The position numbers and the translations under genes are program-made. From Candidatus Bathycorpusculum termitum (lineage in GTDB: Archaea; Thermoproteota; Bathyarchaeia; Bathyarchaeales; Bathycorpusculaceae), in the NCBI GenBank assembly GCA_031254875.1, contig JAIRTW010000031.1:1-48224 (forward strand): DNA of 48,224 nucleotides, read 5' to 3'. The notes under the pieces were generated by a model that saw only the letters and a program-made list of their open reading frames with translations, ran no database searches and was not told the DNA's origin. Shown piece by piece: positions 1-48,224 of the stretch; position 1 is the first letter of the stretch; the number at the start of each line of letters is the position of its first letter.

Positions 1-342
1 CTGGGCCCTTGTCTCAGTGCCCATCTCCGGGCTCCCGCTCTCACGGCCCGCACCGGTAAAAGGCTTGGTGAGCCATTACCTCACCAACAACCTGATCGGT
101 CGCGGCCTCATCCTTGGGCGACTTCACGAGGATAACGTGAAGTTTTTTGAGTGAAGACACATTCCAGTGTTCTTCACCTATCAAGAATTAGCCCCAGTTT
201 CCCGGGGTTGTTCTTGTCCCAAGGGCAGATTAGCCACGTGTTACTGAGCTGTGCGCCGTGACTCGTTTTGCCTGAATCACTCGACTAGCATGTCTTAGTC
301 CTATCCCGATAGCAGTGGGGTCCGGCAGGATCAACCGGAGTT
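1..342 (-). rRNA. 16S ribosomal RNA, 5' portion (partial)
   Basis: Read on the minus strand, the segment ending at 342 begins with the archaeal small-subunit 5' end (ACTCCGGTTGATCCTGCC, the archaeal 21F primer region). It runs to the conserved GGCACTGAGACAAGGGCCCAG block near E. coli position 320 at the window edge. Only about the first 340 nt are present; the rest lies beyond position 1. The mature 5' end is placed at 342 by the conserved sequence and could be a few bases off. Confidence 0.97.
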
Positions 343-516
343 GTGCACTCCGTTTGTTCTGTCGGAACTTTTGTTTTTTGTGTGGTACGAAATTGTGACA
401 CAATTCTCCTCGCATTTCTGTTACTTAACCTGGATTTGGAGGGAGAAACATTCCACTCTATACGTCAAAGCCCAATTCAGACCCAATAGAGCAATTTATC
501 GGGTCTACATTCGTGT

Positions 517-607
517 CCCCGCAATTGGAGGCCAACACCATCATCCCTGTAAGGCGAATTCGCCGTTTCGGTACGGGTTGAGCCGCCGCCATGTGATAAT
601 TGCGGGG
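517..607 (-). repeat. Inverted repeat in the 16S rRNA leader
   Basis: A perfect 10-bp inverted repeat (CCCCGCAATT at 517-526, AATTGCGGGG at 598-607) encloses about 70 nt. The loop contains a second, 12-bp perfect palindrome (GGCGAATTCGCC, 553-564). It lies between the predicted rRNA promoter and the mature 16S end, so it would be part of the pre-rRNA leader. A role in rRNA processing or antitermination is inference. No protein gene is convincing between 343 and 1080. Confidence 0.6.
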
Positions 608-648
608 CTAGCAATAGTAGCTGAGTTTCTTTAGAAGAGACATTAACT

Positions 649-657
649 GATATAAAT
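649..657 (-). promoter_or_regulatory. Probable rRNA promoter TATA box
   Basis: On the minus strand this reads ATTTATATC, a good archaeal box A, preceded by purines. It is the best TATA-like site upstream of 16S and predicts transcription starting near 625-630, giving a leader of about 285 nt that includes the inverted repeat at 517-607. Confidence 0.5.
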
Positions 658-989
658 ATTCCGTTTTAGGGCAGATAAACCTTGCCTTCCACGCCACCAA
701 GCTTAAGGTAAACTGTTTATCAGCATAAACCACTACTACTGACTAATTTTTAACATTTCGATAACTTTTTTGTAATTCAGAAACTCGACAGAAAAAGCGT
801 TTTACGGCTTCAACCCGAGTTTTTCTCCATGGTTAACTAATAAAACACTATTTTCAAGCAAAAAAACGCGGTTTTATGCGGGGCAACAGCTTTTGTGACG
901 AACAGACAAACCGTTACAAGTAGCAAATTAGTGAAAACACCTTTTGAACTAAAAGACGAAATAAAACAGATCTCGCGTTTTCACCAAAC

Positions 990-1009
990 AACACACAAAC
1001 AAGTGTGTT
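990..1009. promoter_or_regulatory. Perfect palindrome upstream of ppdK (operator candidate)
   Basis: AACACAC-N6-GTGTGTT is a perfect 7-bp dyad. It lies about 30 nt upstream of a TATA-like CTTTATTTC (1039-1047), which in turn is about 38 nt upstream of the preferred ppdK start. A further CACACACC follows at about 1031-1038. The position just upstream of the core promoter suits an activator or repressor site. No regulator is identified. Confidence 0.35.
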
Positions 1010-1080
1010 TCTGTTGTCTGGATTTTGCAGTCACACACCTTTATTTCAATATCAAAAAATATGTGTATGAGGGATTTTTG

Positions 1081-3915
1081 ATGGACACAATGAGCCCAAG
1101 CTCTAAACAGAAAACCTCTTTCCAAACCAAAACCACCGCCCAAAAATACGTCTACCTCTTTGGAGAGGGCAACGGAAAAGATAAAAAACTCTTAGGCGGC
1201 AAAGGTGCAGGACTCTGTGAAATGACCCAAATTGGTCTCCCGGTCCCCCCGGGCTTTGTGATTACGACTGAAACCTGTCTGGAATACTTCGCTAACGGCT
1301 TCCGGTTTCCAGAGGGTTTAATCGACCAGGTTCAGACATCCATGACTGAAGTGGAGAAAAAAATGAATCTGCACTTTGGCAATTCCGATAGCCCACTTTT
1401 GGTTTCGGTTCGCAGTGGCTCCGCCATCTCCATGCCCGGTATGATGGATACCGTCTTGAATTTGGGCATAAACGACTCCACCGTAAAGGGGCTCATCAAA
1501 CGCAGCGGCGACGAACGTTTTGGCTGGGACAGTTACCGCCGCTTTATCTCGCTTTTCGGCAACATTGTGCTGGGCATCGACAATAAAGAATTCGAGCTTG
1601 CCATGGAGAAACTTAAAGAAGACCGTAAAGTCACCCAAGACCTCGAACTCACTGCACAGGATATGCAGGAACTCACCAACAACTTCAAACATATCATCCA
1701 AGAACGCACGGGTAAGCCTCTGGCACAGGACCCCAGCCAACAGCTTTACATGGCAATAGAAGCCGTATTTTCCTCATGGAATGGAAAACGCGCAATCGAT
1801 TACCGGCGTGAATTCAAAATCACCCCAAAAATTGCCAACGGAACTGCCGCCAACGTGCAGGCCATGGTATTTGGCAACATGGGCGAAAACTCGGCGACCG
1901 GAGTCGCCTTCACAAGAGATCCAGGTACCGGCGAGAACGTACTCTTCGGCGATTACCTGCAGAAAGCCCAAGGAGAAGATGTCGTAGCGGGCATCCGCAC
2001 ACCTCACCCCATCGCAGAAATGCAACAAACCATGCCTCAAAGGTATGCTGAACTAAGTAAAGTCCGCGAAACATTGGAACACCATTTCCATGAAGTTCAA
2101 GACATGGAATTCACCATACAAGAGGGCCGACTCTACATGCTACAAACCCGTACTGCCAAAATGAACGCGGCAGCATCCATGAAAACCAGCATCGACATGG
2201 TTAACGAAGGCTTACTTACCAAAGAAGAAGCACTTCTGCGCCTAAACCCCGATCAGTTGACCCAGCTTATGTACTGCCAAATTGACCCACAAAATACCGT
2301 GATCCCCGTCGCCTCTGGCTTAGGCGCATCTCCTGGCGCAGCTTCGGGCGAGGTAGTTTTTGATGCAGATGAAGCAGAGAGACAAGCCAGAGCGGGAAAA
2401 AAAGTTATCCTAGTTCGCGAACAAACTAAACCCGAAGATATACACGGCTTCTTTGCGGCGCAGGGCATTTTGACTTCGGTGGGCGGCAAAACCAGCCACG
2501 CCGCCGTTGTTGCCCGAGGCATGGGTAAACCCTGTGTTTCAGGCGCAGGTGACATAAAAATCAACCATTTCGAAAAAACCGCTTCGGTGGGCACCGACAA
2601 AATAACGCAAGGTTCGGTCATCACCATCGACGGCACCTTAGGTAAGGTGTGGCTTGGAGAGATCCCCATGGTAGAACCTGAAATCAGCGAAAACATGACT
2701 ACCATCCTTGGTTGGGCAGATCAATTTCGCAAGCTGGGTGTGAGAGCCAACGCTGATACGCCCCAAGACGCCAAGAAGGCCCTTGGGTTCGGAGCTGAAG
2801 GCATCGGACTCTGTCGGACGGAGCGTATGTTTAACGCTGCAGACCGCATCGGACTTTTCCAAGACATGATACTCGCCGATTCAGCGGCTCAGCGGTTTGA
2901 GGCATTACAACAGCTACTTCCCCTCCAGAAGGAGGATTTTGTGGATATTATACGTTCGATGGAGGGTTATCCTGTGACGATTCGGCTACTTGACCCGCCA
3001 CTACATGAATTTTTGCCATCCGAAGAAGTAATACAACGTGAAATCCAAATGCTTGAGAAATGCCAAGATACACTCAGCGGCGTCTGTAGTCTCCCCGAGG
3101 TGCTCCGAAACATCGCCCCCGAATTGGAACCGGTTTTAACCGAAAACGAGCATATGCTCAAGAACCTCGCTAAACTCCAAGAGGGCGAACGCAAAAAAAG
3201 AACCGAAACCTTGCAGAAAATCCGCACACTACGCGAGATTAACCCCATGCTGGGTCACCGTGGTGTTAGATTAGGCATTACTTACCCTGAAATTTATGAG
3301 ATGCAAATAGAGGCGATTTTGTTGGCAACGGGTCAACTTATCAAGGAATCGGTACCGGTAAAAGTGGAAATTATGATTCCGCAAGTATGCACGGCTCAGG
3401 AGCTACAGCGCGTCTGTAGCATAATTCAGCGAGTAGAACAGCGAATCACCGACCAGTTAGGCATCAAAATTCCCTACTCTGTGGGTACCATGATTGAAGT
3501 GGTCCGTGCCTGTATGCGAGCCGGAAAACTAGCCAAGTTAGCCTCATTTTTTAGTTTCGGAACAAACGATTTAACCCAAGCCACTTTCAGTTTCTCAAGA
3601 GAAGATGCAGAAAACAAGTTTTTGCCATTCTACAATGAACATAAAATCCTCCAAGACAACCCTTTTGAAATCATAGATGTTAAAGGGGTTGGCAGACTCA
3701 TGGCTATCGCAGTGGAATGGGGACGCAAAACTCGTCCTGACTTAAAAATAGGAATTTGCGGTGAACACGGCGGCGAGCCCAGCTCAGTGGAATTCTGCCA
3801 CCGCATTAACCTCAACTATGTCAGTTGCTCGCCATATCGGGTTCCAATGACACGTTTGGCGGCAGCGCAGGCAAGTATCAAGGAGAAAAAAGGCTACATA
3901 AAACCATTCCAATAG
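1081..3915 (+). CDS. ppdK: Pyruvate, phosphate dikinase
   Basis: Interconverts pyruvate, ATP and phosphate with PEP, AMP and pyrophosphate in the cytoplasm, linking glycolysis and gluconeogenesis. The N-terminal nucleotide-binding domain begins KYVYLFGEGN...LLGGKGAGL. The central swivelling domain carries the phosphorylated His in GGKTSHAAVVARG (His473). The C-terminal PEP/pyruvate TIM barrel has GICGEHGGEPSS with the catalytic Cys893. The protein is 944 aa, near the family's usual 870-900 plus a short tail. The frame stays open back to a GTG at 895, but the ATG at 1081 is preferred: GAGGG lies 7 nt upstream, a TATA-like box precedes it, and homology begins only about 20 residues later. It is transcribed away from the 16S gene. 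A palindrome at 990-1009 may regulate it. Confidence 0.95.
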   Translation: MDTMSPSSKQKTSFQTKTTAQKYVYLFGEGNGKDKKLLGGKGAGLCEMTQIGLPVPPGFVITTETCLEYFANGFRFPEGLIDQVQTSMTEVEKKMNLHFGNSDSPLLVSVRSGSAISMPGMMDTVLNLGINDSTVKGLIKRSGDERFGWDSYRRFISLFGNIVLGIDNKEFELAMEKLKEDRKVTQDLELTAQDMQELTNNFKHIIQERTGKPLAQDPSQQLYMAIEAVFSSWNGKRAIDYRREFKITPKIANGTAANVQAMVFGNMGENSATGVAFTRDPGTGENVLFGDYLQKAQGEDVVAGIRTPHPIAEMQQTMPQRYAELSKVRETLEHHFHEVQDMEFTIQEGRLYMLQTRTAKMNAAASMKTSIDMVNEGLLTKEEALLRLNPDQLTQLMYCQIDPQNTVIPVASGLGASPGAASGEVVFDADEAERQARAGKKVILVREQTKPEDIHGFFAAQGILTSVGGKTSHAAVVARGMGKPCVSGAGDIKINHFEKTASVGTDKITQGSVITIDGTLGKVWLGEIPMVEPEISENMTTILGWADQFRKLGVRANADTPQDAKKALGFGAEGIGLCRTERMFNAADRIGLFQDMILADSAAQRFEALQQLLPLQKEDFVDIIRSMEGYPVTIRLLDPPLHEFLPSEEVIQREIQMLEKCQDTLSGVCSLPEVLRNIAPELEPVLTENEHMLKNLAKLQEGERKKRTETLQKIRTLREINPMLGHRGVRLGITYPEIYEMQIEAILLATGQLIKESVPVKVEIMIPQVCTAQELQRVCSIIQRVEQRITDQLGIKIPYSVGTMIEVVRACMRAGKLAKLASFFSFGTNDLTQATFSFSREDAENKFLPFYNEHKILQDNPFEIIDVKGVGRLMAIAVEWGRKTRPDLKIGICGEHGGEPSSVEFCHRINLNYVSCSPYRVPMTRLAAAQASIKEKKGYIKPFQ

Positions 3916-3995
3916 TTGGATGGTTGGCTGCTGATTTAGCATGCAATGTAAGCCTTAATACATACTAAAACACACAAACTATTGCGTGCCCAGCT

Positions 3996-4466
3996 ATGAC
4001 CGTTAACGATTTTTTTGATTCCGTCAAAGCCGATTTTTCCGGCTGGTTGAAGGGACAAGGCGAGATCAATGCAGATGTCTTCATAGATCCAGCTAAATAT
4101 ACGGTGATATTACCCATCGAGAAGCTTGTGGCTGATTCTAAAGTGACCAAGCAAGGTATAGATATTTACAAGCAGAAACTCCGCGAGAACCAAAAAATCA
4201 ACCCCATAATAGTCGTGAAACATCCCCGCAGAGATGTATACGCAGTTTTAGATGGTCATCACCGCTACTACGCCTACTTGGAGCTGGGCAGAAGAGAAGT
4301 TAAATGCGCTCTTGCCGGGGACTATTCCAGCGTCATTTTTTACCTCACAGAACACGGCTATTTTCAACCCAGCCCAGAATTCACCAAAGGCCTGCGACAA
4401 CCAGCAGTCAACCTACATCACAACCTAAAGCAGTTCTTAACCAACTTTCTAGACAGCCTCACCTAA
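3996..4466 (+). CDS. ParB/sulfiredoxin-like domain protein
   Basis: A 156-aa cytoplasmic protein. The middle has the pattern of a ParB N-terminal-like domain: a start strand with PIEKLVADSK, then NPIIVVKHP and YAVLDGHHRYYAYLELG, the last matching the DGxHRxxA motif that binds nucleotide or phosphate in this fold. No helix-turn-helix DNA-binding region is obvious, so a chromosome-partition role is doubtful. Related stand-alone proteins include the ParB-fold kinases such as archaeal serine kinase, which is a possibility but not shown here. It lies 80 nt after ppdK on the same strand and may or may not be cotranscribed. The domain call is fairly sure; the substrate is unknown. Confidence 0.7.
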   Translation: MTVNDFFDSVKADFSGWLKGQGEINADVFIDPAKYTVILPIEKLVADSKVTKQGIDIYKQKLRENQKINPIIVVKHPRRDVYAVLDGHHRYYAYLELGRREVKCALAGDYSSVIFYLTEHGYFQPSPEFTKGLRQPAVNLHHNLKQFLTNFLDSLT

Positions 4467-5127
4467 AAGCAACAAACAAAGGTTTAACGCGATTATTTCA
4501 ATCAGGTCCTTTCCGCAACACCACGCCCCGCTAATAAACCCGCTGTTAACTATATAAATTTTAACAGATTAACATAATAAAACAATCAATTTTAAAGTAA
4601 TTGAATTATATAGGATAAATTTTGTAAAGAAAAAGTTTTAATGCAAACATCACACTACAATCGGTTTTTGTGTTACCTAAAGCTTGCAGGGCAATAGAAC
4701 AAGCCATCATAAAACAGCCAAACCAAGGTTGAAATGTAAACAGATTTTTATCTGATAAAGGCACTACAGCAGGGTGTGTGTTGAACTAATACGTTGTGAA
4801 TGGCTCGCCGACATTAATTTTTGTTGTTGTGGCACAGGCAAAAATAGTGTTAAGCGGATTCAGCCGTGTGCTGACGTTGAGAGGGCACAAAAATACTCGA
4901 CCAATGCGATCTCAACGTTAGCAGCCAGATCCGCCCAACCTGTCGGGCACATACTGCTTTTCCACACAAATAATTTAATTTTAGAATAAAGATAAAAGAT
5001 AATGCTGGTTCAGTCATACAGTAACAAAAGCGATAAATGCTCACCTTAGGGCAACTATGGGCATATTTTTCTTCACTCATTGGCAACAGCTGATAAAAAA
5101 AGAAGGGATGGAAAAAGTAGACGACAG
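4467..5127. other. Intergenic region with no convincing gene
   Basis: About 660 bp, A+T-rich at 4540-4640. Short open frames exist on both strands (about 4774-4989 plus, 4850-5131 minus), but their translations are rich in Cys/Trp/Phe and lack ribosome binding sites or domain patterns. I see no tRNA, repeat array or clear promoter. Confidence 0.5.
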
Positions 5128-5247
5128 TCAATTGCGGTTAATATGTTTGTATAATCCTACGGCTAAGACTGCGGCTGTGACAGCAATAAGACCTGCAGCT
5201 AAAATTTTTTTCCCAGTATGGTGATGATGACCCAAAAATTCACCCAT
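5128..5247 (-). CDS. Small single-span membrane protein (39 aa)
   Basis: Starting at the ATG at 5247 the protein is 39 aa: a short head containing four consecutive His (MGEFLGHHHHTGKK), one hydrophobic helix (ILAAGLIAVTAAVLAVGLY, residues 15-33) and a basic tail. The longer frame starting at 5352 lacks support. A good TATA box (CTTTATATGG on minus, 5268-5277) lies about 25 nt upstream of this ATG, which fits a leaderless transcript. The His cluster could bind metal; that is inference. No family is recognised. The overlapping plus-strand frame has no such promoter. Confidence 0.42.
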   Translation of the reverse strand: MGEFLGHHHHTGKKILAAGLIAVTAAVLAVGLYKHINRN

Positions 5248-5267
5248 AAAAACTTGAGAAAAAATTC

Positions 5268-5277
5268 CATATAAAGC
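5268..5277 (-). promoter_or_regulatory. TATA box of the 39-aa membrane protein
   Basis: Reads CTTTATATGG on the minus strand, centred about 25 nt before the ATG at 5247. This is the spacing expected when transcription starts at or just before the start codon. Confidence 0.45.
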
Positions 5278-5389
5278 TGTGCTGTTCCAGTCCTGCAACC
5301 ACGTAAACTCGGTTTTTGCTACCGGGATACTATCACAAATTTTTATGAACACAGCAGGTCTCCCTTTTGTGAATTATGGAGGTGAAGTT

Positions 5390-5539
5390 TTGACTAAAAA
5401 AACTCACGCACTAGATCCAGAGATAACCTCTGAGGGCAAATACATCTGCAAAACCGACAACCGAACCTTCAACACACGAGAAGACTACGATAGACACTGT
5501 ATAGATGCACATTTAACCCAAGCCAGCAGAGCGTGGTAA
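5390..5539 (+). CDS. Small C2H2-like zinc-finger protein (49 aa)
   Basis: The start is TTG at 5390, chosen because a strong Shine-Dalgarno GGAGGTGA (5378-5385) lies 4 nt upstream; reading back to an ATG at 5279 would bury that site inside the gene. The single finger has exact C2H2 spacing (C-x2-D-x12-H-x4-H: YICKTDNRTF...YDRHCIDAH), but the second Cys is Asp and an extra Cys follows the first His. Mini zinc-finger proteins of this size are common in archaea and usually bind nucleic acid or protein; the target here is unknown. It lies 127 nt before the PAP2 gene on the same strand. I am fairly sure it is a real gene and less sure it binds zinc. Confidence 0.65.
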   Translation: MTKKTHALDPEITSEGKYICKTDNRTFNTREDYDRHCIDAHLTQASRAW

Positions 5540-5666
5540 ACAGAAAGACGGAAAAACGGGCGTTTTGTGTTCTAAAATTTGGAACTGCTTATAGCTTAAC
5601 CGTGAATAGGGAAAACCCTTTAAAGGTACTCAGAAACCCTATGAGGCTACGTGGTAACTCTGTAGG

Positions 5667-6617
5667 ATGACAAAAGAAAAACAGAAAGAAGAAAAGAAAA
5701 AGATAGCCTTTGATTACCGTTCTTCACGGTTTTTTGCACTGCTTTTCCCAGTCATATATTTACTGGCTATAGGCATCTTTAGCCTGCAGTACCACATTAT
5801 ACCTGGCCCTGAATTTTTAGTTTTAGCCTTTTTAATTTATGCCGCCTACAATAAAACGACTTGGCGGTTCCTCAAAGACTGGCTACCGTTCATCACCGTG
5901 TTTGTCTCCTACGAAATTATGTATGGCATCGTCGGCGCCATCAACCAAAGCAACCTCCACACCGGCCCCTACAACCTAGAAATGGGAATCTTTGGAGGCC
6001 AACTGCCCTGTCTCCTACTCCAAGAAGCCATCCGTCTGCCAGCTCTCGACTATGCGGGCGCATTCTTCTATTCGTTGCATTTCTTCGCGCCCACCATATT
6101 CGCCTATATCCTCTGGAGAGCCAGCCCCCCAAACTACTGGAAATACACTGTTGCATTTGGTCTCTGCACCTACGGCGCTCTTATAACGTTCTTGTTTTAT
6201 CCGGTAGCGCCGCCCTGGATTGAAGTTCCCAATGTAATCCGCATATTAACCGAATCCGTCGACGTCAGTTTAGGCATCCCCGTTTACCGTACAATGTTTG
6301 ATTTCCTAAGCCCTAACCTCTACGCGGCATTTCCCAGCATGCACTCCGCCCTGCCGTTTCTCATCTCGTTGTTTGCCATTAAAATCTGGAAGAAAAAAGC
6401 TCTGCCCATCCTCATTTTCCCATTCGGTGTATGGTTTAGCGCAGTCTATCTAGGCGAACACTACGTGGTGGATGTTTGGGGCGGAATCGTCTATGCCTTG
6501 CTGGCGTTTATAGCGGTGGAAAAGATCCTGCCGTTGCTTACCAAAAAGAGCAGTATAATTAGAAAGTATCTGCCCCAGCTTAAACCATTCGAAAAACAGG
6601 GTTCAAAAGAGGAATAA
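5667..6617 (+). CDS. PAP2-family membrane phosphatase/phosphotransferase
   Basis: A 316-aa integral membrane protein with at least six hydrophobic spans after a basic N-terminus. It belongs to the PAP2 branch resembling inositolphosphoceramide synthase (AUR1-like). The catalytic motifs are AAFPSMHSALP (PSMHS, residues 223-227, His226) and LGEHYVVDVWGG (His265, Asp269). Family members remove or transfer phosphate from lipid phosphates at the membrane surface, so a role in archaeal isoprenoid or phospholipid metabolism is likely. The exact substrate cannot be told. Its 3' end converges on atpK with 28 nt between stops. The start ATG at 5667 has a weak upstream AGG; Met86 is much too late. Confidence 0.85.
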   Translation: MTKEKQKEEKKKIAFDYRSSRFFALLFPVIYLLAIGIFSLQYHIIPGPEFLVLAFLIYAAYNKTTWRFLKDWLPFITVFVSYEIMYGIVGAINQSNLHTGPYNLEMGIFGGQLPCLLLQEAIRLPALDYAGAFFYSLHFFAPTIFAYILWRASPPNYWKYTVAFGLCTYGALITFLFYPVAPPWIEVPNVIRILTESVDVSLGIPVYRTMFDFLSPNLYAAFPSMHSALPFLISLFAIKIWKKKALPILIFPFGVWFSAVYLGEHYVVDVWGGIVYALLAFIAVEKILPLLTKKSSIIRKYLPQLKPFEKQGSKEE

Positions 6618-6645
6618 ACAAAAATTGATGTTATCGGTTACTTGC

Positions 6646-7002
<357 letters not shown>

Positions 7003-7084
7003 TCACTCCAAAATTTATAAATTAGTATGAATTAACGCGTAATGGCTATTAAGTTTTTTCTAGTTTAAGGCTTCGATCGATTGT

Positions 7085-7234
7085 TTAAAGAGAGTTTTCA
7101 ACCGCTTTTCCAGTTTGGGTGGCAGCATCTCTTAGAGCATCCAGCGTCAAACGGAGTTTCTCAATAGCTGACGATGTTTTGTGGTCAATCTGTTGCAAGA
7201 TTTTTTTATAATCAGATTCTATTTTCTCCACCAT
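7085..7234 (-). CDS. Small helical protein (49 aa) within the ATPase operon
   Basis: A clean 49-codon frame from ATG at 7234 to TAA at 7085, beginning MVEKIESDYKKILQQIDHK and ending GKAVENSL. Charged and hydrophobic residues alternate with heptad-like spacing (I, L, I, I, L, L, L), so it is probably one amphipathic helix or short coiled coil. GGTGG lies 9 nt upstream of the ATG, and the start is only 15 nt after the stop of the universal stress protein gene, with atpK next. This tight placement strongly suggests cotranslation with the ATPase. It has no match to a named subunit I know; subunit H, the usual small coiled-coil stalk subunit, is already encoded at 15613-15933. Confidence 0.7.
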   Translation of the reverse strand: MVEKIESDYKKILQQIDHKTSSAIEKLRLTLDALRDAATQTGKAVENSL

Positions 7235-7249
7235 TTCTCGTTTCCACCG

Positions 7250-7696
7250 TTATTTGACAACCAAAACAGGGCAGTTTGAATATTCGATGACACGTTCAGC
7301 AACGCTGTCCAAAAGTATACGCTCAGCACCTCGGTGTCCGTGGGTGCCCATTACAATGAGATCCCCCTCTAAGTTCTTTGCAAACCCGACGATCTGTGCA
7401 AACGGTCGGCCCTTTGTAATTATGGAATTGGCCTTCACACCCGCTTTCTCCGCTAGATTCAACGCGTATTTTATGTAACGCTGGCCGTCGCTTTTGAGTT
7501 CCTGCTCTGTCTCTTCGCGTTGTGCCACTGTAGAGAGTTTTTCAATAACCAATTCATCCACTACGTAAACAAACATTATCTCTGCTTGATGGGTTTGAGC
7601 GAGGCCTATGGCGTATTCTTCGGCGCGGATACTGTAATCAGAGCCTCCTGTTGGAACTATGATTTTTTTGATGATTTGTGAATTATATTTTTTCAT
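7250..7696 (-). CDS. Universal stress protein (UspA family)
   Basis: 148 aa with the Usp Rossmann-like fold: KKIIVPTGGSDYSIRAEEYAIGLA at the N-terminus and LIVMGTHGHRGAERILLDSVAERV near the end. The ATP-binding signature is normally G-x2-G-x9-G-S/T. Here Gly117 and Gly120 are present, but the third Gly is Asp130 followed by Ser131, so nucleotide binding may be altered. The ATG at 7696 overlaps the end of atpD by 14 nt and the next gene begins 15 nt after its stop, so it is an integral member of the ATPase operon. A role in sensing energy state next to ATP synthase is attractive but only inference. Confidence 0.93.
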   Translation of the reverse strand: MKKYNSQIIKKIIVPTGGSDYSIRAEEYAIGLAQTHQAEIMFVYVVDELVIEKLSTVAQREETEQELKSDGQRYIKYALNLAEKAGVKANSIITKGRPFAQIVGFAKNLEGDLIVMGTHGHRGAERILLDSVAERVIEYSNCPVLVVK

Positions 7697-8336
7697 TTTT
7701 AAAAAGCTCCATTTGATGTTCTTTAATCATGTTTTTTATGCGTTTAGTTCGAACGAATTCTTCGCGTTCTTTTTCTTCTAAAATCAACTCAATCCGCTTC
7801 GTTGTCTTGTGATAGTTGGGGATAAGCACGTGGTTGAGGGCGTTGACTCGGCGTTGGGTTCGGCGTACGTCATTAACGATCTGATAGGTGGCGCCTTCTG
7901 CCTTGGCTAGATGAGCCAGTAGCGACAACACTTTGTAGAACTGTTGAAACGCTTGGTCTAATTCGGAGTTGGTGTTGGCAAAACCGTAGTCGGGTTTAGC
8001 GTCGGTTTCTCCCTGGAAGCTTATAAGTGGAACCGTGACACCCATGATGCTTCGGTAATTCACCAGATATCCCGCCTTGTTAGTCGAGCCCAGTACGGCG
8101 TTGGCGATGGTTTCAGATCCCTTAGCCATATTTGCTTCGCGCAGATTTCGGTAAGCTTTGTTCAATGCCTCTAATAGCTCGTTGCGTGTGTGTTCGGCAT
8201 CAAAAATGTTGTTTCTAAGCTCCCGCAATAAAATATCACGTTTGCGCTCCAGCACATCTCGACCCGATTCGGCGAGGTTAAGCGTTTTTTTGGTTTGAAT
8301 CAAGTTGATTTTTGTGGGGTTGATGTTCTCTGCCAT
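7683..8336 (-). CDS. atpD: A-type ATP synthase subunit D (central stalk)
   Basis: The 217-aa central-shaft subunit couples c-ring rotation to the A3B3 head. It has the conserved N-terminal pattern INLIQTKKTLNLAESGRDVLERKRDILLREL and a long C-terminal helix (RRVNALNHVLIPNYHKTTKRIELILEEKEREEF) that is the family hallmark. It starts 2 nt after the atpB stop, and its last codons overlap the usp start, indicating coupled translation. No irregularity is seen. Confidence 0.96.
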   Translation of the reverse strand: MAENINPTKINLIQTKKTLNLAESGRDVLERKRDILLRELRNNIFDAEHTRNELLEALNKAYRNLREANMAKGSETIANAVLGSTNKAGYLVNYRSIMGVTVPLISFQGETDAKPDYGFANTNSELDQAFQQFYKVLSLLAHLAKAEGATYQIVNDVRRTQRRVNALNHVLIPNYHKTTKRIELILEEKEREEFVRTKRIKNMIKEHQMELFKNEKI

Positions 8337-8338
8337 CG

Positions 8339-9736
8339 CTAGATGGCCTCAGCATCTGTTTTATGCAGGTACTTTTGGATGTATTCGGGTTTAATTGCGG
8401 TTAATTCTTCTTCAGGCAGATCAGAAAGTGCGTTCCAGGCTATGTCAAGTGTCTGTTCGATGGTGCGGTTCTCGTTTCTGCCCTGTTTGATAAGAGCTTT
8501 TTCGAAGCGCTCGCCAAACCTCAGGTACTCTTTGTCGTGAGTACCCAAACCCTCTTCGCCTATGATTGCGACCAATGATTTGACGTTGTTGTATTGGGCG
8601 TAGGCGCTGTAGAGCTGGCTGGCGATGTTTGCGTGGTCTTCGCGGGTGTTGTTTTTGCCGATGCCGTCTTTCATCAATCGGGAGAGACTTGTGATGATGT
8701 TGATGGGCGGATAGATGCCCTGTTTTTCAAGGTTGCGGCTGAGCACGATTTGTCCTTCGGTGATGTAGCCGGTTAAGTCTGGGATGGGGTGAGTGATGTC
8801 GTCGTTTGGCATTGTCAAGATGGGCATCTGGGTGATGCTGCCTTTTTTGCCCACGATTCTGCCGGCGCGTTCGTAGAGGCTGGCTAAGTCGCTGTACATG
8901 TATCCGGGGTAACCTTTGCGGCTAGGCACCTCTTCCATCGACGAGCTGATTTCTCTGAGTGCCTCGCAGTAGTTAGTAATATCGGTCATAATAACCAGCA
9001 CATGGGAATCTTTCTCGTATGCGAGGTATTCTGCCAATGTTAAGCCTGCGCGGGGGGTAATGATACGTTCAACCGGTGGGTCATCAGCTAGGTTGAGAAA
9101 CATGGCTACGTTTTTGATTGCACCGGTCTCCTCAAAGCTTTTTCTGAAAAAGTCGGCGTCGTCATGTTTGATTCCCATGGCGATAAAGACTATGTTGAAG
9201 GGTTCGGTGGCATTGCGGATTTGGGCTTGGCGGACGATTTGGGCGGCTAATTCGTTGTGGGATAGACCAGGGCCGGAAAACACGGGGAGTTTCTGTCCGC
9301 GTACAAGACTTGCTAAGCCGTCGATGGCGGATAGACCGGTTTGTATGAAGTCTTTTGGGTATTCGCGGGCGGTTGGGTTTATCGGGTAGCCGTTGACGTC
9401 TCGTTTTTCTTCTGTGAAGAAGCGGGGATGTCCATCGATGGGTTCGCCATAGCTGTTCATGATTCGCCCAAGCATTTCAGTAGAGACAGGCACTTCAAGA
9501 GAGTGTCCTAGGAAACGGGTGCGTGTTTCGGAGGGGGATAGGTTGGTGGTGCCTTCGAAAACCTGCACGGTGACGACGTTTTGGCTGACTTGTATGACTT
9601 TGCCCAGACGCTTTTCGCCTGTGGGAGTTTTAACGGAGACCAATTCGTCATAGCCGACGTTGCTGACGTTTTCAACCATTATGATGGGGCCGTTGATTGA
9701 AAGAACACCTCGATATTCTAAACTTGGACCCGACAT
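8339..9736 (-). CDS. atpB: A-type ATP synthase subunit B (non-catalytic)
   Basis: 465 aa. It forms the hexameric A3B3 head with subunit A and contributes to, but does not complete, the nucleotide sites. The P-loop position reads [17 protein letters not shown], lacking the Lys of a working Walker A, as expected for B. Other family blocks are [42 protein letters not shown] and [27 protein letters not shown]. The ATG at 9736 lies 5 nt after the atpA stop. The length is normal for archaeal AtpB. Confidence 0.97.
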
Positions 9737-9741
9737 GCAGT

Positions 9742-11517
9742 CTACCTCAGCGTTGCCTCTAGATTTTCCATATTTTGATGCATTTTCTTTTCAACCTCGT
9801 CTAATCGCTCCAGCTGATCGTTGGGTATGCTGTTTTTCATGCGCATAAGGTCCTCTATAACTGGCAGTTCGGTGATTTTAAAAATCGGGGCACCTTTGAT
9901 GATGACGTTTCCTGCCAGATGATGGAAGTCAACGATGATTTTGAGCATCTTGTACTGCTTTTTTGGGTTGCAGTAGGTGTCAATGGGGTCAAGGGCATTT
10001 TGCTGGAGAAAGGCAATGCGGATAACACGGGCAGTTTCAATGATGAGGCGCTGTTTATCTGGCAGGGCTTCTGGACCCACCAGTTTCACGATGTTTTTAA
10101 GTTCGTCTTCTGCTTGGAGGATGTGCATGGCTTCATTGCGGTAATCTGCCCATTTGTCATCCACGTTTTTATGCCACCAGTCTGTGAGGTCGGTAATGTA
10201 GCCGCTGTAGCTTGCCATCCAGTTGATGGCGGGATAGTGGCGGGAGCCGGCGAGTTCTGCATCCAGTGCCCAAAACACGCGGGTGAAGCGCTTAGTGTGC
10301 TGTGTGACGGGTTCTGAGAAGTCCCCGCCGGGTGGTGAAACTGCTCCTATGGCACAGATGGATCCAGTTCGGCCGTCGGTACCCAAGGTTTCAACGACAC
10401 CGGTGCGTTCGTAGAATTCGGCGAGACGTGAAGGAAGATAGCTGGGAAAGCCTTCTTCAGCTGGCATCTCTTCAAGCCGCCCTGAAACTTCACGCAAGGC
10501 CTCAGCCCATCTGCTGGTAGAGTCCGCCATCAACGCAACGGCGTAGCCCATGTCACGGTAGTATTCGGCGAGTGTGATACCTGTGTATATGCTGGCTTCA
10601 CGGGCGGACACGGGCATGTTACTTGTGTTAGCCACCAATATCGTACGTTCCATAAGCGGTTGTCCTGTGGTGGGATCAAGCAGTTGCGGGAAAGTGTCAA
10701 GTACCTCAACCATTTCGTTACCGCGTTCTCCGCAACCCACATAGATAACAACATTGGCATCAGACCATTTGGCGAGTTGTTGCTGAGTGATGGTTTTTCC
10801 TGCGCCAAACGGACCGGGGATAGCTGCACTTCCACCTTTAGCGATTGGAAAGAAGGTGTCGATGACACGCTGTCCTGTGATGAGGGGTATGGATGCAAAG
10901 AGTCGCCTGGTGTGGGGACGGGGAATGCGGACAGGCCACCGTTGGAGCATTTGTATGTCTGTTTTTTTGCCGTCTGCAACTTCGATAACTGCGATTGTTT
11001 CAACTATGGTGTAGTCGCCCTCGGAGGCGATTTCAACTAGTTTGCCTTTGACGCCCACGGGTACCATGATGCGGTGTTCGACGAGGTTGGTTTCTTTGAC
11101 TGTCCCCAAAATGTCACCGCTGACAAGTTTAGCATCGGTTTTAACTTTTGGGTGGAAGGACCATTTCTTTTCTTGGGAGAGGGCTGTTATGCCATGTACC
11201 TGTTTGATAAAGGGTCCGGTCAGTACTCTGAGGGATTCAAGTTGCCTTTGGATGCCATCGAAAACGCCGCCTATTAGTCCGGGGCCCAGTTCTACTGAGA
11301 GCAGGCTTCCTGTGCCTATAACGGGTTCGTTGAGTTTAAGGCCGCTGGTGTTCTGATAAATTTGGATAGTGGCGTGGTCGCCTTCGAGGCGGATGATTTC
11401 GCCGATTAGGCCGTTGTGACCCACCTCAACCATCTCGTGCATAACGGCGTTGGACATGCCTTTGGCTTCGGCGACGGGTCCCGCAATCCGTATAACGGTC
11501 CCTTCTGCGGTGGCCAT
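9742..11517 (-). CDS. atpA: A-type ATP synthase subunit A (catalytic)
   Basis: 591 aa; the catalytic ATP-binding subunit of the soluble head. The Walker A is GPFGAGKT at residues 235-242, followed by [23 protein letters not shown] with the catalytic Glu in GERGNE. The bulge domain characteristic of A subunits lies before it, and [33 protein letters not shown] follows. No intein interrupts the P-loop, a site where other archaea sometimes carry one. The ATG at 11517 starts 3 nt after the atpE stop. Confidence 0.97.
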
Positions 11518-11520
11518 CGG

Positions 11521-12138
11521 CTATACGGCTCCAAAGAGTTGGATAGCAATTTGGCTACGCAGAATCGGTTTGAGTTCTTGGAGGCGGCTGTCGATGGTGG
11601 CGTCATAGATTATTTTGTTGCCCTCGGTTTGGATTCTGCAACCACCGATGATGTCGAGGGTTTCTTGGGCAAGGTGGAGTTCGGTGTGGAGTTTTTTAGA
11701 GATGGAAGATAGCAGGTCTTTTGTTAACCAGCTTTTATCTTTAGCAGTAACGTAAACAAGGAGGCTGCTCTGAGCTAACTTTTCTGCCACTGCCTCAATT
11801 AGCCCTAAGAGGTAGTTGTGGTATTCTTTGGTTTTAGTGAAATTCTCGAGCTTCTCAACGACGTGATCAAACGTTTCATCAACCAAAGCTTCTTTGGTTT
11901 GAAGCAGGCGGTTGCGCATCTCCATTTCGGCGATAGAGGCGCTTTTGCGTTTTTCAGCTTCCGCCTGTTTTTTAGCGTCAGCAATTATTGTGTTGTAGGT
12001 TTCTTTGGCTTTCTCGTTGGCGATTCTAAGGGTTTCTTTGGCTTGGTTTTGGGCATCTAAGAGGGCAATTTCTGCCTCTTTTTGTATGTCGCCAATAACT
12101 TCGCTGGCGATTGCTGAAATTCCAGTTTTTATACCCAT
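11521..12138 (-). CDS. atpE: A-type ATP synthase subunit E (peripheral stalk)
   Basis: 205 aa. The N-terminal half is a long Ala/Lys/Glu-rich helix (EAEIALLDAQNQAKETLRIANEKAKETYN and onward), and the C-terminal half is the globular head-binding domain with LDIIGGCRIQTEGNKIIYDATIDSRL. With subunit H it forms the stator that stops the head from rotating. It begins 9 nt after atpF and ends 3 nt before atpA. Length and layout match the family. Confidence 0.93.
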   Translation of the reverse strand: MGIKTGISAIASEVIGDIQKEAEIALLDAQNQAKETLRIANEKAKETYNTIIADAKKQAEAEKRKSASIAEMEMRNRLLQTKEALVDETFDHVVEKLENFTKTKEYHNYLLGLIEAVAEKLAQSSLLVYVTAKDKSWLTKDLLSSISKKLHTELHLAQETLDIIGGCRIQTEGNKIIYDATIDSRLQELKPILRSQIAIQLFGAV

Positions 12139-12147
12139 AAGTAATCC

Positions 12148-12456
12148 TCACATTTTTGTGCCCAAGATTTTGCTGATGGTATCAGAGAGTTTAATGCCGT
12201 TTGCTGGGCTTTTGCTACCGGGCAGTTCAACAATTATTGGGGTTAGGCGCTCTTGTCTGATTTTGTCAATTTGTGCGCGGATAGATGATTCAGTGGTAAA
12301 ATCTTCGCTGATGATAATTATGGCTATGTCGCTACGTGAAAGTATTTGGTTTAGGGCTTGCTTTGCTTCGTTAACGGTGTTGGCTTCTGTGCCTTCGACT
12401 CCTACGAGCCTAAAGCCGGTGAGCATATCGGCATCACCTATTACATAACCAATCAT
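12148..12456 (-). CDS. atpF: A-type ATP synthase subunit F
   Basis: The 102-aa central-stalk subunit binds D in the rotor shaft. It shows the Rossmann-like pattern of the family: MIGYVIGDADMLTGFRLVGVEG, then SDIAIIIISEDFTTES and TPIIVELPGSKS. It is the first gene of the large minus-strand ATPase unit. The 70-bp A+T-rich gap before it is shared with the divergent atpI gene. Confidence 0.94.
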   Translation of the reverse strand: MIGYVIGDADMLTGFRLVGVEGTEANTVNEAKQALNQILSRSDIAIIIISEDFTTESSIRAQIDKIRQERLTPIIVELPGSKSPANGIKLSDTISKILGTKM

Positions 12457-12526
12457 ACAATCACTATTATGATATTGTTAATAAGTTTTAAATGTTTATT
12501 AGCAAATTCTAACATAATTATCAAAA
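12457..12526. promoter_or_regulatory. Divergent promoter region atpF / atpI
   Basis: A 70-bp A+T-rich gap between divergent starts. A plus-strand TATA-like TTTTAAATG (about 12485-12493) lies 38 nt before the atpI ATG, and overlapping A+T-rich sequence (TTTAAAACTTATT on minus) could serve atpF. The two core promoters probably overlap, so the units may compete or be coregulated. The individual boxes are uncertain. Confidence 0.45.
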
Positions 12527-14572
12527 ATGTTGCGACCCCAACGGATGACTACGGCATCCATTATTTGTATAAAAAAAGATGTTGAAGTAGTACTCGAAGC
12601 GCTAAATGCCTTCGGCGAATTCCACATTGAACCAACCGCCACTGAGAACACAGATATAGGTGAATATGACCAAAACATCCAACGGGTTGAACAGCGCCTA
12701 GTAGACATCAACGAACTAAACGATCAACTTGTGAAGGAAAAAACAAGTCCGTTGAGTATTTTTAGACTAAAACAACCTAAGGCAGTCCAGGTTACCGTGG
12801 ATAACTGGCATAGTCTGCTAGAGGAAACAGACCAAAGCGTTTTGATGTTTAAAGAGGAAATGGGAGATCTTGACACATCCATAGCGGATCTGCAGAAGAA
12901 AAGAAAGGAACTGTCGCACCTCAGAGATATGCTTTCTTGCATGCATGACTTAAACGTAGACACCACGAGTAGTGGACAGTTCAAACGTATTCATATAGAA
13001 ATTGCAAGTTTACCCATCAAAACCTATGAAACATTTGAAGCGGCCACAGCAGAGCTGCCCCTTGAGGTGCACCGGTGCCGCCTAAACCAAGAAGACTACT
13101 GGGTATGCCTTGCCATGCCCTCAAAGCATAAAGAAGAAGTACAAAAATTTCTGCACACCTACCACGCCGAAATTTTTAGCATACCCCCTGACTTGCCACA
13201 AGACACTCAAAGCGCCCTCAGAGAAGTAAAAAGCCGCCTAAAAGAAAACACAGAAAAAGAAAAAGGGCTAAGTATCACCCTGCACCGGTTGGGTGAAGAA
13301 AACCGGCACAACCTCGACTCATGGAGAGAAACCGCACAAAACGTTTTAACCCTGCTATACGCTGAGAAGCAGATTCTCCAATCGGGCAGGTTAGCAACCA
13401 TCAATGGGTATGTTCCCCAAAACAGATTCCGTGAACTCGAAAGCGCAGTCCACAACAGGTTAAACGAAAAAGTCATAGTTCTACCCGATGAACAACTAAA
13501 AACCCAAACTACAGAGCTACCTTCTAAAATCATGCATAGCCGCTGGATAAAACCCTTTGAAGAAATCACGCGGCTCTACGGTGTTCCCAAATACGACGAA
13601 ATAGACCCCACACCATTTATCGCCATAACTTTCCCCATACTCTTTGGGTTAATGTTTGGCGATGTTGGACACGGCTTAGTTCTCTTAGTCGGTGGGGCGG
13701 TTGTGGGTAGCCTCATCAAGGGTAATCAAGGCATCAAAAATGTTTGCTGGGTTATGGCTACCTGTGGGGTTGCGGCTATTGTTGCGGGAATACTTTTCGG
13801 TGAGTTCTTTGGCCAGCCGCTTTTTAAGCCGCTGTGGTTTAGCCCCTTTCGTGACGGTGGTGTGTTTCAATTCCTCATATTTAGCCTAGTTGTGGGCATT
13901 GTGCAGATTGTGAGCGGTATAGTCATCGAGATGGCTAATTATGCCGTTAAACACAATTGGGCAGATGCGCTCCTAACGTCTGGGCCCAAGATTGCATTCT
14001 ATTTGGGCGGTGTCTATTTGATTGCCGTCTACCAGTTAGACTTTGCAACGTGGCTCAGCGGACCCATACTAATACCGCTCATTCCTTTCATTGTTATGGT
14101 TGTGGGCAAACCCTTGTTTTTGAGGACAACAAAGCTCAAAGAACATCAATTAGGCACCCACCACGCTCAGCATGCAGGTGAACATCCAGAACAGGACACT
14201 TTGGCAGGACGGTTTTTTGAGGGAGGGGACTTTCTCACGCGTCTACTCAGCAACACTATCTCCTATAGCCGTATTTTGGCGCTACTCATGGCGCATTGGG
14301 CGTTGCTACTGGTTGTTTACACGGTTGCGGGTTTAATTGCGCCAAGTGGAGCTGGCCCATTGGCGCTAGTTCTAGCTGGTGTAGTCATCGTGTTTGGCAA
14401 CGTATTTGTGCTTGCATTGGAGGGTTTAATTGTGTTCATTCATACTTTGAGGTTACACTTCTATGAGTGGTTTAGCAAGTTCTATGCAGGCACCGGAACA
14501 GAATTTAAACCCTACAAACAGAACTTTGTCTACACCAAACTGACATTCAAAGATAGAGAAGGGTTATCTTAA
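12527..14572 (+). CDS. atpI: A-type ATP synthase subunit I (a subunit, ion channel)
   Basis: 681 aa. The first half is a soluble, coiled-coil-rich arm that holds the peripheral stalks. The second half has about eight membrane helices starting near residue 360 (FIAITFPILFGLMFGDVGHGLVLLV). The essential Arg facing the c-ring is Arg582 in SNTISYSRILALLMAHWALLL. The gene lies alone on the plus strand between two minus-strand ATPase units, and its end overlaps the atpC end by 9 nt (tail to tail). That arrangement is unusual: in most archaea atpI sits with H, K and C in one operon. Confidence 0.95.
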   Translation: MLRPQRMTTASIICIKKDVEVVLEALNAFGEFHIEPTATENTDIGEYDQNIQRVEQRLVDINELNDQLVKEKTSPLSIFRLKQPKAVQVTVDNWHSLLEETDQSVLMFKEEMGDLDTSIADLQKKRKELSHLRDMLSCMHDLNVDTTSSGQFKRIHIEIASLPIKTYETFEAATAELPLEVHRCRLNQEDYWVCLAMPSKHKEEVQKFLHTYHAEIFSIPPDLPQDTQSALREVKSRLKENTEKEKGLSITLHRLGEENRHNLDSWRETAQNVLTLLYAEKQILQSGRLATINGYVPQNRFRELESAVHNRLNEKVIVLPDEQLKTQTTELPSKIMHSRWIKPFEEITRLYGVPKYDEIDPTPFIAITFPILFGLMFGDVGHGLVLLVGGAVVGSLIKGNQGIKNVCWVMATCGVAAIVAGILFGEFFGQPLFKPLWFSPFRDGGVFQFLIFSLVVGIVQIVSGIVIEMANYAVKHNWADALLTSGPKIAFYLGGVYLIAVYQLDFATWLSGPILIPLIPFIVMVVGKPLFLRTTKLKEHQLGTHHAQHAGEHPEQDTLAGRFFEGGDFLTRLLSNTISYSRILALLMAHWALLLVVYTVAGLIAPSGAGPLALVLAGVVIVFGNVFVLALEGLIVFIHTLRLHFYEWFSKFYAGTGTEFKPYKQNFVYTKLTFKDREGLS

Positions 14573-15616
14573 AAAAAGCTGGCTTTGAATCGTCTCAGGT
14601 GGTATAGATGCTTCGATGCCTAATGCTAATGTGCGCAGGTTGGAGGCTTCGGTTTCTTTTAGGGTCATGTAGGCAAGCGGCAATCCGATGGTGAAGAAAA
14701 AGCGGCGGCTACTTTGGGCATACTCAATCACCGCTCTTCGGAAGCATCGTTCAGCTTTAGATAGGGTTTCTTCGGGAGTTTCTTTTTTGGGGAAATAGTT
14801 GGCGTAGTAACCGCTGAGAACGATCTGGTGGGCGGAGTCAAAGTTTAATGCTGAAAGCAGGGCTTCAACTTCTTTATTGTTTAGGTTGAAGTAGTTGTGA
14901 GGTATTGCAAGGCGAAGCCAGTTAGAGTCATAGTTGAGGTTTTTGCCGCGGAGAATTGAAAGTAGAATATAACCATCATTTTCGAGGCTTGCATAGAGGC
15001 GGGCGGGCGGTTTCTCTTTTTTAGGCAATGCCTCGTAGACGCGGTAGAGGTGTTCATAGAAGAAAACATCGAGAAATACGGTGAGACAGGCAGTTGAGTT
15101 GGTTTTGTTATATCTCTCCAGACCCATGCTAAGAGGAGATACATAGGGTGTTTTTTTGAATGCCGCAATCAACTGGCTGATGGTTGAGGCATTGGCGGCG
15201 GCCTCAAAAATCTCGCGTTTCTCAATGTAGCAGGAAACAAAGGGATAAGTTTTATACATTTTTTGCTCTGCTGAGTAACCGGCGAGGGTTCCTTTGATGA
15301 ATATCTTTATATTTTCTATTTCAAAGCGCAAAAGATAAAGTTTGAGATATTCAGAGGAGGGTTTGGGGGAATACTGGATTATTTTCTGGTAGGTTTTTAT
15401 GAGGTTTTCGTTGAAGGCATGTTCTAGCTTGCGCCCTGAGAGGGGCGACTGAATTCTGCCTATGTTAACCTGATAGACGGTATCTTGTAGTTGAGTTGCA
15501 AAGTCATTGAGATTTTTGCTGTCAGAGAGGGCTTTAAGTTTAGCTTCGCTTAATAGTGTGCTCCTTTGGGCGCCGATTTTTGCTAGAACAGAGGCATAAC
15601 GAGTTGTCTGTGTCAA
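14564..15616 (-). CDS. atpC: A-type ATP synthase subunit C (V-type d-like)
   Basis: 350 aa. This socket subunit connects the c-ring to the central shaft. It is an all-helical protein with the family's repeated pattern (YASVLAKIGAQRSTLLSEAKLKAL, then IENIKIFIKGTLAGYS and LNYDSNWLRLAIPHNYFNLN). The start is TTG at 15616, overlapping the atpH stop as TTGA, so translation is probably coupled. Its 3' end overlaps that of the convergent atpI. Confidence 0.93.
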   Translation of the reverse strand: MTQTTRYASVLAKIGAQRSTLLSEAKLKALSDSKNLNDFATQLQDTVYQVNIGRIQSPLSGRKLEHAFNENLIKTYQKIIQYSPKPSSEYLKLYLLRFEIENIKIFIKGTLAGYSAEQKMYKTYPFVSCYIEKREIFEAAANASTISQLIAAFKKTPYVSPLSMGLERYNKTNSTACLTVFLDVFFYEHLYRVYEALPKKEKPPARLYASLENDGYILLSILRGKNLNYDSNWLRLAIPHNYFNLNNKEVEALLSALNFDSAHQIVLSGYYANYFPKKETPEETLSKAERCFRRAVIEYAQSSRRFFFTIGLPLAYMTLKETEASNLRTLALGIEASIPPETIQSQLFLR

Positions 15617-15933
15617 GGAGGGTTTTCCTCAAGAATCGCCTTCACGACTGCCAGAACCACTTTGTCCATGTGTTCCTTGGCGTGGGTTTTGAGTTTGCTG
15701 ACGACTTTCTTGTTATTTTTTAAAAGTTCTTCACGGTTCTGGTTTGCTTCCTCGACGGCTTGGGCGAAGAGCTTCTGGGATTCTTCCTGCCCATACAGTT
15801 TGCTGTGGGCAATTAGCGTGTCGGATTCTTGATGCGCAAAAGCGATTATTTGTTTGGCGTGGTTTTGGGCGTCAGCTTGAATTTGTTCAGCTTGAGCTTC
15901 GATTTTTTTTAGCTCATCCCATACTTTTTGCAT
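15613..15933 (-). CDS. atpH: A-type ATP synthase subunit H (peripheral stalk coiled coil)
   Basis: 106 aa from ATG at 15933 (MQKVWDELKKIEAQAEQ); a TTG at 15948 would add five residues. Almost the whole protein is one Ala/Lys/Glu/Gln-rich helix, the form of AhaH/AtpH, which pairs with subunit E in the stator. It is the first gene of the short atpH-atpC unit. The 300-bp stretch upstream (15934-16233) holds only weak TATA-like sequence (AAATATTTTTAG on minus, about 15970). Confidence 0.82.
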   Translation of the reverse strand: MQKVWDELKKIEAQAEQIQADAQNHAKQIIAFAHQESDTLIAHSKLYGQEESQKLFAQAVEEANQNREELLKNNKKVVSKLKTHAKEHMDKVVLAVVKAILEENPP

Positions 15934-16233
15934 ATTATCCACAACCAATATAGAAATAAGATGAATCTAAAAATATTTGCGGTCTCAAATTTACTGTCAT
16001 CAAGCATTTAATCGGCATCAATTTTTAGATTTTTTTGTTCTTATTACGCCGATTAAACAACTCAGAAGTAACATACAACAACCACCAGAACATACCAAAC
16101 AAGCCAAAAAACTATGAAACCATCAAACATAAAAACGCAAAAAGAAGACCTGTGAGATATACAAGCGTTAATACGCGATATTGACGATAGTTTTTTGTTA
16201 GAAAGCCATCGGAAAACATCACTTGTATAGAAC

Positions 16234-17094
16234 TCAAACCAAAAGTCCGGCCAACCGCTCTAGATTATCAAACATAACACAGTGGCCCTTCCTTGGAAAA
16301 ACCTCCAAACCAACACACCCAAATTTGTGCGCTATCCCATATGCGTTGTCCACTAGACAGGTTTTGTCTTCCCCGCCATGCCAAACCCATAACTTACCAC
16401 CAACCGCCTCAAAGGGGAGATTCCAGGGTTTTAGAAAAAGCCTATGTTCCTCAAGCACCGCCCGAACGCCGTCTTTTTGGCGGAAAGCTTCAGCCATCGA
16501 CTGATACAGCAACCTCATCCATGCGGGGTCAGAAAAAAACGTTAAGTCATGACTTGAACAGGCGTGAAGCATCTGTCGGCCTTGACTGGAACGCAAAAAA
16601 GCGGCTGTACCGCCTGCTCGGAGCATCTGCCGCCGCATATTCCTCATAGCCAATACACCCAGAAACGGAAGTTTCATCACATACTTAGCAAGCGGCAGGT
16701 TGTGCGCGGTTGAAGCATCAAAAGGCAAATCAGGCGCACCCACAACTACACCACGGTTTATTCGCTGAGGAAAACAGGCCATGTAAGCGAGCGCAAAAGC
16801 ACCCCCGCCTGACCAGCCCAAAACGCTGAATTGAGGGATACCTAGGTGATCAGCTAGAAAATTGAGGTCACTGTTGAAGTCTTGCATGTTTTTTCGGGGT
16901 TTATAGGTGGATAACCCATATCCAGGGCGGTCTGCGGCTATGAGTTTTAGGTTTTGGGCAACGAGACGTTTTAGAAGAAGCACTTCTAGGCGGCTACTGG
17001 CACTGCCGTGGAAATACATAACGGGAGCACCTTTGCCGACTACAAAATATCCAAGTTGCCGTCCGTCAGGTAAAGTAACTGCTTGACTGCTCAA
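16234..17094 (-). CDS. Alpha/beta hydrolase
   Basis: 286 aa with the alpha/beta hydrolase fold: oxyanion region YFHGSASSRLE, IAADRPGYGLS, nucleophile elbow GWSGGGAFAL, acid in VWHGGEDKTC and catalytic His in KGHCVMF close to the C-terminus. It is cytoplasmic, with no signal peptide. The substrate is unknown; this subfamily includes esterases and proline-iminopeptidase-like enzymes. The start is TTG at 17094, supported by GGGAGG 8 nt upstream and by a TATA box at 17132-17141. It is a single-gene unit upstream of atpH, separated by about 300 bp. Confidence 0.9.
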   Translation of the reverse strand: MSSQAVTLPDGRQLGYFVVGKGAPVMYFHGSASSRLEVLLLKRLVAQNLKLIAADRPGYGLSTYKPRKNMQDFNSDLNFLADHLGIPQFSVLGWSGGGAFALAYMACFPQRINRGVVVGAPDLPFDASTAHNLPLAKYVMKLPFLGVLAMRNMRRQMLRAGGTAAFLRSSQGRQMLHACSSHDLTFFSDPAWMRLLYQSMAEAFRQKDGVRAVLEEHRLFLKPWNLPFEAVGGKLWVWHGGEDKTCLVDNAYGIAHKFGCVGLEVFPRKGHCVMFDNLERLAGLLV

Positions 17095-17131
17095 CTAACC
17101 GCCTCCCATAAACCCTGCCGCTGTTGGTCTA

Positions 17132-17141
17132 ATCATATAAA
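17132..17141 (-). promoter_or_regulatory. TATA box of the alpha/beta hydrolase gene
   Basis: TTTATATGAT on the minus strand, centred 43 nt before the TTG start. It predicts a short leader that includes the GGGAGG ribosome binding site. The rest of the 17095-17444 gap holds a possible promoter for the next, divergent gene and two doubtful mini-frames (17143-17232 and 17348-17473, plus strand). Confidence 0.55.
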
Positions 17142-17444
17142 CATGACTTGGAAAACTTTTGAATCTACCGCAGAAGCTAGAAGAGTAGCGCGTTATGTCC
17201 TAACGGCAGATATGGTGAACGAATCTAGATAAATGCATACTCGGAGATGATAACCAGTCTTATTGTTTGTCAGCTTGAAATGCAACTATCAAGTGTATGG
17301 ATAAGCCCCCGGGTAACACAAATTTTAGTTTAATACAGGTGGATTGGATGACACCAGGCAATCAACTCATAAACAGCAGGTTAAAGCAAAAATTATTATT
17401 CATCTATCCACAATCAGAATTTAATCAATTCTCAAGGCCTCCAA

Positions 17445-18716
17445 ATGACAACAGAAAAACTCCAAACGACTAAAAAAATCAACAACAACTTTGTCTATCC
17501 CCAATACAGACAAAACTGTATATCAAACATACCCCAACTGGTTCTGCATCTGCTGGACGTTCAGCCTACAGGACCCAATCCGCTCAAAAATCAAATATCA
17601 ACCAGTGACAGACATAGTAAAAACGTGCTTTTGATAATCGACGGTTTTGGATTTAGTCAGCTCAAAAAACACCAGCAACAAAATCGCTTCCTTTCGACCC
17701 TTGCCGCCAAAGGCGTCGTATCATCCATCACAAGCGTGTATCCCTCACAGACAACCAATGCGCTCATGACACTAAACACGGGTTTAACACCTCAGGAGCA
17801 TGGAGTCTTTGAGTACTTCATTTATCTAAAGGAAACCGGGGTAGTTAATGCGTTGCGGTTTGAACGCATTGGCACAAAACGAAAAAACCTCTCTGAAGAG
17901 GGATTCAGTCCAAATTTGATGTTTAAGGGAAAAAACATCCACCAGAGGCTTAGAGCGGAGGGGATTCAGACGTTTACGCATATCCAAGCAACAAATGCTT
18001 CGTGTGCATGTTCGAAACTAATTTTTGAGGACAGCACCTTAGTGCCGGCACAGAAGACGTCTGATTTGATTGTTAACCTCAGAAAAAATCTGGAGCGGTC
18101 TGATGGCGGCTATTTTTTTGTGCATCTAAACAGTCTTGATGCTATATCTCATGAATATGGACCAAAAAGCGATCAATTCACTGCAGAGCTCTCAGCCATA
18201 ACCTATCTGCTCCAAAAAGAACTAGTCGACAAAATTGATGCTAAAACCGCCAAAGAAACCCTGATGCTGATAACTGCAGACCATGGCGCCATAGACACCA
18301 ATCCTGATGACACAAAATATCTCAGCCGAACCCAAAAACCGCTAACTTACCGGGAGTGCGGAAAAAACCACAAACGCATCACGCCCACAGGAAGCCCAAG
18401 AGATATCTTTTTGCATATAAAAGAAGAAAAACTTGAAGAAACCAAAAAGACTCTGACGCAACAAATCGGCTCTAAAGCCCAAGTGCTTGAAACCAGCGAA
18501 GCAGCCAAAGCCGGTTTGTTTGGGATTGGAGAAGCTCCCCGCGAATTTTTTGAGCGAACGGGAAACCTGTTGATTCTGCCCTATGGCAAAGAAACGGTTT
18601 GGTTTAGCAATCCTGAGGGAAAAAAGATCACTTTTTGGGGGCACCATGGCGGCTTAAACAGTGAAGAGATGCTTGTGCCGTTTGCCGCTGTAAACTTGGA
18701 AGCCCTAAAGAAATAA
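17445..18716 (+). CDS. Type I phosphodiesterase / nucleotide pyrophosphatase
   Basis: 423 aa of the alkaline phosphatase superfamily. Metal and catalytic motifs appear in order: LLIIDGFGFSQL (first Asp), SVYPSQTTNALMTLNTG (nucleophile Thr), LNSLDAISHEYGP (Asp and His), LITADHGAID (Asp-His) and TFWGHHGGLNSEEMLVP (last His). Two zinc-type metals would hydrolyse phosphodiester bonds. No signal peptide or membrane helix is seen, so it is probably cytoplasmic. The natural substrate is unknown. It stands alone, converging on the modABC end. The start ATG at 17445 has no strong ribosome binding site. Confidence 0.9.
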   Translation: MTTEKLQTTKKINNNFVYPQYRQNCISNIPQLVLHLLDVQPTGPNPLKNQISTSDRHSKNVLLIIDGFGFSQLKKHQQQNRFLSTLAAKGVVSSITSVYPSQTTNALMTLNTGLTPQEHGVFEYFIYLKETGVVNALRFERIGTKRKNLSEEGFSPNLMFKGKNIHQRLRAEGIQTFTHIQATNASCACSKLIFEDSTLVPAQKTSDLIVNLRKNLERSDGGYFFVHLNSLDAISHEYGPKSDQFTAELSAITYLLQKELVDKIDAKTAKETLMLITADHGAIDTNPDDTKYLSRTQKPLTYRECGKNHKRITPTGSPRDIFLHIKEEKLEETKKTLTQQIGSKAQVLETSEAAKAGLFGIGEAPREFFERTGNLLILPYGKETVWFSNPEGKKITFWGHHGGLNSEEMLVPFAAVNLEALKK

Positions 18717-18920
18717 ATGCACATATAACGGGTCAAGTTCGGCGGCTTGTGTCCTGCGTTTGCTGTGTTAATTACGATTTTTGAGAGTATTGCGCTTAAT
18801 TAAGCGGCTGTATCGTCACCGCCACCCTGCACCAAAGTTTTCTTTAAAAAACAGGCCCATCGTTGCCTTAATGGCAAATTCATCTACGAAACTTGCTTCT
18901 TTCCATAGGAAGACACCCCT

Positions 18921-20021
18921 TTAGTCACCTGTGTCTTCAAACACATTCAGCATTTGGGGATCAAAGCAGACTTGCACTTTATCTCCGATGGTTAACCCTA
19001 ATTCCTTCAGGGTACTCATTTGAGGTCTTGCATGTAAGGGGAAACCGATGTTTATGATGGTATGTACTGTGGACCGCATTTGCGTCATCTCTGTTATGGT
19101 ACCTTCAATAAAGTTGTCTAATCCGTTTAGACGGGAGGTTTTTGAATTTGAGAGCGTAATATCCTCGGGCTTTAACGTTACAACAATATTTTTCCCTGCC
19201 AGGCTGGATGATACCGCGGCATATAAGTGGACACCATTGATTTCAATCTCCAACAAGCCGCCGTGCATTTCCAGTGCTTTACCTGCATAAGTGTTGATGC
19301 CGAGAAATTTGGCGACATAGTTTGATGCGGGTTTATTAAAAATTTCTGTTGTGCAACCAATTTGTTCCACATGTTTTTTTCCCATAATTGCGATTCTATC
19401 CGCCATAACATATGCTTCAGAGAGGTTATGGGTAACGTAGACAACCGTGATTTCGAGTTTGCGCAGGTGATTTTTGAGTTCCAGTCTAAATGACTCCCTA
19501 AGTTGAGGATCTACTGCAGAAACTGGCTCGTCGAGCAGTAACACATGGGGTTCAGTTGCCAGCGAACGGGCGATGGCAACGCGTTGTTTTTGTCCGCCGC
19601 TTAGCTGATGGGGATAACATTTGGCGTATTCTTTTAGATCTATGAAATCAAGGAGAGCAGTGGTTCGGGTTCGAACTTCATTGTTGGGCAGACGGAGCGC
19701 TTTTAACCCGTATGCTACGTTATCCTCAACACACATATGAGGAAATAGAGACACTGCTTGGAAGACATAACCAATTCGGCGGTCGGAAGGTTTTAAATTG
19801 ATTTTTTTTAAGTCTGTTTGTCCGCTTGCCAGCACACCGTTGATATAGATGTCACCACCGTCCTGATGAATCAAACCCGAAATCAGATTGAGCAGAGTAC
19901 TTTTGCCACAACCGTTGGGACCGAGCAGGCAGAGGATTTCTTTGTCTTTTACTTCTAGAGATAAATCTTTGAGAATTATTTTTTTGCCAAAGGATTTGGT
20001 AAGATGATTGATTTGTATCAT
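18921..20021 (-). CDS. modC: Molybdate/tungstate ABC transporter, ATP-binding protein
   Basis: 366 aa. The N-terminal ABC ATPase has Walker A GPNGCGKST (about residues 34-42), Q-loop VFQAVSLFPHM, signature LSGGQKQRVAIA, Walker B HVLLLDEPVSAVD and H-loop VVYVTHNLSEA. The C-terminal region fits the TOBE domain of ModC/WtpC, which senses oxyanion. Its ATG overlaps the modB stop (ATGA). It powers uptake of molybdate or tungstate; which one cannot be decided from sequence alone, but the adjacent cofactor genes make the oxyanion class firm. Confidence 0.9.
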   Translation of the reverse strand: MIQINHLTKSFGKKIILKDLSLEVKDKEILCLLGPNGCGKSTLLNLISGLIHQDGGDIYINGVLASGQTDLKKINLKPSDRRIGYVFQAVSLFPHMCVEDNVAYGLKALRLPNNEVRTRTTALLDFIDLKEYAKCYPHQLSGGQKQRVAIARSLATEPHVLLLDEPVSAVDPQLRESFRLELKNHLRKLEITVVYVTHNLSEAYVMADRIAIMGKKHVEQIGCTTEIFNKPASNYVAKFLGINTYAGKALEMHGGLLEIEINGVHLYAAVSSSLAGKNIVVTLKPEDITLSNSKTSRLNGLDNFIEGTITEMTQMRSTVHTIINIGFPLHARPQMSTLKELGLTIGDKVQVCFDPQMLNVFEDTGD

Positions 20022-20893
20022 TTTTTGGCTCCGAGCCGTTTTTGTTCCAGCAATTTAACGAGAACTAGTACTGTGAAAGAGATTACAATCAATATTATCG
20101 ATAGCACAATAGCACCGGCTTGATTTGAGTAGAGCATGGTATAGATGGCCAGCGGCATGGTTGCGGTTTCACCCGGTAGATTTCCGGCAAACATTAAAGT
20201 CGCTCCAAATTCACCCATGGCACGGGTCCAAGTCAACATAGTTCCAGAAACTATACCACGCATAGCCAGAGGTAAAGATACCGTGAAAAAAACGCGGATA
20301 CGGGAGCCACTCAAAATTCGGGCACTGTTGTAAAAATCGCGGTTTTGGTTTTCAAAACCTGTTTTTGCGGCTCTAAACAGAAAGGGTGAAGCCACGAAAG
20401 TTTCAGCAATGATAACAGCAACAGTGAACCCGGGGAGAGTGATTCCCAAACTAGTTAAAGTGGGTCCTAAAACGCCTCGGGGGGCGAAAGCGTAGAGCAA
20501 CGCGATTCCTGCCACAGCCGGCGGTAACACAACAGGCAAATCCATTATGGTGTCGATGATGGTTTTTCCGGGGAAGTTACGTGTTGCCATAAAATAGGCT
20601 GATGGAACCGCTAAGATAAATGCAAGAAGAGTTGCAACTGCTGAGGTGTAGAGGCTGATTTGAATGGCGCTTATAACTTGCCAATTCTGCACCTGGTCGC
20701 TAATTTGTGTGGGGTCAATTTTGAGGAAAACTGATGCTATGGGAAGAGCGATGAAAATAAAATAGGTGACAACAAGTAACCCAAGTATTATAAGAGAACT
20801 TTTATCAATTAACGAAAAAAGCACATTTTGCTTTTTTGGGGGTGTGTCTAATTCATCTTTTTTTTGATTTGTGTCAGAGCTTGTTTGAATCAA
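20018..20893 (-). CDS. modB: Molybdate/tungstate ABC transporter, permease
   Basis: 291 aa with about six membrane helices. The ModB-specific blocks are DLPVVLPPAVAGIALLYAF and RAMGEFGATLMFAGNLPG followed by ATMPLAIYTML. The EAA loop (SLPLAMRGIVSGTMLTWTRA) contacts ModC. It lies between modA (43 nt upstream) and modC (4-nt overlap). The N-terminal 25 residues are polar and cytoplasmic. Confidence 0.92.
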   Translation of the reverse strand: MIQTSSDTNQKKDELDTPPKKQNVLFSLIDKSSLIILGLLVVTYFIFIALPIASVFLKIDPTQISDQVQNWQVISAIQISLYTSAVATLLAFILAVPSAYFMATRNFPGKTIIDTIMDLPVVLPPAVAGIALLYAFAPRGVLGPTLTSLGITLPGFTVAVIIAETFVASPFLFRAAKTGFENQNRDFYNSARILSGSRIRVFFTVSLPLAMRGIVSGTMLTWTRAMGEFGATLMFAGNLPGETATMPLAIYTMLYSNQAGAIVLSIILIVISFTVLVLVKLLEQKRLGAKK

Positions 20894-20936
20894 TCTCTAC
20901 ACCGCTTTATTTGGAAAATGGAAGATATATGCATTT

Positions 20937-21794
20937 TTAGATGCAAAAACCATAGTGTATCAACAGAGATTTACCTTGGTCAGATGTCCAGAAATTCATA
21001 AATTTCTGTGCGAGTTCGGGTTGACTAGTTAATTCTATAATAGCTATACCATACATGGCTTTTTGGTTTACTTCAGGGGGTATTTTGAGAAATTTGATCT
21101 GTTGATCGGTTAAATTACTATAAATACCGTCGGAAGTATACACTATTCCTGCATCGTAGAGACCAGTAGTGCCTGAAAGCGAAACTTGACCAACAACATT
21201 TTCTACGTTAGATTCATAGGATCTAACATTGCTATAGACGCTGGCGTTGTAATTGACATAGGCGCCGGAAGCGTCGTATTGGGGGCTGCTTGGGTTACCC
21301 CATGTTGAATCAATTTTCCAGAGAGTTTGGTTTGCATAGTTACCTGCGGGAACAGCGGGTTCGGCTATGACGAGTTTTATGCCGGGTTTAGCTAAATCTG
21401 CCAGCGAAGTTATGCCTGCGGGGTTTCCGGGTGCTAAGATAACTTCTAGGCTGTTGCTGGCGAAATTTATAGCGGTGTTTTGGTATAGAAACCCGTCAGT
21501 TTTTAGTTGGTTGGTCCATCTGTTGTCAGCAGACATGTAGATATCGCAGGGTGAACCTTCTGCGATTTGGGTGTAGAGTGCCCCTGAGGAGCCTGAGTTT
21601 ATGAGTAATTTACAGTTGTTGGCTTGTTCGAATTGTTTGGTCATGTTGGCGATGACATGGGTTAGGCTGGCGGCGGTGAATATGCGTAGTTCAGCGGTCT
21701 GGTTAGAGGTATAGGTGGTGTAGATTAGCCCGCCTGTGATTGAAGCAGATGCTATGATTGCTGTAAAGGCTATGGCGGAAAATTTCTTATGCAT
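20937..21794 (-). CDS. modA: Molybdate/tungstate-binding protein
   Basis: 285 aa. An N-terminal hydrophobic segment (about residues 7-28) serves as signal or membrane anchor, so the protein acts outside the membrane. The binding domain follows ModA: RIFTAASLTHVIANMTKQFEQ, INSGSSGALYTQIAEGSPCDIYMSADNRW, and the late VGQVSLSGTTGLYDAGIVYTSD hinge region. It captures the oxyanion and delivers it to ModB. It is the first gene of modABC and has its own promoter with an operator-like palindrome over the predicted start site. Confidence 0.9.
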   Translation of the reverse strand: MHKKFSAIAFTAIIASASITGGLIYTTYTSNQTAELRIFTAASLTHVIANMTKQFEQANNCKLLINSGSSGALYTQIAEGSPCDIYMSADNRWTNQLKTDGFLYQNTAINFASNSLEVILAPGNPAGITSLADLAKPGIKLVIAEPAVPAGNYANQTLWKIDSTWGNPSSPQYDASGAYVNYNASVYSNVRSYESNVENVVGQVSLSGTTGLYDAGIVYTSDGIYSNLTDQQIKFLKIPPEVNQKAMYGIAIIELTSQPELAQKFMNFWTSDQGKSLLIHYGFCI

Positions 21795-21810
21795 ATGGTA
21801 CCCGCTTTTT

Positions 21811-21834
21811 CGATGTTATTTTATAGTCACATCG
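21811..21834. promoter_or_regulatory. Operator-like palindrome at the mod promoter
   Basis: A 24-bp imperfect dyad with outer arms CGATGTTA and TCACATCG (7 of 8 positions pair) around an 8-bp A+T-rich core. Its size and CG...CG ends resemble bacterial ModE sites. With the TATA box at 21845-21853, transcription would start near 21823, inside the dyad, the usual place for an archaeal repressor. A related sequence lies at the moeA promoter (25963-25986). Confidence 0.5.
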
Positions 21835-21844
21835 TTTGGTTAGT

Positions 21845-21853
21845 CCATATAAA
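21845..21853 (-). promoter_or_regulatory. TATA box of modABC
   Basis: TTTATATGG on the minus strand, 55 nt upstream of the modA ATG. This suggests modABC can be transcribed independently of the moe/moa genes upstream. Confidence 0.6.
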
Positions 21854-21971
21854 CATTTCTTGAAAAGCAAATCCAACCAAATATCGACCCAATCAAAAAA
21901 CAGCAAACCGTGATCTGCCAAAAAAAGAAACGTTAAACAACCAACCACAAAAGCCGCCAATGCACCTCAGA

Positions 21972-22886
21972 CTAATGACCCTGCCCCTCAAGCATCGCAT
22001 AAACATGCAGTATTCCCGGAAACAACGCCGCCAGACCCTCCGAAACTGCTTTGGGACTACCTGGAAGATTCACGATAACTGTGCGACACCTAACACCACT
22101 CACACCCCTTGAAAGCATAGCCATCGGCGTCCGTCTCTGGCCATAAGCCCTAAGCGCCTCAGAGACACCCCCGATCTCTCTATCTACAACACGTAAAGTG
22201 GCTTCTGTGGTTACGTCACGAGGTCCAATCCCGGTTCCGCCGCAACTAACGACCAAATCCAGTTTTAAATCATCACAGAACCGTTTAAACTCAGCCTCAA
22301 TTTTTCCAACATCATCAGGTACAAATCCATAACTATCCACTGTGAAACCGTATTTCTGCAGAACTTCAACGGCAAGCTTACCAGATTTATCTTCCCGCTC
22401 ACCTCTCGATACAGAGTCACTAACAACCAGAACCGCCGCCTTTAGCTGCCGGCTGTAAGGTTCTTGGACACCTTTGATGCCGCCAGTTTTACTAAGCAAC
22501 TTTATAGATTCAATGCAGAGGGTTTTGTCGATGGGTTTTAGCATGTCATAAACTGTGAGAGCAGCAATTGAGACAGCTGTGAGCGCTTCCACTTCAACAC
22601 CGGTTTTCCATATGGTTTTTACTACCGCTTGAATTTCTATGGAGGCTTCGTTTAGGGTAACAGTGATGTGAATGTAATCAAGAGGTATGGGATGGCAATA
22701 GGGTATCAAATCAGAGGTTTTCTTAGCAGCCATAGTCGCAGCTACCCGAGCCGCTTCCACGATGTCACCTTTGGGAGATTTACCATCCCTAACCATCCGG
22801 ATTGTTTCAGGGTTAACAATAACTGTAGCCTGTGCAACGGCAGTTCGCAAGGTGTCGGGTTTGTCTGCAACATCAAACATGCCCAT
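21972..22886 (-). CDS. moaCB: Fused MoaC-MoaB molybdopterin synthesis protein
   Basis: 304 aa made of two enzymes. Residues 1-140 are MoaC (cyclic pyranopterin phosphate synthase): DVADKPDTLRTAVA, SDLIPYCHPIPLDYIHI and EALTAVSIAALTVYDMLK with the catalytic Asp/Lys. Residues 148-304 are MoaB/MogA (molybdopterin adenylyltransferase): VVSCGGTGIGPRDVTTEAT and VNLPGSPKAVSEGLAALFP. The fusion therefore joins an early and a late step of the pathway. The ATG at 22886 overlaps the moaE end by 14 nt; a second ATG at 22880 is possible. A 177-bp gap separates it from modA. Confidence 0.94.
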   Translation of the reverse strand: MGMFDVADKPDTLRTAVAQATVIVNPETIRMVRDGKSPKGDIVEAARVAATMAAKKTSDLIPYCHPIPLDYIHITVTLNEASIEIQAVVKTIWKTGVEVEALTAVSIAALTVYDMLKPIDKTLCIESIKLLSKTGGIKGVQEPYSRQLKAAVLVVSDSVSRGEREDKSGKLAVEVLQKYGFTVDSYGFVPDDVGKIEAEFKRFCDDLKLDLVVSCGGTGIGPRDVTTEATLRVVDREIGGVSEALRAYGQRRTPMAMLSRGVSGVRCRTVIVNLPGSPKAVSEGLAALFPGILHVYAMLEGQGH

Positions 22887-23310
22887 CTTGAGTATCCTCC
22901 AGCATTACGCCCGCAACCCACCTACAACCCGCCGCTGATATTTCTTTCTTCCAAATCGGTACAGATTTCTTGATAGCATCGATGGCATATCGGCATGCTT
23001 CAAACGCTTCTGTACGGTGCTCCGATGAGGCGGCAATAGCAACGCTGACTTCGCCAACCTTGAGGTTCCCTAAGCGGTGAACGGCCATAAACCCCCGCAG
23101 ATTCCAGCACTGGATAGCTTGTTGCTCTATTTTCCTGAGGGCTTCTTCGGCCATTTCCTCATAGGCTTCATAGTACATTTCCGACACGACCCCTTCATCG
23201 CCATGATCTCTTACTGTCCCCAAAAACAGCACAGTTGCGCCTGCAGAATTGCTTGAGGCACTCCGCAACACAGCAGATATATCGATGGATTCTTGGACTA
23301 TAGCAATCAT
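22873..23310 (-). CDS. moaE: Molybdopterin synthase catalytic subunit
   Basis: 145 aa. With MoaD it puts two sulfurs into precursor Z to make molybdopterin. Family motifs are ATVLFLGTVRDHGDEG, YYEAYEEMAEEALRKIE, AVHRLGNLKVGEVSVAIA and KKSVPIWKKE with the two active-site Lys. The start ATG at 23310 is preferred over a GTG seven codons upstream, because GGGAGGT lies 5 nt before it. That ribosome binding site is formed by the last two glycine codons of moaD. Confidence 0.93.
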   Translation of the reverse strand: MIAIVQESIDISAVLRSASSNSAGATVLFLGTVRDHGDEGVVSEMYYEAYEEMAEEALRKIEQQAIQCWNLRGFMAVHRLGNLKVGEVSVAIAASSEHRTEAFEACRYAIDAIKKSVPIWKKEISAAGCRWVAGVMLEDTQDGHV

Positions 23311-23314
23311 ATAA

Positions 23315-23584
23315 TTAACCTCCCGACACAAGCGGCAATAGGGCTACTTCATCAGCGGGTGTTACCCTAACAACATCACCGACGACTTTTCGGTTAACAG
23401 CTACAACAAAAGGAGCATTTAGGGACCTCAAAGCCGGGTAGGAATCAAAAAGACACTGTTTCAGGCTACCGACAGTGATATCTGCACCATCAAGTATAAG
23501 GGTGACTTCTTTGCTTCCCGCCGTCTCCCGGAATATGCCAAACAGTTTTATTCGCAAAATAACCGTTTTTTCGTTAACTGCCAT
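23315..23584 (-). CDS. moaD: Molybdopterin synthase sulfur carrier
   Basis: An 89-aa beta-grasp (ubiquitin-like) protein ending in Gly-Gly (ADEVALLPLVSGG), the residues that are adenylated and thiocarboxylated. The core has LRIKLFGIFRETAGSKEVTL and VVAVNRKVVGD. It sits between moaA and moaE and stops 4 nt before the moaE start. No MoeB-like activating enzyme is in the window, so that step must be encoded elsewhere. Confidence 0.93.
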   Translation of the reverse strand: MAVNEKTVILRIKLFGIFRETAGSKEVTLILDGADITVGSLKQCLFDSYPALRSLNAPFVVAVNRKVVGDVVRVTPADEVALLPLVSGG

Positions 23585-23599
23585 ATTTCACACCTATAG

Positions 23600-24631
23600 T
23601 TAACCGCCTATTGTATTCATCAAATTCAAACCTGACCTCAGATTTTTATGCTCCAACAAACCTATCAACCCCTGCGGCTTTTTTTTGTAACATGCTATGA
23701 TATATTCAGCTATTTTCGCATCTGATTTACCTGTCCGCAACAATTTCCTGATATCGTTACGGGGGCTTTCAAAAAGACAGGTTAAGAATTTGCCATTCGA
23801 AGTTAACCTAAGCCGATCACAAGTGCCACAAAAAGGCTCACTCATAGACGGGATGAATCCAATGATCCCGTCTCTGTCCTTGATGGAGTAGAGCCTAGCG
23901 GGGTCAGATAAACTGTTGTTTAGAGGCAGAAGCTTCAATCCGCTTTGACTGAGACGCTGCATCATTTCCTCTTTGGTAACCACAAGAGACATATTCCAAA
24001 TATGTGACCCCAGCGGCATAAACTCTATGAAACGAATAGGATAACCCTCAGTTGATGCAAACTTGGCAAAGTCTACAATTTCGTCGTCATTTTGCCCGCG
24101 GATGATCACAGTGTTTATTTTTACCTCAAACCCCTCGTCACGCGCAGTCTGCAACGATGACAGAACACGTGAGAGCCCATCGATACGGGTTATCGATTTG
24201 AATCGGCCAGATTTGAGGGTATCTAAACTAACGTTTATACTCTGAAGCCCTGCGGCTTTGAGTTGAACAGCCCTTTCGCTAAACAACAGCCCATTGGTGG
24301 TCATACCCAGCGTTTTGATACCATCTATTTTTGAGAGCACACTGATTAGTTTTTCAACCGCTGGCCTAATTAAGGGCTCGCCGCCGGTAAGCCGTATCTT
24401 CTCAACACCTAGACGCGCAAATATGGCGGCTAACCGCTGGATTTCTTCGTAGCAAAGAATTTCACTTTTAGAACACAGTGGGATAGCATCTTTTGGCATG
24501 CAGTAAACACAGTGCATATTGCATCGGTCTGTGATGGAGATTCGCAACTTTCGGGGTGTACGGTTGAGGTTGTCTATTAGTTTTGGGCTGTCACCACAAA
24601 AAACATCCCCATCAAACTGCAGGTTAAACAC
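23600..24631 (-). CDS. moaA: GTP 3',8-cyclase (radical SAM)
   Basis: 343 aa from GTG at 24631. It converts GTP to the cyclic precursor in the first step of molybdopterin synthesis. The radical SAM cluster is C-x3-C-x2-C in CNMHCVYC (Cys37, 41, 44), with GGEPLIRP downstream. The second iron-sulfur cluster is in EPFCGTCDRLRLTSNGKFLTC, and the protein ends in the functional Gly-Gly (NTIGG). The GTG start overlaps the moeA stop by 8 nt (GTGTTTAA) and follows a purine-rich GCGGGGA. A longer TTG start at 24676 would overlap moeA by 53 nt and is less likely. Confidence 0.93.
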   Translation of the reverse strand: MFNLQFDGDVFCGDSPKLIDNLNRTPRKLRISITDRCNMHCVYCMPKDAIPLCSKSEILCYEEIQRLAAIFARLGVEKIRLTGGEPLIRPAVEKLISVLSKIDGIKTLGMTTNGLLFSERAVQLKAAGLQSINVSLDTLKSGRFKSITRIDGLSRVLSSLQTARDEGFEVKINTVIIRGQNDDEIVDFAKFASTEGYPIRFIEFMPLGSHIWNMSLVVTKEEMMQRLSQSGLKLLPLNNSLSDPARLYSIKDRDGIIGFIPSMSEPFCGTCDRLRLTSNGKFLTCLFESPRNDIRKLLRTGKSDAKIAEYIIACYKKKPQGLIGLLEHKNLRSGLNLMNTIGG

Positions 24632-25871
24632 TCCCCGCTCTGAGCAAAAGAACCTCAACTTTCTGACCTCTAACAAGCCGTGATTTGCCGTCCACTATTA
24701 CCACACCATCAGGGCCCGTTAAGGTTGACAACAAACTTGCCGCCGTCGCACTCACAGGTTCAGCCATATAGCAAATAATGCCTTTTTGGTTTGTTGCTGT
24801 TGTGAGTTTTACTCGGATAAACGCCCGCATACCCTCACGTAATTTGATGCCTGAGGCCATCTTTGCGGCTATACTTGCTTGGGGCAACCCCTTGGTGTTA
24901 AGCATGGTGAGAAGCATGGGTCTGCCAAACGTATAGAAGGCAAAAAAGGAGGCCACAGGGTAACCGGGGGTTGAGATAACGGGTTTACCATCAACTATAC
25001 CCAGTGCAGTTGGGGAGCCGGGGCGCATGGCAACACCATGAACTATGATGCCGGGTTTGCTTGTATGATCTATGATGTTTGGGACGTAGTCTTTTTCGCC
25101 CACAGATGAGCCGCCAGAGATGACGACAAGGTCGTATTGCAGGGCTTTTTTTAGTGTAATTTGTATACTGGTCGGGTCGTCTTTGCATATGCCTAGGTCG
25201 ATTGCTTCGCCGCCGCATTCGCTTATCATGCCAGACAGCATGTAGCGGTTGCTGTCGTAGAGAACTGCGTTGGTTGCCAGTGTGGTGCCGGGTTCGGCGA
25301 GTTCGTTGCCTGTAGAAAATACTGCCACCTTTGGTCTGCAGAAAACTTTCACTGAAGATAAGCCCATTGAGGCCATTAGGCCGATATCTTGGGGTCTAAG
25401 CCAGGTTCCTTTTGTGAGAAGAAGTTGCCCTGCTTTGATGTCCTCACCATTAACGATGACATTTCTGCCGGGTTCCATCGCTTTGAAAATTTTTACCGAT
25501 TTTTTATCAGCGTCAGTGTCTTCTACCATCACCACGGCGTCTGCACCTGGGGGTATTCTAGCGCCTGTTGCTATGGCGACGGCCTGTCCAGAGTGGATTT
25601 TGTATGTTGTGTTGTCGCCGGCACTTGCGGTACCCACTACTTCAAGTGAAATGGGGTGTTTTTTGGAGGCGTTTGTGGTGTTGGCGGCTATTATGGCATA
25701 GCCGTCCATAGCGGATTTGGTAAATGGGGGTATATCTATGGGGCTTGTGCAGTCTTGGGCAAGAATTCTGTTTGCGGCGTTATGCAGGCTTGCAACCTCG
25801 ATTTTTGGGATGAAAATGGAGTATTTTGAGTATGAAGCGAGGAAATTTTTGAGGGCATCATTTACAGGCAT
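24624..25871 (-). CDS. moeA: Molybdopterin molybdenumtransferase
   Basis: 415 aa. It inserts molybdate (or tungstate) into adenylylated molybdopterin. Motifs: DIPPFTKSAMDGYAI, GQAVAIATGARIPPGADAVVMVEDTD, VISGGSSVGEKDYV and ISTPGYPVASFFAFYTFGRPML. A C-terminal beta-barrel domain follows. It is the first gene of the moe-moa unit. The ATG at 25871 is the only standard start in frame. However, the reading frame stays open upstream and encodes GFKKY just before Met1, a stretch I would expect inside archaeal MoeA, and a ribosome binding site (AGAGGT, 25932-25937) stands 6 nt before an in-frame ATC at 25925 rather than near the ATG. Confidence 0.93.
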   Translation of the reverse strand: MPVNDALKNFLASYSKYSIFIPKIEVASLHNAANRILAQDCTSPIDIPPFTKSAMDGYAIIAANTTNASKKHPISLEVVGTASAGDNTTYKIHSGQAVAIATGARIPPGADAVVMVEDTDADKKSVKIFKAMEPGRNVIVNGEDIKAGQLLLTKGTWLRPQDIGLMASMGLSSVKVFCRPKVAVFSTGNELAEPGTTLATNAVLYDSNRYMLSGMISECGGEAIDLGICKDDPTSIQITLKKALQYDLVVISGGSSVGEKDYVPNIIDHTSKPGIIVHGVAMRPGSPTALGIVDGKPVISTPGYPVASFFAFYTFGRPMLLTMLNTKGLPQASIAAKMASGIKLREGMRAFIRVKLTTATNQKGIICYMAEPVSATAASLLSTLTGPDGVVIVDGKSRLVRGQKVEVLLLRAGSV

Positions 25872-25962
25872 GTATTTTTTGAAGCCGGCTGAACCCGTTT
25901 TTGTATGCGGTTCATGAGATGTGATATGACTACCTCTTTTGGATTTTAGTTGACAGGTTCTT

Positions 25963-26008
25963 CGATAGTATTATTGAGTAATAACAGCCCCGTATACAAT
26001 TAATAAAC
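25963..26008 (-). promoter_or_regulatory. moeA promoter with operator-like site
   Basis: A TATA-like TTTATTAAT on minus (26000-26008) predicts a start near 25978. The 24-bp segment 25963-25986 covers that point and matches the mod operator candidate (21811-21834) at 15 of 24 positions in the same orientation, including CGAT at one end and TATT and AGT inside. This suggests one regulator for importer and cofactor genes. Confidence 0.4.
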
Positions 26009-26449
26009 ATTCTTAATCCCCACGCCATAACCAGCATCAGGGTTGAAGTGTTTTGTTGTTTGGGTTTGTTTTTCCTACCTCAAACAAAAGTAACTATCGA
26101 TAAGAAGAAGAGATAAAATAAACAGTCTTCACCAAAAATGTAGCATTCAATGCGTTAACGTTTAACACATTGTCCTGATGCTGTGTCAAAATGGTTCTTG
26201 CCGCCGTAATCACAGTTTTGACAATCATTTGCTGTATTCTGCCCAAAAGGGCAACCTTTCAAATCCGCCAATACACTCACCGCCTGGTGTATCAGCACAT
26301 ACTTGATATAAAACTGTTCTACCGAAAATTTGTTGTCAATATGAATTCTGTTCAGGTCCCGTTTTTATACAAAATTACCACGTTCAATACCTGCATTTAT
26401 GGCAAGAAATTGTGCGGAAATTACACCGGGTAATTATATTATTAGTAGT
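26009..26449. other. Intergenic region upstream of moeA
   Basis: About 440 bp. An 80-codon plus-strand frame (26191-26433) begins with a hydrophobic stretch but then loses protein-like character and has no ribosome binding site, so I do not call it. I see no RNA gene or repeat here until the tRNA at 26450. Confidence 0.4.
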
Positions 26450-26521
26450 AGCCCAGAAGAGATTCGAACTCTTGTCAAGGGCTCCAGAGGCCCCTATGCT
26501 TGACCACTACACCACTGGGCT
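26450..26521 (-). tRNA. tRNA-Gln (anticodon CTG)
   Basis: On the minus strand the 72-nt gene starts AGCCCAG and ends CTGGGCT, a perfect 7-bp acceptor stem. The anticodon arm GGGGC-CTCTGGA-GCCCT gives anticodon CTG (codon CAG). The T arm is AAGAG-TTCGAAT-CTCTT. No intron and no encoded CCA. A+T-rich sequence (TTAATAAATG on minus, about 26548-26557) may be its TATA box. Confidence 0.95.
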
Positions 26522-26740
26522 GCAGAGAAAGAGAAAATGCGTTTACATTTATTAACTTTAACCTTGTGTTTTGCTGGCGTTCTTGACGTTTTGTGCTTTA
26601 CGGCAACAGTAGTTCTACAACAAAGTCAAGCATCTAAAACATGTAGATTTCACACCAATGATGGATGCCTTGCAACAGTATCGCCCCATAAGCACATTGG
26701 CAAACCCCACACGTGGCAGGTTATCAAAACCAAGGGTTTG

Positions 26741-27502
26741 CTATTCTGAGCCAAAGAACGATTCCAGTTTGGACGTCTCCGATTTTTTGAGCACCGATGC
26801 ACAATCTTTTGGGTCTAGCGCTTTAAACTCTAAGCCTAATGTGGACAGCAGACGTTGTACGTCCTTGGCGAGGCTTGGTGCAACGAGGACTGCGCGGACG
26901 GGACGGTTAACTTTGGCTTTGATTGGGGCGATGTATTTTGAGAGTTGCAATGCAGCGTCTTTGGAGGCTGCACGGCGTTTAACTTCGACAATAACGAGCC
27001 TACCGTCTTTGTCTTCGCCATAGATGTCTACAAAACCGGGTTCAATATGTTTCTCCCAGCTGATGGGTTTGAAGCCTTCTTCAAGCAGGCTGGGTTTGAG
27101 AAGTATGGCACGGTGCATGTCGTCTTCGCTTGCATGCAACAGAAACTCGCCAGCATCTAAGAGATTGAGTGCTGAAACCATCAAAACTTCATCGAATGTT
27201 ACTTTTACGCTCTCACGGGGTTTGCTGCGGATGCCTTGTATTTCGAGTTTGTTATCTTTAACCTCGACATGAAAGACACCGCCGGCGGGTTGCCAGTTAA
27301 CAGGCTCATACCCGGTTGGACGATGGATAAGCAGGGAGCCATCTGATTTGACGATAAGGAGGCGTTCGCCTTTTTCTAACGTTGAACTGGCTCTTCCGTC
27401 ATAGTACACATGACAGTTACCCGCGACAAGAAGCGTGCGCCGCTGGGCAAACGCGCGTTCGATCAAGATAACGGCTTCTGCTAATGTGGGTTCTTTTAGC
27501 AT
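26741..27502 (-). CDS. nucS: Endonuclease NucS (EndoMS mismatch nuclease)
   Basis: 253 aa from ATG at 27502; an earlier GTG/ATG extension of 64 residues is not homologous. The N-terminal DNA-binding half is followed by a RecB-like nuclease domain with GFVDIYGEDKDGRLVIVEVKRR: Asp159, Glu173 and Lys175 form the D...E-x-K active site, with Gln186 after. The extreme C-terminus KLESFFGSE (residues 245-253) fits a PCNA-binding PIP box. Family members cut both strands at mismatches or process branched DNA with the sliding clamp. It is divergent from the methyltransferase gene, with 75 nt between. Confidence 0.93.
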   Translation of the reverse strand: MLKEPTLAEAVILIERAFAQRRTLLVAGNCHVYYDGRASSTLEKGERLLIVKSDGSLLIHRPTGYEPVNWQPAGGVFHVEVKDNKLEIQGIRSKPRESVKVTFDEVLMVSALNLLDAGEFLLHASEDDMHRAILLKPSLLEEGFKPISWEKHIEPGFVDIYGEDKDGRLVIVEVKRRAASKDAALQLSKYIAPIKAKVNRPVRAVLVAPSLAKDVQRLLSTLGLEFKALDPKDCASVLKKSETSKLESFFGSE

Positions 27503-27577
27503 TGCAAGTTTATTATTTTGGTGCAAAGTGTTTTTCCGCCAATGTATTTTAGTCAGGGCTTGGGTACATAAGATTTC

Positions 27578-28144
27578 TTGAGTGAAACACAGTTGACCGC
27601 TTGGAAAGCTAAGCGTAACATAATGAAGCGCTACAACATAACAGCCGAAATGTATGATGAACGTTACTTTGAGGAGCAGAACAGGAAATATCAAAAAGCT
27701 CTCGAAAATGTTGACGTGAAAGGTTTGGGGGTTTTGGATGTAGGGTGTGGTTCAGGTTTGTTTTTTTCTTATGCAACAACGCAGACAGCAGTTGTTGTGG
27801 GTATGGATGTCTCACATGGGCTTTTGCTCAAAGCAAAAGAGCGGGCAGAACAGTTCGGGAATGTTTTTTTGGTGCAAGCCGACGCGGACCATCTACCGTT
27901 TAGAGAGAACTTTTTTGGAGCGGTGTTCGCTTTCACGATGCTACAGAATATGCCTAAACCCGCAGATACCATAGCGGAACTCAGAAGGGTTGTGGAAACA
28001 AACGGTAGAGTGATTGTGACGGGGTTAAAGAAGGCGTTTACCCTTAGCAAGTTTATGGATATATTGGAGGATTCTAAGATGCAACTAACGGTTTTTGTTG
28101 ATGAGAATTCCCTAAACTGCTATGTTGCCGTGTTAGCCGCTTAA
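27578..28144 (+). CDS. SAM-dependent methyltransferase
   Basis: 188 aa, class I Rossmann methyltransferase of the UbiE/Methyltransf_11 type. Motif I is VLDVGCGSGLFFSY, motif II is VVGMDVSHGLL, ADADHLPFRENFFGAVFAFTMLQNM is the post-acidic loop and motif IV, and ELRRVVETNGRVIVTG is motif VI. The substrate is unknown. The start given is TTG at 27578; the ATG at 27623 (MKRYNITAEMYDERY) is a good alternative. Its end overlaps the next minus-strand gene by 12 nt, tail to tail. Confidence 0.88.
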   Translation: MSETQLTAWKAKRNIMKRYNITAEMYDERYFEEQNRKYQKALENVDVKGLGVLDVGCGSGLFFSYATTQTAVVVGMDVSHGLLLKAKERAEQFGNVFLVQADADHLPFRENFFGAVFAFTMLQNMPKPADTIAELRRVVETNGRVIVTGLKKAFTLSKFMDILEDSKMQLTVFVDENSLNCYVAVLAA

Positions 28145-29416
28145 CATCTGTACATCAGCCGCTTCACCGTTGTCTGCAAAGATACCAACAGCAACTCGAT
28201 TTATGCCACCTGGATAGGTTTTGTCAAGGGGCAACTCCACATACCAGTATGGAACTAGCGCTAAAGAGTCTCCGCGGGGATGCGGGAAAAGCTCAATGTA
28301 GACAGGGTCACCCTTCGAGCTAAAACCGCTTGTCTGTTCTCCATCGATAAACCATGTGAGAGTTTTGATATAGTCTCTAGCGGCAACAACTGCTTGCTGT
28401 TCGTTGAGATTTAGATCAGTACTGCCAACGGTGAAAAAGAAATAGCCGTCCATAAGCGTTAATAAGACGCGGTCTTGGAAGACCATACGGAGGCATTTAG
28501 CATTAAAGTTTATGTCATTTTCGGTGTACAGCCAGAAAAACTCTGCGATTTCGCCTTTGAGAGTGATTTGAAGTTTCAGGTTGCCTGATGTCACAACTAT
28601 ATTCTCTGTTTGATTAACAGTGTCAAGGAGGAGGCCCATTTCATCTATGTATTCATCACCGGAGTAAGTTTTGTAGGCTTCCAGTGTGTTTTTGGCGGTC
28701 TGCAGGATACCAATGCCGTCCGCCTGTTTTTTTGTGTAAAGTTGTGAGTCGTATTTTAGCCTGAGTTCATAGAGGAAAAAGTGATTATCGCGAAAACGAA
28801 ATTCAGCATCAATAGTACTTTGGCCGCTGGAAAGGGAGTACTTGAGGATTTCCTCAATTACGTCTATTTCGCTACGGTACTGTAGTATATTATCCAAAAG
28901 TTTAACCGTATATTTTGAAGTGTCAATTTGTGCGACATCCTGCAACAGACCAGCGACTTTATTTGTATTTACACCCCATGAGAGTAACTGCTGGTTTTGG
29001 GCTTCAAGTCTGGATTGGGCAACTGAAAGCTGATTTAAAGTGTTGAACTGGACAGCTGTGAAGGCGGAGAGCAGGATAACTGTAGCCAGCAACACTGCAA
29101 AGATAGTTTTCCATCTAAACGATAGTTTTATGCGGCGTTTAGGTTCAATTTCAGGTGTTTCCTCCACACCCTTCATGGCACTAACCGTTGCTCTGCCAAA
29201 CGAGGAAAGTTTGTATCTACCGTTTTCCATTTTGTAGATGAGCTCGCCGAGGTTTTCTAGATGGTAAGTCAAGTTAGAGCTGGATACACCAATATGATCC
29301 GCAATCTCCATGAACGTCATGGGCTTATCGTTTAACATGCGCAGGATTTTGCGGCGGACTGGATGCTTAAGTGACGTGAACATTATGGAGTAGATTTCTT
29401 CCTCAGAGCCATCCAT
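28133..29416 (-). CDS. Membrane-anchored winged-helix (ArsR-like) regulator
   Basis: 427 aa. Residues 8-85 form a winged helix of the ArsR type (SLKHPVRRKILRMLNDKPMTFMEIADHIGVSSSNLTYHLENL). A single membrane helix follows at 104-124, then a short coiled coil, then a large domain of about 270 residues ending VGIFADNGEAADVQM. With the DNA-binding end cytoplasmic, the C-terminal domain would be outside, suggesting one-component sensing across the membrane. The ligand is unknown. A TATA box 29 nt before the ATG suggests a leaderless mRNA. Confidence 0.8.
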   Translation of the reverse strand: MDGSEEEIYSIMFTSLKHPVRRKILRMLNDKPMTFMEIADHIGVSSSNLTYHLENLGELIYKMENGRYKLSSFGRATVSAMKGVEETPEIEPKRRIKLSFRWKTIFAVLLATVILLSAFTAVQFNTLNQLSVAQSRLEAQNQQLLSWGVNTNKVAGLLQDVAQIDTSKYTVKLLDNILQYRSEIDVIEEILKYSLSSGQSTIDAEFRFRDNHFFLYELRLKYDSQLYTKKQADGIGILQTAKNTLEAYKTYSGDEYIDEMGLLLDTVNQTENIVVTSGNLKLQITLKGEIAEFFWLYTENDINFNAKCLRMVFQDRVLLTLMDGYFFFTVGSTDLNLNEQQAVVAARDYIKTLTWFIDGEQTSGFSSKGDPVYIELFPHPRGDSLALVPYWYVELPLDKTYPGGINRVAVGIFADNGEAADVQMLSG

Positions 29417-29440
29417 ACTTGCAGTATAGGGCGGCTTCTC

Positions 29441-29449
29441 TGTATAAAA
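29441..29449 (-). promoter_or_regulatory. TATA box of the winged-helix regulator gene
   Basis: TTTTATACA on the minus strand, centred 29 nt before the ATG at 29416, fitting leaderless transcription. The remaining gap to 29734 shows no gene or RNA that I can recognise. Confidence 0.55.
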
Positions 29450-29734
29450 CTTGCCTAAAGTATCGCAAAAAAAGAGCCCGTGTTAGCTGTAAATTTTTTA
29501 TAGTTACTGTAAGCTCGTTATTCACACAACTAATAGACGATGCAGGTAGCTGTATTTAGGTTTGGCGAGTTCTATTTATGGTACAGGCGTGTGGATCCTT
29601 GCAAGCCGAAAGAGATTTTGAACTATTGATAGGAGTAGGGTAAAAGTAAAAGGTTCTATTGCTCTCAGAGACCATCGATAGACATGTTTAGATCCACCGG
29701 CAGGTTTAAAGAGTCCAGCAGAATTTGCACATGA

Positions 29735-30358
29735 CTAATCTTTTTCTAAGGGGTTTTCTTCTGCTGGTTCTTCCTGTAGCGGTTCTGCGGCTTCGGTCTT
29801 CTGCTTCTCCGCCGACAACAGCATTTCGATGAGTTTCTTTTGATCCACCTCTGCTTGTGTCCGCCAATCCAAAAACAGCTGGCCCCGCTCATCCTGCATG
29901 ATGTAGCCATGGCGGATATAGCGGTCGAGGTTTAAACCCACTTTCCAGCCGGGTATCTTTTCACCCAACAGTTTTTCAACGTCTTTACGGTTTGTCTGCC
30001 CTTTTTTGCTGATGATGTAGCTGATTGTTACGGCTAAACCTGCGAGATCATCTATGCGCCAACCCATCAACTTATCTTTAGTGGCAACATCGCGTAATAC
30101 CACAAAGAAGCGGGCTTTATCCAGCTCCTCAAGGGTGGGTTTCTCAGAGATTTTCTCTTCCTCGAAAACGGTTTTAACCTCCATATCCATCGGCGCTAGG
30201 TAATCATCCAAGACATCGAGTACTTTTGGGTAATCACTACCCAGCGCCTTATGCAACTCCCAACCCTTCACACCGGGTTTGGCATGGCGCTTGTAGAAGA
30301 GCATCTGGGCAATTTTCTTGACTTTACCTGCATAGAGACCTTTTTTTCTTGCACTCAT
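29735..30358 (-). CDS. Nse3/MAGE-like winged-helix (KITE) subunit of an SMC complex
   Basis: 207 aa. Two winged-helix-like halves are seen: residues about 10-65 (AQMLFYKRHAKPGVKGWELHKAL, then YPKVLDVLDDYLAPMDMEVKTV) and about 95-165 (LAGLAVTISYIISKKGQTNRKDVEKLLG, YIRHGYIMQDERGQLFLDWR). The order and spacing resemble Nse3/MAGE proteins: a region before a middle strand (FFVVLRD), a GL-led helix, a long wing and a FLxWR-like end. The last 35 residues are acidic and disordered. Such KITE dimers bind the kleisin and DNA in SMC complexes. Its ATG overlaps the stop of the kleisin gene (ATGA). The context makes the role likely; the exact KITE subtype (Nse1, Nse3 or ScpB) is inference. Confidence 0.62.
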   Translation of the reverse strand: MSARKKGLYAGKVKKIAQMLFYKRHAKPGVKGWELHKALGSDYPKVLDVLDDYLAPMDMEVKTVFEEEKISEKPTLEELDKARFFVVLRDVATKDKLMGWRIDDLAGLAVTISYIISKKGQTNRKDVEKLLGEKIPGWKVGLNLDRYIRHGYIMQDERGQLFLDWRTQAEVDQKKLIEMLLSAEKQKTEAAEPLQEEPAEENPLEKD

Positions 30359-31182
30359 AGCGGTCTACCTTCTTTCCATTTCTGCCAATCCTCACAGGAC
30401 ACTGCAATTGGGACAGAGGCTGATTGAACCGTCAAAGCCGCCTCATGGGGCACCTCGTAGGGAATTATAAACACCGTTTCCTCTAGCCGATCAATTTCCA
30501 AGGTGGCATAACCATAAGTAACCAGAAAGCTTGTAAGAAACGCCCGTTGCACAGTCTCTGGGTAGGTGTCGGTTCCGATGAAATCCCAGTAATCAATTTT
30601 TCCGTCTGTGCCTTTTTCTTTGACTCTGAGTTTGAGTTCCTGCCAGTAGCATTCGAGTTCTTCGCCAAATTCCTTGTCGCTTAGCACCTGTTGCTTAACC
30701 ATCTCGGCACGGCTCACCGAGCCGATTTCAACCGCATCAACATCTATGTCCCGCCAGCGCGTCCCAAGAGGCTCCAATGCATCCCAATAAAGCAACCCCT
30801 GTGCAAGATTATGGAGATTTAGTTGCTCGAATTCAACCAACGGCGTCCAAACAGAGGTAAAAACTCTAATCATGCCCTCTTTTGAAGTCTGGCGGATTTT
30901 CTCCTCCAAAAGAAACGGATCTGTATAGAGGGAAGTGGAACGTTGTTTAACCCATTCGCTTTGAATTTTGATAACGGAAGCAAGGTGATGAAGCGCTTCA
31001 GCGTCAAGTTCAAGCTCATTGGGATGTTTCCAATGAGGAAAATATTGCTTTACTACAACAATAATGTCGTCCACATTTAGGGTAAAGGGATCTACTTGTT
31101 TGTTTTCGATGGCAACGCACATTTCGATAATACGCTCAAGGTTCTCTCGACCCAGCTTCTTGTCGTGTTTACCAGCGATCAC
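30355..31182 (-). CDS. Kleisin (ScpA/Nse4-like) subunit of an SMC complex
   Basis: 275 aa. The N-terminal part follows ScpA: a helix LERIIEMCVAIENKQVDPFTLN, DDIIVVVKQYFP, then LDAEALHHLASVIKIQSEW (residues 59-77), the position of the ScpA helix that binds the SMC neck. The C-terminal region has a kleisin-type winged helix (VQRAFLTSFLVTYGYATLEIDRLEETVFIIP, residues 211-241) that would bind the SMC head from below. The middle is Trp-rich and could bind the KITE protein. The gene overlaps the SMC gene upstream and the KITE gene downstream by 4 nt each. The family call is by pattern only. Confidence 0.65.
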   Translation of the reverse strand: MIAGKHDKKLGRENLERIIEMCVAIENKQVDPFTLNVDDIIVVVKQYFPHWKHPNELELDAEALHHLASVIKIQSEWVKQRSTSLYTDPFLLEEKIRQTSKEGMIRVFTSVWTPLVEFEQLNLHNLAQGLLYWDALEPLGTRWRDIDVDAVEIGSVSRAEMVKQQVLSDKEFGEELECYWQELKLRVKEKGTDGKIDYWDFIGTDTYPETVQRAFLTSFLVTYGYATLEIDRLEETVFIIPYEVPHEAALTVQSASVPIAVSCEDWQKWKEGRPL

Positions 31183-33098
31183 TTGACAACCTCCCGCACA
31201 AGAGATTTTCCTTCAAGACTCTGGACAGTAATGACATTGGCGTCCTGCTGGACAAAAGTAATTTGACTAGGCGTAATGACAACGTACTGGGAGGTGGCAT
31301 CTTTTATCATGGCAACCAACACCTTGGCTATCATTTCACGGTTTTTTGGATCCATGTGGATATCATATTCGTCTACAGCACGAAAAGGCGAGCGAACATG
31401 TTGCTGTAATGCCAACAAAAACCCCATAGTAGCAGTTGTGCGTTCGCCGCCGCTTTGCGTGTAAGCATCGAGTGCAACAGGCCGGCTACCTTTGAAACCC
31501 ACATAGATGTCTAAACCGGCAACTGTTATGTCCTGAACGTTGGACAGTTGAACTTCACCGGTCGCCAAAGTTTGGCTCATTATGCGCTGGTACTCTAAAT
31601 TGACGCGGTCGAGTAGTTGCTCCATAACAGAGCGCCAAGCAGCCATGCGAATCTTGACTTCTTCAAGCGTTTTCTCACGGTTTTCAGCAACAAGCCGCAC
31701 CTTCTCTTTAAGTTCAAAGTAGAGTTTTGAGTAGGATTCGTATTGCCGCTCAATCTCCTCTGAGACCCCTGAGAGCGCAACTAGATGGCCGTCGGTTAAT
31801 CCCATTTCCGCTTGGATTTCGTTTGCAGATTTTACTACGGCAATGCGTTCGCCTGTTGTCTGCGCTTTGGCGAGGGCGCTATTGAGGTTTTCTTGAGCTT
31901 CTTTGAGGGATTTCTCGGTGGTTTCCTGTTCTTTAGCGGCACGTTCTCGTTTGAAATCCAAAAGGGCAAGGGCGATACGTTTGTCAAACGCCCCGACGGT
32001 GATTTTGTTAGTGGACTCTTCGAGGCGTTGCATTACGGTTTTGTTGGCGGCGATTTGTTTGGTTGCTTTCTCTATCTGTTGCTGGGATATCTCAAGCATT
32101 TCTCTGAGGCTCTCAGGACGCAGGAGCTTGAATTGGCTAATGTCTGTGATTGATTCGAGGTGTTCTGCTTCAAAGAGTAGCTGTTCCGCAAGGGAAAGCT
32201 GGGATTGGTTTTGGGCGGCTTTACGTTCCAAACCAAGGCGCTCCTCAAACATGAGTTTGAGTTCATCTTTAAGCGTCTGTTGCTCGACACGCTGCCCATC
32301 CATTTCGCCGATGAGCGCGTGGCGTTCATCTTCAATTTTGCCCAGCGTCTGCTGAGTACGGTTAAAATTAGCCTGTAACCCCTTCACAATGCCTTCTCGA
32401 CGTTCAACTTCAGCCCAAACCAGTTCGCGATCCAAAAATCGCCTTTTGAGCTGAAGTTGCTTTTTTTCTTGGAATTTCTCGTATTGTTCACGCCAGTAGT
32501 TGAGGGTCTGTTCAGCCTGCTCGAGTAGTTTGCCCACGGATTCTTCCTGTGTTAGGATACGAGTAAGCTTGGTTTTGGCCGCTACCACGTTTTCACGAAA
32601 AGACTCCAAGCCCACGGCTTCTTCAACCATACGGAGTTTGTCTATGTTACTTAGCACGCTAAACTGTTCCACCATGTTCTGGTGCATGATGATGAGCATG
32701 TTGTCAGGGTCCACTCCGAATTTGCCCAAAAACCGTTCCACATCTTGTTTTGATGCAACATGGTTTTCGAGTTCAAACCAGTATTTGCCGTCCCGGCGCA
32801 GAATCCGCGTTAGAAAAAGCTGATCTTTGTTGTATTTGGGTTCGGGGCGTCTGCTACCTTGTTTTGTGTTATCTAAGATAAGGGTGACACGGGCTTGGTC
32901 TTGTCCCCAGCGAATGAGATCGCTGAGTTTACGGCTACGCTCTGTGCTGGTCTGCCCCAATCCTACGCTGATGGCAAGCAAAAGAGAGGATTTTCCTGCG
33001 CCGTTGGGACCACCAATTACGTTAACACCCTGCTTGAAGGGCACTCGGGCGTATTCGTAACTCATAAAATTTTCAACGATAAGTTCTCGAATTAACAC
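31179..33098 (-). CDS. Short SMC5/6-like ATPase
   Basis: 639 aa from GTG at 33098, chosen because GAGGC lies 8 nt upstream and the family N-terminus (IRELIVENFMSYEYARV) begins there; a GTG at 33161 is possible. Walker A is GGPNGAGKSS (about 29-38), followed by AISVGLGQTS, an SMC5/6-style stretch. The Q-loop is MLIIMHQNMVEQF. The C-terminal head has signature QSGGERTTATMGFLLALQ and Walker B FRAVDEYDIHMDPKNRE, both closer to Smc5/Smc6 than to Smc1-4 or Rad50. The coiled-coil arms between (about 190-500) are very short, and I see neither an SMC hinge domain nor a Rad50 CxxC hook. A canonical SMC has about 1100-1200 aa. Confidence 0.85.
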   Translation of the reverse strand: MLIRELIVENFMSYEYARVPFKQGVNVIGGPNGAGKSSLLLAISVGLGQTSTERSRKLSDLIRWGQDQARVTLILDNTKQGSRRPEPKYNKDQLFLTRILRRDGKYWFELENHVASKQDVERFLGKFGVDPDNMLIIMHQNMVEQFSVLSNIDKLRMVEEAVGLESFRENVVAAKTKLTRILTQEESVGKLLEQAEQTLNYWREQYEKFQEKKQLQLKRRFLDRELVWAEVERREGIVKGLQANFNRTQQTLGKIEDERHALIGEMDGQRVEQQTLKDELKLMFEERLGLERKAAQNQSQLSLAEQLLFEAEHLESITDISQFKLLRPESLREMLEISQQQIEKATKQIAANKTVMQRLEESTNKITVGAFDKRIALALLDFKRERAAKEQETTEKSLKEAQENLNSALAKAQTTGERIAVVKSANEIQAEMGLTDGHLVALSGVSEEIERQYESYSKLYFELKEKVRLVAENREKTLEEVKIRMAAWRSVMEQLLDRVNLEYQRIMSQTLATGEVQLSNVQDITVAGLDIYVGFKGSRPVALDAYTQSGGERTTATMGFLLALQQHVRSPFRAVDEYDIHMDPKNREMIAKVLVAMIKDATSQYVVITPSQITFVQQDANVITVQSLEGKSLVREVVK

Positions 33099-33423
33099 TA
33101 AGCTACGCCTCTGTTTGGAACTCAGATTATGGAAAAAACGGCTTATTAAACAATTTGACACCTACATGCAAAAACAATCAGCCGGGAATACAACCCTTCG
33201 GTAGAGCAGACACAAAAACATGCACCGTAGAGACCAGATAAGATGACAGCGGTTCATCAACATCAATACATGTTCCAGTGAGCCTTTTTCACATCTGCCC
33301 GCTACAACGGAACATAAAAGTTAATGCCAACGTACTCAACAACACGAGAGGGTATGCTGGTTATGGACATATGGATTTTTTAAGCTAAAAGTTTTTATTT
33401 CTCTACCATGGGGAGTAGCCGTT

Positions 33424-33672
33424 ATGAAGTTCGCTGAAATTGCCATCTTGCTTAGAGAAATAATAGATAGTTGTCCGGGATTAGACGGAAACGTCATCAC
33501 ATTAATTCCTCAAAAAGCGATGTACCCGGCTTATCAAGGATACCACATCAACATAAAAGGAAACGTATCCAGGGAATGCTTGGGCGGACTGCGGAAAATC
33601 GTCGAAGGCCACGATTTAGCTATGCAGATCAAAGCAGACTGTGTAGTGGTCTACGAAGCGCGATCTATCTAA
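33424..33672 (+). CDS. Small hypothetical protein (82 aa), probably frameshifted
   Basis: Protein-like sequence beginning MKFAEIAILLREIIDSCPGL and including a GNVSRECLGGLRKIVEGHDLAM segment, with GGGGAG 9 nt upstream of the ATG. No family is recognised. Just past its stop, another frame continues open to 33776 and encodes plausible protein (LNRIQKEPEQQINLFEQTPKD), so the original gene may have been about 118 aa. It is divergent from the SMC operon. Confidence 0.6.
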   Translation: MKFAEIAILLREIIDSCPGLDGNVITLIPQKAMYPAYQGYHINIKGNVSRECLGGLRKIVEGHDLAMQIKADCVVVYEARSI

Positions 33673-33776
33673 ACCGCATCCAAAAAGAACCCGAACAACA
33701 AATCAACCTCTTTGAGCAGACACCTAAAGATCTTTCTGCAACGATAGACAGGCAACACTGGAACGAAGAGATATAG
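33673..33776 (+). pseudogene. Possible out-of-frame tail of the preceding small gene
   Basis: In the -1 frame relative to 33424-33672 the sequence reads on as IYLNRIQKEPEQQ...DLSATIDRQHWNEEI before a stop at 33776. The switch point contains a tandem ATCTATCT. Loss of one 4-nt unit would explain the frame change. It could instead be chance. Confidence 0.35.
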
Positions 33777-33842
33777 AAAACAGTTCGACCCAACGTCAAC
33801 AATAAAATTTCAAACTATATCATCAGCCCACTATTAAGAGCG

Positions 33843-33883
33843 GGTAACAAAAATTTGAGAGTATTTCAAAAAGGATTATGAAC
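33843..33883 (+). repeat. Left terminal inverted repeat of the IS1-like element
   Basis: Begins GGTAACAAAAATTTGAGAG and ends GGATTATGAAC. It pairs with the right repeat at 34593-34633. It also holds the stop codon of the transposase remnant (33866-33868). Confidence 0.8.
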
Positions 33884-34572
33884 AAGGTTCCAGATTTCCT
33901 CTCGCGAGCCGTTGACATGAAAACGAGCAAACAGAAAAACCGACAAATCAATCATACACAAACTACACGAAACCATACAAGTCTTCCAACGAAACCACCC
34001 ACACCAATACCGCTGCCAAAAATTACTCCGCCCCACCCCACACATCTGAGCCTTAATCTAAAACCAACAACCCAGACAAAAATCAACTCCACATAAGCCC
34101 CCCAATTATCAGCAAAGAAAACCCAACCACCAACTGCAACAACCTATCAAGCATTTTCTTTAGCGTTTGAGCACTTCAGCTTCCACATTCCCAAACCACA
34201 AGTCCACCGGTAGTTCGACAGCATGCCTTCCACACCCAGACTTTGTTTTTTTGAGCGTAAAAAGTACCACATCTCATCAAGCTCAATAATGACCTCGCCT
34301 TGCGGGATGGGCTTTTCATAGGTTTTTAGAGCAAAATTCTTCACCCAATACAGTATGGTGGAGGATTCGACTTTGAGCATGCAACCAATGGCATTCACGG
34401 ATAAACCAACAACGTAGAGATAGAGGGCAAAGGCGCGTTTGGTGGCGTTTTTATCCTTTGTTTGTGTGAACTGACGTTTGCAGTCCTTGCATTTGCAGCG
34501 TTGTCTATTGTGATTAAAACCTGCCTTTACGCAACGCTGGCTACCACACTTGGAACATTCCATAACTATCAC
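33866..34572 (-). pseudogene. IS1-family transposase, frameshifted remnant
   Basis: The first 141 codons (34572 to 34147) are open: a zinc-ribbon CSKCGSQRCVKAGFNHNRQRCKCKDCKRQF, a helix-turn-helix (GLSVNAIGCMLKVESSTILYWVKN) and the first catalytic Asp in EVIIELDEMWYFLRSKKQ. Further on, the second catalytic block is still readable in another frame (ADNWGAYVELI, about 34084-34116), and the C-terminus in yet another (MIDLSVFLFARFHVNGSREE, about 33896-33955). Several frameshifts and stops mean it cannot make active transposase. The N-terminal DNA-binding part could still be expressed. Confidence 0.8.
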
Positions 34573-34592
34573 AAGTACAAAGGACTAAAACA

Positions 34593-34633
34593 GCTCACAA
34601 TCCTTTTTGCAATACTCTCAAAAATTTGTTGCC
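34593..34633 (-). repeat. Right terminal inverted repeat of the IS1-like element
   Basis: On minus it begins GGCAACAAATTTTTGAGAG and ends GGATTGTGAGC, matching the left repeat with five or six differences. It sits 20 nt upstream of the transposase start. Confidence 0.8.
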
Positions 34634-34762
34634 AGTAAATTCAGCAACAAATATCCTACGGACATTGAGTATGTCAATAAACGTAGGTGCAGAACATGCT
34701 CATCACTATGAACTTCTTCAGCAACGTTTCGTCACCTAGCCAGCCGGGTTTACGGTCTTGGC

Positions 34763-35167
34763 TTAGGTGATGCTCACGTTCTGAATGTCAAAGTAACGTT
34801 TCGCTAAAAAGCGTAGACGTTCAGCATTTTTGCCGTTTTTACCTATTGCGACGCCCTTGTCTTTAGGGTTGACTGTGATGACTGCCATCTTTTTGCCGTC
34901 GGTACGTTCACTGACGCGGATTTCGCGGACTGCTGCAGGCTTTAAGGCGTTTTTCATAAATGTTGCAGGATCTTCGCTGTATTCGATGATTTCGTGTTTT
35001 TTGCCGGTCATGCGTTCAAGGGTGTGGATATTGCGTCCACCTTTGCCTATGGCGACACCGACTTGGCCTTGGTTGACAATGAAGATTGCACGTTCTTGTT
35101 CTTCGTCTATGATACAGTCTTTTACACTAGCGCCGCTGATACTTTCAAAGAGAGCGATGTATCGCAT
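34763..35167 (-). CDS. nusA: NusA-like KH-domain transcription factor
   Basis: 134 aa with two KH domains, each with its GxxG loop: VGVAIGKGGRNIHTLERM and GVAIGKNGKNAERLRFLAKRYF. It corresponds to archaeal NusA, which lacks the S1 and NTD of bacterial NusA and binds RNA near the polymerase. The coordinates use the only standard start, ATG at 35167. However, homology appears to begin 11 codons earlier (ITTGIKITCDEM), with GGAGGAG (35206-35212) 5 nt before an in-frame ATC at 35200, and no standard start exists between the L30e stop and 35167. It is the last gene of the rpoB-rpoA-rpl30e unit. Confidence 0.93.
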   Translation of the reverse strand: MRYIALFESISGASVKDCIIDEEQERAIFIVNQGQVGVAIGKGGRNIHTLERMTGKKHEIIEYSEDPATFMKNALKPAAVREIRVSERTDGKKMAVITVNPKDKGVAIGKNGKNAERLRFLAKRYFDIQNVSIT

Positions 35168-35224
35168 TTCGTCGCAGGTGATTTTTATGCCAGTTGTGAT
35201 TTTTTCTCCTCCATTTTTTATTTT

Positions 35225-35523
35225 TTACTGTTCGATTAATTTTAGAATGTCGCTGTCCCCTGTTTCGCGTATGCTCATCGCGGAGATAATGAAGAGTTTG
35301 TTGCAGACTTCAGCGAGGTCCATTGAGCCACCTTTATAGGTTATCACGGGGATTTTAGAGATTTCTCCATAGTATTCGATCTGTTCTTTTATGTCTTTTG
35401 GACAGTTTGCGGCTAAAACAATCAGTTTCGCTTTGCCGGTTTTGGCGTTTTGCAATGCCGTGTTGGATCCGAAGGATACTTTACCGGTTTTCACTACTGA
35501 TGTTAACGCTTTATCTATGTCTA

Positions 35524-35527
<4 letters not shown>
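35225..35527 (-). CDS. rpl30e: Ribosomal protein L30e
   Basis: 100 aa of the L7Ae/L30e family, which binds kink-turn RNA. Blocks: LTSVVKTGKVSFGSNTALQNAKTGKAKLIVLAANCP and EYYGEISKIPVITYKGGSMDLAEVCNK. The ATG at 35527 overlaps the rpoA stop (ATGA). Between rpoA and nusA is its classical archaeal position. Confidence 0.94.
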
Positions 35528-39363
<3,836 letters not shown>

Positions 39364-39364
39364 G

Positions 39365-42300
39365 TTAAGCCTTCTCCTTTAGTCTAAGTTTGGGGGTGAT
39401 ACATAGGCTTTGAAGCTCCTGCAAAAGAAGCTTAAAAGCATATGAAACGATTACGGGGGCAATCTTGGCTTTTTCGTCGCAGATTTTACAGACATAACGC
39501 CTCTGTTTCATGTCAAAATAGGCGATTTGCCCACAGTTTTCGCAGATGTAGAGGGTATACTTGTCGGATTCTTCCAGCAACCTATCACGCAACAGCATAG
39601 CAGCACCGTGACCGATGAGACAGTCGCGCTCCATCTCTCCGAAACGCAGACCACCACCCCGAGCGCGACCTTCAGTTGGTTGACGGGTAAGCATCTGGAC
39701 TTGACCCCGGGCGCGTGCGTGAATTTTATCAGCAACCATGTGATGCAGTTTTTGGTAATAGACAATACCAACGAATACGTCGGCGACGAATTTTTCGCCG
39801 CTGGTACCGTTATAGAAGACCTCGCTACCGGTATGGCTGAAGCCAAGCTTGACTAGGTTTTTACGTACTTCATCAGGACCTTCGTTGCTGAAGGGTGTAC
39901 CATCGCCGGGTTTGCCTCTGGCGGCGGCGGATTTACCTGAAAGTGATTCAATGAATTGGCCCAGGGTCATACGACTGGGGATAGCATGCGGATTGATTAT
40001 GAGATCGGGAACAATTCCGTCTTCGGTAAAGGGTAAATCTTCTTGGGGAACGATTAAACCAATAACACCTTTCTGTCCATGTCGTGAGGCAAATTTATCT
40101 CCGAGTTCTGGGATACGCTGGTCGCGGACACGGACTTTGACAAGCTGACTACCTTCGCCGCTTTCAGTGATGAATATACCATCGACTATACCTGTTTCGG
40201 ATGGCCGCATGTCGACTGAGGTGTCGCGCATGCTTGGACCTTTGACTTCGAATTCCTTGTATTCTTCGAGGAAACGGGGTGGACTGATTCTACCGATTAA
40301 AACGTCTCCACCGACCACTTGTGATTCGAGGCTGATGATTCCGTCGGGTTCAAGTAGCCGATAGTATTGTTCCCCTCTGTAGCCGCGGGTACCTGCTTCA
40401 GGGACAGTGAATTTGTCTTTTAAGCCTCCTAGATACTGGCGGCATTCTGCTTCGTAGATACGATAGAAGGTGCTACGTGCGAGTCCGCGTTCGATGGATG
40501 CTTTGTTGAATATGATGGCGTCTTCCATATTGTAGCCTTCAAAGCTTAACACTGCGACAACGCAATTCTGTCCTGTGGGACGTTGTTTGTAGCCCATGAC
40601 ATCCATGTTCTCGGTTTGAACAAGCGGAACTTGTGGATAGTGCAGGATGTGGCTACGGCTGTCGACGCGGTGGTGGAAGTTTGTTCCGTAAACGCCTAAT
40701 GCCTGTTTAGCCATAGCGGCTTGGTATGAGTTTCGTGGTGACTGGTTGTGTTCGGGGTAGGGAATGGTTGAGGCACAGATACCAAGGATGGTGTAGGTGG
40801 CGATTTCAACGTGGGTAGTTTTGGGTCCGATAGCATCGTAGCTTAGTGCAATGAAGGCGTTTTCTTCTTCTTCGGCATCGAGATATTCGACTAAGCCATT
40901 TTTAACGAGGTCTTCCCAGGTCCATTCACCTAAGCCGATTTTTTCGAAGTGTTTGCTCTGTAGTTTAGGCTGTCCGTTTTCCACGATGATGAGCGGCCGG
41001 CGGACCCTTCCTTCGTCACAGTTAGCATGGACTTCTTCGGTTTCGGTTTGTGGTTTAGAGAAGTGGGTTACGTTGACTTCTGTTGAGATTTCTCCGGAAC
41101 GTCGTTTCTGGCGGAATCTTTGCACCATTTCCGGGGGGTTACTACAGTAGCCGATTATGTTTCCGTCCACGAAAACTTTGGCGCCTCCGACACGGAGTTC
41201 GTTGGTTGCTTCGTATGCTGGGACGGTCCCCATTTCGAAGAGTAGTTGTTTTATGCGGTCAGGATTAACGCCTACAGCGATAGATGCTGATAGGGCGAGG
41301 TTTTTTACGAGCCCGCAGTTTGAGCCTTCAGGTGTCTCGTTGGGACATAGTCGTCCCCAGTGGGTGGGGTGTAAGTCTCGGGCTTCGAAGTTAGGCTGGC
41401 TTCTGCTTAACGGCGATTGAAGCCGCCGTAGGTGGCTAAGGGTGGAGATGTAGTTGGTTCGATCGAGGAGTTGTGTGATACCGACTCTGCCTCTGCCCCA
41501 GTTGCCTGTTGCCAGTGCATGCTGGAAACGTTCGGTGATGATACCGGGTCGCACGGCGACTGAGACGGTTATGATCGGGCCTTTAACGCCGATACGCTCA
41601 AGCTGGTACTTGATGTCGCGGGTGAGGTTGCGGAAGGAGACACGGAAGAGGTCGGCAAGAAGTGGCCCACCGAGACGGAGACGTTTGTTTTTGAAGTGGT
41701 CTTTGTCGTCGGGGGTGCGTCTTCCGGTTTTAAGTTGGATAACGCGGTATGCCATCTCTCCGAGGAAAATGGCTTTTTCTTTGCGGTTTTTGTCGCTTCG
41801 GCCCAAGTGAGGAAGGAAATTTTTGTCGAGGGCTGTTTCGGCTTTCTGGAGGCGATATTCTTCGACTTGTCCGTGGGCGACGCGGTTACCGATGAACAGA
41901 ATAGCGTCTTGAGGTGTGTCTACGCCGATTGCTTTTTCAAATGATGCGCCGAGTTGAGTTTGGATATCGCTATCGAGGCTAACGGCTTCGGCAATATCTT
42001 TGTCTTTCTCTATGCTGAGGGCGCGCATGATGACGACGAAGGGAATTTCTGTTGGGACACCGGGCATGGTAACGTAGATTGCGTCGTCTGACTTCAGTTT
42101 AAGCTCGATTCTTGCGCGGAAACCCACAGTTGTGGAGAAGATTTTTGCTTGATAAACAGGGCTGGTTCCTTTCTCGTCGACATCGACGATAACGCGGTTA
42201 GGTGCCAAATCTTCCATGGCAACGATGACACGTTCCGAACCGTTAACGACAAAGTACCCTCCGGGGTCGTCGGGATCTTCTCCGGCGGCTATGAGTTCTT

Positions 42301-42739
42301 CACGGCTAAGTTGGCTCAAAAAGCAAAGTTTACTCTTAAGCATTACAGGGATGTTGCCGATGTAGACCAGTTCAGTATCTTGCTCTCTACCATCAATGAC
42401 GGGGGTCATCTCAAGTGCGATGGGCGCAGAATACGCCAAGTTTCTAAGGCGTGCTTCCATAGGGTAGATTTCATGTTTTGTTCCGTCTACTTCGGTTGCG
42501 TATGGACCGGTGATACGACTCTGTGGGTCGATTACCCAGATTTGCCCAAGTTTAACTTTATAGGGGTTTTCAGGCACTTCGATAGGGATTTCGCCAACTT
42601 CATCCACGACTTCTTGGAGACCGTGGTCTATAAATTCGTTGTAACTGTCAAGGTGCTGTCGGACTAAACCCTTTTCTGCAAAGAAGGTTTTGAGGACGTT
42701 ATGAACATCATCTTTTTGGATTTTTTGAGTGGTTGTCAA
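39365..42739 (-). CDS. rpoB: RNA polymerase subunit B (unsplit)
   Basis: 1124 aa, the second-largest polymerase subunit in one piece. Visible blocks: DDPGGYFVVNGSERVIVAMEDLAPN, HWGRLCPNETPEGSNCGLVKNLA, SFEGYNMEDAIIFNKASIERG, GDKFASRHGQKGVIGL, and the C-terminal zinc ribbon YICENCGQIAYFDMKQRRYVCKICDEKA. The start is TTG at 42739, with GGGAG 10 nt upstream and a TATA-like box at 42763-42773. No rpoH gene precedes it, although rpoH is the usual upstream neighbour in archaea. Confidence 0.97.
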   Translation of the reverse strand: MTTTQKIQKDDVHNVLKTFFAEKGLVRQHLDSYNEFIDHGLQEVVDEVGEIPIEVPENPYKVKLGQIWVIDPQSRITGPYATEVDGTKHEIYPMEARLRNLAYSAPIALEMTPVIDGREQDTELVYIGNIPVMLKSKLCFLSQLSREELIAAGEDPDDPGGYFVVNGSERVIVAMEDLAPNRVIVDVDEKGTSPVYQAKIFSTTVGFRARIELKLKSDDAIYVTMPGVPTEIPFVVIMRALSIEKDKDIAEAVSLDSDIQTQLGASFEKAIGVDTPQDAILFIGNRVAHGQVEEYRLQKAETALDKNFLPHLGRSDKNRKEKAIFLGEMAYRVIQLKTGRRTPDDKDHFKNKRLRLGGPLLADLFRVSFRNLTRDIKYQLERIGVKGPIITVSVAVRPGIITERFQHALATGNWGRGRVGITQLLDRTNYISTLSHLRRLQSPLSRSQPNFEARDLHPTHWGRLCPNETPEGSNCGLVKNLALSASIAVGVNPDRIKQLLFEMGTVPAYEATNELRVGGAKVFVDGNIIGYCSNPPEMVQRFRQKRRSGEISTEVNVTHFSKPQTETEEVHANCDEGRVRRPLIIVENGQPKLQSKHFEKIGLGEWTWEDLVKNGLVEYLDAEEEENAFIALSYDAIGPKTTHVEIATYTILGICASTIPYPEHNQSPRNSYQAAMAKQALGVYGTNFHHRVDSRSHILHYPQVPLVQTENMDVMGYKQRPTGQNCVVAVLSFEGYNMEDAIIFNKASIERGLARSTFYRIYEAECRQYLGGLKDKFTVPEAGTRGYRGEQYYRLLEPDGIISLESQVVGGDVLIGRISPPRFLEEYKEFEVKGPSMRDTSVDMRPSETGIVDGIFITESGEGSQLVKVRVRDQRIPELGDKFASRHGQKGVIGLIVPQEDLPFTEDGIVPDLIINPHAIPSRMTLGQFIESLSGKSAAARGKPGDGTPFSNEGPDEVRKNLVKLGFSHTGSEVFYNGTSGEKFVADVFVGIVYYQKLHHMVADKIHARARGQVQMLTRQPTEGRARGGGLRFGEMERDCLIGHGAAMLLRDRLLEESDKYTLYICENCGQIAYFDMKQRRYVCKICDEKAKIAPVIVSYAFKLLLQELQSLCITPKLRLKEKA

Positions 42740-42762
42740 ATTTTTAATTCTCCCATAAATTT

Positions 42763-42773
42763 AGTATAAAATT
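42763..42773 (-). promoter_or_regulatory. TATA box of the rpoB operon
   Basis: AATTTTATACT on the minus strand, centred 29 nt before the TTG start. Further upstream (42774-43082) I see only a direct repeat TCCGACG (two copies about 15 nt apart near 42826-42848) and no gene. Confidence 0.5.
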
Positions 42774-43082
42774 GTAATAATTACTGTAATGTTTATGCGG
42801 TGATGTATTTTCCATCTTACATTTCCTCCGACGCTGGGCGGTCCGACGTCGAAAAAGGAATCCAAACTTTTCTAAGAGCACAAACACATGCTACGCACCT
42901 TGCATATAAATGTTGTTATCAAATCAGTAGTTCCGCAAGTGCTTTGAGCAGTTAATGCTAAATTGAGAACCATACTTTACTGACTATCCGCCAAGAAGGC
43001 CGACAAAGTATAGTTCCGCCGTGAATAAAGTTTGATGTACCTTTTTGCCTTTTACTGAAACACTCAAATTGCCGAAACAGCA

Positions 43083-43532
43083 TTACAGTATGGATTGCAG
43101 TTTTTGTGCCCATTCTTTGGCTTGGGCTAAATCACCCGCGTTTGGTCTGCCTCTACGGGTGAACCCGAACGTTTGTCCCAAGCAAATAAAAGAGTCGTCC
43201 TCAAGCCTCTGACCCCTTGCCTCAAGCAAATGTTTAACACACTCATACGCCAGCTTGTTGCTTGCGCCGCCGCCAGCCCATGTCATAAAAAGCACAAACC
43301 GCATCCCAACTTTGAATTCGGCGGTTTTAAGGTAATTCTGCAGTTCGATGTAGGGTTCACCACCTCTGATGCCGGTACCCAAAAAAACCAAACGACAACC
43401 CTCAAAAGGCAGGGTTTGGGCATCAAAGTTTTCAGTTAATTTCACAGCGGGACAGTTGAGGCCCAAGGCTATTGTCTGAGCTACTTTTTCGGTGTTACCA
43501 CGGTGACTTGAATAGATAACAATTGTACTCAT
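43083..43532 (-). CDS. Flavodoxin-like protein
   Basis: 149 aa. It has the FMN phosphate-binding loop IYSSHRGNTEKVAQTIA at the N-terminus, then LVFLGTGIRGGEPYIELQNYL and FVLFMTWAGGGASNKLA, the loops that flank the isoalloxazine ring. It is a cytoplasmic electron carrier or FMN protein; the partner is unknown. It stands alone next to the tRNA-Leu gene, transcribed in the opposite direction. Confidence 0.88.
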   Translation of the reverse strand: MSTIVIYSSHRGNTEKVAQTIALGLNCPAVKLTENFDAQTLPFEGCRLVFLGTGIRGGEPYIELQNYLKTAEFKVGMRFVLFMTWAGGGASNKLAYECVKHLLEARGQRLEDDSFICLGQTFGFTRRGRPNAGDLAQAKEWAQKLQSIL

Positions 43533-43729
43533 TTAACATCCTCTGAGATCTGGATGACTTCTATTTGTAAAATTATTTGTTTTGGAGTTTATTTTTGTTT
43601 CCTCGATCTTTCTACCCGCACAGAATGATACCGTTGCTTAAAGATAGATGCCATGTGGTTTCTGAACAGCCCCCAATGTCGACAAAGGATTAATAAGCCA
43701 GAATCTGAACCTTTTACACTACAGTGTGA

Positions 43730-43855
43730 GCTACGGTAACCAAGCCAGGTCAAAGGTGAAGGACTCAAGATCAACGTTTGACCGGCATGTCTGGCCTCCG
43801 TGGATGGGATATCCTTTCCCGCAGGGGTTCGCAGGTTCAAATCCTGCCCGTAGCA
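43730..43855 (+). tRNA. tRNA-Leu (anticodon CAA) with intron
   Basis: The acceptor stem GCTACGG/CCGTAGC is perfect with discriminator A. The T arm is GCAGG-TTCAAAT-CCTGC, and a class II variable arm (CCC-GCAG-GGG) marks tRNA-Leu. The anticodon stem AAGGA pairs with TCCTT (43812-43816) only if a 41-nt intron is removed after position 37. The loop is then CTCAAGA, anticodon CAA. No CCA is encoded. Confidence 0.93.
43770..43810 (+). other. tRNA-Leu intron
   Basis: 41 nt between G37 and A38 of the tRNA, the canonical archaeal position. The boundary can slide by one base because A occurs at both edges (43770 or 43811). It would be removed by the splicing endonuclease at a bulge-helix-bulge. No box C/D signature is seen inside. 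Confidence 0.8.
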
Positions 43856-43980
43856 CTTTTAGTTATTCAGATACTGTAATTACCGCCATATCAATGGATG
43901 GTTTTTACATTTGCCCGTTCGCCCCCCCCTAACCAGCGCTTTGGCACCCAACAACAAGATCCTTACTAGCGTACCGAAAG

Positions 43981-43989
43981 TGGTATAAT
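43981..43989 (+). promoter_or_regulatory. Bacterial-type extended -10 like element upstream of the relaxase
   Basis: TGGTATAAT matches a bacterial extended -10 exactly and lies about 80 nt before the relaxase start. No good -35 is found 16-18 nt upstream. In an archaeon the same bases might act as a TATA box. It may be a relic of a bacterial donor. Confidence 0.3.
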
Positions 43990-44054
43990 CCGAAAGACCG
44001 CTACGGTTCAAGGCTTTTCAATCTTTATCATAATATGCAAATAGAAATTTTCAT

Positions 44055-44070
44055 CGGAGTGTAAGCTCCG
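44055..44070 (+). promoter_or_regulatory. Hairpin covering the relaxase ribosome binding site
   Basis: CGGAG-TGTAAG-CTCCG is a perfect 5-bp stem ending exactly before the TTG start at 44071. The only Shine-Dalgarno-like GGAG is in its left arm, so the stem could hold translation down. Confidence 0.4.
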
Positions 44071-45600
44071 TTGCCGATTTATTATTTTGACGGCAACATT
44101 ATCGGGCGAAGCTCGGGACGCTCGACTGTGGGTGCGGCGGCGTACCGTGCGGGAGAAAAACTCCACTCCGTGGCTCATGCGTCCTATCAGTCGGGCGAAA
44201 AACTGTATGCCGAAGGAGACAAAATAACACATGACTATACCCGAAAGGGCGGTGTTGCGTACAGCGAAATAATGTTACCCGACAACGCGCCTAAAGAATA
44301 CCAAGACCGTGAAACCCTTTGGAACGCTGTCGAAAGAGCCGAAAAGCGCAAAGACGCGCAGTTAGCGCGGGAATTTGTTGTTGGACTGCAACGGGAATTT
44401 GAGTTGCGGGAGCAGATTGAGGTTTTGTGCGAATACATACAGGAGAGCTTCGTTGACAGGGGTATGATTGCGGATTTTTCCATACATGACACGGGAAAGG
44501 GCAATCCGCACGCGCATATTATGTTGACTACGCACCACGTTACGCCTGACGGGTTCGGTAAGAAAAATACCGAGTGGAATGAGAACCGCTTGTTTTTGGA
44601 GTGGCGTGAGGGTTGGGCTGATGTTAATAATCGCATGTTTGAGCGGTTGGGGCTTGAGGAGCGTATCGACCACCGCTCATACAGGGACAGGGGCATAGAC
44701 CGCGAGCCGATGATACACTTAGGATATGAGGCGGCGGCGTTGGAACGGCGGGACATACGTACCGAGCGCGACGACCATAATCGCGAAGTCCAACGCAGAA
44801 ATGAACAACGCACCGCCATAAAAACGGAACCCGGAAAAGAAACCACAGAAAACGCACGGGAACCGCGCAAAATCGAAAAATCCGAGCAACTTGAAAAAGA
44901 ATTACAAAAAATACGTGCAACCGTACAATTCATAGAAAAACCGCTTGAAACCGAAATTGAACCGCCCTATGTATCCACATTAGAAAGACAACTCAAGGCC
45001 GAAAAGGCTACGCAGTACATAGAAAAAACGCAAGCACAGCAGAACACCGCCGAAAAAATAGCCGAACGTATGAACGCATTAAAGGAAAAATACCTTGAGC
45101 TTGAAAAGGAAAAAATTCCGTTGATAGAGAAACATAACAAGGATAAATATGAACTCCCGCCGTTGGAATACCGCGCCGAACAAATAGACGAACACGCCGA
45201 AAACATTGAAGCCTTGCAGGACAGACTTGAGCAATTCCGGGAATCTCGACGGAATTTGCGTCTTTTTGATTTGAAGCAAAAGAAGGAAACCGATGAAAAA
45301 ATCGCGCAGGCAACCCAAGAATTGGAACGGGCACGGGACTTTTTTAAGAATCATTTCCGCATTGACCCCGCCCAAGCACCCGCCGAACTAAACCGCCTGC
45401 AAGAAGAAATCCGCACAAAAAGAGACGAACTCAACACAAAACAAATCCTTGTACAGACGATTAAGAAAAAACAGGCCTCTATCGAATTAGACTATCACAC
45501 CCAAAAACTCCTCAACGAAACCCGCCCAGACCAAGAACAAATCACCCAATTATTGGCGCAAATGCACAAACCGCCCGAATCCCTCCGCGACCACCATTAG
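44071..45600 (+). CDS. MobA/MobL-family relaxase, 3' end truncated
   Basis: 509 aa. The N-terminal relaxase domain (about 1-230) has strand MPIYYFDGNIIGRSSGRS, candidate nucleophile Tyr25 in GAAAYRAGEK, Glu102 in AREFVVGL and metal-binding His147/His149 in GNPHAHIMLTTH. Such MobQ-type enzymes nick plasmid DNA at oriT for conjugal transfer. The rest is a long Glu/Lys-rich coiled coil. The start is TTG at 44071. The last codons (HH then TAG) fall at the junction with a truncated transposase, so the true C-terminus was probably lost. The family is mostly bacterial; its presence here suggests transfer. Confidence 0.85.
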   Translation: MPIYYFDGNIIGRSSGRSTVGAAAYRAGEKLHSVAHASYQSGEKLYAEGDKITHDYTRKGGVAYSEIMLPDNAPKEYQDRETLWNAVERAEKRKDAQLAREFVVGLQREFELREQIEVLCEYIQESFVDRGMIADFSIHDTGKGNPHAHIMLTTHHVTPDGFGKKNTEWNENRLFLEWREGWADVNNRMFERLGLEERIDHRSYRDRGIDREPMIHLGYEAAALERRDIRTERDDHNREVQRRNEQRTAIKTEPGKETTENAREPRKIEKSEQLEKELQKIRATVQFIEKPLETEIEPPYVSTLERQLKAEKATQYIEKTQAQQNTAEKIAERMNALKEKYLELEKEKIPLIEKHNKDKYELPPLEYRAEQIDEHAENIEALQDRLEQFRESRRNLRLFDLKQKKETDEKIAQATQELERARDFFKNHFRIDPAQAPAELNRLQEEIRTKRDELNTKQILVQTIKKKQASIELDYHTQKLLNETRPDQEQITQLLAQMHKPPESLRDHH

Positions 45601-46333
45601 TCTGAGGATGATTTACACCACAGAGAATCTGCTTGATTTCTTCCTTAAACAGAAAAACCTCAAACGTATGATCCGCACAACCAGCCTTATCTCGCCTTAC
45701 ACCATAAAACTGTGTTCCATGATCACAAATACATTCCCTAATGCTTATGTTGTAAGTAGATCGACAATCATCCAACGCTTGTTTTAGCAACAAACACGAG
45801 TTTTCAGCTGTTGCATTACAGAATTCTCCTGCGGAGAGAAATTTTCTTGAAGCATCATCAAGTACAACACACACCTGCATACCTAGAACTGCTTTACTAA
45901 CATGCCAATCCATATGTACCGCTGAGAGAGAATGTTCTCGCTCATAGCGAATCCATGGTTTACGTCTCTTCTGTTTGTTTTCTTGTGTGTTAGCCAGACC
46001 GTATTCAAGCATGATTCTATGTATAGTATTGTGAGGTATTTTCGTTTTCTCTTCATGCGCTATAATGCTTTCTAGGTATAGTGCGTTGAAACGGTGTTTT
46101 GACCATTGATCTAAAACGATTTGTTTGTGTTTGTTTAAAATCTGTGTTTTTGGTCTTCCAACGTTTAACCCTATTTGGGGAATAGTGTTAGTCTTCTTGT
46201 AAAAACGATAGATTTGTCTGAACCGTCGTGGTGTAATTCCAAGATAGTTTGCAATCCATGTTTGAGATGCTTTTCTTTGCTCAAACTCTCTAAGACACCA
46301 TTTGAGCTTCTTACGGTTTCCAAGTTTAACCAT
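45542..46333 (-). pseudogene. IS481-like transposase, C-terminally truncated
   Basis: 263 codons. N-terminal helix-turn-helix (KASQTWIANYLGITPRRFRQIYRFY) is followed by the DDE integrase core: first Asp in SAVHMDWHVSK, second in RECICDHGTQFYG, and the start of the third block in VNHPQTNG. At that point (about 45593) homology stops and the frame runs into relaxase DNA (GRGGIRAVCAF), so the catalytic Glu and the rest are missing. It is inactive unless complemented. A TATA-like CTATTTAAACC lies about 15-25 nt before the ATG. No terminal repeat could be identified. Confidence 0.8.
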
Positions 46334-46643
46334 ACGAACTATAGGGTTTAAATAGCGGAAATAATTTCGGGAAAAGATATGTAAAAAGCGGGATAGTAAA
46401 AATTAAAATGGCTTTAGTTGCTTATATATACTGTTGTTGTTTTATTTTTGTACTTATTGTATATTTTCATGCCCGATAATTGAGCACTTCTTTTTTGCAT
46501 ACCGAAAAACGCCCTGCAAAGAATGGTTACACTCAAAGTATGGCAAATATTCGGAGTATAAAACCAAAAACCACCAACGCACAACATTCCGCCTTACTTA
46601 TATTAGTGTATAAAGTAGTAACGTTTCCTAGGAGAGCCGGTAA
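46334..46643. other. Intergenic region with TATA-like boxes
   Basis: About 310 bp between divergent genes. TATATATAAG on minus (about 46421-46430) could drive the transposase. GTATAAAG on plus (46608-46615) lies about 30 nt before the MCM-like start, which also has GGAG (46631-46634). The outer end of the IS481-like element must lie here but is not recognisable. Confidence 0.4.
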
Positions 46644-48095
46644 GTGACGTTTATTCCAAAACCCCAAGTAAAAAAAGTGAATAAATTTACACCTACAAGA
46701 CCTGCTTTTCGAAATAGACAATACGGTAGCGAATTTAACGAATGGGAACTCAACATTCTAAAAGATTTTTCCTACGCAAAAAAATCAACAAATCCATCCG
46801 TTTCAGGCACAGTTGTTTATGATGGCAAACTAGGCAGAAATCGGTTTCTCCTCATTCCGGCAGCGCATCTGCCGCAGGACTACTGTATATGTGAATGCCC
46901 TGATGATGTCAAGATTCCGGCAAATCTTTCCTATGTAACAGTCACCGGGCAGAAAAGAGTTTTTTACGATTATTGGGAAATAATGATAGACAGCATAGCC
47001 CCGGCTAAAATCAGAATTCCAATTGAGCCGGATATTGATTTCAAAGAATTTCAGGAACAGCTTTTTTTACAATGGGGTGGAATATCTTCGCCTCTGAGAG
47101 AGTTACTTGCCTTTGAATTCGTCAGTTCACCACCAATGCTGAATTTTGGGCAATCCGGAGGATTAAACATCACCATCTACGATGCAACCAATCGTAACCA
47201 AACCAGTAAATTGCTTGAGTATTTCTATAACATTATGCCGCCGGACATTGCTCTGGGTAAGTCAGGAAGCCTCGCAATTCCCGAATTGGCTACGGAACAA
47301 CCGTTATCTCCTTTTACTTGGCGATTCCGCAGTTTTAATGCTGATAAGCCGCTTAACCATAATTTAGCAACTTTTCTTGATAGAAGGAGGTCAAGAAAAT
47401 TTTCAGAAGTTTCAATAGGTTTAGGCAGCAGACGTAAACAACCCAAGTCACTTTATGACCCACCGGTCAGATTGGTGGATCAGCCAACTATCTTGCCCGA
47501 CGAGGTTGAGATGAGGCGTATGCACTTTGAACCTCCTCTTGAAGTTACCAAGTATATCGTAACAATGCAAATGTTGTTTCCAACTATAGGAAACACTCTG
47601 GAAGACCTGAATAGCACTCTTGAAAAAGCCGGTCAAAAAGTGTTAGACATCGCCGAAAAATACGATGTACCACAAGCAGTCCGACAACATGGCTTATTCG
47701 ATGCAAACTATTATGGTAGACCACAGTCAATGCTACGGTTAGCTCTATCATCGGCGCGTTCACAACAAATTCAGACAGTTGACAACGATTTAGTTTCCAA
47801 GGCCTTTGAGGACTTCTATGCTAAGAACTTTGAAACCATATTTGAGGCTTGGGAGGATATGTTCACCGTTAAGGGAGTAGAGATGGTATCATTAAATGAG
47901 GCTGACCGGCAGATACTCAAATACATTGCTGAGAAACAAACAAATGAATATGGCGTTGGATATCGTATTCTTTCAGAAAGATTTGAAAACTCATATTCTG
48001 AGTATGATTTGAAAAGCTCACTTCAACGATTACGAGATGCCGGAAAAATAAGAGAACCAACATACAACGTTTACAAGGCTATCCCCCTTGAATAG
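46644..48095 (+). CDS. MCM-like protein without an evident ATPase site
   Basis: 483 aa from GTG at 46644, with GGAG about 9 nt upstream. I do not recognise a named family for the whole protein. The C-terminal third resembles the AAA lid and winged helix of archaeal MCM: NYYGRPQSMLRLALSSARS then VDNDLVSKAFEDFY, followed by MVSLNEADRQILKYIAEKQTN and YDLKSSLQRLRDAGKI. The middle (ISSPLRELLAFEFVSSPPML, then GGLNITIYD) sits where the MCM ATPase core would be, but no Walker A GxxxxGKS/T is present. The N-terminal 150 residues are beta-rich, possibly an OB fold. Next to a relaxase and IS fragment, a replication role in the element is plausible but unproven. Confidence 0.45.
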   Translation: MTFIPKPQVKKVNKFTPTRPAFRNRQYGSEFNEWELNILKDFSYAKKSTNPSVSGTVVYDGKLGRNRFLLIPAAHLPQDYCICECPDDVKIPANLSYVTVTGQKRVFYDYWEIMIDSIAPAKIRIPIEPDIDFKEFQEQLFLQWGGISSPLRELLAFEFVSSPPMLNFGQSGGLNITIYDATNRNQTSKLLEYFYNIMPPDIALGKSGSLAIPELATEQPLSPFTWRFRSFNADKPLNHNLATFLDRRRSRKFSEVSIGLGSRRKQPKSLYDPPVRLVDQPTILPDEVEMRRMHFEPPLEVTKYIVTMQMLFPTIGNTLEDLNSTLEKAGQKVLDIAEKYDVPQAVRQHGLFDANYYGRPQSMLRLALSSARSQQIQTVDNDLVSKAFEDFYAKNFETIFEAWEDMFTVKGVEMVSLNEADRQILKYIAEKQTNEYGVGYRILSERFENSYSEYDLKSSLQRLRDAGKIREPTYNVYKAIPLE

Positions 48096-48132
48096 CCATT
48101 CACTTAGGAATTGTGCAAAAATAACTTGTGAA

Positions 48133-48224
48133 AGTTTATAAGTGTTAGCACGTATAACGATCATACCCCCGAAGCTGATGCAACTGTATGGAAAACCACA
48201 TCAAAACAATGCTGCCAATACTAA
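48133..48224 (+). promoter_or_regulatory. TATA-like box and possible start of the next gene
   Basis: AGTTTATAAG (48133-48142) is a fair plus-strand TATA box. Two ATG codons follow (48178 and 48188) whose frames are open to the window edge. Too little sequence remains to choose between them. Confidence 0.3.

What the first reader, a model, noticed from the sequence alone, without database searches (positions are those of the whole stretch)
29735..33098. Compact three-gene SMC5/6-type complex: SMC ATPase, kleisin and MAGE-like KITE protein
Seen: three genes in one operon joined by two ATGA overlaps. The ATPase has SMC5/6-style motifs (AISVGLG after Walker A, QSGGERTTATMGFLLALQ, SPFRAVDEYDIHMDPKNRE). 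The second protein fits a kleisin at both ends (SMC-neck helix, C-terminal winged helix). The third fits the tandem winged helices of Nse3/MAGE. Known: SMC complexes are built from exactly these three parts, and SMC5/6-related ATPases have been reported in some archaea, as I recall. Inference: this operon is a complete minimal SMC5/6-like machine, possibly close to the ancestor of the eukaryotic one.
Basis: partly seen in the sequence, partly recalled or inferred. Interest (0 to 1): 0.85.

Follow-up and report, generated by a model that had tools for sequence, protein, structure and literature searches.

The report
Archaeal hinge-less Smc5/6-type complex operon
Three overlapping genes in an uncultured archaeon appear to encode a small version of Smc5/6, a DNA-handling machine known from eukaryotes, but without the hinge that normally joins its two arms, so it may show what such machines can do as a bare DNA clamp.

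Summary
The finding holds up. At 29735-33098 (minus strand) a Bathyarchaeia genome carries three overlapping genes: an SMC ATPase (639 aa), a kleisin (275 aa) and a KITE protein (207 aa). The ATPase family's ten best PDB matches are all Smc5 or Smc6, and its heads form one clade with Smc5 and Smc6 apart from canonical SMC. The kleisin matches Pfam's Nse4_C (25 of 30 close rows, 18 of 31 wider rows, best E 5.8e-9), and its model's two best Foldseek hits are Nse4. The KITE model is closest to Nse1/Nse3/MAGE. The genes lie together in 78 of 80 close loci and in order in 27 of 31 distant ones. The same genome has a separate canonical SMC operon. An archaeal "SMC5/6-related" ATPase was already in print; its kleisin and KITE partners and the missing hinge were not found in my searches. 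Most likely it is an ATP-gated DNA clamp for recombination/repair or chromosome upkeep (function inferred). Whether it is ancestral to eukaryotic Smc5/6 is open: no Asgard genome could be reached.

The parts
31179..33098 (-). SMC5/6-type ATPase, 639 aa, GTG start; N- and C-terminal head halves joined by a short, mostly coiled-coil-like segment without recognisable hinge or zinc hook
   Evidence: Pfam SMC_N 1.8e-33; best PDB relatives Smc5/Smc6; no SMC_hinge match; no CxxC in 58 family proteins
30355..31182 (-). Nse4-type kleisin, 275 aa, GTG start; predicted N-terminal helices 3-26, 37-50, 54-87 and C-terminal winged helix 170-241
   Evidence: Pfam Nse4_C E 4e-4 at residues 198-269, below the curated cut-off; AF2 model; Foldseek top two hits are Nse4 chains of Smc5/6 complexes
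29735..30358 (-). KITE protein (tandem winged helices), 207 aa, ATG start, no RING
31179..31182 (-). GTGA stop-start overlap, SMC to kleisin
   Evidence: read
30355..30358 (-). ATGA stop-start overlap, kleisin to KITE
   Evidence: read

Best explanation
The operon encodes an archaeal SMC-kleisin-KITE complex that shares ancestry with the core of eukaryotic Smc5/6. One SMC gene stands where eukaryotes have Smc5 and Smc6, one Nse4-type kleisin, and one KITE where eukaryotes have Nse1 and Nse3. Shown by sequence or predicted fold: the identity of each subunit, the conserved gene order, and the lack of a recognisable hinge or zinc hook. Inferred: two copies of the ATPase are bridged by one kleisin (its N-terminal helices on one neck, its C-terminal winged helix on the cap of the other head); a KITE dimer sits on the middle of the kleisin; ATP binding engages the heads and clamps DNA between heads, kleisin and KITEs; hydrolysis releases it. 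Without a hinge there is no closed large ring, so the machine should work mainly through its clamp. Likely role (weakest step): recombination/repair or chromosome upkeep, beside the cell's own canonical SMC complex.
For: ATPase profile: the 10 best PDB sequences are all Smc5/Smc6 (1e-52 to 6e-38), ahead of prokaryotic SMC 2.5e-34 and Rad50 about 1e-8; the genome's own canonical SMC shows the reverse, 44 sequences at E<=1e-20, none labelled Smc5 or Smc6. Head tree of 68 rows: family+Smc5+Smc6 99/93 against canonical SMC 97/99, Rad50/SbcC as outgroup. Kleisin: Nse4_C at E<=1 in 25 of 30 close rows, best 5.2e-5 and in 18 of 31 wider rows, best 5.8e-9 (each set includes the window); of 4 distant kleisins scanned singly one, L131, passes the curated cut-off, 30.8 v 26 bits; profile v PDB: Nse4 2.3e-5, EID3 5.2e-5; Foldseek top hits Nse4. 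KITE: Pfam MAGE in 8 and SMC_Nse1 in 6 of 31 wider rows at E<=1; fold hits. Operon: 78 of 80 and 27 of 31 loci; identity-matrix correlations 0.71-0.91, 0 of 2000 permutations as high; SMC and kleisin present or absent together in 35 of 36 genomes tested for both (counted by hand). Hinge. Role: a Lhr-type helicase gene lies tail to tail within 60 bp of the KITE gene in 11 of 111 loci.
Against: The window's own kleisin reaches Nse4_C only below the curated cut-off (21 v 26 bits), and Nse4_C also rings at E<=1, none over the cut-off, in 2 of 14 control genomes. The kleisin model is of low confidence (pTM 0.36), its whole-chain match to Nse4 is loose (TM 0.24), and in VIA unrelated winged helices follow the kleisins closely (9.6 down to 8.0 in rows 1-8). 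MAGE and Nse1 Pfam matches are weak; among 6 KITEs scanned singly none passed a cut-off, and KITE profiles found no KITE in PDB by sequence. Smc5 and Smc6 are very long branches and no Smc1-4 was in the tree. No complex was modelled and no function tested. Lhr is not beside the window's operon and was found in 19 of 111 loci at any distance. Five same-genus genomes at 94-97% completeness lack both SMC and kleisin, so it is dispensable there.
Confidence: 0.78

Rival explanations
1. It is a shortened, diverged Smc-ScpAB (bacterial-type condensin) and not specially related to Smc5/6.
For: Kleisin and KITE folds also match ScpA and ScpB; the kleisin profile aligns to the own ScpA-like C-terminus (E 6.9e-5, prob 63); 8 of 41 phylum genomes have the kleisin but no canonical SMC detected at 1e-30, so it might stand in for condensin there.
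Against: The same genome has a separate canonical SMC gene followed by ScpA- and ScpB-like genes on C116; ATPase profile and tree put the family with Smc5/6; Nse4_C, not SMC_ScpA, is the Pfam family that recurs in the kleisin; KITE v own ScpB-like protein hhalign E 0.44.
Confidence: 0.07
2. It is an SMC-based defence system against plasmids or viruses, like Wadjet or Lamassu, or like Smc5/6 silencing of episomes.
Against: None of these neighbours is conserved with the trio (8 and 4 of 111 loci), and 7 window neighbours plus 2 recurrent upstream genes gave no JetD or Lamassu effector in PADLOC at E<=0.1. The kleisin has no PADLOC match at E<=1 and the KITE only Cas2 at 0.042. The most frequent window-side neighbours look like RNA polymerase, ribosomal-type and NusA-like genes (named by recall). 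No true family member on viral contigs. Subunits co-vary along the phylum.
Confidence: 0.12
3. It is a Rad50/RecN/coalescin-type SMC-like ATPase with unrelated small partners.
For: Size and missing hinge resemble ClsN/ASRP and RecN; NCBIfam ASRP rings at 45 bits (cut-off 300).
Against: No zinc hook in 58 proteins; Rad50 and ASRP models score below SMC ones; the partners have kleisin and KITE folds.
Confidence: 0.03

Closest known systems
Eukaryotic Smc5/6 core (Smc5, Smc6, Nse4, Nse1, Nse3)
   Same: Same three protein classes; heads closest to Smc5/6; Nse4_C kleisin; KITE fold closest to Nse1/Nse3; in the aligned heads QSGGER as in Smc5, and a TP after Walker B (ITP here and in both yeast proteins, LTP in the other Smc6) where the two canonical SMCs shown have ITL or ITH
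   Different: One SMC and one KITE gene instead of two each; no recognisable hinge; 202-326 residues between the heads; no RING on the KITE (at most 3 Cys in any of 60 rows); Nse2 and Nse5/6 were not looked for
Archaeal 'SMC5/6-related' SMC (Yoshinaga and Inagaki 2021, cited in PMC9389158)
   Same: Same phylogenetic position: a clade with SMC5 and SMC6 apart from canonical SMC (PMC9389158, passages read); very probably the same ATPase family
   Different: I could not compare sequences (2021 paper not held, supplements out of reach). The word kleisin does not occur in PMC9389158, so partners are not described there
Smc-ScpAB (prokaryotic condensin)
   Same: SMC-kleisin-KITE composition in one operon; one SMC and one KITE gene
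   Different: Has a hinge and 805-817 residues in the same stretch; a separate copy exists in the same genome
Wadjet JetABC / MukBEF
   Same: KITE-based complexes; JetB among the best fold matches of the KITE
   Different: No JetD found among window neighbours; ATPase not close to JetC (26 bits)
ASRP/coalescin ClsN
   Same: Short archaeal SMC-like ATPases
   Different: Most ASRPs have a zinc hook (PMC9389158); this family has none and has kleisin and KITE partners

Membership tests
Smc5/6 complex | SMC heads group with Smc5/Smc6 rather than Smc1-4/canonical SMC | tested here: met
   opposite rankings; Smc1-4 included as PDB entries; tree, 99/93; Smc1-4 not included
Smc5/6 complex | kleisin of Nse4 type (Nse4_C domain) | tested here: met
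   below the curated cut-off in the window's own protein, above it in L131
Smc5/6 complex | KITE subunits of Nse1/Nse3 type | tested here: met
   Fold matches; weak Pfam MAGE in 8 of 31 and SMC_Nse1 in 6 of 31 rows, none of 6 scanned singly over its cut-off
Smc5/6 complex | hinge domain dimerising two SMC arms | tested here: not met
   No SMC_hinge hit in the window protein; not among the families met by 4 or more of 29 rows; too few residues between heads. No structure of the SMC was predicted
Smc5/6 complex | heterodimer of two different SMC proteins and two different KITEs | tested here: not met
   One of each in the operon; one family SMC and one kleisin in the genome; other KITE copies were not searched genome-wide
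Smc5/6 complex | Nse1 RING, Nse2 SUMO ligase, Nse5/6 | tested here: inconclusive
   No RING on the KITE (at most 3 Cys in any of 60 rows); Nse2, Nse5, Nse6 not searched
SMC-kleisin-KITE complexes in general | kleisin with N-terminal neck-binding helices and C-terminal winged helix | tested here: met
   AF2 model, fold hits; the N-terminal half is barely tested by the VIA search
SMC-kleisin-KITE complexes in general | subunits assemble into one complex | not testable with these tools
   Only co-occurrence and co-variation
Rad50/ASRP | zinc hook (CxxC) at the coil tip | tested here: not met
   0 of 58 proteins
Wadjet | JetD nuclease gene beside the SMC trio | tested here: inconclusive
   Not found in PADLOC among 7 window neighbours and 2 recurrent upstream genes, and not recognised by eye in the 30 commonest neighbour clusters of 111 loci; other neighbours were not scanned

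The most novel reading that the evidence does not exclude
This is the prokaryotic counterpart from which the eukaryotic Smc5/6 core grew by duplicating the ATPase (Smc5, Smc6) and the KITE (Nse1, Nse3) around a kept Nse4 kleisin, and it works without any hinge: an SMC machine reduced to its DNA clamp.
Probability: 0.35. Interest if true: 0.9.

Novelty: new variant of a known kind. Interest (0 to 1): 0.78.

Why it matters
A 2023 review (PMC10512200, passages read) lists the KITE-based SMC complexes as Smc5/6 in eukaryotes and Smc-ScpAB and MukBEF/MksBEF/Wadjet in prokaryotes, and describes the hinge as the domain that holds the two SMC proteins together. A prokaryotic Smc5/6-type complex with its own Nse4-like kleisin would give the missing outgroup for how Smc5/6 arose. 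A natural version without hinge would separate the two DNA compartments (clamp and ring) that the review describes. A three-gene complex, also present in genomes where no canonical SMC was detected, is small enough to reconstitute.

Tried and rejected
Canonical condensin, Rad50/ASRP-type and defence-system readings were weighed and set aside (see rivals).

Viral origin: a scan of viral contigs with the ATPase profile gave 17 loci that match only fragments of the head (at most 138 residues); no family member.

Nse1/Nse3 by sequence alone: KITE profiles found no KITE in PDB; only the predicted fold and weak Pfam matches show it.

Ancestry: a tree with the family held apart from canonical SMC plus Smc5/6 is not rejected (AU p 0.261), so the nesting of Smc6 beside L138 (97/93, long branches) is not taken as real. 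No other phylum, and so no Asgard genome, turned up in the genome searches made; the one genome-contig scan returned its 80 best of 271 loci, mostly titled Bathyarchaeota.

Second copies: some genomes have two sets, but in the single-contig case (G458) one set has only a 136-aa SMC ORF as best match, and the other cases may be mixed bins, so no heterodimer is claimed.

Weak kleisin matches near 1e-4 in genomes without the operon (for example G001 and G043) are taken to be ScpA-like; this was not checked.

Literature: ten searches showed no archaeal Nse4-type kleisin or Smc5/6-type operon in their listings. Read as passages only: PMC9389158, PMC7055376, PMC10586767, PMC9764264, PMC10003631, PMC8327961, PMC10512200. 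The 2021 paper on archaeal SMC5/6-related proteins is not held, and papers outside that open-licence library and preprint servers were not searched, so novelty is provisional.

Rows dropped: L165 from the tree (no Walker A on the fragment) and canonical SMC loci without an intact ORF of 900 aa or more, leaving 10; L171 from alignments A4 and A5; L065 and L070 from the junction listing.

Corrected on checking: the zinc-hook count (first taken as 48, of which one line printed no count; recounted as 0 of 58), the statement on neighbouring nucleases, and the make-up of the wider row sets, which include the window.
Full report
What is there. The window lies in a 2.3-Mb genome (contig C95 of G000). 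Its nearest relatives in the genome scan, 88% identical in the ATPase, are a MAG titled Nitrososphaerota and 'Candidatus Bathycorpusculum acetigenerans'; most of the other 78 loci are titled Bathyarchaeota. On the minus strand three genes overlap: ATPase 33098-31179, kleisin 31182-30355, KITE 30358-29735, with joints GTGA and ATGA.

ATPase. It has both SMC head halves (SMC_N 1.8e-33). As a single query its best PDB matches are Smc5 (2e-30) and Smc6; as a 30-row profile the first ten sequences are all Smc5/Smc6 (1e-52 to 6e-38), then prokaryotic SMC at 2.5e-34. The canonical SMC of the same genome behaves the opposite way: 44 PDB sequences at E<=1e-20, none labelled Smc5 or Smc6. In a tree of head sequences (51 family, 12 canonical, 3 Smc5/6, 2 Rad50-type rows) family+Smc5+Smc6 are separated from canonical SMC at 99/93 and 97/99. 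Without the outgroup canonical SMC stays one side at 100/100. The Smc5/6 branches are long and Smc1-4 are not in the tree, so only the broad split is used. The published split of archaeal SMCs into canonical and SMC5/6-related agrees (PMC9389158, passages).

No hinge. Pfam's hinge model rings over its cut-off only in the canonical SMC of the same genome (2.9e-20), not in the window's ATPase, nor is it in the window protein's own Pfam list. Between fixed points just inside the two heads lie 202-326 residues in 58 family proteins against 805-817 in 10 canonical ones. In the shortest members the two profile matches nearly touch (L123: residues 5-309 and 312-566 of 572). No CxxC zinc hook occurs in the 58 proteins. 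The SMC itself was not modelled, so a small, unknown tip domain in the longer members is not excluded.

Conservation and spread. All three genes lie together on one strand in 78 of 80 loci of the genome scan and in order in 27 of 31 distant loci of the phylum, which were picked for their kleisin match; exceptions are L121, L125, L129 and L171. Their identity matrices correlate at 0.71-0.91 with 0 of 2000 permutations as high (28 loci in each of two sets). The kleisin is found in 157 of 398 genomes of the phylum (78 of 163 genera). Within the genus it is patchy: G001, G010, G020, G025 and G026, at 94-97% completeness, lack both SMC and kleisin. SMC and kleisin go together in 35 of 36 genomes tested for both; G043 has the SMC match alone (hand count). 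Among 41 phylum genomes, 16 have kleisin and canonical SMC, 8 the kleisin alone, 7 canonical SMC alone and 10 neither (hand count; canonical SMC at E<=1e-30), so the system is not an accessory of condensin. The window's genome also has a canonical SMC gene followed by ScpA- and ScpB-like genes and two Rad50-type operons (partly named by recall).

How it probably works. From the known anatomy of KITE-based SMC complexes (review PMC10512200, passages) the kleisin bridges the neck of one SMC to the cap of the other, and DNA is held in a clamp of heads, kleisin and KITEs when ATP engages the heads. The parts of that clamp are here; the hinge that closes the larger ring is not. The expected machine is therefore a short-armed ATP-gated clamp. 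Steps shown: parts and order. Steps inferred: stoichiometry, clamp, lack of ring, function. The recurrent tail-to-tail Lhr-type helicase (within 60 bp of the KITE end in 11 of 111 loci; two of them identified by Pfam) favours recombination or repair, weakly. Against a defence role: no JetD or Lamassu effector among the nine neighbours scanned. But nuclease-family genes do occur nearby in a few loci (NucS type in 8, Mre11-like in 4), and a neighbouring methyltransferase rings a defence model, mad2, at 50 bits, so defence is not excluded.

Ancestry. One SMC and one KITE where eukaryotes have two of each, around one kleisin, is what a pre-duplication state would look like. But the family lacks the hinge that Smc5/6 has, so these archaea are more simply a sister branch that lost it, and no Asgard genome could be examined. 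The ancestral reading stays open at about one in three.

Verdict. The ATPase type was known; the partner subunits, operon and missing hinge were not found in ten literature searches of one open-licence library.

Noticed in passing
40 of 111 related loci, e.g. L046:4037-4732 (-), L135:8724-9419 (+): A gene family of about 230 aa, usually transcribed divergently upstream of the SMC gene, across the phylum; the two members scanned had no Pfam, NCBIfam or PADLOC match above chance; not found in the window's own genome.
   Followed up: partly
19 of 111 related loci, e.g. L133:2070-4928 (+), L122:2460-5348 (+): Lhr-type helicase (WH_Lhr, DEAD_assoc in the two scanned) convergent to the KITE gene, within 60 bp of its end in 11 loci.
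   Followed up: partly
G000:C116, L160:931-5964 (+): Canonical smc followed by overlapping scpA- and scpB-like ORFs in the same archaeon (ScpB named by eye, ScpA only at E 0.005 with SMC_ScpA), of interest because archaeal Smc complexes are reported to lack the KITE subunit in general (PMC7055376, passages).
   Followed up: no
L200/L201 (G458, one contig), L202/L203 (G484), L204/L205 (G456), L206/L207 (G491): Some genomes carry two diverged sets of these genes (kleisins 56-75% identical between sets); in the single-contig case one set has only a 136-aa SMC ORF as best match; mixed bins are possible for the others.
   Followed up: partly
window 26741-27694 (-): A NucS/EndoMS-type endonuclease gene (NucS_N, NucS_C) about 2 kb from the operon; its cluster covers 8 sources in the neighbourhood comparison.
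   Followed up: no
window 27578-28144 (+): A class-I methyltransferase gene (Methyltransf_11) that also rings PADLOC mad2 at 50 bits.
   Followed up: no
L065 (4069-9066): One relative has the SMC gene with no kleisin or KITE in the next 5 kb; a small ORF and ABC-transporter-type genes follow instead (names by recall).
   Followed up: no
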